A stretch of 64,000 nucleotides of DNA from positions 1-64,000 of the forward strand of contig JAAWDH010000025.1 in the NCBI GenBank assembly GCA_022793675.1. Reading direction: 5' to 3'. Shown here piece by piece: positions 1 through 64,000 of this stretch. Origin of the DNA: Oscillospiraceae bacterium (lineage in GTDB: Bacteria > Bacillota > Clostridia > Oscillospirales > Ruminococcaceae). Position numbers and translations under genes: made by a program. The notes under the pieces were generated by a model. That model ran no database searches. It saw only the letters and a list, made by a program, of their open reading frames with translations, and had not been told where the DNA came from. How positions within the stretch are numbered: position 1 is the first letter of the stretch; each line of letters opens with the position of its first letter.

Positions 1-152
1 TCGAAAACCCTCTCAAGGGGTTTTCGTATGGAGCGTAGCTCCATAATACGACAGAAACCTAGCCCTCACCACTCCGAACAACCCAGTGAGTTGTTCGGGC
101 ATAAGAAGTAAAATCCTTCATTTTTACGCTAAACCATTTTTTGACAGACTGG
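1..152. other. Hairpin-rich non-coding left edge
   Basis: No credible gene is present. Three inverted repeats follow one another: 2-10 with 18-26, 27-34 with 38-45 (3-base loop), and 74-81 with 91-98. They could be the tail of a structured RNA, or repeats like those found elsewhere in the window. The left boundary is outside the window, so their role cannot be decided. Confidence 0.4.
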
Positions 153-187
153 CCCGCCCTTTTGAAACTAAAAGGGCGGGTTTTTAT
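153..187 (+). terminator. Rho-independent terminator
   Basis: An 11-bp perfect stem (153-163 with 170-180) has a six-base loop and is followed by a T-rich run on the plus strand. It should end a transcript entering from the left of the window and insulate murQ. Confidence 0.85.
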
Positions 188-289
188 TTTGGAATAAGGT
201 GAAAATTTTGCGGCGCAAAGGCTGTACAGAAGAGAAAAAATGTGGTAAGATGGATATATCAAAAAATCCGGTAAGAAAGGGACTTCATC

Positions 290-1198
290 ATGCTCGACTA
301 TAAAAAATTGACCACTGAACAGGTAAACCCCGCCACCACAGACATCGACCTTGGCTCCAGCGAAGAAATTGTCCGGCTTATCAATGACGAGGACCGCAAG
401 GTCGCCGACGCCGTCCGCCTCTGCCTGCCCCAGATTGCCAAAGCTGTCGACGCGATTGTTGACGGCATCCGCCAAGGCGGCCATCTCTACTACATCGGCG
501 CTGGCACCAGCGGACGTTTGGGGGTGCTGGACGCTTCGGAATGCCCCCCCACCTACAGCACCGATCCCAGCTTAGTCGTGGGGATTATCGCCGGCGGCGA
601 CACCGCCCTGCGCAATGCTGTGGAAGGCGCGGAAGACAACGCCGAGATGGGCAAGGCTGAGATGACTTCCCGCAAAGTTGGCCCGCACGACGTTGTCGTG
701 GGCATCACTGCCAGCGGCAGCGCCCGTTATGTCTACGGCGCGCTGGAGCAGGCAAGGGCTGACGGTGCGGTCACGGTTGCCCTGTGCAGCACTGACCCTG
801 CCGCCCTATCCGAACAGGCCGATATCTCCATCCTGCCAATTACTGGGCCAGAAGCCATTATGGGCAGCACCCGAATGAAATCCGGCACCGCCCAGAAAAT
901 GGTGCTGAATATGCTCTCAACGGCGGCAATGGTGCGGCTGGGCAAGACTTACCACAACCTGATGGTTGACCTTTCCCCCAGCAACATCAAACTGGAAGAC
1001 CGTTCGGTACGCATTGTCATGCAGGCCACCGGCGCGGAACGTGCCGAAGCCGAAGCAGCGCTGAAGACCGGCGGCAATCCCAAAAATGCGATTGTCATGC
1101 TGCTGACCGGCAAGGGCTGCGAAGAGGTAAAAGCGGCGCTGGAAAGCTGCGATGGGCTGGTACGCCGGGCTATTGAACAGCTGGGAGGCAAAGCATGA
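290..1198 (+). CDS. murQ: N-acetylmuramic acid 6-phosphate etherase MurQ
   Basis: This cytoplasmic SIS-domain lyase cleaves the D-lactyl ether of MurNAc-6-phosphate to give GlcNAc-6-phosphate, a step in cell-wall sugar recycling. At 302 residues it has the family's usual length. The phosphosugar loop GAGTSGRLG is at residues 70-78, followed by DASECPPT with the expected catalytic Glu at position 84. An AGAAAGGG ribosome site lies about 10 bases before the ATG. The stop overlaps the next start as ATGA, so it is translationally coupled to a sugar kinase. No clear sigma-A promoter was seen between the upstream terminator and the start. Confidence 0.96.
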   Translation: MLDYKKLTTEQVNPATTDIDLGSSEEIVRLINDEDRKVADAVRLCLPQIAKAVDAIVDGIRQGGHLYYIGAGTSGRLGVLDASECPPTYSTDPSLVVGIIAGGDTALRNAVEGAEDNAEMGKAEMTSRKVGPHDVVVGITASGSARYVYGALEQARADGAVTVALCSTDPAALSEQADISILPITGPEAIMGSTRMKSGTAQKMVLNMLSTAAMVRLGKTYHNLMVDLSPSNIKLEDRSVRIVMQATGAERAEAEAALKTGGNPKNAIVMLLTGKGCEEVKAALESCDGLVRRAIEQLGGKA

Positions 1199-2100
1199 AC
1201 TACCTAATCGGTATTGACGGCGGCGGCACCAAAACCCTGCTGCGGGCAGCCGATTCAGGCACGCTTGCCCTGCTGGGCGAAGCAAAGGGCGGCGCAAGCA
1301 ACCTGACCGCCCTGCCGGAAAAGGAAGTGCAAGGGAACCTTGACGGGCTGCTTGCGGACTTTTTTGCCCAGAGCGGGCTTTCGCCCAACGACTGCTGCGG
1401 CGCAGTGTTGGGGTCGGCGGGAGCAGGTTCGCCTGATGCTAGGGAACGTTTGCAGGGGATGCTTGCGGCCTTGCTCCCAAAAAGCCGTATCCTTGTTGAG
1501 GACGACGCGCTGCCGGTGCTGTATGCCGGCACGGAAACCGGCGTCGGCATGATCCTGATTTCCGGCACCGGCTCTATCTGCCTTGGCAGGAACGAAGCGG
1601 GTGAACGTTTCCGTGCCGGGGGCTGGGGGCACCTGATCGGCGACGAAGGCAGCGGCTATGCGCTGGGACGCGATGTCCTGACGGCGGTCATGGAACAATT
1701 TGACGGCCGCGGCCCCAAAACCATGCTGACAGAAATGGTTTTTGACAGGCTGGGCCTTCAGGAGCCGATGGAAATCATCGACTGGACCTACCGCCGCGGC
1801 AACGGCAAAAGCGAGATTGCGGCGCTGTCTTCCCTCTGTGAGAAGGCGGCGCTGGCAGGAGACCAGACGGCCCTCGCCATTTTCAACAAGGCTGCCTATG
1901 AACTGGCGCGGATGGCAATGGCGGTGGCCAAAAAGCTGCCGGGCAAGCACCGTATCTGCGTCTGCTCCGGCGGCAATCTGACCAAAGCGCCGTTATTGCG
2001 GGAAAAGCTGGCGTCAAAACTTGACGGCGTGCAGCTCGTCTTGAGCGAAAGGGACGCCGCCGATGGCTGCCTGCTGATGGCCAGGGAAATGATGGGCTGA
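1195..2100 (+). CDS. BadF/BadG/BcrA-family kinase, probably an amino-sugar kinase
   Basis: This is an ASKHA-fold sugar kinase of the BadF/BadG/BcrA/BcrD family, 301 residues. The first phosphate motif DGGGTKT is at residues 8-14, and the second phosphate loop ISGTGSICLG is near residue 120. Relatives next to murQ phosphorylate GlcNAc or MurNAc, so the likely role is to supply or use amino-sugar phosphates alongside MurQ; the exact substrate is an inference from context. It starts inside the murQ stop (ATGA overlap) and is followed by an MBL hydrolase in the same operon. Confidence 0.85.
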   Translation: MNYLIGIDGGGTKTLLRAADSGTLALLGEAKGGASNLTALPEKEVQGNLDGLLADFFAQSGLSPNDCCGAVLGSAGAGSPDARERLQGMLAALLPKSRILVEDDALPVLYAGTETGVGMILISGTGSICLGRNEAGERFRAGGWGHLIGDEGSGYALGRDVLTAVMEQFDGRGPKTMLTEMVFDRLGLQEPMEIIDWTYRRGNGKSEIAALSSLCEKAALAGDQTALAIFNKAAYELARMAMAVAKKLPGKHRICVCSGGNLTKAPLLREKLASKLDGVQLVLSERDAADGCLLMAREMMG

Positions 2101-2123
2101 GACCCCACAGAAAGGATGAGATT

Positions 2124-2999
2124 ATGAAACGTGTTTCACCAGCCCTTTACCAGCTCTCCGCCCAGTCCCCCTCCCAGATGATGGGGTATGTTTTCCAGAG
2201 CCGCGACGGCAGCCTAGCCATACTCGACGGCGGCTGCAAGGAAGACGCCGGCCACCTGCTTGCCCTGTTGAAAAAGCTGGGCGGCGTACTACCCCATATC
2301 AGCCTTTGGCTGTTTTCCCATCCCCATTTTGACCACATCGGTGCGTTTTTGGAGCTATGGCAGGAACATTGGCAGGAGTTTTTGGTGGATAAAGTCTGCT
2401 GCCGTTTTCCCGCGCCGGAATTTTTACAGCAGTATGAGCCGCAATATGCGGATTCTTCGGTGGAATTTGCGGCGGTGCGCAATGAGCTGCGCGGCAAATT
2501 GCAGGAACTTGCTGTTGGCGACAAGCTTTGCTGCGGCGATTTTACCTTTGAGGTGCTATTTACAGCGGAGGAACCCTGTAAAGTGAATGCCGGCAACAAC
2601 GTTTCAGTGGTGCTGCGGGCGAAAGTGCTGGACTGTACGATATTGTTTCCAGGCGACCTAGGCTGCGAGGTGCAGGACGCGCTGCTCGCAGAGCCGGCGG
2701 CGCTGAAAGCAGATATTGTCCAAATGGCCCACCACGGCCAATCGGCGGTCACAAAACCTTTCTATGCCGCGGCAGCGCCCAAGCTCTGCCTTTGGCCGAC
2801 GCCTGACTGGCTTTGGCGCAACGACGCCGGCGAGGGCGACGGCACCGGGCCGTGGACAACGCTGGAAACCCGGCGTTGGATGGAGGAACTGGGAGTACAA
2901 GGCCACCTGATTTCCAAAGACGGCGATGGGATTGTTGAATTTTTAGGCGATGGACAATTTAAGTATGGGGGCTGTGGAGAGGATACGCAACAGACTTAG
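2124..2999 (+). CDS. MBL-fold metallo-hydrolase
   Basis: This is a metallo-beta-lactamase-fold protein of 291 residues. The metal-binding signature HPHFDH occupies residues 66-71, and a later MAHHG motif supplies a further ligand. There is no signal peptide, so it should be cytoplasmic. It lies 23 bases after the kinase gene with an AGAAAGG ribosome site, as third gene of the murQ operon. The substrate is unknown; the operon suggests a muropeptide- or sugar-derived compound, but the MBL fold is too versatile to say more. It is not a beta-lactamase by any feature visible here. Confidence 0.8.
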   Translation: MKRVSPALYQLSAQSPSQMMGYVFQSRDGSLAILDGGCKEDAGHLLALLKKLGGVLPHISLWLFSHPHFDHIGAFLELWQEHWQEFLVDKVCCRFPAPEFLQQYEPQYADSSVEFAAVRNELRGKLQELAVGDKLCCGDFTFEVLFTAEEPCKVNAGNNVSVVLRAKVLDCTILFPGDLGCEVQDALLAEPAALKADIVQMAHHGQSAVTKPFYAAAAPKLCLWPTPDWLWRNDAGEGDGTGPWTTLETRRWMEELGVQGHLISKDGDGIVEFLGDGQFKYGGCGEDTQQT

Positions 3000-3081
3000 T
3001 CTGCTGCGAAAAAATAGGCGCTTTCTGACGGAAAGCCTGTTTACGCAGTCTAAAGGCTCTGCTGTGTCCGTCAGTAATCGG

Positions 3082-3109
3082 AAAAGCTCTGCGCCGGCAG
3101 GGCTTTTTT
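3082..3109 (+). terminator. Terminator of the murQ operon
   Basis: An 11-bp stem with one G-U pair (3082-3092 with 3097-3107) and a GCCG loop runs into a T run. It follows the MBL gene and precedes the BlaI promoter. A second small hairpin lies at about 3019-3035. Confidence 0.85.
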
Positions 3110-3137
3110 GTTATGTGGATATTTTTTAAAAAAGTGC

Positions 3138-3185
3138 TTGACTTTTTTCTCTACATCGTGTAAAATATAATCACTACATGATGTA
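3138..3185 (+). promoter_or_regulatory. blaI-blaR promoter with twin BlaI-type operators
   Basis: The -35 TTGACT (3138-3143) and -10 TAAAAT (3161-3166) are 17 bases apart. Two dyads of the form TACA-N3-TGTA lie at 3152-3162 (overlapping the -10) and 3175-3185 (near the start of transcription). TACA/TGTA dyads are the known recognition half-sites of BlaI/MecI repressors. The arrangement predicts autorepression of the following gene pair. Confidence 0.85.
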
Positions 3186-3226
3186 GAGCATTTTCTATAT
3201 GGATCCATACTAAAGGAGTGAAGCCT

Positions 3227-3589
3227 ATGGCGCAAAAAATTTCCGACGCCGAGTTGGAGGTCATGGAAGCTGTTTGGCAGCTGCCCGACCCCTGCACCTC
3301 CGCCCAGCTGCAAACGGCCCTTTCCAAGAAAAACTGGAAACAAACAACACTGCTGACCTTTCTCACAAGGTTAACTGAAAAGGGGCTGCTGACCACAAAA
3401 AAGCAGGGCAAGCAGAACCTCTACTCCCCCGCCCTCTCGCGGGAAGGCTATCTGGCACGGGAAACCCGTTCATTCCTCGCCGGGCTGCACGGCGGCTCGC
3501 TGCGCAGCTTTATTGCGGCGCTGAATGCCGGCGAAAAGCTGCAGGAAGAGGAGCTGGATGAACTGAGAAGCTGGCTAGAAAGCCAATGA
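3227..3589 (+). CDS. BlaI/MecI-family repressor
   Basis: This is a winged-helix repressor of 120 residues in the BlaI/MecI/CopY family. The N-terminal region ISDAELEVMEAVW and the wing region are typical. The ATG at 3227 was chosen because AAAGGAG sits 8 bases upstream; an in-frame GTG at 3218 would lie inside that ribosome site. In the known systems the repressor dimer is inactivated after its M56 partner senses a cell-wall signal. Its partner follows after 9 bases, and twin TACA/TGTA dyads cover its own promoter. No beta-lactamase gene is near, so resistance should not be assumed. Confidence 0.92.
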   Translation: MAQKISDAELEVMEAVWQLPDPCTSAQLQTALSKKNWKQTTLLTFLTRLTEKGLLTTKKQGKQNLYSPALSREGYLARETRSFLAGLHGGSLRSFIAALNAGEKLQEEELDELRSWLESQ

Positions 3590-3598
3590 GGAGACGCT

Positions 3599-5200
3599 AT
3601 GAAAGTTTTTCTTGACTACTTGCTGGTTATGGCGCTCTATGGCGGCATAGCGGCCCTACCGGGCGTTACCCTTTGTCTAAAAAAGCAGGGGCCGGCAAGA
3701 ATGCGGCTGCTGTTCGCGGTTATACCGATGGTTTTGCTGCTGACGCCGCTGCCGCTGTTTGTCCATCGCTGCGAATACCGGACGGTTCCGGTGCTGGCAT
3801 CGGGCGGCGAGTTGACATTAATGGCAGCACCGCAGACAAACGGGATTCTTCCTGAGACGTCAGCCGTACAGTCGGGCTTTACAGCATTGACGGCAGAGTT
3901 TTTCGTCCTGTTATGGGCAGTCGGCGCTTTTATGGTGTTCCTTTGCCAGCTTGCAGGCGGGCTGTCGGTGCGGAAATTTGCCCAGAACCGCGTCCCAGCT
4001 TCCAAAGAGGCGGAGGACGTATTAGTAAAACTTTGCAGGGAGATGAGGCTAAAAACGCCAACAATCGCTTACAGTGCTTTAACGGACACGCCGCTGCTTA
4101 CGGGGCTTTTCCGGCCGATTATTTTGCTGCCTGCCCAGGAGCTTAGCAAGGATGGGCTGGAATTGGTACTGCGCCACGAGCTGACCCATTTAAAATATCG
4201 CCATCTTTGGCTGCAGGCGGCGGCCAGATTAACGGCGGCGCTGTATTGGTTCCATCCCGCGGGATGGTGGCTGCTGCGGCAGCTGCCCCTGCTTTGCGAG
4301 GAAGCTTGCGACGAAACCGTAGCGGATAGCCTGCCGCCTGCCAAACGGAAACAATACGGGCTTGTCATCCTGCAATTTGCCGGCGCGGCAGCACATACCC
4401 GCTGCGCGGCCCTGGCAAGCCCTCGTCAAAATATGGAAAGAAGGCTGAAATCTGTGATCAATCCAATGAGTTTTTCTAGGAAATGCCAAATTATCGCGGC
4501 AGCTGCTGCGGCTCTGCTGCTTTGCGGCAGCTGTGCACTGTCCTATCAAGCCGCGCCGACGGAACTGAAAGACGGGCCGGACGAACTAGCTGTTTCCGAC
4601 CTTGAAAACCCGTCTGACACGTCGGAAGATCCCAAAGAGCCGGAAAGCAGTGCCCCTGCTGATGAATCAAGCGCTCCCGAAGCGCCTGCTGAATCGGGCA
4701 ATGTAACAGAATTTCGACATCCTGAAGACCCCGCCTCCAGCGTTCCGGTCTCGGAACCTGTCTCTAAACCGCCCGAATCCAAAATCTCTGAATTGCCTGC
4801 AGCAAACGAAAACAGCGAAGATGCCAATCTGGAACCTGCGTATGCTACGTATCAGTCAAGTGCGCCGATCAGCGCGCCTTACAACAGTTCCCACAAAGGC
4901 GTTGACTTAAAGGAAGAAGCCGGAAGCGAGGTGCGTGCCTACGCCGGCGGGACAGTGGTACTGTCAGAATATTGCGGCAGCCGCGGCAATACCGTCAAAA
5001 TTGACCATGGCAAAGGGCTGAAGACAATCTATGCCCATTGCGGCCAGCTGCTGGCCAAGGTGGGCGACACTGTTTCTGCTGGCGATGCCATCGCCATTGT
5101 AGGCAGCAGCGGGATGTCCACCGGCCCCCATCTGCACGTTGAAGCAGAAAAGGACGGCCAGCTAATCGACCCGACGCCCCTTTATTGGAAAGCTGAATAG
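3599..5200 (+). CDS. BlaR1-like M56 metallopeptidase fused to an M23 endopeptidase domain
   Basis: The 533-residue membrane protein begins with several transmembrane segments and an M56 protease domain carrying HELTH at 193-197, the zinc motif of BlaR1/MecR1. A further membrane segment lies near residues 300-317, followed by a Ser/Glu/Pro-rich linker of about 100 residues. The C-terminal region (about 415-530) is an M23/LytM peptidase with HKGVD (His432, Asp436) and HLH (511-513), so the zinc ligands look intact. Classical BlaR1 carries a penicillin-binding sensor at this position. It may bind or cut peptidoglycan outside the cell and signal to the BlaI-like repressor encoded just upstream. 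That function is inferred. Confidence 0.88.
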   Translation: MKVFLDYLLVMALYGGIAALPGVTLCLKKQGPARMRLLFAVIPMVLLLTPLPLFVHRCEYRTVPVLASGGELTLMAAPQTNGILPETSAVQSGFTALTAEFFVLLWAVGAFMVFLCQLAGGLSVRKFAQNRVPASKEAEDVLVKLCREMRLKTPTIAYSALTDTPLLTGLFRPIILLPAQELSKDGLELVLRHELTHLKYRHLWLQAAARLTAALYWFHPAGWWLLRQLPLLCEEACDETVADSLPPAKRKQYGLVILQFAGAAAHTRCAALASPRQNMERRLKSVINPMSFSRKCQIIAAAAAALLLCGSCALSYQAAPTELKDGPDELAVSDLENPSDTSEDPKEPESSAPADESSAPEAPAESGNVTEFRHPEDPASSVPVSEPVSKPPESKISELPAANENSEDANLEPAYATYQSSAPISAPYNSSHKGVDLKEEAGSEVRAYAGGTVVLSEYCGSRGNTVKIDHGKGLKTIYAHCGQLLAKVGDTVSAGDAIAIVGSSGMSTGPHLHVEAEKDGQLIDPTPLYWKAE

Positions 5201-5215
5201 CGTTCATAAAATGAC

Positions 5216-5255
5216 AAAAACTCCCTCTCTGATCTGGGCCAGAGAGGGAGTTTTT
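5216..5255. terminator. Bidirectional terminator
   Basis: A 15-bp perfect stem (5216-5230 with 5241-5255) has A-rich and T-rich flanks on opposite sides. It sits between the convergent blaR-like and XRE genes and can terminate both transcripts. Confidence 0.92.
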
Positions 5256-5260
5256 CATGG

Positions 5261-6070
5261 TTAGCGCCTTTTCTCCAATAAGAAACAGCCAAGCGCTGAA
5301 GCTGCCAGCACGCCGAAAGTCAGAAGATCCCAGATATCTAGGAAAACGCCGCCGATCATCTGGCTAAGGCTGCCATTGATGAATAAGAAGAGTACAATCC
5401 CCAACAGGCAGGAAAACCCAGCAGCAGCCAGCCTTCGCCTTTTACAAAACTTAAACAGCAGAAAAACCAGCCATAAATACCCCAGCGACAAAATAGACAT
5501 CCGCAGCGCAATCGGCCAGAGCATTGGATTGCCAGTCAGCGCCTTCAGCAGCCAGAAAAAAGGGAGGATTGTCACCGTAAGCGTTAACAAGGACCAGACG
5601 ATGCCGCGCCGCCCTTTAAGAACTAGCGGGAAGATAACGCCCCAGCCAAACGCTACTGACGCCAACGGGTAATAGGACCAGCTAAGACTGCCGTTAATGG
5701 CTGCGTCACAGATGATACAGATAAGGACGGCAAGCAGACAGCTCGCTGAAAAGAGAACTGCAGCCAATCCCTGCCAGCCCCTCAGCCGGGAGGCCGACGC
5801 CTCTTCAGCATAGTGGAAGACGCTGTCCACCACCCCTTCTGCTTCCGGCTGTGGGGTTTGGGCGCGCTCACCGTTTAATAGCTCCCCTACCGTTACGCCA
5901 AGGATTTCTGCCAGCGCCAGCAGCAGCGACACGTCGGGATAACTAAGCCCCCGTTCCCATTTGGAAACGGCCTTATCGGTGACGTGCAGTTTTTCGGCTA
6001 ACTCCCGTTGGGTCAAGCGCTGCTCCTTACGGAGCTCCGCAATAAACTGCCCTATTTTTTTGTTGTCCAT
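5261..6070 (-). CDS. XRE-family regulator with membrane C-terminal domain
   Basis: The 269-residue protein has a Cro/C1-type helix-turn-helix at residues 5-62 (LTQRELAEKLHVTDKAVSKW). After it comes a hydrophobic region with about six membrane segments. Such proteins are common in Firmicutes and are thought to tie a membrane or small-molecule signal to transcription; ligand and targets are unknown. The start at 6070 follows GGAGG by 7 bases; an upstream in-frame start lacks a ribosome site. It is convergent with the BlaR-like gene and shares its terminator. Confidence 0.88.
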   Translation of the reverse strand: MDNKKIGQFIAELRKEQRLTQRELAEKLHVTDKAVSKWERGLSYPDVSLLLALAEILGVTVGELLNGERAQTPQPEAEGVVDSVFHYAEEASASRLRGWQGLAAVLFSASCLLAVLICIICDAAINGSLSWSYYPLASVAFGWGVIFPLVLKGRRGIVWSLLTLTVTILPFFWLLKALTGNPMLWPIALRMSILSLGYLWLVFLLFKFCKRRRLAAAGFSCLLGIVLFLFINGSLSQMIGGVFLDIWDLLTFGVLAASALGCFLLEKRR

Positions 6071-6168
6071 AAGAGTACCTCCTGATGCTTTTGCTGTTAT
6101 GGTACCACAAAAAGCAGGAAAATGCACCCGACCAACGGTAGAGTCTGCTAAAAATGCTTGATTTTGTT

Positions 6169-7428
6169 TTAATCCCGCACCACATAAAACTTCATCAGAC
6201 GTTTCAGTTCGGCCCGGCTTTCATCAGTTGAAATATCTGGCCCTAAGGCTAAGCTGATATCCCAGGCCACAGCATAAGGGCCGTAGGGCTCGGCTTTCAG
6301 GCGTTCATAGACCCGGCGGCGGGAAGCCGCCATTTGGGAGGCTTGGCTGCCATAATGCCGCAGGCACCAGCTTTCATAACCGGCAAGGTAACCCTCGGCT
6401 AGCTCTTCCCAGGAACGGAACAGGCGTTGGATAGCCAGGCAGGCTTTTCTGTACCCGGCGTCCATCTCTTCCCTGTCAATCAGGCCCGTCAGGTACATCA
6501 TCCCCAACAGCTGGGTCGCCCGGCAAAGATCCCAGGCCGCATCCATCGGCAGCGACTGACTGTCCGATTTATCGGTCAGCAGATTAACCTGAGCGAGGCC
6601 TTCTTCACGGGTGGCAATCCCCCACTGGTCAGCAAGCCCGCTTTTAATCGAAGCAAGGGCTTTGCGGTTTTTGTGCACGCCGCCCATCAACGGCCAGCCT
6701 TCAAAAAAGGTATGGCTCCAAATGGCATAGGTAGAAGCCGCAAAAAGTTCTAGGTCGTTTTGGGCCAGCAGCGGGTCGCGGGACGGAAAAAAGGCTGGAG
6801 CAAATTTCCCGCGGCGAACGCCGATGATACGGTGGAGCAGCAAAACGGCGATCATCGCGGTAAGGCCCAGCACATCGCCAAGCCAGCTGCTGTAACTGCG
6901 CTCGTCAACCAGCGGCGTCGCTCCGCTGACCATATCGATATAATGGTCGAGGGTGGTATAAAGTGTCTCATAGTATGGGCGAACGCTTTCCTCGGTGTCC
7001 GGCCAGGGAACCCACTGCCCCACTGGCAGCCGGTACTGGCCAGCCTCCTGCAAAGGCGTCAGGGCATTTTTATTGATTAACGCCAGAACCTTTTCGCCGC
7101 TTTCCAGTTCAATGGGGTAATAGCGTTTACCGTCAAGGGTCACCGCGTCCCACTTGAGCACGTCGCCGCCAATGGTAAACGTGAAGCGTTCTAGGCTTTC
7201 CATCTCGGCGATAGACGCAGGGACGGGCAGGCTGGCATCCGCCGTCGTCCCCACAGAGCCGGCTTCTGGGGTGCAGAGGGAGAGATAGAAAGGATAGGTC
7301 CATGGCCCCAACAAAAACTCGCCGCAGAGCCGCACGGTAAGGTAAGCCACAAACATCCCCCAGAAGATGGTGCGCATCAGTCTATGGAAAAAGCCCAGCG
7401 TGTTTTTGGATGAATATCTGACAGCCAT
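6169..7428 (-). CDS. DUF1266-type membrane protein
   Basis: This 419-residue protein has an N-terminal membrane segment, an extracytoplasmic or loop region (about 45-180), a second membrane segment near 190, and a C-terminal cytoplasmic domain. The C-terminal part has the pattern AWDLCRATQLLGMMYLTG, then a SWEELAEGYLAGYESW block. These resemble the DUF1266 domain (WDxgRa, sWee, yllGr.xW) found in uncharacterised bacterial proteins. Function is unknown. It lies 4 bases after the MalY/PatB-type gene, so the two are probably co-transcribed, though no functional link is evident. Confidence 0.62.
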   Translation of the reverse strand: MAVRYSSKNTLGFFHRLMRTIFWGMFVAYLTVRLCGEFLLGPWTYPFYLSLCTPEAGSVGTTADASLPVPASIAEMESLERFTFTIGGDVLKWDAVTLDGKRYYPIELESGEKVLALINKNALTPLQEAGQYRLPVGQWVPWPDTEESVRPYYETLYTTLDHYIDMVSGATPLVDERSYSSWLGDVLGLTAMIAVLLLHRIIGVRRGKFAPAFFPSRDPLLAQNDLELFAASTYAIWSHTFFEGWPLMGGVHKNRKALASIKSGLADQWGIATREEGLAQVNLLTDKSDSQSLPMDAAWDLCRATQLLGMMYLTGLIDREEMDAGYRKACLAIQRLFRSWEELAEGYLAGYESWCLRHYGSQASQMAASRRRVYERLKAEPYGPYAVAWDISLALGPDISTDESRAELKRLMKFYVVRD

Positions 7429-7432
7429 AACG

Positions 7433-8617
7433 TTACCGGACGGCTTTAATCAGGTTGGCAACCGCCTGTTCCACGATGTCGCCAGAGGCAGCGAGGTTGA
7501 CGCGAATGTGGCGGTCGTCCTTGGCTGTTTCATCGCGGATGAACCAGTCGCCGAAGTCCACCGCCAGTCTGGCTTTATCTTGGACAGTTTCAACAAGGCT
7601 GCGGCCGCCCAGCACCGCTTTCAGGTCAATCCAGGCCAGATAGGTCCCTTCCAGCGGGGAAACCACCACGCCTGGCAGTTCCTTTGTCAGCGTGTCCCGC
7701 AGATAACGGTAGTTGCGTTCAATCGTTTCCAACGCGCCTTCCAGCCATTGCGCGCCCTGGGCATAGGCTGCTTCAGCTGCAATATAGCCGAAGCTGCTGC
7801 CGCCAAAGATGTTCATGACTTTGCAGCTTGTTTCAAACTGGGCGCGGACCTTTTCGTCGGGGATGATGGCGATGGAGTTCTGACAGCCCGCAAGGTTGAA
7901 GGTCTTGGAGGGGGCGGTCAGGGTGATCAGCATATCGTGATAATTGCCGACCGTAGCCGTAGGGATTTGGGTATAGCCGCTCATGATGATGTCCTGATGG
8001 ATTTCATCGCTGATGACGAAAACGTGGTATTTGCGGCAGATTTCCAGGAATTTTTCCAACTCTTCCCGCCGCCAGACCCGGCCGATTGGGTTGTGGGGGG
8101 AGCAAAGTATGAAAATTTTGACGTTGTTATCGACGATCTTCTGCTCAAAATCTGTAAAGTTGACGCTGTAGACACCGTTTTCTTCCACTAATGGGCAGCA
8201 GACCAACTTGCGTCCGTTCTGTTCAATCGCGTTCATAAAGGGGGAATAGACTGGGCTTAAAACCATGCAGGCATCGCCGGGGGCGCTGAAAGCATTGACT
8301 GAACCGAAAATGCCTGCTACAACGCCGGGGGTGTAGCGCAGCCATTCCTGCTTGACTTCATAGCCGTGCCGCTCTTTTTCCCAAGCGATAAAGGCGTCGT
8401 AGTAGCTTTGGGGAACATCGTAATAACCGAACGCGCCGTGCTCGACGGTTTTGGCGAGTGCTTCACGGACGCTGTCGGGGCATTTGAAATCCATATCGGC
8501 CACCCATAAGGCAATCAGGTCAGGGTCGCCGAACTTTCCGGCCAGCCCGTCCCATTTGACAGAGCGGGTACCGCGGCGCTCCACCGCATACTTCTTTTCA
8601 AAAGCAGTCTTTTCCAT
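7433..8617 (-). CDS. MalY/PatB-family PLP-dependent C-S lyase or aminotransferase
   Basis: This fold-type I PLP enzyme of 394 residues belongs to the MalY/PatB group. HNP is at 175-177, the PLP-pairing Asp is at 204 (SDEIHQD), and the Schiff-base Lys is in SKTFNLAG at position 238. Family members cleave cystathionine or cysteine (beta-C-S lyase, giving homocysteine and pyruvate); some act as aminotransferases. AAGGAAGG lies before the ATG. A DUF1266 gene follows after 4 bases. Cytoplasmic. Substrate preference cannot be read from sequence. Confidence 0.9.
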   Translation of the reverse strand: MEKTAFEKKYAVERRGTRSVKWDGLAGKFGDPDLIALWVADMDFKCPDSVREALAKTVEHGAFGYYDVPQSYYDAFIAWEKERHGYEVKQEWLRYTPGVVAGIFGSVNAFSAPGDACMVLSPVYSPFMNAIEQNGRKLVCCPLVEENGVYSVNFTDFEQKIVDNNVKIFILCSPHNPIGRVWRREELEKFLEICRKYHVFVISDEIHQDIIMSGYTQIPTATVGNYHDMLITLTAPSKTFNLAGCQNSIAIIPDEKVRAQFETSCKVMNIFGGSSFGYIAAEAAYAQGAQWLEGALETIERNYRYLRDTLTKELPGVVVSPLEGTYLAWIDLKAVLGGRSLVETVQDKARLAVDFGDWFIRDETAKDDRHIRVNLAASGDIVEQAVANLIKAVR

Positions 8618-8662
8618 GTTGAACCCTTCCTTTTATGTATTTTAGATATTTTTACAGCCAGG

Positions 8663-8682
8663 GGGCCGGCCGCCGCCGGCCC
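8663..8682 (-). terminator. GC-rich hairpin after the NifX-like gene
   Basis: An 8-bp GC-only stem (8663-8670 with 8675-8682) lies 20 bases beyond the stop of the minus-strand NifX-like gene. It lacks an adjacent U run, so termination there is uncertain; it may be a processing or stability element. Confidence 0.4.
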
Positions 8683-8701
8683 AACAAGCCGTATGCGCAG
8701 A

Positions 8702-9100
8702 TTATTTCCCACAGCTTCCGCCGCAGCCATGGCTTTCGCTGCGGCAGCTATGGCTCTCGCCTTCGTGATGATGGGCGCACATGGTATTGGGGTCATAGAC
8801 AAGCTTCCCCTCTGCCAGCGCCGCAGCCTGAACGTCCGCCACGCCAGAAACGCCAGGGTAAATGGCGATCCCCGCCTCGGCAAGGGCGCTGCGCGCGCCG
8901 CCGCCAATACCGCCGCAGATCAGCGCTTCAACGCCTAGGCTTTTCAAAAATCCTGCCAGCGCGCCGTGGCCGCTGCCGCCGGCGTCAACAATTTTCCTCT
9001 CGGAGATTTGGCCGCCGTTTACTTCGTAGAGTTTGAATTGCTGGGTATGGCCAAAATGCTGAAAGACCATACCATTTTCATAAGTTACTGCAATTTTCAT
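8702..9100 (-). CDS. NifX/NifB-C-type (dinitrogenase Fe-Mo cofactor biosynthesis) protein with His/Cys tail
   Basis: The 132-residue protein has the small ribonuclease-H-like NifX/NifB C-terminal fold, opening MKIAVTYENGMVFQHFGH and containing a GGIGGGARSAL block. Such proteins bind iron-sulfur or metal clusters; in organisms without nitrogenase they are thought to be general metal-cluster carriers. The last 27 residues are rich in His and Cys (HHH, HSC, HGCGGSCG), which suggests extra metal binding. AAAGGAG precedes the ATG. No nif genes are nearby, so a nitrogenase role is not supported. Confidence 0.85.
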   Translation of the reverse strand: MKIAVTYENGMVFQHFGHTQQFKLYEVNGGQISERKIVDAGGSGHGALAGFLKSLGVEALICGGIGGGARSALAEAGIAIYPGVSGVADVQAAALAEGKLVYDPNTMCAHHHEGESHSCRSESHGCGGSCGK

Positions 9101-9245
9101 AAGAAACGCTCCTTTTTCAGCCTGACCAACTAGGCACTGATTCAGTATTCCCTGAAAGCACAGCTTTTATAGCAGCTTTTACAGTTCCTCAGCCCTTAAA
9201 AACCCGTACCCTTTCGCTGCGCTTGGGAGGTATTTTTGATTAACG

Positions 9246-9953
9246 TTAAACCTTTTGCTTACATACTGCTGTAAATTTGGCAAAATAGGCCGCAAAATCT
9301 GGTGTGCGCCCGTCATAATACGGCCCCGTCAGACGCTCTGGGTGGAACTGCGTCCCCCAAATGGGCAGGCTTTTGTGTTCATAACCTTCCACAATCCCTT
9401 CGACCGACCAGGCTGTCGCCCAAAGCCCCTCCCCCAGCTTGCGCACAGCCTGATGGTGGGTGGAATTGACCTTGAACTCTCCGCCATAAAGCCCGTAAAG
9501 CAGTGAACCTTCCGCCGCTTTGCAGGGATGGCGCAGCCTGCTGTCGGAGTGGTTGAACCCCAGCTGCTCCGGCAGGTCCTGCCATAAATCGCCGCCCAGC
9601 ACAACGTTGAGCACCTGGAAGCCCCGGCAAATGGCCAAAATGGGCTTTCTGCGTTCTAGGAAAGCCTTCGCCAGCGGCATTTCATGGGCATCCCGCAGCG
9701 CATCGATGGTGACGCTGCTGTTCAGGACCTCTTCGCCGTACCATTTAGGATCCATATCCTCGCCGCCGGACAGCAAAAGCCCATCGCAGAGTTCCGCCAG
9801 CTCCTCAGGGCGCTGTTCCATCGAAAGCACTGGCAAGCCGCCTGCCGCAGACACTGCCAACCCATAAGAAGCGGGCAAAGATATTCTACGGCCCTCCTCA
9901 TAGCTTTTCAGGTCGCTGCTACTGGAAACGCAAATAACAGGTTTTGACAACAT
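9246..9953 (-). CDS. Class I glutamine amidotransferase-like hydrolase (peptidase C26, PuuD-like)
   Basis: The 235-residue enzyme belongs to the gamma-glutamyl-gamma-aminobutyrate hydrolase family. The nucleophile Cys109 lies in AICRGFQVLN and the His-Glu pair in QFHPE near residue 206. The reaction expected is hydrolysis of a gamma-glutamyl amide, as in putrescine degradation. No other puu genes are near, so the substrate is open. A strong AAGGAGGAG ribosome site precedes the ATG. It appears monocistronic: 145 bases separate it from the NifX-like gene and 120 from the GH95 gene. Confidence 0.9.
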   Translation of the reverse strand: MLSKPVICVSSSSDLKSYEEGRRISLPASYGLAVSAAGGLPVLSMEQRPEELAELCDGLLLSGGEDMDPKWYGEEVLNSSVTIDALRDAHEMPLAKAFLERRKPILAICRGFQVLNVVLGGDLWQDLPEQLGFNHSDSRLRHPCKAAEGSLLYGLYGGEFKVNSTHHQAVRKLGEGLWATAWSVEGIVEGYEHKSLPIWGTQFHPERLTGPYYDGRTPDFAAYFAKFTAVCKQKV

Positions 9954-10073
9954 AAGACTCCTCCTTCACGCAAACACAACCGGAATTAACGGCGGCACGC
10001 TTCCTATAAAATGTTCAAAACAAAGTTCAATTCCTTCGGGCATTGCCCTGCTGAGAGCGCGCAGCCTGCCTAT

Positions 10074-12218
10074 TTAACCAGCTGGATAGACGCGGCTTTC
10101 GGTAAGCTGGCCGTCTTTCCAGGACAGGTCGACTGCTTTGCCATTTTTGATCCGCAGGCCTTTGACGGAACCGCTTTTCCAAGCCGCCGGCAAGGCAGGC
10201 AGGAACTTTACCTCGCCGCCGCGGTCCTGAACCAGCATATTGGCGATAGCCGCAGTGCCGCCGAAATTGCCGTCAATCTGGAAGGGCGGATGGGTGTCCC
10301 AAAGGTTGGGCAGCGTCGAACGGGTCAGCAAAACGCGCAGAAAATGGGCGGCTTTCTCCTTATCCCCCAAGACGGCGTAAAGGTTGATTAGCCAAGCGCA
10401 GCTCCAACCGGTGTGGCCGCCGCCGTTTTCAATGCGGCGCTGCAAAGATTTGCGGCAGGCTTTGATAAGCGCCGGCTGCCCGACAAATTCATCGCCGGGG
10501 AACAGGCCGTAGAGGTGGGAAACGTGACGGTGGCCTGGCTCGGCTTCGTCAAAGTCCTTGTACCATTCCTGAAGCTGGCCATAGCGGCCGATCTGGTAGG
10601 GATAGAGACGGGGCAGCTTTTCCCTAATCAACGCGCAGATTTCATCATCCTCATGAAGGGCCTCGCAGGCTGACAGATAATGACGGAAAACCTCCCGCAC
10701 CAGCGTCATGTCCATCGTTGCAGCCATGGAAACTGCTTGGGGTTCGCCAGTAGCTGGGTCGATGAAGTGGTTTTCCGGCGAAGTTGAAGGGCTAGCAACC
10801 AGATACCCGTTTTCTTCTGTCAAAAAATCACAGTAAAATAGGGCGGCTTCCCGCAGAATAGGCCGCACCGTTTCCCGCAGGAAAGCGGCGTCTGGGCAGT
10901 ACTCGTAACAGCGCCAAAGCTCCTGGCACATCCAGGCCCCTGCGCCGGTATACATCGACCAGACCGCGCTCCCCTCCCGGCCGGTGCTGCGGCCAAAATA
11001 AACCCCGACCGGGTTGGCGGACGCCCAGCCGTCCACATTATGGGCAACACAAAAACCCCGACAGCCAAACCAGCAGCGGGCAACCTCCTTCCCGCTTTCC
11101 ACCAGTTGGGAAAGCAGGCGGAAATAAGGCGTCAGCGCTTCAGGAAGGGCGCAGCTCAGCGCAGGCCAGACGTTCATTTCGGTGTTGATGTTCACAGTGA
11201 AGTTGCTGCTCCAAGGCGGGCGCATTTCCCAGCACCAGATCCCCTGCAAATTGGGCGGCAGGGTGCTGTCCTCATTGGCGGAACTGATAAGCAGATAGCG
11301 GCCGTACTGGAAATAGAGGGCGTAAAGGCCGTTGTCCTCCTCGCCATCGCGCAGGCGCTGCAGACGCTCGTCCGTCGGCAGGTCAAGCTGCGGCCCCAGA
11401 TCCAGCTCCACGCGGCGGTAGCGCTGCTGATAATCCACCAAATGGCGGGAGAGCAGCACAGGGTAAAGGGGCGGCTTTTCAGCAAGCTGGAGAGCAGAAA
11501 AGAATAAAAGGATCGTGGACGCGCCGGAAATTTCCAAGACGCCGTCCGCCCAGCTGACAGTGCCATCGGTATCTGCAACAGTTAAGCGGGAAGGGATTTT
11601 GCGGCCCTTCGTCCCCCAGATAATCGGCTCGCCGTCTTGGACATAGACGGGGTCAACGTGCTCGGGACAGCGCAGGCCATAATCTACCGACTGGCCGTCA
11701 AAGCGGACACTGTCTATTTTCAGCTGGGCGTCAAGCTGGATTTTGACCAATTCCATGGCGGCCGAGGCTTGAAGGCGCACAGCCAGCAACGCATCAGGAC
11801 GGCTGGCAAAAACCTGCCGGGTATAAGAGACGCCGTCGGCTTCATAGCTGACCGTGGCCATAGCGGTTTCCAGGTCAAGCGTGCGGCGGTAATGGGCAAC
11901 TTGACCCCCATGGGGAAACTGGATCCGCAAGTTGCCCAACGGCAGGTAGGACTCGCCATATGGGCCAAGCATCTTTTCCTCCACCAGCTTCTGCGCTTCG
12001 CCATAACGCTCCTCGCGGATCAGCCGGCGGCATTCTTCCAGATGGCCCAAGGCATCGCGGTTGCAGCGGTCATAAGGCACGCCAGACCACACCGACTCCT
12101 CATTGAGGCCGATCAGCTCTTCCGCAGGCGTCCCCCAGACCATCCCCCCAAGCCTGCCGTTTCCCACCGGCAGAACCTCCGTCCAAGCGGAAGCAGGGGT
12201 TTTATAGGTTAGCTCCAT
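10074..12218 (-). CDS. Glycoside hydrolase family 95 (alpha-L-fucosidase or alpha-L-galactosidase)
   Basis: The enzyme has about 714 residues and no signal peptide, so it probably acts on imported oligosaccharides. Family 95 enzymes invert alpha-1,2-linked L-fucose (some L-galactose), as in mucin or milk glycans. The sequence carries NIN (343-345) followed by [15 protein letters not shown] with Glu482, and QIDGNFGGT with Asp649; these match family blocks containing the catalytic Glu, Asn and Asp residues. The ATG at 12218 was chosen because the product then begins MELTYKTP as family members do; a TTG at 12236 is possible. No good ribosome site is visible for either start, and an inverted repeat overlaps the leader. 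Confidence 0.92.
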
Positions 12219-12234
12219 GATGAATTTGCCATTC

Positions 12235-12265
12235 AACGCTGCCAGAATGATTTAAGGGCAGCGTT
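12235..12265 (-). promoter_or_regulatory. Inverted repeat in the GH95 leader
   Basis: A perfect 9-bp inverted repeat (12235-12243 with 12257-12265, 13-base loop) lies just upstream of the GH95 start. It could be an operator for a sugar-responsive repressor or a leader hairpin affecting translation. No regulator gene is adjacent. Confidence 0.5.
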
Positions 12266-12358
12266 GTTCCTTTCGTCATAATCTTGCCGGCTGTCTTTGA
12301 CAGCTGGACTTTCTTCCATTATAGCAGTTTTCTGCGAAAAAATCCAGTGGCATTTCAA

Positions 12359-12402
12359 CAAAAAATACAAAGGCGCTTCCAGCCATTAGCCAGAAGCGCC
12401 CT
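12359..12402 (-). terminator. tuf terminator
   Basis: The stem pairs 12372-12379 with 12393-12400 and continues with A-U pairs; on the minus strand it is followed by a T-rich run. It lies 22 bases after the tuf stop and ends the str operon. Confidence 0.88.
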
Positions 12403-12423
12403 TCAAAGCGAAATTAAGAAAGA

Positions 12424-13626
12424 TTACTCAACAATGCTGGAAACAACGCCGGAACCAATGGTTCTGCCGCCCTCGCGGATAGCGAAGCGCAGGTTCTCTT
12501 CCATAGCGACGGGGGTGATCAGCTCGACGTCGAAATCGAGGTTATCACCGGGCATAGCCATATCAGTGCCTTCAGGCAGAGTGATGATGCCGGTAACGTC
12601 GGTAGTACGGAAATAGAACTGAGGTCTGTAGTTGGTGAAGAACGCCTTATGACGGCCGCCCTCTTCCTTCTTTAGAACATAAACAGAGCAATGGAACTTG
12701 GTGTGAGGATGAACGGAACCGGGTTTCGCAATAACCTGGCCTCTTTCGATTTCATTGCGCTGTACACCGCGGAGCAGAGCACCGACGTTGTCGCCAGCCT
12801 CGGCGAAATCCAGGGTCTTGCGGAACATCTCCAGACCAGTAACAACAGAAGAGCCTCTCTCTTCCTTCAAGCCAACGATCTCAACGGGGTCGCCAACCTT
12901 GATAGTGCCTCTCTCAACACGGCCAGTAGCAACGGTACCGCGGCCAGAGATGGTCATGACGTCCTCAACAGGCATCAAGAAGTCTTTGTCGGAAGCACGC
13001 TGAGGGGTGGGGATATAATCGTCAACAGCGTCCATCAGCTTGAAAATGCACTCATAAGCAGGATCGGAAGGATCGGTAGAGGTGCATTCCAGCGCGCCCA
13101 GAGCGGTGCCGCGGATGATAGGGGTGTCGTCGCCGGGGAAATCGTACTCGGAAAGCATATCGCGGATTTCCATCTCAACCAGATCCAGCAGTTCCTCGTC
13201 GTCAACCTGGTCAACCTTGTTCATGAAAACAACGATGTAGGGAACGCCGACCTGACGGGACAGCAGGATGTGCTCACGGGTCTGGGGCATGGGGCCGTCA
13301 GCAGAAGAAACGACCAGGATCGCACCATCCATCTGGGCAGCACCGGTAATCATGTTCTTGACGTAGTCAGCATGGCCGGGGCAGTCGACGTGGGCGTAGT
13401 GACGCTTGTCGGTTTCGTATTCAACGTGAGCGGTGTTGATTGTGATACCGCGAGCGCGCTCTTCGGGAGCCTTATCGATCATATCGTAGGCCTCAAACTG
13501 AGCCTGGCCCTTCAGAGCCAGAACCTTCGTGATAGCAGCGGTCAGAGTAGTTTTGCCGTGGTCAACGTGGCCGATTGTGCCGATGTTGACATGGGGCTTG
13601 GTTCTTTCAAAATGCGCCTTTGCCAT
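12424..13626 (-). CDS. tuf: Elongation factor Tu
   Basis: The translational GTPase that delivers aminoacyl-tRNA to the ribosome, 400 residues. The P loop GHVDHGKT is at 19-26; [15 protein letters not shown] and NKVD follow, then domains II and III. It is the last gene of the str cluster, 86 bases after fusA, and has its own promoter in that gap as well as a strong GGAGG ribosome site. A terminator follows. No second tuf copy is in the window. Confidence 0.99.
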
Positions 13627-13668
13627 TAGAAATTTCCTCCTTTTTTTAAAGCAGTGCTTTTACTTACA

Positions 13669-13697
13669 ATATTAGCAGAAAAATCCGGAAAATTCAA
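13669..13697 (-). promoter_or_regulatory. tuf promoter
   Basis: On the minus strand TTGAAT (13692-13697) and TAATAT (13669-13674) are 17 bases apart in the fusA-tuf gap. It would allow extra tuf transcription independent of rpsL-rpsG-fusA. Confidence 0.65.
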
Positions 13698-13712
13698 GTG
13701 CTTTTTCAGAAC

Positions 13713-15839
13713 TTATCCGTTATTTTTGGTTCTGTCCGAAACAATCTTTTCCGCGATGCTCTTGGGAACCTCTACATAGTGGCTGGGCTCCATGGTGTAC
13801 TGGCCGCGGCCCTGGGTCTTGGAACGCAGGTCGGTAGCGTAACCGAACATCTCAGAAAGCGGGACAAATGCGGTGATCTGCTGGGCGCCCAGACGGGCTT
13901 CCATCCCCTGGATCTGACCGCGGCGGGAGTTCAGGTCGCCGATAACGTCGCCCATATAATCTTCGGGGACAATAACGACCACCTTCATGATAGGCTCCAT
14001 GATAACCGGCTTAGCCTTGCGGAGCGCTTCTTTCAGCGCCATAGAACCGGCAATCTTAAAGGCCATTTCAGAAGAGTCGACTTCGTGGTAAGAGCCGTCG
14101 TACAGCTCGACCTTAATGTCCACAACCGGATAGCCTGCCAGCACGCCGGACTGCATCGCGCCCTGGATACCGGCATCAACCGCAGGGATATATTCCTTGG
14201 GGATCGCACCGCCGACAATGCGGTTTTCAAAGACATAGCCAGCGCCAGACTCGTTGGGGGACACGCGGATCTTGACATGGCCGTACTGGCCTTTACCGCC
14301 GGACTGACGGGCATATTTGTTGTCTACATCGGCCTCGCCCTGAATCGTTTCGCGGTAGGCAACCTGGGGTTTGCCCACGTTGGCTTCCACCTTGAACTCA
14401 CGGAGCAGTCGGTCTACGATGATTTCCAGATGCAGCTCGCCCATACCGGCGATAATGGTCTGCCCAGTTTCCTCATCGGTATAGGTTTTGAAGGTGGGAT
14501 CCTCTTCAGCCAGCTTCGCCAGCGCGATGCCCATCTTTTCCTGACCCGCCTTAGTCTTAGGCTCAATTGCAACGCGGATAACAGGCTCCGGGAACTCCAT
14601 GGATTCCAGCACAACCTCATGTTTGGGGTCGCACAGGGTGTCGCCGGTAGTGGTCTGCTTCAGACCAACGGCGGCGGCAATATCGCCGGCATAGCAGGTT
14701 TCGATGTCCTGCCGGTGGTTGGCGTGCATCATCAGGATACGGCCCATACGCTCCGACTTCTCTTTGACAGAGTTGTAAACAGTAGCGCCGGCGTCGATCG
14801 TACCAGAATAGACGCGGAAGAAACAGAGCTTGCCCACAAAGGGATCGGTAGCAATTTTGAACGCAAGGGCAGAGAAAGGCTCTTCGTCAGAAGAATGACG
14901 CTCGGTCTCTTCCCCAGTGTCAGGGTCGGTGCCTTTGATCGCAGCGATATCGGTAGGGGCAGGCATATAGTCGACAATCGCGTCCAAAAGCTTCTGGACG
15001 CCCTTGTTCTTATAAGCGGTGCCGCAAGTGACAGGGACGATGGTGTTAGCAATCGTCTCCCGGCGGATGGCGGCCTTCAGCTCCTCAATTGAGAGTTCGG
15101 CGCCTTCCAGATATTTTTCCATCAGGGCCTCGTCGTTCTCGGCCACAGCCTCAACCAATTGGGTCCTGTATTCCTCGGCCCTGTCCTTCATATCGTCGGG
15201 AATATCAATAACAGAGATGTCGTTGCCCAGATCGTCGTTATAGATATAGGCCTTCATCTCCAGCAGGTCGATAAGCCCTTTGAAGGTATCCTCAGCGCCG
15301 ATGGGCAGCTGGATCGGGACAGCGTTGCATTTCAGCCGATCCCGCATCATGCTGACGACGTTGTAGAAGTCCGCGCCCATGATGTCCATCTTATTGACGA
15401 ACGCCATGCGTGGAACGTGATAGTTGTTCGCCTGATGCCACACAGTCTCAGACTGGGGCTCTACGCCGCCTTTGGCGCAGAAAACGGTTACCGAACCGTC
15501 CAGCACGCGCAGCGAACGTTCAACCTCAACGGTGAAGTCCACGTGACCGGGGGTGTCGATAATATTGATCCGATGCCGATGGGCCGCGGCCGCGTCGGGA
15601 TCGTGCTGGAATTCAGTATGGCTCCAATAACAAGTAGTCGCAGCAGAGGTAATCGTGATGCCTCTTTCCTGCTCCTGCGCCATCCAGTCCATCGTTGCAG
15701 TACCCTCATGGGTATCACCGATTTTATGGGTCTTACCGGTGTAATACAGGATACGTTCGGTGGTGGTGGTTTTACCGGCGTCGATGTGAGCCATTATACC
15801 AATATTCCGGGTCATTTCCAGAGATACTTCTCTTGGCAT
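13713..15839 (-). CDS. fusA: Elongation factor G
   Basis: The translocation GTPase, 708 residues from the ATG at 15839, which has AGGAGG 5-6 bases upstream. An in-frame extension of 31 residues upstream is not homologous to EF-G. Visible features: P loop [33 protein letters not shown] switch II, NKMD, then domains II-V. It sits between rpsG and tuf in the classic str order, and its product works with EF-Tu in elongation. Confidence 0.99.
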
Positions 15840-15977
15840 AATATCCTCCTCAAGCAAGTCTTGCCGCAGCAGGAAGGGTTCCCTGCCGCCCACCTCTCTT
15901 TTTGGGAAAGGCGAGACTTTCTGTCTGCACACCGAACATTCTGCCCGGTGTAACCATTTTTATGCAGAAGCGCAGCA

Positions 15978-16448
15978 TTACCATCTGAAATGGGCGAAAG
16001 CCTTGTTGGCTTCGGCCATCTTATGGGTATCCTCGCGCTTTTTGCAGGCGCCGCCAGTGTTATTGAGCGCGTCCATGATCTCCCCAGCCAGACGCTCCTT
16101 CATCGTTTTTTCAGAGCGGTTGCGGGAATAAGTGGTAAGCCAGCGCAGCCCTAAGGTCTGACGCCGCTCCGGACGGACTTCCATCGGAACCTGATAGGTC
16201 GCGCCGCCGACGCGGCGGGACTTGACCTCCAAAACGGGCATGATGTTTTCCAACGCTTCGGTGAACGCCTCCAGGGCGTCCTTGCCGGTCTTTTCAGACA
16301 CAATCTCAAAAGCGCCGTAAACAATCTTCTGAGCAACACCTTTCTTGCCGTCAAGCATGATGTTGTTGATCAGCCGGGTAACCAGCTTGGAATTATACAT
16401 AGGATCAGGCAAAACGTCACGTTTTGCAATTCGACCTCTTCTTGGCAC
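15978..16448 (-). CDS. rpsG: 30S ribosomal protein S7
   Basis: Primary rRNA-binding protein of the 30S head, 156 residues, the standard length. The start is a GTG at 16448, with GGAGGG seven bases before it; an upstream in-frame GTG lies inside the ribosome site region. The sequence [19 protein letters not shown] is typical. S7 often represses its own operon by binding the rpsL-rpsG gap; that gap is about 150 bases here, but no S7 site was verified. Confidence 0.98.
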
Positions 16449-16597
16449 TTTACTTCCCTCCTTCACAGAATGAATTCATCGGTACTCGAAAGTAAACTTA
16501 CTCCGTCTGCGCACAAGGGCCGAATAGGTTTTGCCTTGATTCGTGCCATTGCTGCCTTCGGGTTCAGGGCCAGAGAGTCCTCTCCAGCTGAACAGTC

Positions 16598-17023
16598 TTA
16601 CTTCTTCGCACCAGCTTTAGGACGTTTAGCCCCGTACTTAGAACGGGACTGCATCCTTCCGTTGACGCCCTGGGTATCCAGAGTACCACGGATAATGTGG
16701 TAACGAACGCCAGGAAGGTCCTTAACACGTCCGCCGCGGATCAGGACCACCGAGTGCTCCTGCAGGTTGTGGCCGACACCGGGGATATAAGCGGTTACTT
16801 CCATCCCGTTGGTCAGCTTGACTCTGGCGACCTTACGAAGCGCGGAGTTCGGCTTCTTCGGGGTCAGGGTTCTGACGTTGGTGCAGACGCCTCTCTTTTG
16901 AGGAGAGCTCTGATCGGTGGGCTGTTTGGTCATCGAGTTGAAGCCGCGGTTCAGCGCAGGCGCAGTAGACTTGTTGGCCTGGACGGCTCTGCCCTTTCTG
17001 ACGAGCTGGTTAAAGGTTGGCAT
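16598..17023 (-). CDS. rpsL: 30S ribosomal protein S12
   Basis: Decoding-centre ribosomal protein, 141 residues from the ATG at 17023 (AAGGAGG eight bases upstream). It contains [16 protein letters not shown] and the loop [13 protein letters not shown]. The Lys in TPKKPNS and in GGRVKDLPG, where streptomycin-resistance changes occur in other species, is the usual residue. First gene of the str operon behind its own promoter. Confidence 0.98.
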
Positions 17024-17127
17024 AAATGGCACCTCCTTATTTTTATAGCGTTGCGGGGCACCGGCATACCCTATACAGACAGACTAATATGCAGGTATAA
17101 TCGTATGCCATTCCCACACAATTTAAT

Positions 17128-17156
17128 AGGATACCACATTTTGCCGGGCTTGTCAA
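17128..17156 (-). promoter_or_regulatory. rpsL (str operon) promoter
   Basis: Minus-strand TTGACA (17151-17156) and TATCCT (17128-17133) are 17 bases apart, about 100 bases before the rpsL start. It separates str operon transcription from rpoBC. Confidence 0.75.
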
Positions 17157-17259
17157 GGAAATCTCCGAAAAAACCGGCAATTTCCGAGCTTTTTGTGGCT
17201 TTCAACGTTTGACAAAAGAGTTTTTCGGATTTATTGGGCAGTTTGTCCCCTGCTGGCCT

Positions 17260-17604
17260 TTAGTTATCTGAAAATACGCTGACGACGGATATCCTTCCTA
17301 TAATCTGCGCATTAAACTCATCCAGGCTTTCGGCTGGAACCCATAACTCTTTGTGATAGCTGTCCCCGACCTGATGAACCTCAAATTGCCTACAATAAGC
17401 GTCGTCAATCTCAAATTTTACCACATAGCCTTTATGGTCATCATTATATTTCACATTCCATCCGGAAGCAATCTCTGCTGCATACCGTTCTGTCAAAACT
17501 GGATAAAAAATAGGTTGCTCCGGCAATCTAGGCGGGAATCTGCAATAACCGCTTTCCTTAATAAGATCTAATTCTTTGGTGCCAACAGGCCGATATAAGA
17601 CCAA
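17260..17604 (-). CDS. Small conserved protein resembling those annotated ADP-ribosylation/crystallin J1
   Basis: The 114-residue soluble protein opens VLYRPVGTKELDLI and continues with FPPRLPEQPIFYPVL. It resembles a family of roughly 110-residue bacterial proteins carried in databases under the name ADP-ribosylation/crystallin J1, whose function is not established. The start is TTG at 17604 with an AAAGGAAA-type ribosome site. It lies between rpoC and rpsL, after a terminator-like hairpin, where many Clostridia carry an L7Ae-like ribosomal gene. Its codons are visibly AT-richer than its neighbours, which suggests a later insertion. Confidence 0.75.
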   Translation of the reverse strand: MVLYRPVGTKELDLIKESGYCRFPPRLPEQPIFYPVLTERYAAEIASGWNVKYNDDHKGYVVKFEIDDAYCRQFEVHQVGDSYHKELWVPAESLDEFNAQIIGRISVVSVFSDN

Positions 17605-17713
17605 GTTTCCTTTCCCTCCACAATTTTTGACTGGCTGTAGCCAATCCCAGGTTCAATACTCAACAAAACCACTCCCAGCATCTTAGCGGGCCAAACGGCA
17701 AACAAGACGCCTT

Positions 17714-17747
17714 TTTTATAAAAGGCCAGAGGAATAAACCTCTGGCC
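17714..17747 (-). terminator. rpoBC terminator
   Basis: A 9-bp perfect stem (17724-17732 with 17739-17747), followed on the minus strand by TTTTATAAAAAA, lies 26 bases after the rpoC stop. It separates rpoBC from the small gene and the str operon. Confidence 0.9.
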
Positions 17748-17772
17748 CTATCACAGCCCTGCCGAAGCAGGA

Positions 17773-21306
<3,534 letters not shown>

Positions 21307-21323
21307 ATTGCGCCCTTCTTCCC

Positions 21324-25163
<3,840 letters not shown>

Positions 25164-25395
25164 AGGCTTGATCACTCCTCATTTGATTGGCGCGGGAAAA
25201 AAGGCGGCTTCCCTGAAACTCCGCCGTCTGAAATTTCCGCCTTCCCATGCGCACAGCAATACCCATTGTGCAATAGGGACAATCTTCTTGGCAGGAGTTG
25301 CTGTCTCTTTTGCACAAATTAACAGAAAAATTTTATGTTCCTTTTAACAAAAACCTGTGCTAAAAGTATACATATACATGATGATACAGTTTACT

Positions 25396-25424
25396 ATTAT
25401 AGAACATTCAAAGGGGTTTGTCAA
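25396..25424 (-). promoter_or_regulatory. rpoBC promoter
   Basis: Minus-strand TTGACA (25419-25424) and TATAAT (25396-25401) are exactly 17 bases apart, a perfect consensus. Transcription would begin near 25389, giving a leader of about 225 bases before rpoB. Confidence 0.9.
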
Positions 25425-25692
25425 GGGTTTTGGGGGATTTTTTCAAAAATTTCCCTGTCTTATTTTGGCCCAGATTTTGGAAAAAATGCAGGGGACGAAC
25501 TGCTTTCTAAAAGCTAAGCTCCTCTTTAAAAAGCAACCCGTTACTCTTTTAGAATTTCACTTAAAAGATGGTAGAAGAATCTATCGACACAGAAGGCGGC
25601 TTTTCAAGGATAAACGAGTATCTTAGGGATTAAAAGTCTTTAAGTTTAGCTTTGCTAAACTTGAGCTTCTTTTCAAAAAACGATGCGTACTC
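25425..25692. other. Non-coding stretch between two divergent promoters
   Basis: No gene is supported in this part of the gap (25164-25864) between rpoB and the YhfC-like gene. It holds a perfect 9-bp hairpin at 25642-25662 inside a stretch resembling the dispersed repeats described at 46.0 and 60.3 kb (shared AAAAGTCTTT before a hairpin). Confidence 0.5.
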
Positions 25693-25721
25693 TTGACAAA
25701 TAAACGAAAACCGTGTATAAT
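25693..25721 (+). promoter_or_regulatory. Consensus promoter for a candidate structured RNA
   Basis: Plus-strand TTGACA (25693-25698) and TATAAT (25716-25721) are 17 bases apart, a perfect sigma-A promoter. No plus-strand gene follows; it points into a strongly structured stretch and then the 3' end of the convergent YhfC-like gene. Confidence 0.85.
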
Positions 25722-25728
25722 GATAAAT

Positions 25729-25862
25729 GAAATTATGTTCGCCTTCCCACGCTGCCCGCTGGCAGGACGGGCGCAAAGCCGCCAAGGTTGGCAAGCCCTG
25801 GCGGCTGTATCTCCTCATAATTCCCTCAGTAAGCACAACACTTTCTTTAGAAAGCGAGGCTG
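25729..25862 (+). ncRNA. Candidate structured small RNA
   Basis: Transcription from the promoter at 25693-25721 would start near 25729. Immediately there, 25731-25737 can pair with 25816-25822, closing a domain. The domain contains hairpins 25754-25758/25768-25772 and 25777-25784/25799-25806 (8 bp perfect), joined by GCAA. A small hairpin (25841-25854) follows near the 3' end. No long plus-strand reading frame with homology is seen. The GCAAAGCC stretch recalls part of the cyclic-di-GMP-I consensus, but the other conserved parts are missing. The 3' end is uncertain. Known class: none recognised. Confidence 0.5.
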
Positions 25863-25864
25863 AA

Positions 25865-26710
25865 TTATACGCCGCAGTTGGCCTCTGCTGGCTTTGGGGT
25901 TTTGCTGCCTGGCATTTTCCGATAGAGCAAAACGGCCCACAGCGTCGTCAGCACCGCGCAGACAAACAACCAGCCTTCCACAAGCCAGACCCCTACCACG
26001 ACGCGTTGGGATAGGGCCGGCAGGATATCTATCGCCATGTGGGCGAGGATCGCAAACGGCAGATAACGCTTCTGCCCAGTCATCACGCCATAGCCGACGA
26101 CTACAGTAAGCCCAATATGCAGGAACATACAGAAAAAACGCTCAATTACTGCCAGCGCGCCGTTTGCCGCGCTGAAACCCGCTGCGGCCTGTACAACCGC
26201 AAGGGAAGCGCCGTCCGACATCGAAATCCCCAGCATTTGCAGTGCGTCCGGCCCGCCCGCCTGCAATGCAAGCACAATCGCCAGTAGGCTTATCATTGAC
26301 ATCAGCGTGACCGACCAGACCTCAATGCCGCCATGGCCGATGCCGTACATAACGATATTTTCGCGGCTGAGTTTTTTCTTCATCAGGAAAGCCAGCACGA
26401 CATACCGTCCGCATTCCTCAAAAATCCCCGCCATTGACGCCCCATAAAGGACATAGACCAACGTATTCCCGTTGATGAAACGGGAGACCGGGTTATCCAG
26501 GACGATGCAGACCATATGCACTCCTAGTTCCAGTATCCGCGCCGATACAATAAACCCAGCCGCCCCCAGAAAAAGCGGCAGCAGCGATGCTGCCTTGCCG
26601 CAGCGCTTTTTCCATAGAAGCACAAATAAGAGCGGCATTAGGAAAAGCAGCGCCGACACGGTCAGCAGATTGGTTAGCGCTGTTGGCGACACGGTAATAG
26701 GATTATCCAT
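25865..26710 (-). CDS. YhfC-family intramembrane protease-like protein
   Basis: The 281-residue protein has about eight membrane segments. The pattern GIFEECGRY followed by YGIGHGGIEVW is characteristic of the YhfC family, related to PrsW-type glutamic intramembrane proteases; the EE and the HGGIE residues are the likely active-site elements. The start at 26710 has GAGGGGG eight bases upstream. It is the last gene of a five-gene minus-strand run headed by an SdpR-like repressor. Substrate unknown; cleavage of a membrane peptide or anti-sigma factor is conceivable, but not shown. Confidence 0.82.
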   Translation of the reverse strand: MDNPITVSPTALTNLLTVSALLFLMPLLFVLLWKKRCGKAASLLPLFLGAAGFIVSARILELGVHMVCIVLDNPVSRFINGNTLVYVLYGASMAGIFEECGRYVVLAFLMKKKLSRENIVMYGIGHGGIEVWSVTLMSMISLLAIVLALQAGGPDALQMLGISMSDGASLAVVQAAAGFSAANGALAVIERFFCMFLHIGLTVVVGYGVMTGQKRYLPFAILAHMAIDILPALSQRVVVGVWLVEGWLFVCAVLTTLWAVLLYRKMPGSKTPKPAEANCGV

Positions 26711-26723
26711 GTGCCATTCCCCC

Positions 26724-27041
26724 TCAATCCACAAAGGCTACAGCGGTGCCATAAGCCATAACCTCTGCCGCGCCAGCCATCACCGACGCCGAAGCGTAAC
26801 GGACGCAAACAATCGCGTCTGCCCCCAGCGCTTCTGCTTCCGCCACCATCCGCTTGGTGGCTAGGGCGCGCGCTTCGTTCATCATGTCATTGTAGGCGTG
26901 AAGTTCGCCGCCTACCAAGCTTTTAAAGCCTTGGGTAATGTCCCGACCAAGGTTTTTGCTTTGAATAGTGCTGCCTTTGCACAGCCCCAACGTTTTCAAG
27001 GTTTTGCCTTCAATAGTTTCAGTAGTTGCCAAGGTCATCAT
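26724..27041 (-). CDS. YbjQ/UPF0145 family protein
   Basis: The 105-residue protein belongs to the YbjQ (UPF0145, DUF74) family, with the typical opening TLATTETIEGKTLKTLGLCKG and the C-terminal block ADAIVCVRYASASVMAGAAEVMAYGTAV. The fold forms pentameric rings, with function unsettled (metal or small-molecule binding has been proposed). The ATG at 27041 follows AAGGAG by 8 bases. Its start overlaps the preceding small membrane-protein gene by 23 bases. Confidence 0.93.
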   Translation of the reverse strand: MMTLATTETIEGKTLKTLGLCKGSTIQSKNLGRDITQGFKSLVGGELHAYNDMMNEARALATKRMVAEAEALGADAIVCVRYASASVMAGAAEVMAYGTAVAFVD

Positions 27042-27246
27042 TTTCACCGCTCCTTATTTCTTTGATGCGTTCTACTGTGGCGAATATCAGCAGGGCCGCG
27101 CCGGCGGCCATCACTGCCCCGCCTGCAATTTTTATCCATATGGGCAGCGGCAGCAGCAGGCAGCCTGCCAGATAACCTGCCCCGTAAAGGATCAGCACCG
27201 CCGCCGTAATAACCGGCCCCAGCAGCGCCTTAGCCTTCCTTTTCAT
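27019..27246 (-). CDS. Small two-span membrane protein
   Basis: The 75-residue protein begins MKRKAKALLGP, with two membrane segments (about 8-30 and 36-58) and a charged C-terminus. The start at 27246 follows AGGGGG. Not recognised; it could be an accessory subunit of the neighbouring SdpI-like protein. It overlaps SdpI upstream and YbjQ downstream, so it is translationally coupled to both. Confidence 0.72.
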   Translation of the reverse strand: MKRKAKALLGPVITAAVLILYGAGYLAGCLLLPLPIWIKIAGGAVMAAGAALLIFATVERIKEIRSGENDDLGNY

Positions 27247-27895
27247 TATCTGCCCCCTTTTCATGTTCCTCCTTCCGCCAAAGCCGCCAAGAGTAGACAT
27301 AGCTGAACAGGATCCCGCTCAGCAGCACCCCAACAGCCAGCCAGATAAACGAACCAAACACAGCTGCCAGCAGCATCAAAAACCCGCCAGCTGTGAACCA
27401 AAACCCCGACATCCGATGGGTCTTGCGCCAAACTGTCTCGCTCGCCAGCGTCCAGGGGGTTTTGATGCCAAAAGTATAGTTGGGGCGGATACGGGCCATA
27501 TAATTGCCCAGCACCATAATAGTTGCCCCGATAAAACCTGGGACTACCCGTTCCACCGGTACGGCAACCCCCAACGCCGCGAACAGCGTCATCCAGCCCA
27601 GTACGATCGTCAGCAGCGTCATCGCGGCCATTAGGAAAATGTAAAGGCCCTGGTGTTTCTGGTAATTTTTCCTTTTCGGATCGATCTTCGGTATCGCCCA
27701 CATCATCGTTACCAGCCCTACCGGCAGCAGCCCGAAAAAAACCAGCATCCCTCTTCCGCCATAGCCGTCAATCTCTCCAGCATTGTTCCAATGGATTGGA
27801 ATCTCTTCCGGCAGCTGCCCCCAAAAGCACATCAGTCCAACAAAGGAAACCAGCCCCAACGCTGTCAGAACCACAAATGGCTTATTCCCCTTCAT
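27230..27895 (-). CDS. sdpI: SdpI-family membrane protein (DUF1648 plus SdpI domain)
   Basis: The 221-residue protein has about six membrane segments. The N-terminal part (PEEIPIHWNNAGEIDGYG) is a DUF1648 domain and the C-terminal part (PNYTFGIKTPWTLASETVW) is an SdpI block. In Bacillus subtilis SdpI confers immunity to the toxin SdpC and sequesters the repressor SdpR. Here the ArsR-type gene overlaps its start by 14 bases, reproducing the sdpRI pair, but no sdpABC toxin genes are near. The start at 27895 has AGGGGGAG upstream. Confidence 0.88.
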   Translation of the reverse strand: MKGNKPFVVLTALGLVSFVGLMCFWGQLPEEIPIHWNNAGEIDGYGGRGMLVFFGLLPVGLVTMMWAIPKIDPKRKNYQKHQGLYIFLMAAMTLLTIVLGWMTLFAALGVAVPVERVVPGFIGATIMVLGNYMARIRPNYTFGIKTPWTLASETVWRKTHRMSGFWFTAGGFLMLLAAVFGSFIWLAVGVLLSGILFSYVYSWRLWRKEEHEKGADNEKEG

Positions 27896-28175
27896 CACTA
27901 TCACTCCCCCTATCGTAATACCCAAGGTCCAGAAACCACTTGACCAGCTCCTGGAAAACCGTCATATTCAGGCTGTAGATGATATTCTGGCCGCGGCGCT
28001 CGTCGGCAATCAGCCCAGCGGCCTTCAGTGTATTCAGGTGGTGGCTCACCGAAGGCTTGGTCATGGAAAAGCAGGCGGCAATCTCCCCCGCCGTCATATC
28101 CCCCTCAGCCAGCAGCTGCAAAATTTTTCGGCGGCTGGGGTCAGAGAGCGCCTTAAAAGCATCATTCAATGGCAT
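27882..28175 (-). CDS. sdpR: ArsR-family autorepressor (SdpR-like)
   Basis: The 97-residue winged-helix protein has the core ALSDPSRRKILQLL, then MTAGEIAACFSMTKPSVSHHLNTLK as the recognition region. It lacks the Cys pairs of metal-sensing ArsR members, consistent with the SdpR subgroup. It is the first gene of the operon; its promoter carries a large nested palindrome just after the -10, predicting autorepression. The release signal may be sequestration by the SdpI-like membrane protein, by analogy with B. subtilis. Confidence 0.88.
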   Translation of the reverse strand: MPLNDAFKALSDPSRRKILQLLAEGDMTAGEIAACFSMTKPSVSHHLNTLKAAGLIADERRGQNIIYSLNMTVFQELVKWFLDLGYYDRGSDSDEGE

Positions 28176-28185
28176 CGCCTTCTTA

Positions 28186-28245
28186 TTAGATTATTAGATA
28201 ATCATCTAACAATCTAAGTATAGCACCCTTCTCTGCCTTTGTCAA
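28186..28245 (-). promoter_or_regulatory. sdpR promoter and nested palindromic operator
   Basis: Minus-strand TTGACA (28240-28245) and TATACT (28217-28222) are 17 bases apart. Immediately downstream, TTAGAT/ATCTAA half-sites form two concentric palindromes with the same centre (28194-28209 inside 28186-28217). This is a likely SdpR operator blocking transcription start. Confidence 0.85.
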
Positions 28246-28285
28246 GAGGCGCAGTAACTCTTTTTAAAATTACTTTGCTCCCTTG

Positions 28286-28314
28286 TTGACAGCTATCAGG
28301 AAATGTGATATACT
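28286..28314 (+). promoter_or_regulatory. Promoter of the DUF3784-like gene
   Basis: Plus-strand TTGACA (28286-28291) and TATACT (28309-28314) with a 17-base spacer, 27 bases before the ATG of the following membrane-protein gene. Divergent from the sdpR promoter. Confidence 0.85.
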
Positions 28315-28340
28315 TGTTATGACAGGAAGGAGAGGGCCTT

Positions 28341-28664
28341 ATGTGGTACTGGATAGAAATTTTCGGCGCAGCAGGCGCAGGGCTGAGCATTATTGGCGGG
28401 CTTTACTGGGCAGGAGCCTGGCTGTCTGTTTCCCGGCGAATTCTGGAACGGGTGCCGGAGAAGGAACTTTCGGCCTATATGCAGCGCCGGGGAAGGATTT
28501 CCTGCTTTATTGGAGTAAGCTGGCTTGCGGTAACTGCGGCGGCGCTGTGGCTTGGCCTGCCGGATTGGCTCTCTATTATATTTTATTTGACAGTTGCCGC
28601 AGTGGGAATATGGCGAATTTGCTGCTGCAATATGCACTTCACAGGATTTTACACGCTTCTATAA
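28341..28664 (+). CDS. Small membrane protein (DUF3784-like)
   Basis: The 107-residue protein has three predicted membrane segments (about 5-27, 52-72, 76-95) separated by a short charged loop. The general layout resembles DUF3784 proteins, often encoded beside regulators in Firmicutes; the assignment is tentative. AAGGAGAG lies before the ATG and a consensus promoter sits upstream. Function unknown. Confidence 0.65.
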   Translation: MWYWIEIFGAAGAGLSIIGGLYWAGAWLSVSRRILERVPEKELSAYMQRRGRISCFIGVSWLAVTAAALWLGLPDWLSIIFYLTVAAVGIWRICCCNMHFTGFYTLL

Positions 28665-29039
28665 CATAAAAACAGGCCCTGCGAAACCGCAGAGCCTGCC
28701 ATTCATCGATATGTCTGTGCGCGCTCGCTTGCAGGCTGTAAACAGCCTGCCTAAACTGTCCGACGGTGCTGGCAGCCGCCAGCACCTACCAGGCACAAAA
28801 GTATCTTGCGGCCCTGCGGGGCCGCGCTTTTTTATTTTTCAGTTTGCGCCGGGCGCAAAGGGGCTTGGATTTGTCAGCGGTTTCCTTTTGCAATGGAAGG
28901 CTGTGCGTGTCGGAGGCTGGCCGCGGGGGGATTTCGCCCTCTGCGGAGGGCGACCAGGGCGCTGCCCTTGGATCCCGCGATTTTTTGAAAAAAATCGAGT
29001 AAAACTTTTTCCTTGGCAATCTTAGGAACGGGATTGGGG
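28665..29039. other. Hairpin-rich intergenic stretch
   Basis: No gene is supported. Successive strong hairpins occur: 28675-28699, 28731-28750 (9 bp perfect), 28765-28786 (9 bp perfect), and 28808-28825 with a T run. The right part (about 28930-29025) is a modular repeat (stem pair GCCCTC/GAGGGC, then CGATTTTTT/AAAAAATCG) seen again near 38.37 kb. Confidence 0.6.
28808..28837 (+). terminator. Terminator
   Basis: A 7-bp GC stem (28808-28814 with 28819-28825) is followed by GCTTTTTTATTTTT on the plus strand. It probably ends the transcript of the small membrane-protein gene after a run of hairpins. Confidence 0.8.
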
Positions 29040-29921
29040 TTATTTTGCCCAAGGATTTGGCGTGAAATCGCCGCCGCGGCACCACTTCAGGTAGTTCAGC
29101 GAATGCAGCTGGGCCGTCATCTCCCAATCGCCGTGATAGACCGGGTCATGATAACCTTCGACGCAGATGTTGCCCTCGTAGCCCTTCTGGTGCAGGATTG
29201 AGAAAACGCTGCGCCAGTCGGTGTCACCGAAGCCAGGGGTACGCTGGGGCGCAAAGTCGACAGCCCCGAAAACACCCAGACGCCGGACTTCTTCCATATC
29301 GATAGAGGCGTCCTTGCCGTGGATATGGTAGATTTTCCCTGCCCACTGCTTCAGCTGCGGCAGCGGGTCGATCAGCTGGATCATCTGATGGCCAGGTTCC
29401 CATTCCAGCCCCAATGCGTCGCTGGGGACGGCGTCGAACATCATCTCCCAAGCGCGGGGGTTGAAGCCGATATTGCAGGTGACGTGACGCCAGCTGCCGC
29501 CCATCGGGCAGTTCTCAATGGCGATTTTGACGCCCTTGTCCTCGGCGCGGCGGCAAAGTTCGCCGAAAACTTCCTTGAATTTGGGAAGGCTGTCTTCCAC
29601 CGACTGGCCCTCAAGGCCGCCGGCAAAGGTGCTGACGATGTTGGTGTCAAAAAGGTGGGCGCAGTCGATAAAATGCTCAAGCGTGCGCTGATGGTCCTCA
29701 AACTGCAAAGCATTGCAGTAAAAGCCGATGGAAGCGACGTAAACGCCGCTGTCAGCTAGGATTCCCTTGATTTTTGGCGCAAGCTCGGAAATTTCTATGC
29801 CGTCTGTAGTCATATGGAAGTTTAAGGCCACGCACTCATAACCTGCTTTGATCATAGGCGGAACCCATTCAAGGGCTTTGGAACCGGGAATGCAGGTACC
29901 GATGTCAATTTGTTTCATCAT
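29040..29921 (-). CDS. Sugar phosphate isomerase/epimerase-like TIM barrel
   Basis: The 293-residue protein belongs to the xylose isomerase-like TIM-barrel superfamily (AP endonuclease family 2 fold). Metal-ligand-type residues appear in IAIENCPMGG, GLEWEPGHQM, YHIHGKDA and NICVEGYHDP. Members isomerise or epimerise sugars or inositols. The ATG at 29921 has AAAGGAG upstream. It lies 17 bases after the UPF0173 hydrolase gene and probably shares its transcript; the substrate cannot be stated. Confidence 0.85.
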   Translation of the reverse strand: MMKQIDIGTCIPGSKALEWVPPMIKAGYECVALNFHMTTDGIEISELAPKIKGILADSGVYVASIGFYCNALQFEDHQRTLEHFIDCAHLFDTNIVSTFAGGLEGQSVEDSLPKFKEVFGELCRRAEDKGVKIAIENCPMGGSWRHVTCNIGFNPRAWEMMFDAVPSDALGLEWEPGHQMIQLIDPLPQLKQWAGKIYHIHGKDASIDMEEVRRLGVFGAVDFAPQRTPGFGDTDWRSVFSILHQKGYEGNICVEGYHDPVYHGDWEMTAQLHSLNYLKWCRGGDFTPNPWAK

Positions 29922-29938
29922 ATCGAACTTTCTCCTTT

Positions 29939-30529
29939 TTACAGCTGGATTTCTTCGCCAGGACGAAGGATCAGCCGGTTTGGCGCATTGAATTTTTCGG
30001 CCATCTCAGGGTCGAAAAGCCCGCCGGGCTTCATATGTATTGGGATCACTTTTTTTGCGCCGATCAGCGCGGCGCAGCGCGCGGCTTCTTCCGGCCCCAT
30101 ATTGTAAATGCCGTCGATAGGAAGCATCGCCCAGTCCAGTTTTAAAGCGGCCATGGCCTGCATCTGCTCGGTCGTCGAAGTATCGCCGGCGAAATAGAAG
30201 CTTTTGCCGTCAATTGTGAGAATATAGCCGACGGAGGATTCCCGGCGGTGGTTCTGGTTATAGGCTTCGACAGCCTTGGCCCGGACGCCGCTGACAACAA
30301 AATCGTTGTAACGTCCGCCGATGAGAGCTTCTTTTTCGGTGATGATAACGCAGCCGGAAGCGTGAGGCATTTTGTCCACCTCGTTGTGATCGTGATGCTG
30401 GTGCGTAACGAAAATCAGATTGGCCGGCAGATCGTAACCCTCCCCCGCAAAGGGGTCGAGGTAAACAACAAAGCCGGCGTCGGTGACGATACGGCAGCTG
30501 CCGTGGCCTTGGTAGAGGAGTTTTGCCAT
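29939..30529 (-). CDS. UPF0173-type MBL-fold hydrolase (YtkL-like)
   Basis: The 196-residue metallo-hydrolase starts MAKLLYQGHGSCRI at 30529 (AAAGGAG upstream) and carries THQHHDHNE, the HxHxDH metal motif, then FAGDT and IPIHMKPG. This is the UPF0173 group (YtkL in B. subtilis), whose substrate is unknown. A promoter lies about 160 bases upstream. The longer in-frame extension lacks homology and was not used. Confidence 0.9.
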   Translation of the reverse strand: MAKLLYQGHGSCRIVTDAGFVVYLDPFAGEGYDLPANLIFVTHQHHDHNEVDKMPHASGCVIITEKEALIGGRYNDFVVSGVRAKAVEAYNQNHRRESSVGYILTIDGKSFYFAGDTSTTEQMQAMAALKLDWAMLPIDGIYNMGPEEAARCAALIGAKKVIPIHMKPGGLFDPEMAEKFNAPNRLILRPGEEIQL

Positions 30530-30685
30530 AGGAACGCGCTCCTTTCTGTTAGATAGATGGGCTTTTTGAAGGAAGCCTGAGTCTGGCAGAATCAAATCAC
30601 CAAGACTTTCTAGGTACAGGGCAGGCCAACGCGTCGCTAAACAGCTGCGCAATGGTCTGCCCAATCCGTCCAAAACCTCACAGAC

Positions 30686-30714
30686 AGTGTACCATGTTTA
30701 AGAAAGAATTGCAA
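30686..30714 (-). promoter_or_regulatory. Promoter of the UPF0173-isomerase operon
   Basis: Minus-strand TTGCAA (30709-30714) and TACACT (30686-30691) are 17 bases apart between the APH gene and the UPF0173 gene. Confidence 0.65.
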
Positions 30715-30769
30715 GCCCTTAAAAAACAAATATTGCCTGAAAATTCTGTGAGATTTTTATGAGCAGAAA

Positions 30770-31747
30770 TTATATATTGCCCAGCATCGCGTCCAGCCTG
30801 CCCCAGTTTTCCCCAACCCAGACAACCTCTTCCCGGAAACGTTTTGTCTTGCCGCTGCAATCGCCAAAAAAACAGGGCTTTATCCACCACGCCGCTTCGA
30901 TGCACCAGGTAACCCGCACCGCATCGGCAAAAGCACCGGCAGGCAGCGGCTGTACCGACCGGTAACCCTCCGCCAGCGCCGCCGCCTTTTTAAGGTCGAA
31001 CTGCCCGTCCTGAAGGCAGAAGCAAAGCGCCGCCCGCCCCAAATCGTGCCAGAGGTACCCCGGCCCGCTCTGGTCAAAGTCAACGACCGCCGTCACGCCC
31101 TTTTCATCAAACAACAGGTTATCCGCCGCAAAATCTTCATGGGCAAGCCCGCGGGGAAGGCGTTCCAGATAAGACAGCGTCACCTGCTCCGCCAGCGGCT
31201 TTGCCGCCAGCAGCGCCGCCTTATAATCCTCCGACACCCCGTCAGGAAAATCAATCTCAAAAGTCTCCCGTAGCGCAGAAAGGGTACTCTGCGGGTCAGA
31301 GCGTTGCAGATAGCGCTGCAGATCATCAGAGTGTATCTGCCCTTCCCGCAAGGTAAGCAACCGCTGGATTTTACCACAGACCTGTCCCAAATCGTAAAGC
31401 TGTGCCGGCGTGACGCTGTCAGGGCCTTTCATCTCACCCAGCGCGAAAGCCATAACCATATAGGAGGTTTCAGCGTCCAAATAACGGATAGGCTGCCCCT
31501 CAAAAAGCAGAATCTCTGGACAGGGCAGCCCTTGCTCCCAGAGATAGAACTGCCGCTGAAGCGCCCGCTCAATCCCGACCAGCCGGGCGCGGTCGTAACG
31601 CTTATGACTGAACCGTTTGACCAAAAAATCGCCGCGGTTGGTACTGACCTGCCATTTCTGATGCATATAACCGAAATTTATCGGCTCGGCATGATGAAAA
31701 ACAAGGCCATAACTCTGTTTCAAATCGTCGATAAGGTGTTGATCCAT
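30770..31747 (-). CDS. Aminoglycoside phosphotransferase-fold (APH/CotS-like) kinase
   Basis: The 325-residue protein kinase-like enzyme has the catalytic loop HEDFAADNLLFD and the metal-binding DFDQSGPGY. Such APH-fold proteins include homoserine, choline and thiamine kinases and the spore coat CotS group; resistance should not be inferred from the name. GAGGGGG lies nine bases before the ATG. It stands alone, with about 240 bases to the next gene on the left. Confidence 0.85.
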   Translation of the reverse strand: MDQHLIDDLKQSYGLVFHHAEPINFGYMHQKWQVSTNRGDFLVKRFSHKRYDRARLVGIERALQRQFYLWEQGLPCPEILLFEGQPIRYLDAETSYMVMAFALGEMKGPDSVTPAQLYDLGQVCGKIQRLLTLREGQIHSDDLQRYLQRSDPQSTLSALRETFEIDFPDGVSEDYKAALLAAKPLAEQVTLSYLERLPRGLAHEDFAADNLLFDEKGVTAVVDFDQSGPGYLWHDLGRAALCFCLQDGQFDLKKAAALAEGYRSVQPLPAGAFADAVRVTWCIEAAWWIKPCFFGDCSGKTKRFREEVVWVGENWGRLDAMLGNI

Positions 31748-31891
31748 AAATTTATCCCCCTCTGCCTGCTAGTCATAACATAAAAAGCCATCCCCAGCAA
31801 ATCCCAAATCAGCAATTGCTATATCCCTTCAACACCGCCGTTATTTTTTCCAAGACCTGTATTCTGTTTATTCAAAAGCAAGCAAGGCTTG

Positions 31892-32165
31892 TTAAAACAG
31901 GAAATAGAGAAAATCCGAGGTTTCCAAAAACACGCTTTTACAGTCTTCTAGCTGAAAGAATTTGACATGAGCAAGCAGCCTGCCCAACCCAAGCACCCGC
32001 TTCGCCCTTTCCCGATTAAACCAGCTGAACGCCGTAAAAAGTCAGTTTAGCAGGAAGAAATTCCATACGGCACGGCTCGAAGGAAATGCAGACATTTTCA
32101 AGCTTCAGCTTCAGTCAGGAATGTGCACAAAGGGCTGATACATCGTTATGGAACGACTTTTTCAT
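31892..32165 (-). pseudogene. Disrupted small gene with in-frame TGA and frameshift
   Basis: A promoter (32198-32226), a GGAGTG ribosome site and an ATG (32165) open a frame of 16 codons that meets TGA (32115-32117). The same frame continues after the TGA with protein-like sequence (KLKLENVCISFEPCRMEFLP) to a TAA at 32016-32018. Shifting by one base near a run of five T (about 32036-32040) opens a further protein-like stretch (VKFFQLEDCKSVFLETSDF) to a TAA at 31892-31894. The full product would be about 93 residues. Most simply it is a decayed gene; recoding or sequencing error are alternatives. No family recognised. Confidence 0.45.
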
Positions 32166-32197
32166 TAACAACACTCCATTTTATGGATAATACTTAT

Positions 32198-32226
32198 AGT
32201 ATATCACGATTTCAATAAAATTTCAA
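32198..32226 (-). promoter_or_regulatory. Promoter before the disrupted small gene
   Basis: Minus-strand TTGAAA (32221-32226) and TATACT (32198-32203) with a 17-base spacer, 33 bases upstream of the ATG at 32165. The surroundings are AT-rich. Confidence 0.7.
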
Positions 32227-32270
32227 GCCATAATATGCTAAATACTTTTTATATTTCTATCTATATTACC

Positions 32271-32699
32271 CTAAAACATATATTTTCGCATATAGCCTGG
32301 CTCATATTCCTCATAGCCGTGCTTGGGATAGAAGCTGCGAGACTCAAAATAAGCCTCGCCGCCTAAATGCACCGATGCGCATTTCATCCCAATCTGCCGC
32401 AGATGGGCTTCGGCGGTTTCCAGAAGGCGGCTGCCGATACCTTGGCGCTTGCGGTCATACTTGACGTAAAGCCGGTGGAGCCGCGCTTCGCCGTCGGCAA
32501 GGCTGCTGTAGCCGATGCAGCCGACCACCCGGCCTTCCTCCACTGCCAGCCAAAACCTGTCGCCCTTGGCAAAATAATTCTTTTCAATGTCCAGCAAATC
32601 CTCGTTAAGCCTTGGCACCACCCCTAGCGCATTTTTGGCTTCCAACACCATGAAAATCATGTCATCGCGGTAAGCCCGCTCGTATAAGATAATCTGCAT
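32271..32699 (-). CDS. GNAT-family N-acetyltransferase
   Basis: The 142-residue GCN5-related acetyltransferase has motif A (KYDRKRQGIGSRLLETAE) for acetyl-CoA binding and a preceding beta strand LHRLYV. The substrate is unknown. The ATG at 32699 follows GAGGGAAG by five bases; a longer in-frame form upstream has no homology support. It lies downstream of the small single-span protein gene on the same strand, so the two may share the ilvD transcript. Confidence 0.88.
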   Translation of the reverse strand: MQIILYERAYRDDMIFMVLEAKNALGVVPRLNEDLLDIEKNYFAKGDRFWLAVEEGRVVGCIGYSSLADGEARLHRLYVKYDRKRQGIGSRLLETAEAHLRQIGMKCASVHLGGEAYFESRSFYPKHGYEEYEPGYMRKYMF

Positions 32700-32768
32700 A
32701 AAGTCTTCCCTCACACAGCAAGGGTGCACGTTTGACGTACACCCTGCAAACTGAATATGAATCACGAA

Positions 32769-33062
32769 TTATGCAACGGTAATGCCTTCTTGCTCCAGCA
32801 GGTAGGTCATCAGCGCATAATCCTCCCGGTCGACGTAGTAGGTTTTACTGGGGAAAAACAGCCGGAATCCTGGATAGAGCGGGATGTTGTGCGCCGCACT
32901 CAGGCCGATTACCGTATCCTGCACACTGAAACCAGCAGAATCAGGACAACGGAGCAGCAGCACCCGGCTTCCCTGCCCCAGGGAAAACCCAGCGGCAAAA
33001 ACCCCCAGCAGCACCGCAAGAGCGATTACGCTGCGGCAAAGACGGCGCTTAAACTGTAACAT
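32769..33062 (-). CDS. Small single-span membrane or secreted protein
   Basis: The 97-residue protein has a basic N-terminus and a hydrophobic segment at about 11-30, either a signal anchor or an uncleaved signal. The rest is extracytoplasmic and includes TYYVDREDYALMTYLLEQEG. AAGGGGG precedes the ATG. It begins 11 bases after ilvD, so it is probably co-transcribed, but no function is recognised. Confidence 0.7.
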   Translation of the reverse strand: MLQFKRRLCRSVIALAVLLGVFAAGFSLGQGSRVLLLRCPDSAGFSVQDTVIGLSAAHNIPLYPGFRLFFPSKTYYVDREDYALMTYLLEQEGITVA

Positions 33063-33073
33063 AATCGGCCCCC

Positions 33074-34741
33074 TTAAGGTTTTACTTGCAAAGTAGCCCC
33101 CTTGCAGCTGGCAGACACCAGCGAAGCATACCGGGCCAAATAGCCGTCCTTGATTTTCGGCTCGCGGGGCGTCCAGGCAGCCTTGCGGCGGGCCATTTCC
33201 TCGTCACTGACTTTAACAGAAATGCTGTGGTTCGGGATATCGATGGCGATAATGTCGCCCTCCTCCACCAGCGCGATTGGGCCGCCCACTGCCGCTTCAG
33301 GGCAGATATGGCCAATAGATGCGCCACGGGTTGCGCCAGAGAAACGGCCATCGGTGATCAGGGCCACCGTGCCGCCTTGGCCGCGGCCGGCAATGGCCGA
33401 GGTGGGGTTGAGCATCTCCCGCATCCCTGGACCGCCCTTGGGACCTTCATAGCGGATGACGATCACATCTCCGTCGTTGATTTCGCCGCCGGTAATAGCC
33501 GCCATGGCGTCTTCCTCACAGTCGAACACCCGCGCCGGGCCTTCATGGCAGAGCATTTCCGGCGCAACTGCCGAGCGCTTCACCACGCAGGAATCAGGAG
33601 CCAGGTTGCCCCGCAGTACCGCAATGCCGCCGGTCTTGGAATAGGGGTTGTCGACGGTACGGATAACCGACGGGTCGCGGTTAACTGCATTTTTAATGTT
33701 CTCGCCCATTGTTTTGCCGGTACAGGTAATCAAGTCCAGGTGCAGAAGCCCCAGCTTGCTCACTTCGTTCATGACCGCATAAACGCCGCCCGCCTCGTTC
33801 AAATCTTCCATATAGGTGGGGCCGGCCGGGGCCAGATGGCAAAGGTTTGGGGTCTTTTCGCTGATGCTGTTGGCGATGTCCACGTTGAGATCAATGCCGC
33901 ACTCGTGGGCAATCGCCGGCAGATGAAGCATTGAGTTAGTGGAGCAGCCCAGCGCCATATCCATCGTCAGGGCGTTTTCAAATGCCTCTTTGATCATGAT
34001 ATCGCGGGGGCGGATGTTTTTCTTCAGCAGTTCCATCACCTGCATCCCGGCGTGCTTGGCCAGCATGATCCGCGCCGAATAGACGGCGGGGATAGTGCCG
34101 TTGCCGGGCAGGCCCATACCCAGCACTTCGGTCAGACAGTTCATTGAGTTGGCGGTATACATCCCCGAACAGCTGCCGCAGGTAGGGCAGGTCTTTTCCT
34201 CAAATTCCAGCAGCTTTTCATCGTCAATCTTCCCTGCGCCATAAGCGCCCATCGCCTCAAACATTGACGAAAGGCTGGTTTTATGGCCGTCTACCCGGCC
34301 CGCCATCATTGGGCCGCCCGACACAAAAACGGTGGGAATATTGAGCCGCGCCGCCGCCATCAGCAACCCGGGGACATTCTTGTCACAGTTGGGCACCATC
34401 ACCAACGCATCGAAAGCGTGGGCAAGCGCCATCGCTTCGGTCGAATCGGCAATCAGGTCGCGGGTCACCAGCGAATATTTCATCCCAACGTGGCCCATCG
34501 CAATGCCGTCACAGACAGCAATCGCGGGGAAGACAATCGGGGTGCCGCCGGCCATCGCAACGCCCATTTTGACCGCCTCAACGATCTTATCAAGGTTCAT
34601 ATGGCCGGGGACAATCTCGTTGTGGGAGCTGACAATGCCGATAAGAGGCCGCCCCATTTCCTCATTGGTCAGTCCCAGCGCATGAAACAGGGAACGGTGG
34701 GCGGCGCTTTTTGCGCCTTTGGTAACTGCATCGCTTCTCAT
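33074..34741 (-). CDS. ilvD: Dihydroxy-acid dehydratase
   Basis: This 555-residue iron-sulfur enzyme of valine, leucine and isoleucine synthesis dehydrates 2,3-dihydroxy-acids to 2-keto acids. Cluster-binding cysteines are in [25 protein letters not shown] and ALGCSTNSM. Length and motifs match IlvD rather than Edd. It has a consensus promoter and no T-box leader signature between the promoter and the start. No other ilv genes are in the window. Confidence 0.98.
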
Positions 34742-34824
34742 AAAACAAAACCTTCCTTACTTTAAGTGACTCGTATGTGGCGGCCGTTTACAATATGCCC
34801 GCCAGCCCTCAGTTGTATGATTAC

Positions 34825-34853
34825 ATTATAAGTTGTCCGATGATTGCTGTCAA
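34825..34853 (-). promoter_or_regulatory. ilvD promoter
   Basis: Minus-strand TTGACA (34848-34853) and TATAAT (34825-34830) with a 17-base spacer, perfect consensus, leaving a leader of about 77 bases. Confidence 0.9.
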
Positions 34854-34977
34854 GAGCCTTCGAGATTTTTTGAAAGGATGCACAAGAATCAGCCGGGATG
34901 CCCCAGCATTTTGCCTGAAAACAAAGCCCCGCCATACAAAGGGAGCTAAGCTGTATAAGCAATTTTCCCCTATACCG

Positions 34978-35823
34978 TTAAAGGACTCTTTCGGCGTGGC
35001 GGGTCACATGGCAGCCCACATTCACCGCCAGCGGCAGCCCCGCAATATGGGTGGGATAGGTTTCGATATTGACCGCCAGCGCTGTTACCCTGCCGCCGAA
35101 CCCCTGCGGGCCGATACCCAGCGCATTAACCGCATCAAGCATCTGCCTTTCCATTTCCTGGTAAAAAGGGTCGGGATGGCGTAAAGAAACGTCACGGCAA
35201 AGGGCCTTCTTGGCCAGCAGCGCCGCCAGCTCAAAATCGCCGCCGATACCAACCCCAACCACCACTGGCGGGCAGGGATTCCCCCCAGCCAGCCGCAGCA
35301 CCTCGGCTACCTCGGCAACGATACGTTCCGGCGTCGCCGACGGCGTCAGCATCTTCACTGCCGACATATTCTCACTGCCAAAGCCCTTGGGAGCGACCGT
35401 GATCTTCACCTGCTCCCCCGGAACCAGCGAAAGGTGCAGTATTGCCGGCGTATTATCGCCAGTATTGCGGTCCCGCCGCACTGGGTCTTCAACCACCGAG
35501 CAGCGCAAATACCCTTCTAAATAACCTGCCGCAACGCCGCGGTTGACAGCTTCAGCCAAATTGCCGTCCACCAAATGGACATCCTGCCCCAGCTCAATAA
35601 ATACCACTGCCATGCCAGTGTCCTGGCAGATGGGGACATTCAATTCCCGCGCAGCCTCCAGGTTGCGGCAGAGGTCGCAAAGGACCTCTTTCCCCAGCAG
35701 GTTTTGCTCCTTTTTAGGGCTTTCCCGCAAAAGGGCCGCCAGACTTTCAGGCAGGATCTGATTGGCTTCGATACAAAGGCCGCGGATGGTTTCGGTAATT
35801 TTTGTCACAGAAAGTTCTCTCAT
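34978..35823 (-). CDS. Class I fumarate hydratase / L(+)-tartrate dehydratase alpha subunit
   Basis: The 281-residue protein corresponds to the N-terminal catalytic half of class I (4Fe-4S) fumarases and to TtdA. Cluster-ligand cysteines are expected in PICQDTGMAV, GGNPCPP and NVGCHVTRH. It needs a beta subunit to complete the active site, but none follows; the next gene is ilvD. Its ATG at 35823 overlaps the stop of the radical SAM gene by four bases. Fumarate hydration is the likely reaction if a beta subunit is encoded elsewhere. Confidence 0.88.
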   Translation of the reverse strand: MRELSVTKITETIRGLCIEANQILPESLAALLRESPKKEQNLLGKEVLCDLCRNLEAARELNVPICQDTGMAVVFIELGQDVHLVDGNLAEAVNRGVAAGYLEGYLRCSVVEDPVRRDRNTGDNTPAILHLSLVPGEQVKITVAPKGFGSENMSAVKMLTPSATPERIVAEVAEVLRLAGGNPCPPVVVGVGIGGDFELAALLAKKALCRDVSLRHPDPFYQEMERQMLDAVNALGIGPQGFGGRVTALAVNIETYPTHIAGLPLAVNVGCHVTRHAERVL

Positions 35824-36890
35824 AACGCCCTCCCCGCAGGCAAACCTGCCATTTCCCGGCAATAACGGTTCAATATGTAGTCAATGTAATCGCTCTCAAT
35901 AAAAAGCCCCTGTCCGTCGGGCGCGCCGGCTTTCTGCACCATCTCCCCCAACGGCACCGTTAAACGTGCGTGCTGGGCGGGAGAAGCATTTTCCAGAAAA
36001 CGCCGCAGCAGCGGTTCCGCCCCTTCTTCTTTCAGGTTCCCCAGCCGCCAAAAAGGCGCAGGGGCGGTAAAATTCGGGTAGAGGTCGAAACGATGGTCAA
36101 GGAAAAAGACCGGCTTGTCATTTGCCAAACCTTCTACATCCTCGCTGCTTTTCAGCCGAGCAAATAACGCCGCTTCCGGCTCGCCGAACACCTCGTCCAG
36201 CGTCTTCTTACCGAAATAACGCAGCGTGCGTTCCACTAGGCTTTCAGGGATCTGCGACAGCGTCCCCTTCACAGCAAGCAACGGGTAAAGGGCTTCGTTC
36301 GCGCCATCGCAGCTGCCGCCATGAAGGAAAAACTCAAACGGCTTTTCCAAGGTTTCACAGCGTTTGTCTAATTTTAACTGCCCAATCAGCCCTTCGACCT
36401 CCGGCAGGCCCTTGACTGTCTCCTGGTTGACGAAAAACTGGAACCTTGGCGCAATTTTATGCTGGATCAGGATCTCAACAGCCGCCAGAATATCCCTGTA
36501 AGCGCCTTTGCGTCCAGTATAGCGGTCGGTGAGGGCCTCGCCGCCAAAAAGGGTCAGCTGCACCGCCCGCACCCCCTGCCCATAAAGCCAGGGGGCGTAG
36601 CTGGGGTCCCTCGCCAGCCGCCAAACGCTGGCCAACTCGTAATGGGGCGTCACCTCGTCAGACAGCTGTCCGCAAAGCGCTGAACGTTCCCTGTAATCGT
36701 CCCGGTAATCCGGTTCGCGATACCAATCGACAACTTCTAAACAGCGGGTGAAGGGACGGAAGGACTCTGCGGCAGCAGCAAACTCGGAAAGCGGGAGGTT
36801 GGCATTGCCGTCATGCCCCAGCCAGCAATGCAGGCAGCGGTTCGGGCAGCCAGCCATGTCCAGACAGAGAACAATTTTCTGAAACGTCAT
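35820..36890 (-). CDS. Radical SAM protein of unknown substrate
   Basis: The 356-residue protein carries C-P-N-R-C-L-H-C near residues 15-22, the Cx3Cx2C cluster motif of radical SAM enzymes. A block VRAVQLTLFGGEALTDRYTG resembles the GGE glycine-rich strand that binds SAM. No SPASM-type Cys cluster is obvious at the C-terminus. It lies between an amidohydrolase (6-base gap) and the fumarase alpha subunit (4-base overlap), suggesting a three-gene operon. Substrate unknown. Confidence 0.85.
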   Translation of the reverse strand: MTFQKIVLCLDMAGCPNRCLHCWLGHDGNANLPLSEFAAAAESFRPFTRCLEVVDWYREPDYRDDYRERSALCGQLSDEVTPHYELASVWRLARDPSYAPWLYGQGVRAVQLTLFGGEALTDRYTGRKGAYRDILAAVEILIQHKIAPRFQFFVNQETVKGLPEVEGLIGQLKLDKRCETLEKPFEFFLHGGSCDGANEALYPLLAVKGTLSQIPESLVERTLRYFGKKTLDEVFGEPEAALFARLKSSEDVEGLANDKPVFFLDHRFDLYPNFTAPAPFWRLGNLKEEGAEPLLRRFLENASPAQHARLTVPLGEMVQKAGAPDGQGLFIESDYIDYILNRYCREMAGLPAGRAL

Positions 36891-36896
36891 AGAAAA

Positions 36897-38051
36897 TTAC
36901 ACTTCCTTCCCTAAAATAAACACTTTATCCGGTTTGCTGTAGGGCAGGAAGGGGTCGCCGTCATAGAGCGAAAAATCAGCATCCTTCCCCACCGCCAGCG
37001 AGCCGACGCGGCCGTCAATACCGGCAATCCTCGCTGGATACAGCGTAATGCTCTTGAGCGCCTCATCGTAGGGCAGCCCCGCGCCCACCGCAATCCCAGC
37101 GCAGAGCGGCAAATACTGAATCGGGATGACTGGATGATCGGTACACAGCGCCATCTGCATCCCGGCCTTGTACATCTCGGCCATACCAGCGACGTTGAGG
37201 TTGCGCAGTTCCGGCTTGGAACGGTCGCAAAGAATCGGCCCGCAGATTGCCTTCACCCCTTCGGCAGCCAGCAAATCAGCCACCATCCAGCCTTCGGTGC
37301 AGTGGACAATGACAAAATCCAGGTCAAATTCCTTCCCCAGCCGGATAGCCGTAAAAATATCGTCCGCCCGGTGGCAATGGATAAACGCCTTTTTCTCCCG
37401 ACGCAGCAGCGGCAGCAGCGCTTCGCATTTGCTGTCGTATTCCGGCTCGTCCAGGTCCTCGTCCTCCATCGCCCCCAGCAAATCCTTCTGGTAACGCTCG
37501 GCCTTTTTCAGCTGTTCGCGGATCAGAGACGCCGTCGCCATGCGGGTGCTGGGCGTCTGATTCTTGTCATGATAAACCGTTTTTGGGTTTTCCCCCAGCG
37601 CCAGCTTCATCCCAACATAATCCGTCAGCAGCATATCGTCAATACGCCGCCCACAGGTCTTAATGGCCGCCCACTGGCCGCCGATGGCGTTGGCGCTCCC
37701 CGGGCCGGTCAGCACAGTGGTCACGCCGCCGCGGGCCGCCTCGGCGAAGCAGCGGTCCATCGGGTTAATTGCGTCCACCGCCCGCAGCTGCGGGGTAATG
37801 GGGTCGCTTTCCTCGTTGCCGTCGTCCCCCTCAAAGCCCAAACCGTCCTCCCACATCCCCAGGTGACAATGCGCGTCAATAAAGCCGGGGTAGAGGCTGC
37901 GCCCGGCGGCGTCGAGCGTTTCCTCCCCTGCTTCCTGCGCCAGAGCCGACATTGGCCCCAGCCCGGTGATCTTCCCGCCGGCAAAACGCAGGTACCCTTT
38001 TTCAATCATATGGCCCTCTACTGGGAAAATTTTGGCATTGATAATCAGCAT
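36897..38051 (-). CDS. Amidohydrolase (imidazolonepropionase-like)
   Basis: The 384-residue metal-dependent amidohydrolase has the HxH motif in GFIDAHCHLG, a later HCHRADD, VIVHCTEGW and the terminal Asp in CTDHPVIP. These are the usual ligands of a binuclear TIM-barrel active site. Start at 38051 with AAAGGAG seven bases upstream. It heads the operon with the radical SAM protein and the fumarase alpha subunit. Substrate is unknown; hydrolysis of a cyclic amide or peptide-like compound is typical. Confidence 0.87.
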   Translation of the reverse strand: MLIINAKIFPVEGHMIEKGYLRFAGGKITGLGPMSALAQEAGEETLDAAGRSLYPGFIDAHCHLGMWEDGLGFEGDDGNEESDPITPQLRAVDAINPMDRCFAEAARGGVTTVLTGPGSANAIGGQWAAIKTCGRRIDDMLLTDYVGMKLALGENPKTVYHDKNQTPSTRMATASLIREQLKKAERYQKDLLGAMEDEDLDEPEYDSKCEALLPLLRREKKAFIHCHRADDIFTAIRLGKEFDLDFVIVHCTEGWMVADLLAAEGVKAICGPILCDRSKPELRNLNVAGMAEMYKAGMQMALCTDHPVIPIQYLPLCAGIAVGAGLPYDEALKSITLYPARIAGIDGRVGSLAVGKDADFSLYDGDPFLPYSKPDKVFILGKEV

Positions 38052-38403
38052 ATAACCGCTCCTTTGGTAAAAATTTCGGCGCACCGCCCTTGGATCAGAA
38101 TAGGGCGTGTTGCGATTTATGAAAAAATTTGTGATTTTTGCTGAACAAGTTCTGTCAGGTTGTAGCATTTAGCCAAAAATGAAATTTTGCCCTTTACTTT
38201 TCTATAGCTGTATGCTATTATATATTTGCAACTTCCTTCATTATCCTTTTTACTTTCCCTTATTTCCGGCCGCTTGCGTTACGCTTGCGGCTCTTTTTTT
38301 CATGTTGAACGTGCCGACGCAGCAAGGCTTACCTGACAAGACAGGCACACACCCTGGCGATAAAGGTTCTACTCGATTTTTTCCAAAAATCGCAGAACTG
38401 GAG
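38052..38403. other. Intergenic stretch with dispersed repeat
   Basis: No gene is supported. A hairpin with a T run lies at about 38271-38299. A copy of the modular repeat (CCTGGCGATAAAGGTTCTACT followed by CGATTTTT/AAAAATCG) occupies about 38350-38392, just beyond the asnB stop, and may act as its terminator-like hairpin. Confidence 0.55.
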
Positions 38404-40290
38404 TCAAAGCTCCCCTGCCAGGATACGCCGGCGGGTATTTTCAGCGTCGGCGATATAAAGCCTGTGCCAAGTGATAAAAACAAGAATCGACCACAGCTTT
38501 CGGTAATTATCAGCCTTACCGGCGCGATGGTCCTCCAGCATCTTCAGCGCCGCTTTTTTGTCAATAAACTCGTCGGCCGCCGACTTTTCAATGATCTCCT
38601 TTGCCCAGCCGTACAGCTCCCCCTTCAGCCATACCCGCACCGGCACCGGATAGCCCAGCTTGGGACGCATAAAGGTTTCAGGGTTGACATAGTCTTTAAA
38701 AGCATAGCGCAAAATATATTTCGTCGTGCCTTCCCGCAGCTTATCGCTGTTTTTCAGCGCCGACGCGAATTCGAACACCTCGCGGTCAAGGAACGGCACC
38801 CGCACTTCCAGCGAATGGGCCATGCTCAGCCGGTCGCCCTTGACCAAAATATCCCCCCGAAGCCAGGTGCGGGTGTCCATATACTGCATCTTAATCAGCG
38901 GGTCGCGGTCGGCAACCTCAGCAAAAATATCCCGCGTCAGCTCGGTATAACGCTGTTTGGGATCGAAGGTGCGCAGGAAAGCCGCCTTGGCCTTTTCATC
39001 AAAAAGGAAGGCGTTGCCCACATAGCGTTCCTCCAGCGGCACCCCCGCCCGCATCAGGAAATTCTTGCCTTTGACCCCGTCGGGAATCAGCCGCGACAGC
39101 CCGCGGAAAATGGCCTTGAGGAATGCTGGAGCATGGGCAAAACGCCCCGACAGCAGCGAATCCCTATAAGTCTTATATCCAGCAAACAGTTCATCGGCCC
39201 CTTCGCCGGAAAGCATAACTTTGACGCGTTTGGCCGCCTCTTCCGCGATCAAATAAATCGCTACGGTAGAGGGGTCGGCCACTGGCGAATCCAAACTCCA
39301 GACCACACGCTCGAAGGCGTCGCGGAACTGCTCGCAGCTGGCCTTGAGCTGGATATGCTCAACATTCAGATGACGGGCAATCTCGGCAGCGTCGGAAAGC
39401 TCGCTGTACGAAGAAACCCCAAACCCTACCGTCAGCGCCTTGATGCCGGGGTTTAAGCGGCTAGCGACTGCAGTAATAATGGCCGAATCAATGCCGGAGG
39501 AAAGAAACGTCCCCACCTCAACATCGGAAATCATATGGTATTCCACCGACTCGGTGATGATTTTGCGCAGCCGTTCCGCTTTAGCCTCGAAACTTTCCTC
39601 GCTGGGAACCTGGAAACGGTAATCGGCATAGGCCTCCATTTTCCGGATCCCATTTTTATCCACAACCATATAGTGCGACGCTTCCAGCACCTTGATTTCG
39701 CCTGTCAGCGTCTGCGGCTCCGGCACGTACTGGAAAGTAAAATAATGCTGCAAAAGGCTCGGGTCTACCCGGAACCCGCCCATTGATCCGTCAAAAATAA
39801 ACGCTTTCATCTCGGAAGAAAACATCACGCCGCTGTCCGTTTCCCGGTAATACATCGGCTTGATGCCAAAGGGGTCTCGGCCCACAAAGGCCGTGCCAGC
39901 TTCGCTGTCATAAATCATGATAGCGAACATCCCCCGCAGCATCGTGATAAATTGCTCCCCATATTTCCGGTAAAGCGCCACCAGCACTTCGATCTCCGAA
40001 TTGGTGGAAAACTCGACCCCTTCCTCAATCAGAGGCTTGCGCAGGTCGCGGTAATTGTAAATCTCGCCGTTGAACACCGCCGTAAAGCGGCCGTCCAGCG
40101 AAGTAAAAGGCTGTGAACCCGTATCCAGGTCAATGATCGACAGCCGGCGGAAAGCCACGCAGAAACTATCCCTGACAATATAATCGTTCTCGTCAGGGCC
40201 GCGGTGGCGAATCGCACAGGACATCTGGGTCAGCAGGTTTTCATCGTTAAGGGCAGGGTCGCGGTTAAACATTCCGACAAATCCACACAA
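38404..40290 (-). CDS. asnB: Asparagine synthetase B, glutamine-hydrolysing
   Basis: The 628-residue two-domain enzyme makes asparagine from aspartate, ATP and glutamine. The N-terminal Ntn-type glutaminase domain starts MCGFVGMF, with Cys2 as nucleophile and RHRGPDEND following. The C-terminal synthetase has the pyrophosphate loop SSGIDS. The start codon is TTG at 40290, fixed by the need for Cys2 and by AAAGGAG nine bases upstream. It follows ftsZ by about 140 bases on the same strand. In Gram-positives an AsnB relative can also amidate DAP in peptidoglycan, which fits the neighbourhood, but sequence alone does not decide. Confidence 0.95.
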   Translation of the reverse strand: MCGFVGMFNRDPALNDENLLTQMSCAIRHRGPDENDYIVRDSFCVAFRRLSIIDLDTGSQPFTSLDGRFTAVFNGEIYNYRDLRKPLIEEGVEFSTNSEIEVLVALYRKYGEQFITMLRGMFAIMIYDSEAGTAFVGRDPFGIKPMYYRETDSGVMFSSEMKAFIFDGSMGGFRVDPSLLQHYFTFQYVPEPQTLTGEIKVLEASHYMVVDKNGIRKMEAYADYRFQVPSEESFEAKAERLRKIITESVEYHMISDVEVGTFLSSGIDSAIITAVASRLNPGIKALTVGFGVSSYSELSDAAEIARHLNVEHIQLKASCEQFRDAFERVVWSLDSPVADPSTVAIYLIAEEAAKRVKVMLSGEGADELFAGYKTYRDSLLSGRFAHAPAFLKAIFRGLSRLIPDGVKGKNFLMRAGVPLEERYVGNAFLFDEKAKAAFLRTFDPKQRYTELTRDIFAEVADRDPLIKMQYMDTRTWLRGDILVKGDRLSMAHSLEVRVPFLDREVFEFASALKNSDKLREGTTKYILRYAFKDYVNPETFMRPKLGYPVPVRVWLKGELYGWAKEIIEKSAADEFIDKKAALKMLEDHRAGKADNYRKLWSILVFITWHRLYIADAENTRRRILAGEL

Positions 40291-40429
40291 GGCTGGTTGC
40301 TCCTTTCAGAAAGCCGCATCTGCGGCGTTTACAGCAAAATCCTCCCCCGTCAAGGCGCGGGGAAGGATACATCCATAAGGCCTGTCCGGGTTCTGCCGCC
40401 GAACAAGCCTAGTTCTGTTATGGCAAAAA

Positions 40430-41560
40430 TCACTGGAAAATCTTCAGCAGGTCCGGCCAGCCGTCGTCAAGCGTCCTGCCGTCAGCGGCAGCCGGAGCCT
40501 GGGGAGCCGGCTGAGCCGGTTGGGGCGCTGCGGCCTGTGAAACGCCCTGGGCAGGCTGCGGCACAGCCGGGACTGTCTCGGCTGCGCGGGCCTCGGCGCG
40601 GTCCCTGTCCTCAAAACCGGTAGCAATGACTGTTACCTGCATCTCGTCAGTCATATTCTCATCATAAACAATACCCCAGAAAATCGACGCATCGGGATCC
40701 ACCACCTTCTGGATCCGCTGGGAAACCAGGTCCGCATCGCCGAAGGGCAGGTCGGGAGAAGCCGTAATGTTGACAATCGCCGCTTTGGCCCCAGCAATAG
40801 AGGTATCCAGCAGCGGGCTGGAAACCGCCATATCCGCCGCCGCATCGGCCTTGTCCTTGCCGGACGCATAGCCAACACCCATATGGGCCAGGCCCGCATT
40901 GCGGATAACCGAGCAAAGGTCCTCAAAATCCAAATTGATGAAGCCGTTGGTGGAAATTAGGTCGGAAATGCTGGTGATGCCCCGTTTAAGCACCCCGTCC
41001 ACCTCTTCAAAAGCCTTAACCATACTGGTTTTAGGGTCGATGATCTCGCGGATACGGTCGTTGGGGATAATGACCAGGCTGTCCACCATCTCCCGCAGCA
41101 TTAAAAGGCCTTGCTCGGCATAATTCATCCGTTTGCGGCCCTCGTAACTGAAGGGCTTGGTCACCACGGCGATGGTCAGGATGTTCATTTCCCGGGCCAC
41201 CTCCGCCACGACCGGCGCTGCGCCGGTGCCGGTGCCGCCGCCCATGCCGGCGGTAATAAACAGCAGGTCAGTCCCCTTCAGGGCCGCCATGATCTCTTCA
41301 CGGTTTTCCTCAGCCGCCTTTTGGCCGCGCTCAGGGTTGCCGCCTGCGCCATGCCCTCTGGATACCTTCTCGCCGATCTGGATGACAATATCGGCCTTGG
41401 AAACATCGAGCACCTGCTTGTCGGTATTTACTGCGATAAACTCCACATTCTGCACGCCGTCGTTAACCATCCTGTTGACTGCGTTGCCGCCGGCGCCGCC
41501 GACACCGACCACTTTGATATTGGTCGCTCTCTCACTCTCATTTTCCAACGTGAATTTCAC
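40430..41560 (-). CDS. ftsZ: Cell division GTPase FtsZ
   Basis: The tubulin homologue that forms the division ring, 376 residues. GGAGGNAVNRM and the tubulin signature GGGTGTGAAP are intact; the T7 region and C-terminal GTPase-activating domain follow. After residue 315 comes an Ala/Pro/Gln-rich linker and a short end DGWPDLLKIFQ, the likely FtsA/SepF/ZapA-binding tail. The start is GTG with GGGAGG nine bases before it. No ftsA lies upstream, unlike the usual ftsA-ftsZ pair. Confidence 0.99.
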   Translation of the reverse strand: MKFTLENESERATNIKVVGVGGAGGNAVNRMVNDGVQNVEFIAVNTDKQVLDVSKADIVIQIGEKVSRGHGAGGNPERGQKAAEENREEIMAALKGTDLLFITAGMGGGTGTGAAPVVAEVAREMNILTIAVVTKPFSYEGRKRMNYAEQGLLMLREMVDSLVIIPNDRIREIIDPKTSMVKAFEEVDGVLKRGITSISDLISTNGFINLDFEDLCSVIRNAGLAHMGVGYASGKDKADAAADMAVSSPLLDTSIAGAKAAIVNITASPDLPFGDADLVSQRIQKVVDPDASIFWGIVYDENMTDEMQVTVIATGFEDRDRAEARAAETVPAVPQPAQGVSQAAAPQPAQPAPQAPAAADGRTLDDGWPDLLKIFQ

Positions 41561-41638
41561 TTTTCCGATCCTCCCAAGACAATGTATCTGTTTGCTTGCT
41601 GAGCAATAATTTTCAGTGGGGCTGTTTTATAAAAACCC

Positions 41639-41668
41639 ATATTATCATTTTATCAGGTTCGGATGCAA
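41639..41668 (-). promoter_or_regulatory. Possible ftsZ promoter
   Basis: Minus-strand TTGCAT (41663-41668) and TAATAT (41639-41644) are 18 bases apart in the ftsQ-ftsZ gap, about 80 bases before the GTG. It would provide ftsZ transcription separate from the rest of the cluster. Confidence 0.45.
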
Positions 41669-41738
41669 ATTACAAGGGATATTTTGCATATTTACCTGGA
41701 TTTTTTCTTTTTTTTCTGATTTCCCCCTTTTTGCCGTG

Positions 41739-43262
41739 TTACTCCGCCGGTTTAGGGCGCTGGGGCAGTATGTATCCCGGCTGAGAGGGGGCGAGGCTGC
41801 CGTCTGAGGCAGCGCCGCTGCCGCTGCTGTCTGGCGGCGGACCTGAAGAGGGATCCCCAGCCGGCACAGAAGAAACCAATTCCTCAGACGGCTCATGGCT
41901 GGCAGAAGAGGAGCCGCCTACCTGGGGCAGCAGCGGCAGCTTGAAACCGCCGGAAGAAGCCGGTTCAGAAGAAGGTTCGCTGTCTGACGCCCCGTCTGAC
42001 TGCGCCTCTGACGATTCACCCGAAGCCGGTTCAGAAACGTCCGACCCAGAGCTGCTGTCGCTGCTAGAACCACTATCGCCGGAACTATCACCTTCATCAG
42101 GCTCGTCCGTACTGGAGTCAGCAGACGGTTCTGATTCCGGTTCAGGTTCGGCAAAGCCAAAGAAAACATCAAAATTTTCCAGATGGAGGTCCGTCCAGTC
42201 CCAACCCGCCAACGTCACCCCTTCCGGCAGCAGCGGTTCGCTGTGGCTGACAATACAGCAGTCAGGATCGCTGATATTCAGCACACCCTTTTCTTCCAAT
42301 CCCAGACCGCCCTCTTTGAGCACTGACTGGAACATAGCAAGTTTTTCGGGCAGCTCGCTAAGCGTTCCCAGCGCTACCTCAAAGCGGTTCTGATAGTAAA
42401 GCCGCAGCGATAGGGATTCCCGCACATCCAGAACCGAAATATCAGCCTGCCCGCAGGCGGCAATCTCCCTCTGCAGGATAACGACGCTGTCCAGCAGCTG
42501 CCGCTGTTCCTCCTGCACGGCTGCGGCAGCCTTTTGGGTCTCTGCATCCGCCCCTTCAGGCGGGGCAAACTTACCGACCAGATCCGCCAGCTCTTCCCCC
42601 GCCGTCATCCGCGACAGATCCGGCCCGAATACCGTCAATACCCCCGCCACGCTTTCGGGAAGGATATCGACAATCCGCCCGCCGCTGCTGACTTGATAGG
42701 CTTTACCGCCGCTGACCACCTGGCTTGCCACCACCGCATCCTCAATCTGCACCTCCAACGTGTTTGGAAAACGCCGCTTCAGCGTCACGCTCTCGGCCGA
42801 TGTCAGGCGCTGCCTGGCGTTTTGCTGCACCCGCTTGGTATTCAGCCGCAAAAGGTTGTCCCCCACCTGCGCATCCAGGATATCCAGCACCTGCTGCTCG
42901 GTATAAAGGCTGCTGCCCGTAACGGTAATCGTCTGGATATTGAAAAAGACCGTCAGCGACAGGGTAACGCCGGTTATTGTCAAAAGAGCCGCCAGCATGA
43001 TGTAATAAAGGGTATAATTCTTCTTATAGCGATGCCGCCGCGCCGCCTGGGTTTCGGCGATGCGCTGCTGCCTAGCGGCCCTTGCCGGACGTTTCCCGGC
43101 AGGCCGCCCGGCAGACTGACCGCCCTTTTTAGGCGGCGGCGGACGTTTCTTAGGGGAGGCTGCTTTTGCTGCCGGCGGCGCTTTTTTCCCTGGGGGAGCC
43201 AACGGACGGCTGCCCCGGGGCTTCCCGCCCGGCGATGATCCCCTTTGGCGCTTATCAGCCAT
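41739..43262 (-). CDS. ftsQ: FtsQ/DivIB cell division protein with long acidic tail
   Basis: The 507-residue bitopic protein starts at 43262 (AGGGGGG upstream). It has a Lys/Arg/Pro/Ala-rich cytoplasmic region (about 1-85), one membrane segment (about 88-112), and a POTRA domain opening IQTITVTGSSLYTEQQVLDI. A beta region follows and then a Ser/Glu/Asp/Pro-rich tail from about residue 377 to the end. FtsQ/DivIB links the divisome proteins FtsL and DivIC. The tail of about 130 residues is unusually long; it may span the wall. It lies between murA and ftsZ, at the usual place. Confidence 0.92.
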   Translation of the reverse strand: MADKRQRGSSPGGKPRGSRPLAPPGKKAPPAAKAASPKKRPPPPKKGGQSAGRPAGKRPARAARQQRIAETQAARRHRYKKNYTLYYIMLAALLTITGVTLSLTVFFNIQTITVTGSSLYTEQQVLDILDAQVGDNLLRLNTKRVQQNARQRLTSAESVTLKRRFPNTLEVQIEDAVVASQVVSGGKAYQVSSGGRIVDILPESVAGVLTVFGPDLSRMTAGEELADLVGKFAPPEGADAETQKAAAAVQEEQRQLLDSVVILQREIAACGQADISVLDVRESLSLRLYYQNRFEVALGTLSELPEKLAMFQSVLKEGGLGLEEKGVLNISDPDCCIVSHSEPLLPEGVTLAGWDWTDLHLENFDVFFGFAEPEPESEPSADSSTDEPDEGDSSGDSGSSSDSSSGSDVSEPASGESSEAQSDGASDSEPSSEPASSGGFKLPLLPQVGGSSSASHEPSEELVSSVPAGDPSSGPPPDSSGSGAASDGSLAPSQPGYILPQRPKPAE

Positions 43263-43279
43263 CGTATCCCCCCTTCCCG

Positions 43280-44539
43280 TTAATCTGCAATCCGCCGGAT
43301 ATCCGCCCCAGCCAGCGCCAGGTCGCGCTCCAAGCACTCATAGCCCCTGTCAATGTGGCAAAGCCCGCCAATCTTTGTAACCCCTTCCGCCCCCAGCGCC
43401 GCCGCCGCCAGCGCTGCTCCGCCCCGCAGGTCGGTAGCGGATACTTCCGCACCATGGAGGCGCTCCACACCGGCTACTTTGGCGCAAATACCCTCTACTG
43501 CAATATCCGCCCCCATTTTCTGAAGCTCGGCCACATGGCGGAAACGGTTTTCAAAAATCGTCTCGGTAAACCGGCTCTCCCCAGCCGCCCGACAGCAGGC
43601 CGCCATCAGCACCGCCTGCATATCGGTCGGGAACTCCGGATAGGGCCCGGTAACCACCCCGCCGCATCCGGCAAGCCTTGGCGGTGATTTGAGGCTGATG
43701 CTGTCCCGGCCAACGTCTACCCGACAGCCCATCTTCCGCAGCAGCGGGAATAAGCTCTCCAAATGCGCCGGACAAACCTGCCGCAATAAAACCTCCCCGC
43801 CGGCCGACGCCCCGCAGCAAAGCCAAGTCGCAGCCTCAATCCGGTCCGGCATCACTTTATAGCGGCACCCTTTCAGCGACTGCACCCCTTCCACCTGGAT
43901 GGTCCCGGTGCCAGCGCCGGAAATCCTCGCGCCGCAGCGGTTCAGATAACCCGCCAAATCAATCAGCTCCGGCTCGCAGGCAGCGTTTTCCAACACCGTC
44001 TCCCCTTTGGCCAGCACCGCCGCCAGCAAGATATTCTCCGTCGCGCCGACGCTTGGGAACCGCAGCCGGATCTTGGCCCCCCGCAGCCCATGCGGCACGC
44101 TTGCCCGGATATACCGGCCCTCTTCCTCGATTGCCATCCCCAGCGCCCGCAGCCCCATCAGGTGCAGGTCAATCGGCCTAGCCCCCAGTTCGCAGCCGCC
44201 AGGAAAACAAAGCGACGCTTCCCCCATCCGGGCGGCTATCGACCCCAAAAACACCACCGACGAACGCATCTTCCGCATCAGGCTGTCCGGCACGCAGGAC
44301 TCCCCCGCCGCCGAAGCGTCCACGGCGATACTGGACCCTTCCCGGCGGACGCTGCACCCCAAGTGCCGCAGGATGCCGCAGGCCGCCTCAACATCAGAAA
44401 GGCCCGGGCAGCCCTCGAACACCGTTTCCCCCTGACAGAGCACCGCCGCTGCCAGCAAAGGCAGCGCGCTATTCTTAGCCCCATGGACAAAAAATTCCCC
44501 AAAAAGCGGCGTCCCGCCCCGAATTTGCAGATGCTGCAC
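43280..44539 (-). CDS. murA: UDP-GlcNAc 1-carboxyvinyltransferase
   Basis: The 419-residue enzyme transfers enolpyruvate from PEP to UDP-GlcNAc, the first committed step of peptidoglycan synthesis. The two-domain inside-out barrel is recognisable; GAKNSALPLLAA (start) and FPGGCELGARPIDLHL are present, so the fosfomycin-target Cys is conserved. The GTG at 44539 was chosen because QHLQIRGG matches family starts and GAGGTG precedes it. It takes the place of murC between murG and ftsQ. Confidence 0.96.
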   Translation of the reverse strand: MQHLQIRGGTPLFGEFFVHGAKNSALPLLAAAVLCQGETVFEGCPGLSDVEAACGILRHLGCSVRREGSSIAVDASAAGESCVPDSLMRKMRSSVVFLGSIAARMGEASLCFPGGCELGARPIDLHLMGLRALGMAIEEEGRYIRASVPHGLRGAKIRLRFPSVGATENILLAAVLAKGETVLENAACEPELIDLAGYLNRCGARISGAGTGTIQVEGVQSLKGCRYKVMPDRIEAATWLCCGASAGGEVLLRQVCPAHLESLFPLLRKMGCRVDVGRDSISLKSPPRLAGCGGVVTGPYPEFPTDMQAVLMAACCRAAGESRFTETIFENRFRHVAELQKMGADIAVEGICAKVAGVERLHGAEVSATDLRGGAALAAAALGAEGVTKIGGLCHIDRGYECLERDLALAGADIRRIAD

Positions 44540-44698
44540 AGAAAACACCTCACTCCCGCAATCTGGGCCATTGCTGAAATAGGGAAACGCCTCAAAGCGC
44601 CCCGATTTCAAACAGACCCGCTACCCTTTTGCTGCTATCTTATGATAAAACGGGGAAAAAGGTGTCCGGAAAGCCTGTCCGCCGCCGCAAATGTCCCA

Positions 44699-45835
44699 TC
44701 AGCGCTTCATTGCCCGCACTTTCAGCGTCTCCTCAATCATCGCACAGATCCGGCTAGCGGTATCCAGCACTGCAAGATGGGAGGCCGCCGCCGAAAAGGA
44801 AGCCACCCGGTCGGGGCTTTCAGCAAAGCGTTCCACCTCGCTGATCAGCCACTCCCGACGGTAATCCTTCTCCTGCACCACCAACGCAGCACCAGCGTTT
44901 TGCAGCACCATCGCGTTATGATACTGATGGTTCTCCGCCGCATAAGGGTAAGGCACCAGAATAGAAGGGCTTCCCGTAACTTCCAGCTCGCTGACCGTCA
45001 ACGCCCCAGCGCGGGAGATGACCAGGTCGGCAGCAGCCATGTATAGATGTATATTATCAATGTACTCTTCCGCACTGATTCGCGGGAATTTCCCAAGGTC
45101 AATCCCCCGCTCGGCCAGCATCTTCGGAAAAAGCTCCCGGCCGTTTTTGCCGTAACCATGAATATGGTTAATCTCCCCTAGCGGCCCATGCCAGGCCATC
45201 AGGTCAGCGGCCATCTCGTTAATCTTTGTGGCCCCTAGGCTGCCGCCCACCGAAAAAATCGTAAAGCGGTCATCCAGCCCCAGCTTCTTCCTAGCTTCCT
45301 TCTTGCCCACGCCGATGAAAGCCTGCCGCACTGGGTTGCCCACTACCTCAAAACGCCTGCACTCCGGCAGCCGCTCTTCCGCCTCTGGAAAAGCAGCAAA
45401 AACAATATCCGCTTTGGGCGCCAAGAGCTTGCTGGTGACACCAGGATAAGCGTTCTGCTCGTGGATAAACGCCGGGATGCCCTGCTGTTCAGCCTTGCGG
45501 ATAATCGGCCCCGATAAGTACCCGCCAGTCCCGACGGCAAAATCAGGCTTAAATTCCCGGACGATCTTTGCCGCCCGCAGGTCAGCCACACTTAACCAAG
45601 CCGCGGCCTTGATATTATGGAGCACATCCTGGGGCAGCAGGCTGCGGTGAAAACCCGCCAGCTTGATATAAGCCACCGGATAGCCCGCCTTGGGCACCAG
45701 CGTATCCTCCATATTGCCCGGCACCGCCGCAAAGAGGAACTCTGCCTTGGGATCATGCTTTTTCCACTCGTTGGCGATAGCTAAGGCAGGGTTGATATGC
45801 CCCCCTGTCCCGCCTCCTGCCAATAATACTCTCAC
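44699..45835 (-). CDS. murG: UDP-GlcNAc:lipid I N-acetylglucosaminyltransferase
   Basis: The peripheral membrane GT28 enzyme converts lipid I to lipid II, 378 residues. GGGTGGHINPALAIA at the N-terminus binds the lipid substrate, and SRAGALTVSE with VPYPYAAENHQ makes the UDP-GlcNAc pocket. AAAGGGAGGG precedes the ATG. It is downstream of ftsW after a gap of 256 bases that contains repeat elements. Confidence 0.97.
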   Translation of the reverse strand: MRVLLAGGGTGGHINPALAIANEWKKHDPKAEFLFAAVPGNMEDTLVPKAGYPVAYIKLAGFHRSLLPQDVLHNIKAAAWLSVADLRAAKIVREFKPDFAVGTGGYLSGPIIRKAEQQGIPAFIHEQNAYPGVTSKLLAPKADIVFAAFPEAEERLPECRRFEVVGNPVRQAFIGVGKKEARKKLGLDDRFTIFSVGGSLGATKINEMAADLMAWHGPLGEINHIHGYGKNGRELFPKMLAERGIDLGKFPRISAEEYIDNIHLYMAAADLVISRAGALTVSELEVTGSPSILVPYPYAAENHQYHNAMVLQNAGAALVVQEKDYRREWLISEVERFAESPDRVASFSAAASHLAVLDTASRICAMIEETLKVRAMKR

Positions 45836-46091
45836 ATAAAACCCTCCCTTTTTATATGCCAGGATACCTCAGTAATACTAAATCTGCCTCGTAGTAAGAC
45901 TTTCAACCCGTACAAATCGCGTCTGCCGCCTGGCGCTGATCGGCTGCTTGCAGGCAAAAAACATTGCGCAAGATGTCGCGGCTGGTCAGTAGAACTTATC
46001 GACGCAGTAAGACTTCCAACTCGTACAAACGCGTACCCTGGCGAAAAAAAGTCTTTGCTAAGCTTTCTTCAGAAAGCGTCGTATCCTTTCG
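45836..46091. repeat. Dispersed intergenic repeat, plus-strand copies
   Basis: The murG-ftsW gap holds an element at 46004-46085 which, in the opposite orientation, recurs at about 60266-60350: GACGCAGTA, then a variable stretch, then CCTGGCGA, AAAAGTCTTTGC and the hairpin GCTTTCTTCAGAAAGC. A diverged partial copy (CGTAGTAAGACTTTC) precedes it at about 45889-45932. No gene is present in this gap. Confidence 0.75.
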
Positions 46092-47438
46092 TTACCCCTT
46101 CGCAACTCCTGGCCTTTCCTGCTTTGGGACAGCATCGCGTTCGGGGAGCTTTGAAGCCACTGGGCGGCAGGATCTGGATACCCCCAGCACGACGCCCATC
46201 TGGCACAGCTGCATGACCGTAGCCGTGCCGCCGGCGCTGAAGAAAGGCAGCGCAATACCGGTCGTCGGCATTGAGTTGGACACAACCGCGATATTCAGAA
46301 GGGCCTGCACCCCAAACTGTAGGATAATCCCCGTCACCAGCATCGTGCTGAAACGGTCGGGCGCACGCATCGCAATCGAAAAGCCGCTGCAAACAAAAAG
46401 GATAAACAAAAGAATGATAGCCACCGCGCCTAGAAGCCCCAGCTCTTCGCAGACAATCGAGAAAATAAAGTCGTTCTGCGGTTCGGACACCCAGAGGAAT
46501 TTCTGGTTGGAATTACCCAAGCCCACCCCGGTCAGCCCTCCCGAGCCAATTGCGTATAGGGACTGGCAAATCTGCCAAGATCCGTCCCGGATGTTGGCAA
46601 AAGGATCCAGCCAAGCATCAAACCGTTCCGTCAAATACTTAAACCCTTTCAGCGACAGATAAACCGCGCCCAGCGTCGCTACTCCAATGACCGGCGGGAT
46701 GAACCAGCGAAACTTGCTGCCAGCGATAAACATCATCCCAAAACCAATAATCATGAACAGCAGAAGCCCTGAAAGGTGACGCTGCAAGATAGCCGCCCCT
46801 AGTGCTGGCGCAAGCCACACAAGGAACTGCACAAACCCATATTTTATCTTATCCATCCGTCGGTAATTAATGTCAATTAAGCTGGCAAACAGCACGATAA
46901 TCGCAAACTTCATCAGCTCCGACGGCTGGAAGGTGCCAAGGCCCGGCACAGGAATCCATCGGCTGGCGCCGGTCTTGTTCTTAAAAAACAACGCCACAAA
47001 CATCAGCCCCAGCGACCCCAGATATATCCACACGCTAAGCTTTTTATAAAGCTGGGCAGGCACATAGGAGGCCACAAACATCCCGACAAAGCCGAGGGCG
47101 ACAAAAATCACCTGTTTGCCGATAATCGCCAGGCTGCTCCCTTCCTCATGAAGAGACGTAGCATAGCTGGCTGAAAAAACCATAATGACGCCGATGGCCG
47201 TCAGCGTGACTACCAAGAAAAAGAAAGAAATGTCCATCCGTCCTTTGACGGCGCTGAAAAAGCCTGCCTTAGCAGCCTTCTTAGGCGCTGTGCGCCTGCC
47301 GCCGGCAGCCCTTGGAGCGGGGCTTTTTGCCGGCCTGCTGGAAGAAGCGCGGCCAGACTGGGGCCGGGATGCTGGATGGCCGCCCCCGCGGCCTGTAGGC
47401 AGAGCGGCCGTACGCCGCCGGGCTGGGTTTTTCTGCAT
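46092..47438 (-). CDS. ftsW: FtsW-type SEDS peptidoglycan polymerase
   Basis: The 448-residue SEDS glycosyltransferase polymerises lipid II at the septum together with the class B PBP. It has an N-terminal cytoplasmic region rich in Ala/Arg/Pro (about 1-65) and ten membrane segments. The loop WVSEPQNDFIFSIVCEELG contains the conserved Asp needed for polymerisation. A Lys/Arg/Pro tail ends the protein. The start at 47438 follows AAGGAG by 8 bases. murD, which normally sits upstream, is absent. Confidence 0.95.
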   Translation of the reverse strand: MQKNPARRRTAALPTGRGGGHPASRPQSGRASSSRPAKSPAPRAAGGRRTAPKKAAKAGFFSAVKGRMDISFFFLVVTLTAIGVIMVFSASYATSLHEEGSSLAIIGKQVIFVALGFVGMFVASYVPAQLYKKLSVWIYLGSLGLMFVALFFKNKTGASRWIPVPGLGTFQPSELMKFAIIVLFASLIDINYRRMDKIKYGFVQFLVWLAPALGAAILQRHLSGLLLFMIIGFGMMFIAGSKFRWFIPPVIGVATLGAVYLSLKGFKYLTERFDAWLDPFANIRDGSWQICQSLYAIGSGGLTGVGLGNSNQKFLWVSEPQNDFIFSIVCEELGLLGAVAIILLFILFVCSGFSIAMRAPDRFSTMLVTGIILQFGVQALLNIAVVSNSMPTTGIALPFFSAGGTATVMQLCQMGVVLGVSRSCRPVASKLPERDAVPKQERPGVAKG

Positions 47439-47587
47439 GCAAACCTCTCCTTCTTTTTTAGTCGCCAAGATACCTAAATCCCTCTAAGGCAAACCAATCT
47501 GCGGCCTCTCCAGCCGCCTGCGTCTTATCTAATCATGAGTATTCCCAAAAATGGGAAATCCATCCTGCCCACAGAAAATTTACCGTC

Positions 47588-48583
47588 TTATAATTTCAGC
47601 GCCGACACTGCCGTCAACAGAATCCCTGCTGCCGACAATCCCATGTATACCGCCGACACGGCTTTCGGCGAAAGCCCCCGCCTGGTGAACCAGCCGCCAA
47701 GCGAGCCGCTGCCGCTGTCCCTGCCAGTCAAAGCAAAACGGCAAACCCGCAAAAGCGCAAACAGGCCTTCCGCCAGCCAAGGAAGTGCCGCCGGGATAAA
47801 CAGCGCCGGCACGCCAATCCCCAACGCCGCCGCTGCCGCCGCACCCCCAAGGAGCATCCCACCGCCCTTTCCGACCCGGAGTTTCACCGGCGGAAAGCTG
47901 CCGCGCAGGATCCCCAACGCGCAGCCTGCCAGCGAAAACCCCAACACCACACCGCAGCTGCTGCCCAAAAGGCCCGCTGCCAGGGCTAAGGCCATCCCTG
48001 CCCCCAGCCCTGCCGTGGCGGCAGCGCCGTCCGTTTCAGCCAACGCTTCCCCGCCGGCTGCCCCGCCGAGGATCAACAGCAGGCACAGCGGGTGGTAAAA
48101 CGCCCCAAGGTCGGCCTGGCCTAAAAAAGGCCACGAAAACAGCGTCGAACGGTCGCCGCAGAGGATCAGCCCCAGCAGATAAGCCGCGCCTGCCGCCGCC
48201 CAGAGAACCAGCGTCGCTGGCCGGGACAAACCCGCAAGCCCTTTGCTCTCCCGGTAATCGCTTAACAGGCCCGCCGCAGCCATCACCGCCCCCAGCAGCA
48301 GCCCCAAAACCACCCTCGCCGACGAAACCGCCGTCAAGGCTGCCGGGCTGGAACCGCCAAGTAACTCTGCAATAAGGCCGCAGGCCCCGCCTGCCAAAAG
48401 CCCCAGCGCCATCGGCAAACCGCCCAGCACCGGCGCTGTCTCACCAGGCGCCAGCGCTCCGTCCTGCTGAACGATAGGCGTTTTCGTCAGCCCCCTTTTC
48501 TGAAACCACGGAAGCATCCGGCGAGCGGCAAATACCGTCGCTCCAAAAGCTGCCCCAGCGCTTAAAACCGCTCCCCACACCAT
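47588..48583 (-). CDS. Degenerate MraY-like membrane protein (predicted non-catalytic)
   Basis: The 331-residue polytopic protein sits where mraY belongs and aligns with MraY along its length: APVLGG for the TPTMGG block, GLLSDY for GFLDDY, AETDGAAAT for NLTDGLDGL, KLRVGKGGGMLLGG for KVFMGDTGSLALGG, and SLGGWF for PLHHHYE. So one Asp of the DD pair (108-109) is Ser, the catalytic Asp of GDTGS is lost (238-242 GKGGG), and the His triad (295-297) is gone. MraY transfers phospho-MurNAc-pentapeptide to undecaprenyl phosphate; this copy should not. It may be a scaffold or regulator. A true MraY must lie elsewhere. Start at 48583, after AGGAAAGGG. Confidence 0.8.
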   Translation of the reverse strand: MVWGAVLSAGAAFGATVFAARRMLPWFQKRGLTKTPIVQQDGALAPGETAPVLGGLPMALGLLAGGACGLIAELLGGSSPAALTAVSSARVVLGLLLGAVMAAAGLLSDYRESKGLAGLSRPATLVLWAAAGAAYLLGLILCGDRSTLFSWPFLGQADLGAFYHPLCLLLILGGAAGGEALAETDGAAATAGLGAGMALALAAGLLGSSCGVVLGFSLAGCALGILRGSFPPVKLRVGKGGGMLLGGAAAAAALGIGVPALFIPAALPWLAEGLFALLRVCRFALTGRDSGSGSLGGWFTRRGLSPKAVSAVYMGLSAAGILLTAVSALKL

Positions 48584-48613
48584 AGCTTTCCCTTTCCTGC
48601 TCTGCAAACCGCC

Positions 48614-49960
48614 TTACTGGCTCTCCGTTCCCCAGACAAGCGGGATAATCTCCTCCATTTTTTGGTCCCGGCTCCCTTTGACCAGCACTGCATCCCCTGC
48701 TTTCCGGTCGTTTTGAAGGAAGGTCACCAACGACTCCCGGCTGGTGAAAGTCAGCGCCCGGGTGCCGCCCATACGGTCGGCCTCCACCGCAATCGCCTCC
48801 GCATACGGCCCCAGACAGCAGATCAGATCCGCCCCACACTGGGCCGCCCTACGGCCAATGGCCCGGTGGGCGTTTTCAGCAGTCTCGCCTAGGTCGGGCA
48901 TTTCGCCCAGCACGGCTACCCGCCGCCTAGCTGGAAGCTGTTCCAGGTACCGCAGCGCCTCCCGCATCGACTCAGGGCTTGAAGAATCGTTGTCGTCCAG
49001 CACCGTAACCCCCTCAAAGCTCAGCACGCTCTGGCTATGCAGCGCGGGCCGAAAAGCACTGATGCAGCGGGCTATAGCGCCAGTATCCAGCCCGGCTACA
49101 ATCCCCACGGTAAAGGCCGCCAGTGCATTCCTCGCCCCCAGCTTTCCCCACAGCGGCACCTGCAGCCGCTCCTTTTTGCCGTAACAGCTCACCTCCAGCT
49201 CGCTGCCTTGAAGGTTCTGGGAGAGGATCCGCCCCTGAACATCCACCCACGGGCTGTCTAAGCCATAGGTAATCTTTTCCTGGGAAATCCGTTCGCAGGC
49301 CCGCTGCAGCAAATCATCGTCCCCATTGAGGATCAGCGGTGAGGAAACATTCATCCCTTCCGTCACTGAAAGCTTCTCCGCCAGCAGCGCCTCCCGGCCG
49401 CCGCACTGGGTCAGGTGCCCTGTCCCCACGCAGGTAATCAGCGCTGCGCTGGGGCGGATAATCCGCGACATCTGGCCGATATTCCCCGGCCGCGTAAACC
49501 CGATTTCCAGCACCGCATTGCGGTCTGACCAATCCAAACCCAAAAGCGCCAGCGGCAAGCCAGCCTCCCCTTCCAGCGCCCAGGAGGATTTTTTTGCGCC
49601 GCCGTCCAGCTGCAGCAGATCATGGACAATATCCTTGACCATCGTCTTGCCTACGCTGCCGGTGATACCGATAATCCAAGTCTGGAACAGCCGGCGGTGC
49701 CAGGCCGCCAGCCGGTTCAGCGCTTCAACGGGATCGGCGGCGGTAATCATTCCAGCCCCCTCCCCGCGGCAGACTACCGCGGCAGCGCCGCATTGCAGCG
49801 CAGTTTCAGCCGTCCCAGGCTCCAGCTCGAAGTATAAGCATCCCGGCGTAACGCCGTCCAAATAGGCCGCCGCCTCACTGACGGCAAACCCGCCGTCCAT
49901 CCCCTGCGGCAGCGCTGCGCCGATTACATCCGCAACCTTGCCAAGCTTCGTTTTTTCCAT
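48614..49960 (-). CDS. murF: MurF-type UDP-MurNAc-tripeptide:D-Ala-D-Ala ligase, diverged
   Basis: The 448-residue Mur ligase adds D-Ala-D-Ala to the UDP-MurNAc-tripeptide. The ATP loop GITGSVGKT (98-106) and the end VLVKGSRDQKMEEII are intact. Other blocks are altered: LDDNDSSSPESM for the usual DDsYNANPxSM, ALEGEAGLPLAL for the NFNNEIGVPLTL block, and KLGARNALAAF without the HN pair. It may still be active, but the changes parallel those of the neighbouring MraY-like protein. The two genes are separated by 30 bases, and murE is upstream. Confidence 0.85.
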   Translation of the reverse strand: MEKTKLGKVADVIGAALPQGMDGGFAVSEAAAYLDGVTPGCLYFELEPGTAETALQCGAAAVVCRGEGAGMITAADPVEALNRLAAWHRRLFQTWIIGITGSVGKTMVKDIVHDLLQLDGGAKKSSWALEGEAGLPLALLGLDWSDRNAVLEIGFTRPGNIGQMSRIIRPSAALITCVGTGHLTQCGGREALLAEKLSVTEGMNVSSPLILNGDDDLLQRACERISQEKITYGLDSPWVDVQGRILSQNLQGSELEVSCYGKKERLQVPLWGKLGARNALAAFTVGIVAGLDTGAIARCISAFRPALHSQSVLSFEGVTVLDDNDSSSPESMREALRYLEQLPARRRVAVLGEMPDLGETAENAHRAIGRRAAQCGADLICCLGPYAEAIAVEADRMGGTRALTFTSRESLVTFLQNDRKAGDAVLVKGSRDQKMEEIIPLVWGTESQ

Positions 49961-49987
49961 CCTGATGCCCCCTTTCCAGAAAATTTG

Positions 49988-51421
49988 TTATCCGTAAATC
50001 TCTTTTAACGCCTCGGCCACAATAATCCGCTCGTCAAAAGGGAATTTTTCGTGCCCAATAATCTGATAATCCTCATTGCCTTTGCCGGCCAGCACAATCG
50101 TGTCCCCCGGCTTTGCCTGCCGCAGCGCAAAATAGATGGCTTCCCGCCTGTTGACCACCACGTCGTAAGGCACTTCCGTCCCTTCAAGCCCTGGCAGGAT
50201 CTCATCAATAATTGCCTGCGGATCCTCGGTGCGGGGATTGTCGGAAGTCACTATCAGGCGGTCTGCATAACGGGCCGCAGCCGCGGCCATCAGCGGGCGC
50301 TTGCTGCGGTCGCGGTCGCCGCCGCAGCCAAACAGCGCAACCAGCCTGCCGCTCACCGTCTCCTTCAGCGAAGACAGCACGTTCTCCAAACTGTCCGGCG
50401 TATGCGCATAATCGGTAATCACCGTAAAATCCCGATGTGTCGGGATAATCTCGATCCGCCCGCAAATCCCTTTCACTTCAGAAAGCGCTGAGACGATCGT
50501 ATCAATCCCCACCCCCAGCTGCAGGCAGGCCCCTGCCGCCGCCAGCGCATTCTTAACCGAAAAGCGCCCCGGCATCGCAAAATGCACCCGGCTTTCCACC
50601 CCGCCGGCGCAGAGGACAAAGTCAACACTGTCGGCGTGGCAGACAATCTCCTTAGCCATCAGGTCGGCTTCCCGTTCCAGCGAAAAGGTCATCACTGGAA
50701 CCTTTATCATCCCCAAAAGCCGCCTGCCATACTCGTCGTCAAGATTAACCACCGCGCTGCTGCAAATGGAAAAAAGCTTCGCCTTAGCCGCAAAATAATC
50801 CTCCATATCCTTATGGTAGTCCAAATGCTCATGGGCAAGGTTGGTGAAAACCGCCGTCTCATAAAAACTGTCGCCAATCCGCTGCTGGTCGAGCGCATGG
50901 GAGGATACCTCCATCACGCAAAACCCGTAGCCATTCCCGCGCATCGCCGCGTAAAGCCCCTGCAGCGTCATCGGACCAGGCGTAGAATTGCTGCTGGGGA
51001 CGATCTCCCCGCCAGTCTCATGCTGGTTCGTCCCAATCAGCCCTACCTTTTGGCCGCTGCGGGTAAGGATCGCCTTGACCAACGTCGTGACCGTCGTCTT
51101 GCCTTTGGTGCCGGTCACCCCAACGAGCCGCAGCCTCTCTGCCGGGTTGCCATAAAAATTAGCCGCCATTTTCCCGAAAGCCTTATGGCTGTCTGCAACC
51201 AGCGCCTGCTTCGCAAGCCCCAGATCCCGCTCGCAGACCACCGCCGCCGCGCCCTTTTCAAGCGCAGAAGCCGCAAAATCGTGGCCGTCCATCCGCACCC
51301 CCTGGATACAGACGAAAACGCTGCCCGCCTTTACCTCGCGGGAATCGTTCGTAACGTCCGAAACCTCGCAGTCAAAGCCAAGCCGGCAATCTATCCCTTT
51401 CATAATCTCTGCTAATCTCAT
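49988..51421 (-). CDS. murE: UDP-MurNAc-L-Ala-D-Glu:meso-DAP ligase
   Basis: The 477-residue Mur ligase adds the third stem residue. The ATP loop VTGTKGKTTVT lies near 105, and DNPR at 394-397 is the signature for meso-diaminopimelate (Lys-adding enzymes differ there), so the wall is probably DAP type. ATP-dependent, cytoplasmic. The ATG at 51421 was chosen over an upstream TTG because AAGGGAAGG lies seven bases before it. murF follows after 27 bases. Confidence 0.97.
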   Translation of the reverse strand: MRLAEIMKGIDCRLGFDCEVSDVTNDSREVKAGSVFVCIQGVRMDGHDFAASALEKGAAAVVCERDLGLAKQALVADSHKAFGKMAANFYGNPAERLRLVGVTGTKGKTTVTTLVKAILTRSGQKVGLIGTNQHETGGEIVPSSNSTPGPMTLQGLYAAMRGNGYGFCVMEVSSHALDQQRIGDSFYETAVFTNLAHEHLDYHKDMEDYFAAKAKLFSICSSAVVNLDDEYGRRLLGMIKVPVMTFSLEREADLMAKEIVCHADSVDFVLCAGGVESRVHFAMPGRFSVKNALAAAGACLQLGVGIDTIVSALSEVKGICGRIEIIPTHRDFTVITDYAHTPDSLENVLSSLKETVSGRLVALFGCGGDRDRSKRPLMAAAAARYADRLIVTSDNPRTEDPQAIIDEILPGLEGTEVPYDVVVNRREAIYFALRQAKPGDTIVLAGKGNEDYQIIGHEKFPFDERIIVAEALKEIYG

Positions 51422-51465
51422 CGACAATCCTTCCCTTTTCTAAAGTTAGAAGCACAGCGCTCCTA

Positions 51466-53760
51466 CTATTCCCCGTCCTCGCCGGAGATTAGGCACTCAA
51501 CGGTGACGATGGTCCCGCGCTGGACCTCCTCGCCGTCGGCCACATCCTGGGAAGCGACTTTGGAGCGCTTGTTGTTGGCAGCGCCGCCGCTGATGCGGAT
51601 ATTAAGCCCCAGGCTCCCCAGCTTCTGGTTGGCTTGGGCGGGGGTCATTCCCACCACGCTGGGCACGGTGACCATTGCCGGCTCGTCAGACTCGGTATAC
51701 AGCACAATCGTACTCTCCCGCGGGACGCGCGTCCCCTGTTCTGGGAAAACCTTGACAATCTCTTTGCCGCTGCCGATGACATAGCCGTCCAGCCCCTGGA
51801 TGCCCAGCTTGGAGATCGCCGTCACCGGATCCAGGTCGTAAAGCCCCGACGGCACCGTGACCTCCTGCTCCGCCAGCTCTTCCTCGCTGTAAGTAGGCAA
51901 AATCCCCATATAGGGCAGGATATTTTTCATTACCGCCGACGCCAGCGGCCCAACCACGACGTTGGCGTAGCTGGTATCGCCTTCGGTCGGCTCATCCACC
52001 AGCACCAGCGCCGCTACTTTGGGGTCGTCGGCCGGCGCGAAAACGAAATACGAGAAGACCCGCTTGGTGTCCGTCGTATCGGTCAGCTTCTGCGCCGTAC
52101 CGGACTTGCCGCCGATTTCGTATCCCTTGACATAAGCATTCGTACCGCCGTTATGGGAGACCACCTTTTCCAGCGCCTCGCGCATGATCGCCGACGTATC
52201 CTCCGAAATCACCTGGCGGCGCACCTGCGCGCCGTACTCTGTAATCGTGTTCCCATTCTGGTCGACCACGCGGTCGACAATGTGCGGGGTCAGCAGTTTG
52301 CCGCCGTTGATGCTGGCCACAGCCGCCGTCAGCATCTGCATTGGCGTAACCGTGTTGGACTGCCCAAATGAACAGGACGCCAGCGAAATGTTGCTCATCG
52401 ACGCGTCATAATAACTGCCGATATTCTCCGCCGGAAGGTCAATCCCCGTCTTTGCCGTCAGCCCGAAAGCCTCGTAATACTTGAAAAAACGCTCCTGGCC
52501 CAAACTCTGCCCAATCGCAATGAAAGCCGGGTTGCAGGAATTGACCAGCGCCCCGGTAAAATCCAGCGTACCGTGGCCGGAACGGCGGTGGCAGTGGATC
52601 GGCTTGTCAAGCCCTGGGAACTCCACCGCGCCATAGCAGTTATACGTCGAATTAACCGTCGCCGTCCCTTCCTCCAGCGCCGCCGAAGCCGTAACCGTCT
52701 TAAATACCGACCCCGGCTCGTAGGTATCCGTAATCGTCTTGTTGCGCCACTGGTTTTCGCGGGCTGCTGCCAGCGCCTCTTTGTGCGCCTCCTCGTCGGC
52801 GATAGCCTCCACCTCCGCGCGCACCTCCTCGTCGTAAATGGCCAAAGGGTCATTAAGGTCGTAATCCGGCCGGGAAGCAAGCCCTAAGATGCCGCCGGTA
52901 TTGACATCCATCACGATAATCGCCGCGCCCTGGTCGGGGTTATACTGGGCAATCGTCGCATCCAGCGTCTTCTCAATATAATGCTGGATCATCTGGTCAA
53001 TCGTCGTCACAATGCTGCTGCCTTCCGTTGCGCTGTAGGTCTTTTCATAGGTCGTGGGCAATGCGTCGCCGACGGCGTCCTTAGCCGTGATCCGGCGGCC
53101 CGGCGTGCCGGAAAGGATGCTGTTGTAGCGGGCCTCAAGCCCGTATGCCCCCTGGTTCTCCCGGTTGGTAAAACCGATGACATTCGAGCAGAGGTTGTTG
53201 TATGGGTAATACCTTTTCGTACTGACCTCAGTGGAAACCCCGTGGTAGCCTTTTTCGCTAAGCGTCTCAGTAAGCTTGTCAACGACCGGTTTTTCCACCT
53301 TTTCCGCAATGCACCTGTAGTTCTTATCCGTAAAGCCCATATGTTTCAGCACCGATTCCTGTGTTACCCCTAAAAGTTCCGCCAGGTCGGCGGCCATTTG
53401 GTTACGGGCAGCCGAAATATCAAAAGGCGTCCCCGCCTCGGCAGCCTTTTTCTGCTGGTCTTCCAGATTGCGCTGGATGCCGCTGGGGTCGATAACCACA
53501 TTCCAGACAGTAGCGCTCTGGGCCAGGATATTCATATTCGCGTCATAAATCGTCCCCCGGTTCGCCGGGATCTCAATGTCGCTGAGCTGCTGGTTGGCAG
53601 CCTTCGCCCGCAGCACATCCCCCTCCATAATCGACCAGCGGAACAGGTTGTAGAACACCCAGCACAGCACCACGGCCATGATTGGGCAAACTACCAGCAC
53701 CAACCGCATCATCATTGAAAGAGGCTGGCGTCTGCCAACTTTTTTCACAATTTTTTCCAT
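51466..53760 (-). CDS. ftsI: Class B penicillin-binding protein with PASTA domains (FtsI/SpoVD type)
   Basis: The 764-residue septal transpeptidase has a short cytoplasmic tail, one membrane anchor (about 18-42), a dimerisation domain and a transpeptidase domain. Active-site motifs are SVFK (351-354), SCN (408-410) and KSGTA (552-556). Two PASTA domains lie at the C-terminus (about 620-760), as in B. subtilis PBP2b or SpoVD. It cross-links septal wall with FtsW. The start at 53760 follows GGAGGG by 9 bases. It has its own leader with promoter and terminator-like hairpin after ftsL. Confidence 0.97.
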   Translation of the reverse strand: MEKIVKKVGRRQPLSMMMRLVLVVCPIMAVVLCWVFYNLFRWSIMEGDVLRAKAANQQLSDIEIPANRGTIYDANMNILAQSATVWNVVIDPSGIQRNLEDQQKKAAEAGTPFDISAARNQMAADLAELLGVTQESVLKHMGFTDKNYRCIAEKVEKPVVDKLTETLSEKGYHGVSTEVSTKRYYPYNNLCSNVIGFTNRENQGAYGLEARYNSILSGTPGRRITAKDAVGDALPTTYEKTYSATEGSSIVTTIDQMIQHYIEKTLDATIAQYNPDQGAAIIVMDVNTGGILGLASRPDYDLNDPLAIYDEEVRAEVEAIADEEAHKEALAAARENQWRNKTITDTYEPGSVFKTVTASAALEEGTATVNSTYNCYGAVEFPGLDKPIHCHRRSGHGTLDFTGALVNSCNPAFIAIGQSLGQERFFKYYEAFGLTAKTGIDLPAENIGSYYDASMSNISLASCSFGQSNTVTPMQMLTAAVASINGGKLLTPHIVDRVVDQNGNTITEYGAQVRRQVISEDTSAIMREALEKVVSHNGGTNAYVKGYEIGGKSGTAQKLTDTTDTKRVFSYFVFAPADDPKVAALVLVDEPTEGDTSYANVVVGPLASAVMKNILPYMGILPTYSEEELAEQEVTVPSGLYDLDPVTAISKLGIQGLDGYVIGSGKEIVKVFPEQGTRVPRESTIVLYTESDEPAMVTVPSVVGMTPAQANQKLGSLGLNIRISGGAANNKRSKVASQDVADGEEVQRGTIVTVECLISGEDGE

Positions 53761-53812
53761 TTGACGTATCCCTCCACCCTGCAAAGCCTACTTTCTGACA
53801 GTTTTTGGAAAT

Positions 53813-53858
53813 CTATAAAAAATAACAACCGGAGGTCAAGAGCCTTGTCTCAACCTCC
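53813..53858 (-). terminator. Terminator-like hairpin between ftsL and the PBP gene
   Basis: A stem of about ten base pairs (53831-53842 with 53849-53858) is followed on the minus strand by TTGTTATTTTTT. It lies inside the dcw cluster, 50 bases before the PBP start, so it is an attenuator or partial terminator of the upstream transcript. Confidence 0.75.
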
Positions 53859-53954
53859 CCATTCTACGGCTGCTAGCTGCAAAGACTGAAACAGGGCGTC
53901 AGCGCCCCATAGATTCCAAGCTGTCCTGCCTTATCATATTGGGCCAGACAGCCA

Positions 53955-53984
53955 ATTATACCGCCTTTCTTACCAACTAGTCAA
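53955..53984 (-). promoter_or_regulatory. Promoter within the dcw cluster
   Basis: Minus-strand TTGACT (53979-53984) and TATAAT (53955-53960) with an 18-base spacer overlap the end of ftsL. The transcript would run about 90-120 bases to the hairpin at 53813-53858, then into the PBP gene if read-through occurs. Confidence 0.65.
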
Positions 53985-54448
53985 AAGCTTATCCCGATAT
54001 CTTCCAAAAACGAGAGGAGACGGTCAAGGAAATTCTCTTCATTCTCCACCGTCTCTACCCGGTTCTGCTGCACTTGGAGATAGGTAACCTGGCTGGCGTC
54101 GGGGCGGACCATCCCATATTCGCCAACGCTGGTCTCCTCAATGCTTTTTAGGGACATCAGCCCTTCAAGCTCGGTTTCCATCCGCACCTTCTCGCTGTTA
54201 AGCTCCTCCAGCTGGGCCTGCATCTTGCTGATCTCCTGCCCCAGCTCGGTGATCTGTACCCGGCCATAGAGCATCACTGAAATCATCGACACCAGCATCA
54301 CTGCAGCAAAGAGGATTTTTATCGGATGGACAATGTGCTCCCGCTTAGGCAGCCGGGTGATAGCGGGGGCCTTGTGCTCAAAGCGCGCCAGATCGTAGCC
54401 GGCGTGCTGGGCTGTTTCAGGTTTGTGGGCGAGATTACTCTGCGGCAT
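53981..54448 (-). CDS. ftsL: FtsL/DivIC-type septum protein
   Basis: The 155-residue bitopic protein has a cytoplasmic region (1-42), one membrane segment (about 43-63) and a heptad-rich coiled coil (about 64-100, QITELGQEISKMQAQLEEL). That is the layout of FtsL, which pairs with DivIC and FtsQ to activate FtsW-PBP. It lies between rsmH (11-base gap) and the PBP gene, its standard place. AAGGAG precedes the ATG. Confidence 0.92.
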   Translation of the reverse strand: MPQSNLAHKPETAQHAGYDLARFEHKAPAITRLPKREHIVHPIKILFAAVMLVSMISVMLYGRVQITELGQEISKMQAQLEELNSEKVRMETELEGLMSLKSIEETSVGEYGMVRPDASQVTYLQVQQNRVETVENEENFLDRLLSFLEDIGISF

Positions 54449-54459
54449 ACTCTATCTCC

Positions 54460-55383
54460 TTATCGCTTTTCGAGAAGCCGTAGCTTCGCGCTCTGGCTCC
54501 GTCGGTTGGCCGCCAGCTCCTCCTCTGACGGGAGGATGGGTTTTCGGGTGACGAGCAGCGCCCGCGGGGTTTTGCCGCAGACGCAGACCGGAAATTCCGG
54601 CGGGCAGGTGCAGCCCTGGCAAAGGGCCTTAAACTTCTGCTTAACCATCCTGTCTTCCAATGAATGGAAGGTGATAACGGCCAGCCTGCCGCCGGGGTTT
54701 AAAGCTTCAAACGCGCCGTCGATGCCCGCGGAAAGGGCGTCCAGCTCAGAATTGACGGCGATGCGCAGCGCCTGGAAGCTGCGCTTGCAGGGGTTCTTCT
54801 CCCGCCTTGCCGCGGCGGGCAGCGCAGATTTGACCAATTCGGCCAGCTGCAGCGTCGTTGCCACCGGCGCTTTTTCGCGCGCCCGGACGACAGCCCGGGC
54901 AATCTGCCTTGAGAAACGCTCCTCGCCGTATTCCCAAAGTATCCGGGCAAGTTCCGTTTCAGAAGCAGAAGCAACCAAGTCTGCAGCCGAAGGGCCTTCC
55001 TTGGACATCCGCATATCCAACGGCGCGTCCTTCAGATAGGAAAACCCCCGCTCCGCTGTATCCAGCTGGTAGGACGAAACCCCCAAATCAAGCAGCACGC
55101 CGTCCAGCCCGGCAACCCCTTCCCGCGCCAAAACAGCGGGGATGTTCCGGAAATTTTCATGGATAACTTTCGCATTTGGAAAAGCCGCCAAACGCGCCGA
55201 TGCTGTCGTTACCGCGTCAGGGTCCTGATCCAGCGCAAACAGTCTCCCGCTCTCCAGCCTCGCTGCAATCCCGGCTGAATGCCCCGCCCCGCCGGCCGTG
55301 CCGTCCAGGTAAATGCCATCTGGCCTGATCGCCAGCCCGTCCATACATTCCTGGAACAGCACCGAAATATGTGAAAAATCCAT
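54460..55383 (-). CDS. rsmH: 16S rRNA m4C1402 methyltransferase
   Basis: The 307-residue SAM-dependent enzyme methylates N4 of C1402 in 16S rRNA. LDGTAGGAGHSAGIAARL (SAM loop), GVLLDLGVSSYQLD and VITFHSLEDRMVK are hallmark blocks. An internal Cys-containing loop (CQGCTCPPEFPVCVCG) is near the C-terminus, as in many Firmicute copies. It follows mraZ by 16 bases in the conserved order. Confidence 0.98.
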   Translation of the reverse strand: MDFSHISVLFQECMDGLAIRPDGIYLDGTAGGAGHSAGIAARLESGRLFALDQDPDAVTTASARLAAFPNAKVIHENFRNIPAVLAREGVAGLDGVLLDLGVSSYQLDTAERGFSYLKDAPLDMRMSKEGPSAADLVASASETELARILWEYGEERFSRQIARAVVRAREKAPVATTLQLAELVKSALPAAARREKNPCKRSFQALRIAVNSELDALSAGIDGAFEALNPGGRLAVITFHSLEDRMVKQKFKALCQGCTCPPEFPVCVCGKTPRALLVTRKPILPSEEELAANRRSQSAKLRLLEKR

Positions 55384-55399
55384 CAGGGCCTCCTTTGTC

Positions 55400-55822
55400 T
55401 CAGAAGCTGATTTCAGCCATCAGCTTTTCAGCGGCTTCAGCGTCCATCGCACCCTGCACCGCCTCCCATTCCGCCTTGTCCCAAATTTCACAATGGTCGT
55501 CGGCGCCGATAACCACGATTTCCTTCACAATCCCTGCAAATTCCCGCAAATTCTGGGGGATAACGATCCGCCCTTGCTTGTCCGGCTCCGCTTCGGCAGC
55601 ACCGGAAAAAAGGTAGCGCCGCAGCGTTTTGGCCTGGGACACAGGGTACTGCCGCAGCTTTTCCGAAATGGCCTCAAAGGCCGCCCGGGAATAGGCGTTG
55701 ATGCAGCGGTCGCCGTTGCCGCGGCAAATAATGAAGCGTTCCCCCATATCTTCGCGGAGCTTGGCGGGAAAGTTCAAACGCCCTTTTACGTCCACCGAGC
55801 AGCTGTACTCGCCGATCAGCAC
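55400..55822 (-). CDS. mraZ: Transcriptional regulator MraZ
   Basis: The 140-residue DNA-binding protein has two AbrB-like SpoVT domains: GEYSCSVDVKGRLNFPAKLR and, in the second half, SGAAEAEPDKQGRIVIPQNL. MraZ binds repeats before its own gene and controls the dcw operon. The start is GTG at 55822, with GGGGG about 9 bases upstream. Three decamer repeats with GTGG/GAGG cores lie immediately upstream at 55866-55895. Confidence 0.97.
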   Translation of the reverse strand: MLIGEYSCSVDVKGRLNFPAKLREDMGERFIICRGNGDRCINAYSRAAFEAISEKLRQYPVSQAKTLRRYLFSGAAEAEPDKQGRIVIPQNLREFAGIVKEIVVIGADDHCEIWDKAEWEAVQGAMDAEAAEKLMAEISF

Positions 55823-55865
55823 CTCCGCCGCCCCCTTTCAGGCATCCGCCTCCCGATACAGGGAA

Positions 55866-55895
55866 ATTCAACCTCATTCAACCACAATTCACCAC
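55866..55895 (-). promoter_or_regulatory. MraZ boxes
   Basis: Three contiguous 10-base repeats, read on the minus strand as GTGGTGAATT, GTGGTTGAAT and GAGGTTGAAT, fill 55866-55895. MraZ is known to bind short G-rich repeats spaced by one helical turn before mraZ. They lie just downstream of the -10 at 55905-55910. Confidence 0.8.
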
Positions 55896-55904
55896 TACAC
55901 TTTG

Positions 55905-55933
55905 ATTATAACGGCTTCTCAGAGATTTTGCAA
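55905..55933 (-). promoter_or_regulatory. mraZ-proximal promoter
   Basis: Minus-strand TTGCAA (55928-55933) and TATAAT (55905-55910) with a 17-base spacer, next to the MraZ boxes. Confidence 0.7.
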
Positions 55934-56304
55934 CCGTTTTTGCAGCTCTGAGAAGCCCATCCAGAATAATTCGTAAAAAAGGCATAAGCTAAGCTGAGAT
56001 ACCCATATATAAATTGGTAAAAGTAACAACAAGTCGCCCGAAAATAGGACATTTTCGGGAAAAATATCGAAATGACGGGAACCTAGGAATATTATACCTG
56101 ATTCTGCTACTTTTGTCAACTCTTTTTATACCGACAAAAGATCGCCTTTTATGCCGGTAAATCCTACCATTTTCATATACCGTGCCGCTCATAGGAGCGC
56201 CTGTCGGCATGGCCTATTTGACATACTGCTAATAATAACGCGCTAATTCGACTATAGGATTCAAGAACTGCATAAATATACCGTGGAACAGCCTCAAAAA
56301 TCTT
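55934..56304. other. Intergenic stretch upstream of mraZ with a second promoter
   Basis: No gene is supported. It contains a perfect minus-strand promoter (TTGACA 56114-56119, TATAAT 56091-56096, 17-base spacer), giving a leader of about 260 bases to mraZ. Within the leader lies a perfect 9-bp hairpin (56037-56045 with 56051-56059). Tandem promoters therefore appear to drive the dcw cluster. Confidence 0.7.
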
Positions 56305-57753
56305 TCACGAAACGGCGCTGTCCGCCGCCCAGCTGGTAAGGAAACTATCGGCGGCGGTTTGCGGGACATTTTGGACAACGATGCGGCGGCCTTTTTCCGA
56401 ACGCAGCCGCACTACCATATCGCAGCAGCCTGCCATTTTCTGGAACAGCGACCGCCGAAGCTCAATCTGCGTCACCTTATCTGCTGGGGCCACCGTAGTA
56501 TAAAAGGCATAGCCGAACACCGAGCGAAACGTACAGGTACGCCCTTTCAGCTCCACCCCAACATAACGGAAGGCGGCAAGTTTGACAAAAAACCACCATA
56601 CCGCTGGCAGTACCCCCATCAGCCCTAGGAAAAATACCAGTGTGCGCAGCGCCGGCAGCTGCCGCCAGGCTAGGAACACAGCGGCAAAAAGCGCTGCCAG
56701 CAGGGTCAGCGGCGGGATCAAAAATCGCGTCACCGTCCGGGGCAGGCAGCGGCAGGTGCGCCGCCCAGGGCGTATCTCCGGTAAAACCATCTGCAGCCCG
56801 CGACGGAGTTCCTGCTCATTGGCTGCCGGCAGCAGCACCGCCAGCTCGTTTTTCCCTTTGCCGTAACCTGTACAGTTAATCAGGACTGCGCAATAGCCCA
56901 GCAGCCGGGTCAACAGGCTTTGGCGCAGCTGCATGAAATTGATTTTTTTCACCGTCAGCTGATATTGCCGCAGCGTCAGCACCCCCGCCCGCACTGTCAG
57001 CATCCCGCCCCGGCGCTCCGCTTTGAAGCCCAGGTGGTTGACCAGATGGAGGGCAAAACTCAAAAGCCAACCGCCTAGCAGGATTAGTGCAATCGCCGCC
57101 GCAGCCGGCGGCAGCCCAAACGCCAACAGCTGCATCAGCCGGGTCAGCGAATCAAGCAGCCGCTCCTCGGCTTCTTTCCCCAACAGCCGCCCTGTTTGGG
57201 AAATTAGCGTTGAAGCAAACAGCACCCCCGTCAGCGAATTGGAAGTCAGCAAAGATAAAAACGCCGCCGCCCAGGGGTTTGGCGTATAAGCCCGAGTAAG
57301 CCGCTCCCCCGGCAGCTCCCGCCCAGCGGCAGCCATCAGCAGCTTAGCATCCGCCTGCCGCAGCAACAGCGCCACATCCGGATCCTTAGGGCTTCCGGCG
57401 TCGGTCTCCAGCAGAATCCGCGCTATCGGGAAAGGCCGCAGATAAAAGGGACGCTCCAGCACCACCGCCGTCAGCGAATAGTAGGGAATGTAGCGGCTGC
57501 GGCGGAAAAAAATGCCATCGCGGAAAAATATCCCTTCTTCCAGCACCTCATAGGTATTCATACGCCAGCGCAGATAGCCGAACACCAGGATTGCCGCCAG
57601 TACCAGCCCGTCCTGCCAGACGCCGGAAAGCCATCCGCGCCACCCTTCCCGTAGAAGCAGCAGTGAACGCAGCAGCGGCAGTGCCAATAGTAAAATATAG
57701 CTGCCGAAAGCATGGACAACGGCAAGCGGATGCTGGCGTTTGGGCTTAGCCAT
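56305..57753 (-). CDS. YdbT-like membrane protein with bPH2 domains
   Basis: The 482-residue protein has repeated pairs of membrane segments separated by bacterial pleckstrin-homology-like (bPH2, DUF304) domains, as in B. subtilis YdbT. The bPH2 blocks begin near YEVLEEGIFFRDGIFFRRSRYIPY, AERRGGMLTVRAGVLTLR and ELKGRTCTFRSVFGY. The B. subtilis pair YdbS/YdbT is linked to resistance to amylocyclicin-type bacteriocins, but its biochemical role is unknown. The ATG at 57753 follows GGAGGGG and overlaps the YdbS-like gene by eight bases. Confidence 0.85.
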   Translation of the reverse strand: MAKPKRQHPLAVVHAFGSYILLLALPLLRSLLLLREGWRGWLSGVWQDGLVLAAILVFGYLRWRMNTYEVLEEGIFFRDGIFFRRSRYIPYYSLTAVVLERPFYLRPFPIARILLETDAGSPKDPDVALLLRQADAKLLMAAAGRELPGERLTRAYTPNPWAAAFLSLLTSNSLTGVLFASTLISQTGRLLGKEAEERLLDSLTRLMQLLAFGLPPAAAAIALILLGGWLLSFALHLVNHLGFKAERRGGMLTVRAGVLTLRQYQLTVKKINFMQLRQSLLTRLLGYCAVLINCTGYGKGKNELAVLLPAANEQELRRGLQMVLPEIRPGRRTCRCLPRTVTRFLIPPLTLLAALFAAVFLAWRQLPALRTLVFFLGLMGVLPAVWWFFVKLAAFRYVGVELKGRTCTFRSVFGYAFYTTVAPADKVTQIELRRSLFQKMAGCCDMVVRLRSEKGRRIVVQNVPQTAADSFLTSWAADSAVS

Positions 57754-58201
57754 CGGCATCCCCTCCCCTGGACGCGTGCGGAGCAGCCTCCCGCATTAGG
57801 AACACAGCGTCCCGCAGCGGCAGGAATGGGATCACCATCCGCCCGCCCATACCGCTCAACACCACTGTACGCGTCCCCAACAGCGGCGAGAGCGGGTCGC
57901 GTACCACCGTCGCATACATAATCGCCTTCTTCAGCATCCGGCGGCGGGTGAAAAAGATTACGCCGGTCTGGTATTCTACATACGAATTGCCAACGCTCCA
58001 ACAGCAATTAATATACCGCAACGGCAGATAGCCAAAAGCCGTTGCTACAAATACAAGCCCAATGCTCCACAAAAGGCTGTACCAAAGCCAAGTACGCGGG
58101 AGAAAAATCCACACTACCGCAGCAACGGCCAAGGCGGCCGCTGCGCCAGCCAGTACTTCCCATACCGCCAGCGCCCCGCGGGAAATCCCTTTCTTAGCCA
58201 T
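57746..58201 (-). CDS. YdbS-like membrane protein with bPH2 domain
   Basis: The 151-residue protein has two N-terminal membrane segments (about 11-33 and 37-57) and one bPH2 (DUF304) domain (YVEYQTGVIFFTRRRMLKKA onward). It is the partner of the YdbT-like protein and is encoded immediately upstream with an 8-base overlap, so translation is coupled. The start at 58201 has AAAGGAAGG before it. Confidence 0.85.
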   Translation of the reverse strand: MAKKGISRGALAVWEVLAGAAAALAVAAVVWIFLPRTWLWYSLLWSIGLVFVATAFGYLPLRYINCCWSVGNSYVEYQTGVIFFTRRRMLKKAIMYATVVRDPLSPLLGTRTVVLSGMGGRMVIPFLPLRDAVFLMREAAPHASRGGDADG

Positions 58202-58758
58202 AACGCCTTCCTTTCTCATCTGTTTTTTTCATTGTACCACATCCCCATCGCAGATACTACTCTTTTTTGTAAAGAATTCAGAAATTTTGTATCTTATTTT
58301 TTTATGCATATTAACAGTTATAAACGCAAAGCCCAATAGAATATTTGGCGCATTGAAATTTCCTCTTTCAGCTAAAACAGCCCGAAATCGCCCTTTTCTG
58401 AGGGATTTTATTGGATATAGGGCGGCTAGGCAGGGAGAAACGGCTTATTCTTTATTATAATAACGGCAAAATTAAATTATATAGATATTCTTATTTTTAA
58501 TATGAATGTTTCCATGTTCTAGGGCTTAACTGCCATATTTATCAGGAAATACTGATTCTTTGTTTGATACATTTAGGATATAATAGCAAAATGCAGAAAC
58601 CATAGGAAAATAATTACAATTTCATTTTTTGAGGTTGCAATATGGATTGTATCGTGGTAAACTTAGTATGGAAGGAGAGCGTAATCCTAAAAAGCGATTA
58701 ATGGTTTTGCTCTCTGCCGCCGCTCCTGCGGCGGGCCCAATGAGGAGGCTTTTACCAT
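58202..58758. other. AT-rich intergenic stretch
   Basis: No gene is supported in 557 bases between divergent YdbS-like and MazG-like genes. A TATAAT on the plus strand (58579-58584) has no good -35. Close to the MazG gene, GAGAGC near 58675 can pair with GCTCTC near 58710, and a GCCGC/GCGGC hairpin lies at about 58719-58735, so the mazG leader may be structured. Confidence 0.4.
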
Positions 58759-59094
58759 ATGGAAGGGTCAATTACCGTCGCCTATCTGCAAAGATACATC
58801 CGCTCCAAAGACCATAACCCTGGGCATGAAATGGATTATTTTCTCAAGCTCATCGAAGAGGTCGGGGAGCTGTCGAGCATGATTTACAGCGGCGCGCCCC
58901 ATGCCCGGGGCGACCAGATCAAGGGCACGATTGAGGAAGAGCTCTGGGATGTCTTGTATTATACGTTGGCGCTGGCCAACCTCTACGGCGTGGATCTTGA
59001 ACGATGGATTCCTGTTAAGGAGGCTATCAACAACCAGCGTTATAACCCCGGCGTCCAGTTTGGCGAAGAACTGGCTTCCCTTCCTAAGCCCTGA
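58759..59094 (+). CDS. MazG-like nucleotide pyrophosphohydrolase
   Basis: The 111-residue all-alpha NTP pyrophosphatase contains FLKLIEEVGELSSM and IEEELWDVLYYTLALAN; the paired acidic motifs EExxE and ExxD are the magnesium-binding residues of the MazG/dUTPase superfamily. Single-domain members hydrolyse (d)NTPs to monophosphates in nucleotide-pool cleaning. GAGGAGG lies ten bases before the ATG. A Spo0A-C-type gene follows 118 bases later on the same strand, with a hairpin in between. Confidence 0.87.
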   Translation: MEGSITVAYLQRYIRSKDHNPGHEMDYFLKLIEEVGELSSMIYSGAPHARGDQIKGTIEEELWDVLYYTLALANLYGVDLERWIPVKEAINNQRYNPGVQFGEELASLPKP

Positions 59095-59160
59095 TCACTG
59101 GATTGGCTCCCTGCCTGGCGGAATTAGGTTATCACATATAGAATTTCCCGCCGGGCTTTG

Positions 59161-59180
59161 CACGCGAACCCCTTCGCGTG
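59161..59180 (+). promoter_or_regulatory. Palindrome between mazG-like and Spo0A-C genes
   Basis: A perfect 8-bp stem (59161-59168 with 59173-59180) has a CCCC loop and no U run after it. It lies 32 bases before the next ATG and may be an operator or leader hairpin. Confidence 0.5.
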
Positions 59181-59212
59181 TCAAAAAGCAAGCTGTAAAG
59201 GAGGTTTGTCCT

Positions 59213-59557
59213 ATGGCAAACAATGAGAAGGTCATCCGCAATGTCCTTCGCTTCATCGGACTCACAGGAAACTATAAAGGCTTTCCCGGAATGATCACTG
59301 CTGTAGACATGGTTTTGGAAAATGAGGAACTGCTCCACAGCGCGACAACAGTGCTCTATCCGACTGTTGCTGAAAAGCATGGCACTACTTCTACCCGGCT
59401 CCAGCGTAACTTCCGCACGCTCATCAATATCTGCTGGCAGGAAGAAAACCGCGAACGCCTTTATAATATCGCGGGCCGGAACCTGACCCAGTGCCCTACG
59501 GCAGTGGAATTTATTGATATGCTGTCTAATTATATCCAGGTCAATTACCCTGCGTAG
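59213..59557 (+). CDS. Stand-alone Spo0A effector-domain protein
   Basis: The 114-residue protein matches the C-terminal DNA-binding domain of Spo0A along its whole length (LRFIGLTGNYKGFPGMITAV; LYPTVAEKHGTTSTRLQRN, with the recognition helix TSTRLQRNFRTLI). It lacks the phospho-receiver domain. Full Spo0A starts sporulation by binding 0A boxes; this protein could act independently of phosphorylation or compete with Spo0A. The ATG at 59213 follows AGGAGG by eight bases. Targets are unknown. It is distinct from a complete Spo0A, which is not in the window. Confidence 0.88.
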   Translation: MANNEKVIRNVLRFIGLTGNYKGFPGMITAVDMVLENEELLHSATTVLYPTVAEKHGTTSTRLQRNFRTLINICWQEENRERLYNIAGRNLTQCPTAVEFIDMLSNYIQVNYPA

Positions 59558-59655
59558 TTTTCCGCTTATTTCATATATCTATTTGATACCTTTGGGCTTT
59601 GCTGCTTGGCAGTAAGATAGCCCGTACCCCTCCAAAAAGCCCCTCAGAACGAAGA

Positions 59656-59697
59656 CAGCAGCCTGCCCTTTAATAAAACGGGACAGGCTGCTGTTTA
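59656..59697. terminator. Bidirectional terminator
   Basis: A stem of about 12 bp (59656-59668 with 59681-59693, one mismatch) and a T-rich run on the plus strand lie between the convergent Spo0A-C-like and mscL genes. Confidence 0.8.
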
Positions 59698-59699
59698 AT

Positions 59700-60170
59700 T
59701 TACTCGCTGCGGATGCCGCTGGCAGAGGCTGTAGCCTCTTTCAGCAGGTCGCGGATCTCGGCCAAAAGCTCTTCTTGGGTAGGCGCAGCAGGCCCTGCTG
59801 GTTCCGGTGCAGGCTCTTCCTTCTTTTTCAGAAAACGGTCACGAATTTTCGCCGCAAAGCGGATGCACAGGAAAATCGACAAGGCTATCAGCAGAAAATC
59901 CACAACATTCTGAATGAAGGCTCCATAGGTAATCGCCGCTTCGGCGCGGATCACAGCGCCCATTTCGTCAAGCACTTCTGGCCGCATAACCAGCTTCAGC
60001 GAGGTGAACTGGGTCGTAGAGGTGAATAGGCTAAAAAACGGCATAATAATGTCGTTGACCAGCGAACTGACAATTTTACTGAACGCGCCGCCGATAACCA
60101 CGCCGATAGCCATATCCATGACGTTGCCTTTCAGGGCGAATTTTTTAAAATCCTCGAAAAATTTAGACAT
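59700..60170 (-). CDS. mscL: Large-conductance mechanosensitive channel
   Basis: The 156-residue protein has an N-terminal amphipathic helix, the first pore helix with the motif GNVMDMAIGVVIGGAFSKIV, a loop, the second membrane helix (FIQNVVDFLLIALSIFLCI) and a C-terminal helix with Glu/Pro-rich sequence. As a pentamer it releases solutes on sudden osmotic downshock. GGAAGG precedes the ATG. Monocistronic; it shares a bidirectional terminator with the convergent Spo0A-C gene. Confidence 0.97.
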   Translation of the reverse strand: MSKFFEDFKKFALKGNVMDMAIGVVIGGAFSKIVSSLVNDIIMPFFSLFTSTTQFTSLKLVMRPEVLDEMGAVIRAEAAITYGAFIQNVVDFLLIALSIFLCIRFAAKIRDRFLKKKEEPAPEPAGPAAPTQEELLAEIRDLLKEATASASGIRSE

Positions 60171-60257
60171 AAACCTTGATCCTTCCCTGCTTTTCTTTTA
60201 CTCTTTTATTTTAGTATACCAGATTTTTCCCAACAAATCAAGGTTTATTTTTAGGAA

Positions 60258-60383
60258 CGGGGATACGACGCTTTCTGAAGAAAGCTTGGCAAAGACTTTT
60301 ATTCGCCAGGATGCACGTCTGCGCGACCTGAAAACCCTACTGCGTCGATAGGCGAGCTACAAAGGCTCGTCTATCGACGCAGT
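60258..60383. repeat. Dispersed intergenic repeat and long hairpin
   Basis: About 60266-60350 is the reverse-oriented counterpart of 46004-46085 (hairpin GCTTTCTGAAGAAAGC, AAAGACTTTT, CGCCAGG, TACTGCGTCGAT). It runs into a 19-bp hairpin (60339-60357 with 60365-60383, one G-U pair), followed by a plus-strand T run. The stretch separates mscL and the sigma operon. Confidence 0.78.
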
Positions 60384-60419
60384 AAAGTTTTTTACATTAT
60401 TTTAACCGGCGATTTCAGC

Positions 60420-61385
60420 CTAACCGATATTTTTGCCTTCCTCAATGCCAGCTAGGCGGCCTTCTTCATAAGCTTCGTCATAACCGACAGCCTTGCCTTC
60501 CTCAATACCAACCAGACGGCCTTCTTCATAAGCTTCGTCATAACCGGCAGCCTTGCCTTCCTCAATGCCAGCCAGACGGCCTTCTTCGTAAGCTTCGTCA
60601 TAACCGATACCTTTGCCTTCTTCGATGCCAGCCTGATAGGCCTCGTCATAGCGCGTACCGTTGTCTTCAACCCTGACAGCCAGCTCTTTTGCTGAAAGCC
60701 CCAGCCCCCAGTTGTCCAAACTGATGGAATACTCGCTTGTTTCGCTGTAGCTGAAAAAGGTGTAATAGTCCACGGGAAGGGAAAGCGCAGCGATTTTTCC
60801 TGCGGCCTGCTCAACAGACTTGGCGAAATCTTCGGCTGTTTCATATTCCCCAGTAAGGCTCAGTTGCACTGAAGCCTCATAGTTGTTCTGGGCGGCCAGC
60901 TCCTCCACGCTGGGGATACGGCTTTCAAACTGATAACCTTCGTACCAGACTGAAACGTGCATATTAGCGATATTGCCAGCCCCAACCGCCCCGGCAATCT
61001 GCTGCTCAAGCTGTTGGGAAATCTGCTCGGAAGCAAGGCGGTAATTGCGCTCGCTGCCAAATATCGTCGGCAGGATGCCGCAGGCGGCGCTGCCGATAAC
61101 CAGCAGAAAGCAAAGGAGCATACTTAGTACGTCGTAACGCAGCTTGCGCCCGCCGCTGAACAGGCTGTGCAGCAGTACTTCAAATCCCAAAAGGATCAGC
61201 AGCGCCGGCATCCAGCAAAGCATTTGCAAGGTGTCTACCAGCCCCAGCTGCCCTGCAACCAAAACAGCGCCCAGCGCCACCAGCGCAAACCCCATCGTCG
61301 TCGTCCCCACCCGGCGGGACGTCTTCACCGCAGGCACCGCAAGGGGGTTCGGCCCTTGCTTGAAGTCAATCATAGATTCTTCCAT
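60420..61385 (-). CDS. Membrane protein with four C-terminal 20-residue repeats
   Basis: The 321-residue protein has four membrane segments in the first 110 residues, the first three resembling LiaF/DUF5668-type spans. After an extracytoplasmic-type domain come four repeats of 20 residues at the C-terminus, each close to GYDEAYEEGRLAGIEEGK. It is the last gene of the ECF sigma operon and overlaps the preceding gene by 16 bases. It probably acts in the sensed response; no function is known. Start at 61385 after GGAGGAGG. Confidence 0.75.
   Translation of the reverse strand: MEESMIDFKQGPNPLAVPAVKTSRRVGTTTMGFALVALGAVLVAGQLGLVDTLQMLCWMPALLILLGFEVLLHSLFSGGRKLRYDVLSMLLCFLLVIGSAACGILPTIFGSERNYRLASEQISQQLEQQIAGAVGAGNIANMHVSVWYEGYQFESRIPSVEELAAQNNYEASVQLSLTGEYETAEDFAKSVEQAAGKIAALSLPVDYYTFFSYSETSEYSISLDNWGLGLSAKELAVRVEDNGTRYDEAYQAGIEEGKGIGYDEAYEEGRLAGIEEGKAAGYDEAYEEGRLVGIEEGKAVGYDEAYEEGRLAGIEEGKNIG
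60421..60660 (-). repeat. Four in-frame 60-bp tandem repeats
   Basis: Units at 60421-60480, 60481-60540, 60541-60600 and 60601-60660 are each exactly 60 bases; the first three are nearly identical and the fourth is more diverged. They encode the 20-residue repeats of the membrane protein, so copy number could vary between strains. Confidence 0.95.
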
Positions 61386-62377
61386 GCCTGCGCCTCCTCC
61401 GCCGCATTTTTCGGAACGCCCATCCCATCAAACGAAGCCTTCGCAGAATAGCCAAAGGGGTCGACAGTCAGCGGCGACTGCGGTTCATCCTGCCTCGGTT
61501 CGTCTGCCGAAGACTGTTCCGCATAGATGCGGCCCATAATTGACGCTGTCATATCCATTTCTGGGGCAGCCTCAAAGGGGACAGAAGCATCACCGCCAAA
61601 GGGCGCAGGCTCAGGCTGGTAGGCCGGAGCCGCTTTAAAAGGCTGTGGCTGCGTTTGATAGGCTGTACTGGCAGAGGGCGTCTCAAAAGGTGATGGCTGC
61701 GCCTGATAAGCTGGTTCCGAAACAGGCGGGACTGAACCAGCCGCCGCTGCCCCGCCTGCCACGTTGGCGCGGGGATAGGGCTTTGTACCATAGGCGGTCA
61801 TTTCGTCAATAGGCTTACGGCTCCCGCGGATCAGCCGTATCCCCAGCCAGATAATCAGCACCGAGATCAACAGCTGCGGCACTTCGCTTACCAAGTTGGT
61901 CAGCCAGTAGATGCGTCCGCCGAACAGCGCCTCCAAAAAGCTGGTGATTTTATAGGCCAGCATTTCATACAGCATATAGGCCCCTACCACAATCAACGCC
62001 CAGCCAGCCAGCGAACTGCCGCTCTTGCCCTGGAAACGTTTCTTGAGCCGAGAAAAGTTCAGCTGATCAAGGATACCAGAACCCAGTTCGTCGGGGATCT
62101 GTTCCAGCTGAGCGGCGTTAAGGCCGGACAGGTTCAAACTGTCAAAAAAAGCGTAAAACCAAATCAGAGGCAAAATGAACAGCATTGGTGGGAAAATGAC
62201 ACCAAGCGCAATATCGCCAAAGAAAAGGGACATTAAGGTCAGACCCCTATTCATTTTGCCTAGGTACATCTGCCCGGCCCCAGGGCAAAACCCAAATAGG
62301 ATCGCTAGAAAGCGGCTCTTTTTCTTGCCGGTGCCCGGCAGGTCAAACTGCCTGAAATTGTTTGTCTTGCGTTCCAA
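61370..62377 (-). CDS. TM2-like multi-span membrane protein with Pro/Gln-rich tail
   Basis: The protein of about 335 residues has a TM2-like start (LAILFGFCPGAGQMYLGKM), further membrane segments, and a C-terminal region rich in Pro, Gln, Ala and Ser (about 205-335). TM2 domains are two-span modules found across bacteria with no settled role. The probable start is TTG at 62377, spaced from AGAGGTG. It is third in the ECF sigma operon, abutting the anti-sigma gene. Confidence 0.7.
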   Translation of the reverse strand: MERKTNNFRQFDLPGTGKKKSRFLAILFGFCPGAGQMYLGKMNRGLTLMSLFFGDIALGVIFPPMLFILPLIWFYAFFDSLNLSGLNAAQLEQIPDELGSGILDQLNFSRLKKRFQGKSGSSLAGWALIVVGAYMLYEMLAYKITSFLEALFGGRIYWLTNLVSEVPQLLISVLIIWLGIRLIRGSRKPIDEMTAYGTKPYPRANVAGGAAAAGSVPPVSEPAYQAQPSPFETPSASTAYQTQPQPFKAAPAYQPEPAPFGGDASVPFEAAPEMDMTASIMGRIYAEQSSADEPRQDEPQSPLTVDPFGYSAKASFDGMGVPKNAAEEAQAWKNL

Positions 62378-62378
62378 C

Positions 62379-62822
62379 TCATTCACCTCTCGAATAAATA
62401 CCAAATCCGCGAATCCAGTTCCCAATACTGTCGCTGACGCCGGAAACCATCTGGGAGAAGGAATTCCCCCGCCTAGCCTGGTCGGGAATCTTTTCGTTGC
62501 GGACGGCTAGGCTGTCGCCAAACAGCCCGCTGTACCAGATCACGACGGTCAGGCTGGCGGCGGTACAGACCTTGATAGCCCGCTTGGTCAGGAAAAGGAT
62601 GTTCCCGCGGCGCACTTTGGCCATCACCGGCTTTGCCAGCCCGCTAGGCGGCGCCATCAGCATATTTTCCGTCAGCAGCACGCTGTATCGGTCCACGCAC
62701 TGGTCGCAATAGTCCAGATGCTCTGAAAGCTCATAACAGCAAAGCGCATCCGGATCGCCGGCAGTCAGCAGCCAAAGGCCTTGGTCGCTGATATGCCCAT
62801 TCTGATTAAACACTCCGTTCAA
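62379..62822 (-). CDS. Anti-sigma factor (zinc-finger type)
   Basis: The 147-residue membrane protein has an N-terminal cytoplasmic region containing ELSEHLDYCDQCVDRY (H-x3-C-x2-C, the zinc-associated anti-sigma motif). A membrane segment follows near 82-100 (VCTAASLTVVIWYSGLF), then a short extracytoplasmic part. It should bind and inhibit the sigma factor encoded just upstream, with which it overlaps by 17 bases. The start is TTG at 62822 with AAGGAGG upstream. Confidence 0.82.
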   Translation of the reverse strand: MNGVFNQNGHISDQGLWLLTAGDPDALCCYELSEHLDYCDQCVDRYSVLLTENMLMAPPSGLAKPVMAKVRRGNILFLTKRAIKVCTAASLTVVIWYSGLFGDSLAVRNEKIPDQARRGNSFSQMVSGVSDSIGNWIRGFGIYSRGE

Positions 62823-63324
62823 CCTGCATTTCCTCCTTTACAAATTGCTGCAGCTTCAGCCTCGCACGGTAAATCTGAGTTTGTACCGTTTTGCGGGGCC
62901 GTTCCAGCCGCAGCGCAATCTCTTCCGGGGTCAGCCCCTTGATAAAGAAAAGGACTGCGACCTGGTGATATGGCTCTTCTAGGGAAAGGATCTTTTCGTG
63001 GATCAGCCGCACTGTGTCCGAAGCCACCGCCACCTCTTCGGCGGAAGCAGCCGTAGACGTAATCCGGCCCTCCATCTCATCGGTGACGTCTACCCGGCGG
63101 AAATAGGCCGATTTTAGGAAATCCTTCGCTTTGTTGGAGGCAATCCGAATCAGCCAAGGCTTATAGCTTTCGCCGTGATAGTCGTCAATGTGGCGGTAAG
63201 CGGAAAGGAAAGTCTCCTGGGTCAGGTTCTGGGCCTCATGGTAATCCCGGACCAACTGATAGCAGACGGTAAAGACCAGCTTTTCATACTGCCGGACCAG
63301 CTGCTCAAATTCCTGATCTTTCAT
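62806..63324 (-). CDS. ECF-family RNA polymerase sigma factor
   Basis: The 172-residue sigma factor has region 2 (about 6-75: VFTVCYQLVRDYHEAQNLTQ, then ETFLSAYRHIDDY) and region 4 (about 110-165: LTPEEIALRLERPRKTVQTQ, then IYRARLKL). It probably answers an envelope signal and is held by the adjacent anti-sigma factor. No clear sigma-A promoter precedes it; an ECF-like sequence at 63366-63393 may make it autoregulated. Confidence 0.92.
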   Translation of the reverse strand: MKDQEFEQLVRQYEKLVFTVCYQLVRDYHEAQNLTQETFLSAYRHIDDYHGESYKPWLIRIASNKAKDFLKSAYFRRVDVTDEMEGRITSTAASAEEVAVASDTVRLIHEKILSLEEPYHQVAVLFFIKGLTPEEIALRLERPRKTVQTQIYRARLKLQQFVKEEMQVERSV

Positions 63325-63365
63325 TGCACCGCGCTCACCGCCTCTGTTTCTCTGTCTATACCATA

Positions 63366-63393
63366 GAACGAGATAGGATTGGGGTTGGATTCA
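63366..63393 (-). promoter_or_regulatory. Possible ECF-type promoter of the sigma operon
   Basis: On the minus strand TGAATCC (63387-63393) is followed after 16 bases by CGTTC (63366-63370), resembling the -35 (TGAAC-like) and -10 (CGT) of ECF promoters. It lies about 40 bases before the sigma ATG. Confidence 0.35.
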
Positions 63394-63450
63394 ATCGGAA
63401 AGAGGTTTCCTCTTTTTTATTTTCGTCAAACCTGCCAGCGCGGTAAAGTT

Positions 63451-64000
63451 TTATGGGTGTATGCTCAGCTGCTCGATTATCATTGACAGCCCCTGTACCA
63501 TCATCTCCAGCGTCATCGACGGACGCCCCGACTTTCCCGCTGCCTGCGCCGGCAGGAAGGGAAGATGGATAAAGCCGCCCTGCTCGCCTTCTTGAAGCAG
63601 CGTCATCACCCGGTACATCAAAGCGTTACAGACATACGTCCCCGCACTCAGCGAAACCTCTGCCGGGATCCCCGCTTGGCAAAGCGTTTCCTTCAGCGCC
63701 CGCGCCGGCAGCCGCGCAAACAGCCCGTCCGGCCCGCCCTCAGCCACCGGAAGCCCCTTCGGACAGAAACCGGCGTTATCCGGCATTTCGCTGTCCATCA
63801 GATTGAGGGCTACCTGTTCAATAGAAATAGCGCTGCGGCCGCCAGCCTGCCCGACGCAGAGTATTGCTGCTGGAGCTTCTTTATAATATAGTTCTGCCGT
63901 CCTTTCCCCTGCGCCAATAAATTCTACTGGCAGCTGCGCCTTGACAAGTGTAGTTTCCCCGATCTTTTTCGGCAGCTTTTCCACAGCTTCCCAAGAAGGG
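63451..64000 (-). CDS. pcp: Pyroglutamyl-peptidase I, truncated by the window edge
   Basis: The enzyme removes N-terminal pyroglutamate from peptides (peptidase C15). The C-terminal part is present: GQAGGRSAISIEQVALN (Glu of the triad), AGTYVCN (nucleophile Cys) and GGFIHLPFLP (His). Sequence before the first ATG of this frame still reads as pcp (PSWEAVEKL), so the true start lies beyond position 64000 and the coding region is open at its 5' end. Confidence 0.92.
   Translation of the reverse strand, partial: PSWEAVEKLPKKIGETTLVKAQLPVEFIGAGERTAELYYKEAPAAILCVGQAGGRSAISIEQVALNLMDSEMPDNAGFCPKGLPVAEGGPDGLFARLPARALKETLCQAGIPAEVSLSAGTYVCNALMYRVMTLLQEGEQGGFIHLPFLPAQAAGKSGRPSMTLEMMVQGLSMIIEQLSIHP

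Follow-up and report, generated by a model that had tools for sequence, protein, structure and literature searches.

What does a membrane protease of the BlaR1 type respond to, when the domain behind its last transmembrane segment is an M23 peptidase? BlaR1 is a textbook antibiotic receptor, and many of its relatives have no penicillin-binding domain. The question is raised by a gene in the window (the whole stretch of 64,000 nucleotides analysed here), in which an M56 protease and an M23/LytM domain are encoded in one frame behind a BlaI-type repressor gene. Here the ectodomain hints at the likely stimulus, i.e. peptidoglycan, and the circuit is small, consisting of two genes and two operators with a regulon that seems to be the circuit itself. 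Our tentative answer, to which we give somewhat less than an even chance, is that the protein is a BlaR1-type antirepressor with a wall-directed M23 ectodomain, which by binding or by cutting would induce its own operon. If this is true, a bacterium senses its own wall via a hydrolase-like domain, and the switches of beta-lactam resistance are linked to wall homeostasis. The two genes and their parts are as follows.

3227 to 3589, + strand: BlaI/MecI-family repressor gene (Penicillinase_R, E 4.7e-29), with the ribosome-binding site AAAGGAG at 3213-3219
3599 to 5200, + strand: M56-M23 fusion gene, a single uninterrupted open reading frame of 533 amino acids
3836 to 4453, + strand: M56 protease domain, residues 80-285 (Peptidase_M56 of Pfam, E 1.6e-33)
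4484 to 4540, + strand: fourth transmembrane segment (TM4) predicted from hydropathy, residues 296-314, with CGSC (309-312) as its C-terminal part
4547 to 4888, + strand: extracellular linker rich in Ser, Pro, Glu and Ala by composition, residues 317-430
4889 to 5173, + strand: M23/LytM domain, residues 431-525 (Peptidase_M23 of Pfam, E 1.2e-28)

Both Pfam E-values of the fusion protein are far beyond the gathering cut-offs. The M56 catalytic set consists of HELTH (193-197) and E234, and the M23 metal and catalytic set is complete, five out of five (H432, D436, H480, H511 and H513); with all of these intact, the M23 domain of this protein could still be an enzyme. It matches solved M23 structures, for example 3slu (E 2.6e-16), and the 114 residues of the linker include 19 Ser, 18 Pro, 17 Glu and 16 Ala. 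The open reading frame, the Pfam matches and the residues thus bear out what the sequence-only reading had described, namely an M56 domain with HELTH, a Ser/Glu/Pro linker and an M23 domain with HxxxD and HxH. Its further claim that a beta-lactam-binding domain is missing holds as well, because Pfam finds no penicillin-binding (class D beta-lactamase-like) domain in the protein and recognizes M23 as the sole domain C-terminal of TM4. On the basis of this absence and of the NCBIfam equivalog model blaR1_generic, against which the protein scores 98 bits with a cut-off of 400, it is outside the beta-lactam-sensing BlaR1 family.

The anatomy of the protein suggests nevertheless that it works like BlaR1. 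Four transmembrane segments are predicted from hydropathy (approximately residues 8-26, 37-55, 101-119 and 296-314), and the stretch 121-295, which lies between TM3 and TM4 and holds HELTH, contains 25 Lys/Arg versus 15 Asp/Glu, while the linker region 316-430 contains 5 versus 25. This charge pattern and the order of the segments fit the BlaR1-type topology, in which the protease would be cytoplasmic and the C-terminus external. A profile built from twelve M56 regions also matched the full-length BlaR1 structure 8EXP over residues 3-322, i.e. TM1 to TM4 (E 5e-27). Single-sequence structure prediction of the fusion was uninformative (pLDDT 40.7), and libraries of defence and phage proteins gave no informative match.

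The repressor gene precedes the fusion gene with a gap of 9 bp, so that the adjacent repressor assumed earlier is confirmed by its Penicillinase_R match and its alignment to MecI/BlaI crystal structures (1sd6 and 1okr; MecI 1sd6 over residues 6-121). Translation probably does not begin at the listed GTG (3218), and we prefer the ATG at 3227, which lies behind AAAGGAG. In Staphylococcus aureus, BlaR1 cleaves itself between Ser283 and Phe284 and cuts BlaI between Asn101 and Phe102 (PMC9834060). The repressor of the window has A101 and L102 (numbered from GTG 3218; DNA 3518-3523) aligned to the N101-F102 cleavage position of MecI, and the predicted self-cleavage position of the receptor lies between A271 and L272, giving Ala-Ala before Leu at both sites. 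Among 67 receptor-repressor pairs, the residue after the cut (P1') was Phe, Leu or Met in all repressors and in all but two receptors; matching of the P1' residue within these pairs was not above shuffling. Both sites are compatible with cutting of the BlaR1 type, and that BlaI is cleaved we infer by analogy with BlaR1.

The control region in front of the repressor gene and the end of the operon contain the following elements.

3138 to 3166, + strand: promoter-like TTGACT-17-TAAAAT of the blaI-M56-M23 operon (10 of 12 consensus positions, a match that by itself says nothing on activity)
3152 to 3162, palindrome without strand: BlaI-type operator 1, TACATCGTGTA, between the -35 and -10 hexamers
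3175 to 3185, palindrome without strand: BlaI-type operator 2, TACATGATGTA, at the expected transcription start
5216 to 5255, both strands: terminator-like bidirectional hairpin between convergent genes (-27.6 kcal/mol, z -5.2)

Two sites of this operator type are found in the window, whereas 0.02 are expected from shuffles, and a similar palindrome is present 5' of blaI in most relatives. Elsewhere in the 2.73-Mb genome, the exact pattern occurs once, where it overlaps the start codon of a gene of xylulokinase type. Sites with two mismatches were considered as external targets and rejected as noise, because 38 were found versus 83-89 in a reversed-pattern control. In the relatives, extra TACAYNRTGTA sites were about as frequent overall as in the control and yielded no common target. 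Because the operator is otherwise nearly absent from the genome, the regulon looks self-contained, i.e. limited to its own operon. There is a parallel in Clostridium thermocellum, where BlaI_0696 and BlaI_1845 are Clostridia BlaI proteins encoded beside BlaR1-type genes with paired inverted repeats, and where BlaI_1845 has ordered inverted-repeat pairs solely at its own operon, which is its whole regulon (PMC8457756). Those circuits differ from ours in an annotated beta-lactam response, further operon genes and another operator sequence, and their ectodomains are not described (PMC8457756).

Directly upstream on the same strand (290-2999, +) lie murQ, which encodes N-acetylmuramic acid 6-phosphate etherase and is above the TIGR00274 cut-off, a BadF/NagK-type kinase gene and then a metallo-beta-lactamase-fold gene, all of which precede the operator-bearing promoter. 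Wall-sugar recycling genes (murQ and the kinase gene) are thus neighbours of the operon of the putative wall receptor. The two close sisters (L038 and L039) also have a homologue of the metallo-beta-lactamase-fold gene near the locus. A beta-lactamase linkage was rejected, because this gene lies before the promoter and its product falls well short of the cut-offs for B3 and ComEC.

Compared with BlaR1/BlaI and MecR1/MecI of staphylococci and Bacillus licheniformis, the locus is alike in that a BlaI-type gene adjoins a gene for an M56 protease with a cytoplasmic HExxH...E, that an external C-terminal domain follows TM4 and that palindromic operators lie on its own promoter. It differs in having M23/LytM where BlaR1 has the class D beta-lactamase-like penicillin-binding domain, in the long flexible linker and in the lack of a resistance gene under the operators.

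We searched for other M56-M23 fusions and their neighbours, as the sequence-only reading had proposed, with a profile of six fusions in 394 genomes from the order, 397 from the family and 299 from the phylum, and annotated the fetched loci with HMMs built for this analysis. Because these genome sets overlap and few candidates were scored per genome, the counts, 39 M56-M23 fusion frames and 33 M56 frames without M23, are lower bounds. The fusion is therefore present in dozens of genomes and not absent from relatives, and an assembly or frameshift artefact is rejected. For 37 fusions the contig continues upstream, and every one of them has a BlaI gene there; the other two are at contig ends. Other genomes of the phylum have further full-span matches (G941, G836, G948 and G915). 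Mapping the M23 label onto a tree of M56 domains takes 10 changes, of which well-supported branches force at least 2, and the joining of M23 to M56 has probably happened on more than one occasion. The M23 domain might be incidental, one of many ectodomains shuffled onto a generic M56 antirepressor and without a role at the wall, since M56 ectodomains are very diverse and mostly without a Pfam match, and M23 is common in the genome of the window (14 PF01551 matches including the fusion protein). We regard this as very improbable, because the fold and most of the residues have been retained over deep divergence, the M56-M23 pairings are repeated and long-lived, and the operon is conserved.

The main rival takes the M23 domain as the induced output. 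M56 and BlaI would sense otherwise, either through the TM2-TM3 loop or through a cytoplasmic wall-derived peptide bound to BlaI, and induction would merely raise the amount of a membrane-tethered peptidoglycan endopeptidase. The linkers of the fusions (46-222 residues, median 118) form a tether that suits an enzyme reaching the wall. No conserved downstream gene stood out among the fusion loci and no other gene has the operator pair, so that the M23 protein is the sole evident product. BlaI/MecI-family repressors of B. licheniformis bind a peptidoglycan dipeptide (PMC3305447), which accords with this rival and at the same time gives listening to the wall a precedent in BlaI systems. Such an output role is possible but, in our judgement, on the unlikely side.

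The active sites of the two domains bear on this choice. HExxH and the downstream Glu of M56 are kept in all 39 fusions, whereas all five M23 positions are intact in 27, including the window protein, as expected for an enzyme, and damaged in the other 12, which belong to several lineages and have retained the architecture; the first His of HxH is lost in nine fusions. Loss in most homologues, the outcome that would have undone the sequence-only reading, is thus rejected. Among full-length stand-alone M23 controls, 2 of 34 were damaged versus 12 of 39 fused domains (Fisher p 0.008), where the controls came from the same and related genomes, many loci had been picked as close matches, and the sequences are related to one another. 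In one genome (G033, locus L042, 6401-10335, - strand), the M23 domain of the fusion is 73% identical to the M23 domain of the protein encoded by the gene that follows it, and has Gln where this neighbour keeps the first His of HxH. A damaged fused domain beside an intact neighbour is the pattern expected if an enzyme became a receptor domain, and the BlaR1 sensor, which resembles class D beta-lactamases, is a parallel for such a change. Likewise, the degenerate LytM proteins EnvC, NlpD and SpoIIQ have the M23 fold with an altered active site, as in the 12 damaged fusions, and serve in binding or regulation instead of cutting; they differ in that they activate amidases or build a channel, that none is fused to an antirepressor protease, and that the M23 domain of the window is intact. 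In that part of the family in which a catalytic His is lost, the sequences favour a binding or sensing role. The damaged sites weaken the output rival and the self-only regulon and the tether strengthen it, which leaves it a real, if minor, chance.

We favour the wall receptor, because M56 catalysis is kept in 39 of 39 fusions while M23 catalysis is dispensable in 12, because P1' is hydrophobic in the repressor as well as at the self-cleavage position of the receptor, and because M56 and M23 are strong matches in one frame with the BlaI gene 9 bp upstream. The match to 8EXP, the BlaI gene before all 37 testable fusions, the two operators on the promoter, the probably repeated joining of M23 to M56 and the damaged copy in G033 speak for it too. 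Judging from the anatomy, the operon's own promoter would be silenced at rest by BlaI dimers, one on either palindrome, and outside, M23 on its long flexible tether would engage peptidoglycan cross-links. A change in the state of the wall may then alter the contacts among M23, TM4 and the extracellular loop and release the M56 protease, which, by analogy with BlaR1, would cut BlaI in the cytoplasm, probably near A101-L102. The operon would be derepressed and the M23-bearing protein itself would accumulate, and in the genome of the window it may also trim the wall. This mechanism is built on the observed parts in their topology-consistent order, the operators, the terminator, the recurrence and the conservation pattern, and we infer the direction of signalling, the ligand and the cutting of BlaI. 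With a disordered-looking linker of 114 residues, direct allosteric coupling to TM4 is harder to see than for BlaR1, and the intact M23 domain of the window and the lack of covariation between receptor and repressor at P1' also speak against this reading. Of the sensor circuit proposed from the sequence, the M56 antirepressor, the adjacent BlaI, the external M23, the operators on its own promoter and the recurrence are supported, and the part that makes M23 the input is not; that M23 senses the state of the wall is plausible, yet unproven.

The outer end of TM4 brings in a further explanation, in which TM4 serves as an internal type II signal peptide. Signal peptidase II would cleave the protein ahead of the Cys and turn M23 into a separate lipoprotein, either decoupled from M56 or signalling by its release. 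A Cys is present at this end in 53 of the 72 M56 proteins, often as LTAC, LVAC, LIGC, LAGC or FVAC, and a strict lipobox in 22 of the 72 versus 6.1 in shuffles of that stretch (maximum 15 in 2000), a statistic that ignores the relatedness among these proteins. The motif is common to fusion and non-fusion proteins (e.g. L143, L142, L145, L151, L160, L109 and L112), and the enrichment suggests that many M56 proteins may be processed by signal peptidase II; on this hypothesis, the ectodomain would be a lipoprotein in the lipobox-bearing members. In S. aureus, the type I signal peptidase SpsB cleaves BlaR1 in the corresponding linker, so that the sensor is shed (PMC9834060). For the window protein we consider such processing improbable, because its CGSC is non-canonical and fails at -3, even though its sister L038 has LGSC and many relatives have LTAC or LVAC. 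The strict motif is missing from about two thirds of the M56 proteins, and our literature search for a lipobox with BlaR1 or M56 with signal peptidase II found no paper. It is a doubtful but slightly better proposition that the M56 antirepressors of Clostridia-type bacteria are receptor-lipoprotein polyproteins, in which a freed, lipid-anchored M23 would work in the wall and the presence or loss of the ectodomain would set the activity of M56 on BlaI. If that were true, the product would be a wall-state receptor with a domesticated wall hydrolase as its sensor, catalytically dead in part of the family.

The M56+M23 domain pair is already known as a listed architecture without a functional study. 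A 2022 review of M23 proteins includes it among architectures that jointly make up <1% of M23 proteins and remarks that M56 had yet to be shown to take part in wall cleavage; the operon, repressor, operator, conservation and function are not described there (PMC9662197). Our literature search found no paper that tests the arrangement of BlaI with M56-M23. The name 'M23/M56 family metallopeptidase' is also in use at NCBI.

Several loci of related arrangement were encountered. The genome of the window has further BlaI-M56 pairs (L043, L044 and L045) with large C-terminal domains for which Pfam has no match, so that several unassigned ectodomains share one receptor scaffold. Another locus (L141, 2099-6520, + strand) has two BlaI-M56 pairs in tandem, with a GACAAYTGTC-like palindrome before each repressor gene. 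On a plasmid of Subdoligranulum variabile (OY725877.1; L220, 3000-6342, + strand), a BlaI-M56-M23 locus is followed by a further M23 gene, and the reading frame of its M56-M23 gene (3390-5197) is apparently interrupted within the M56 part, close to a short stretch that is repeated.
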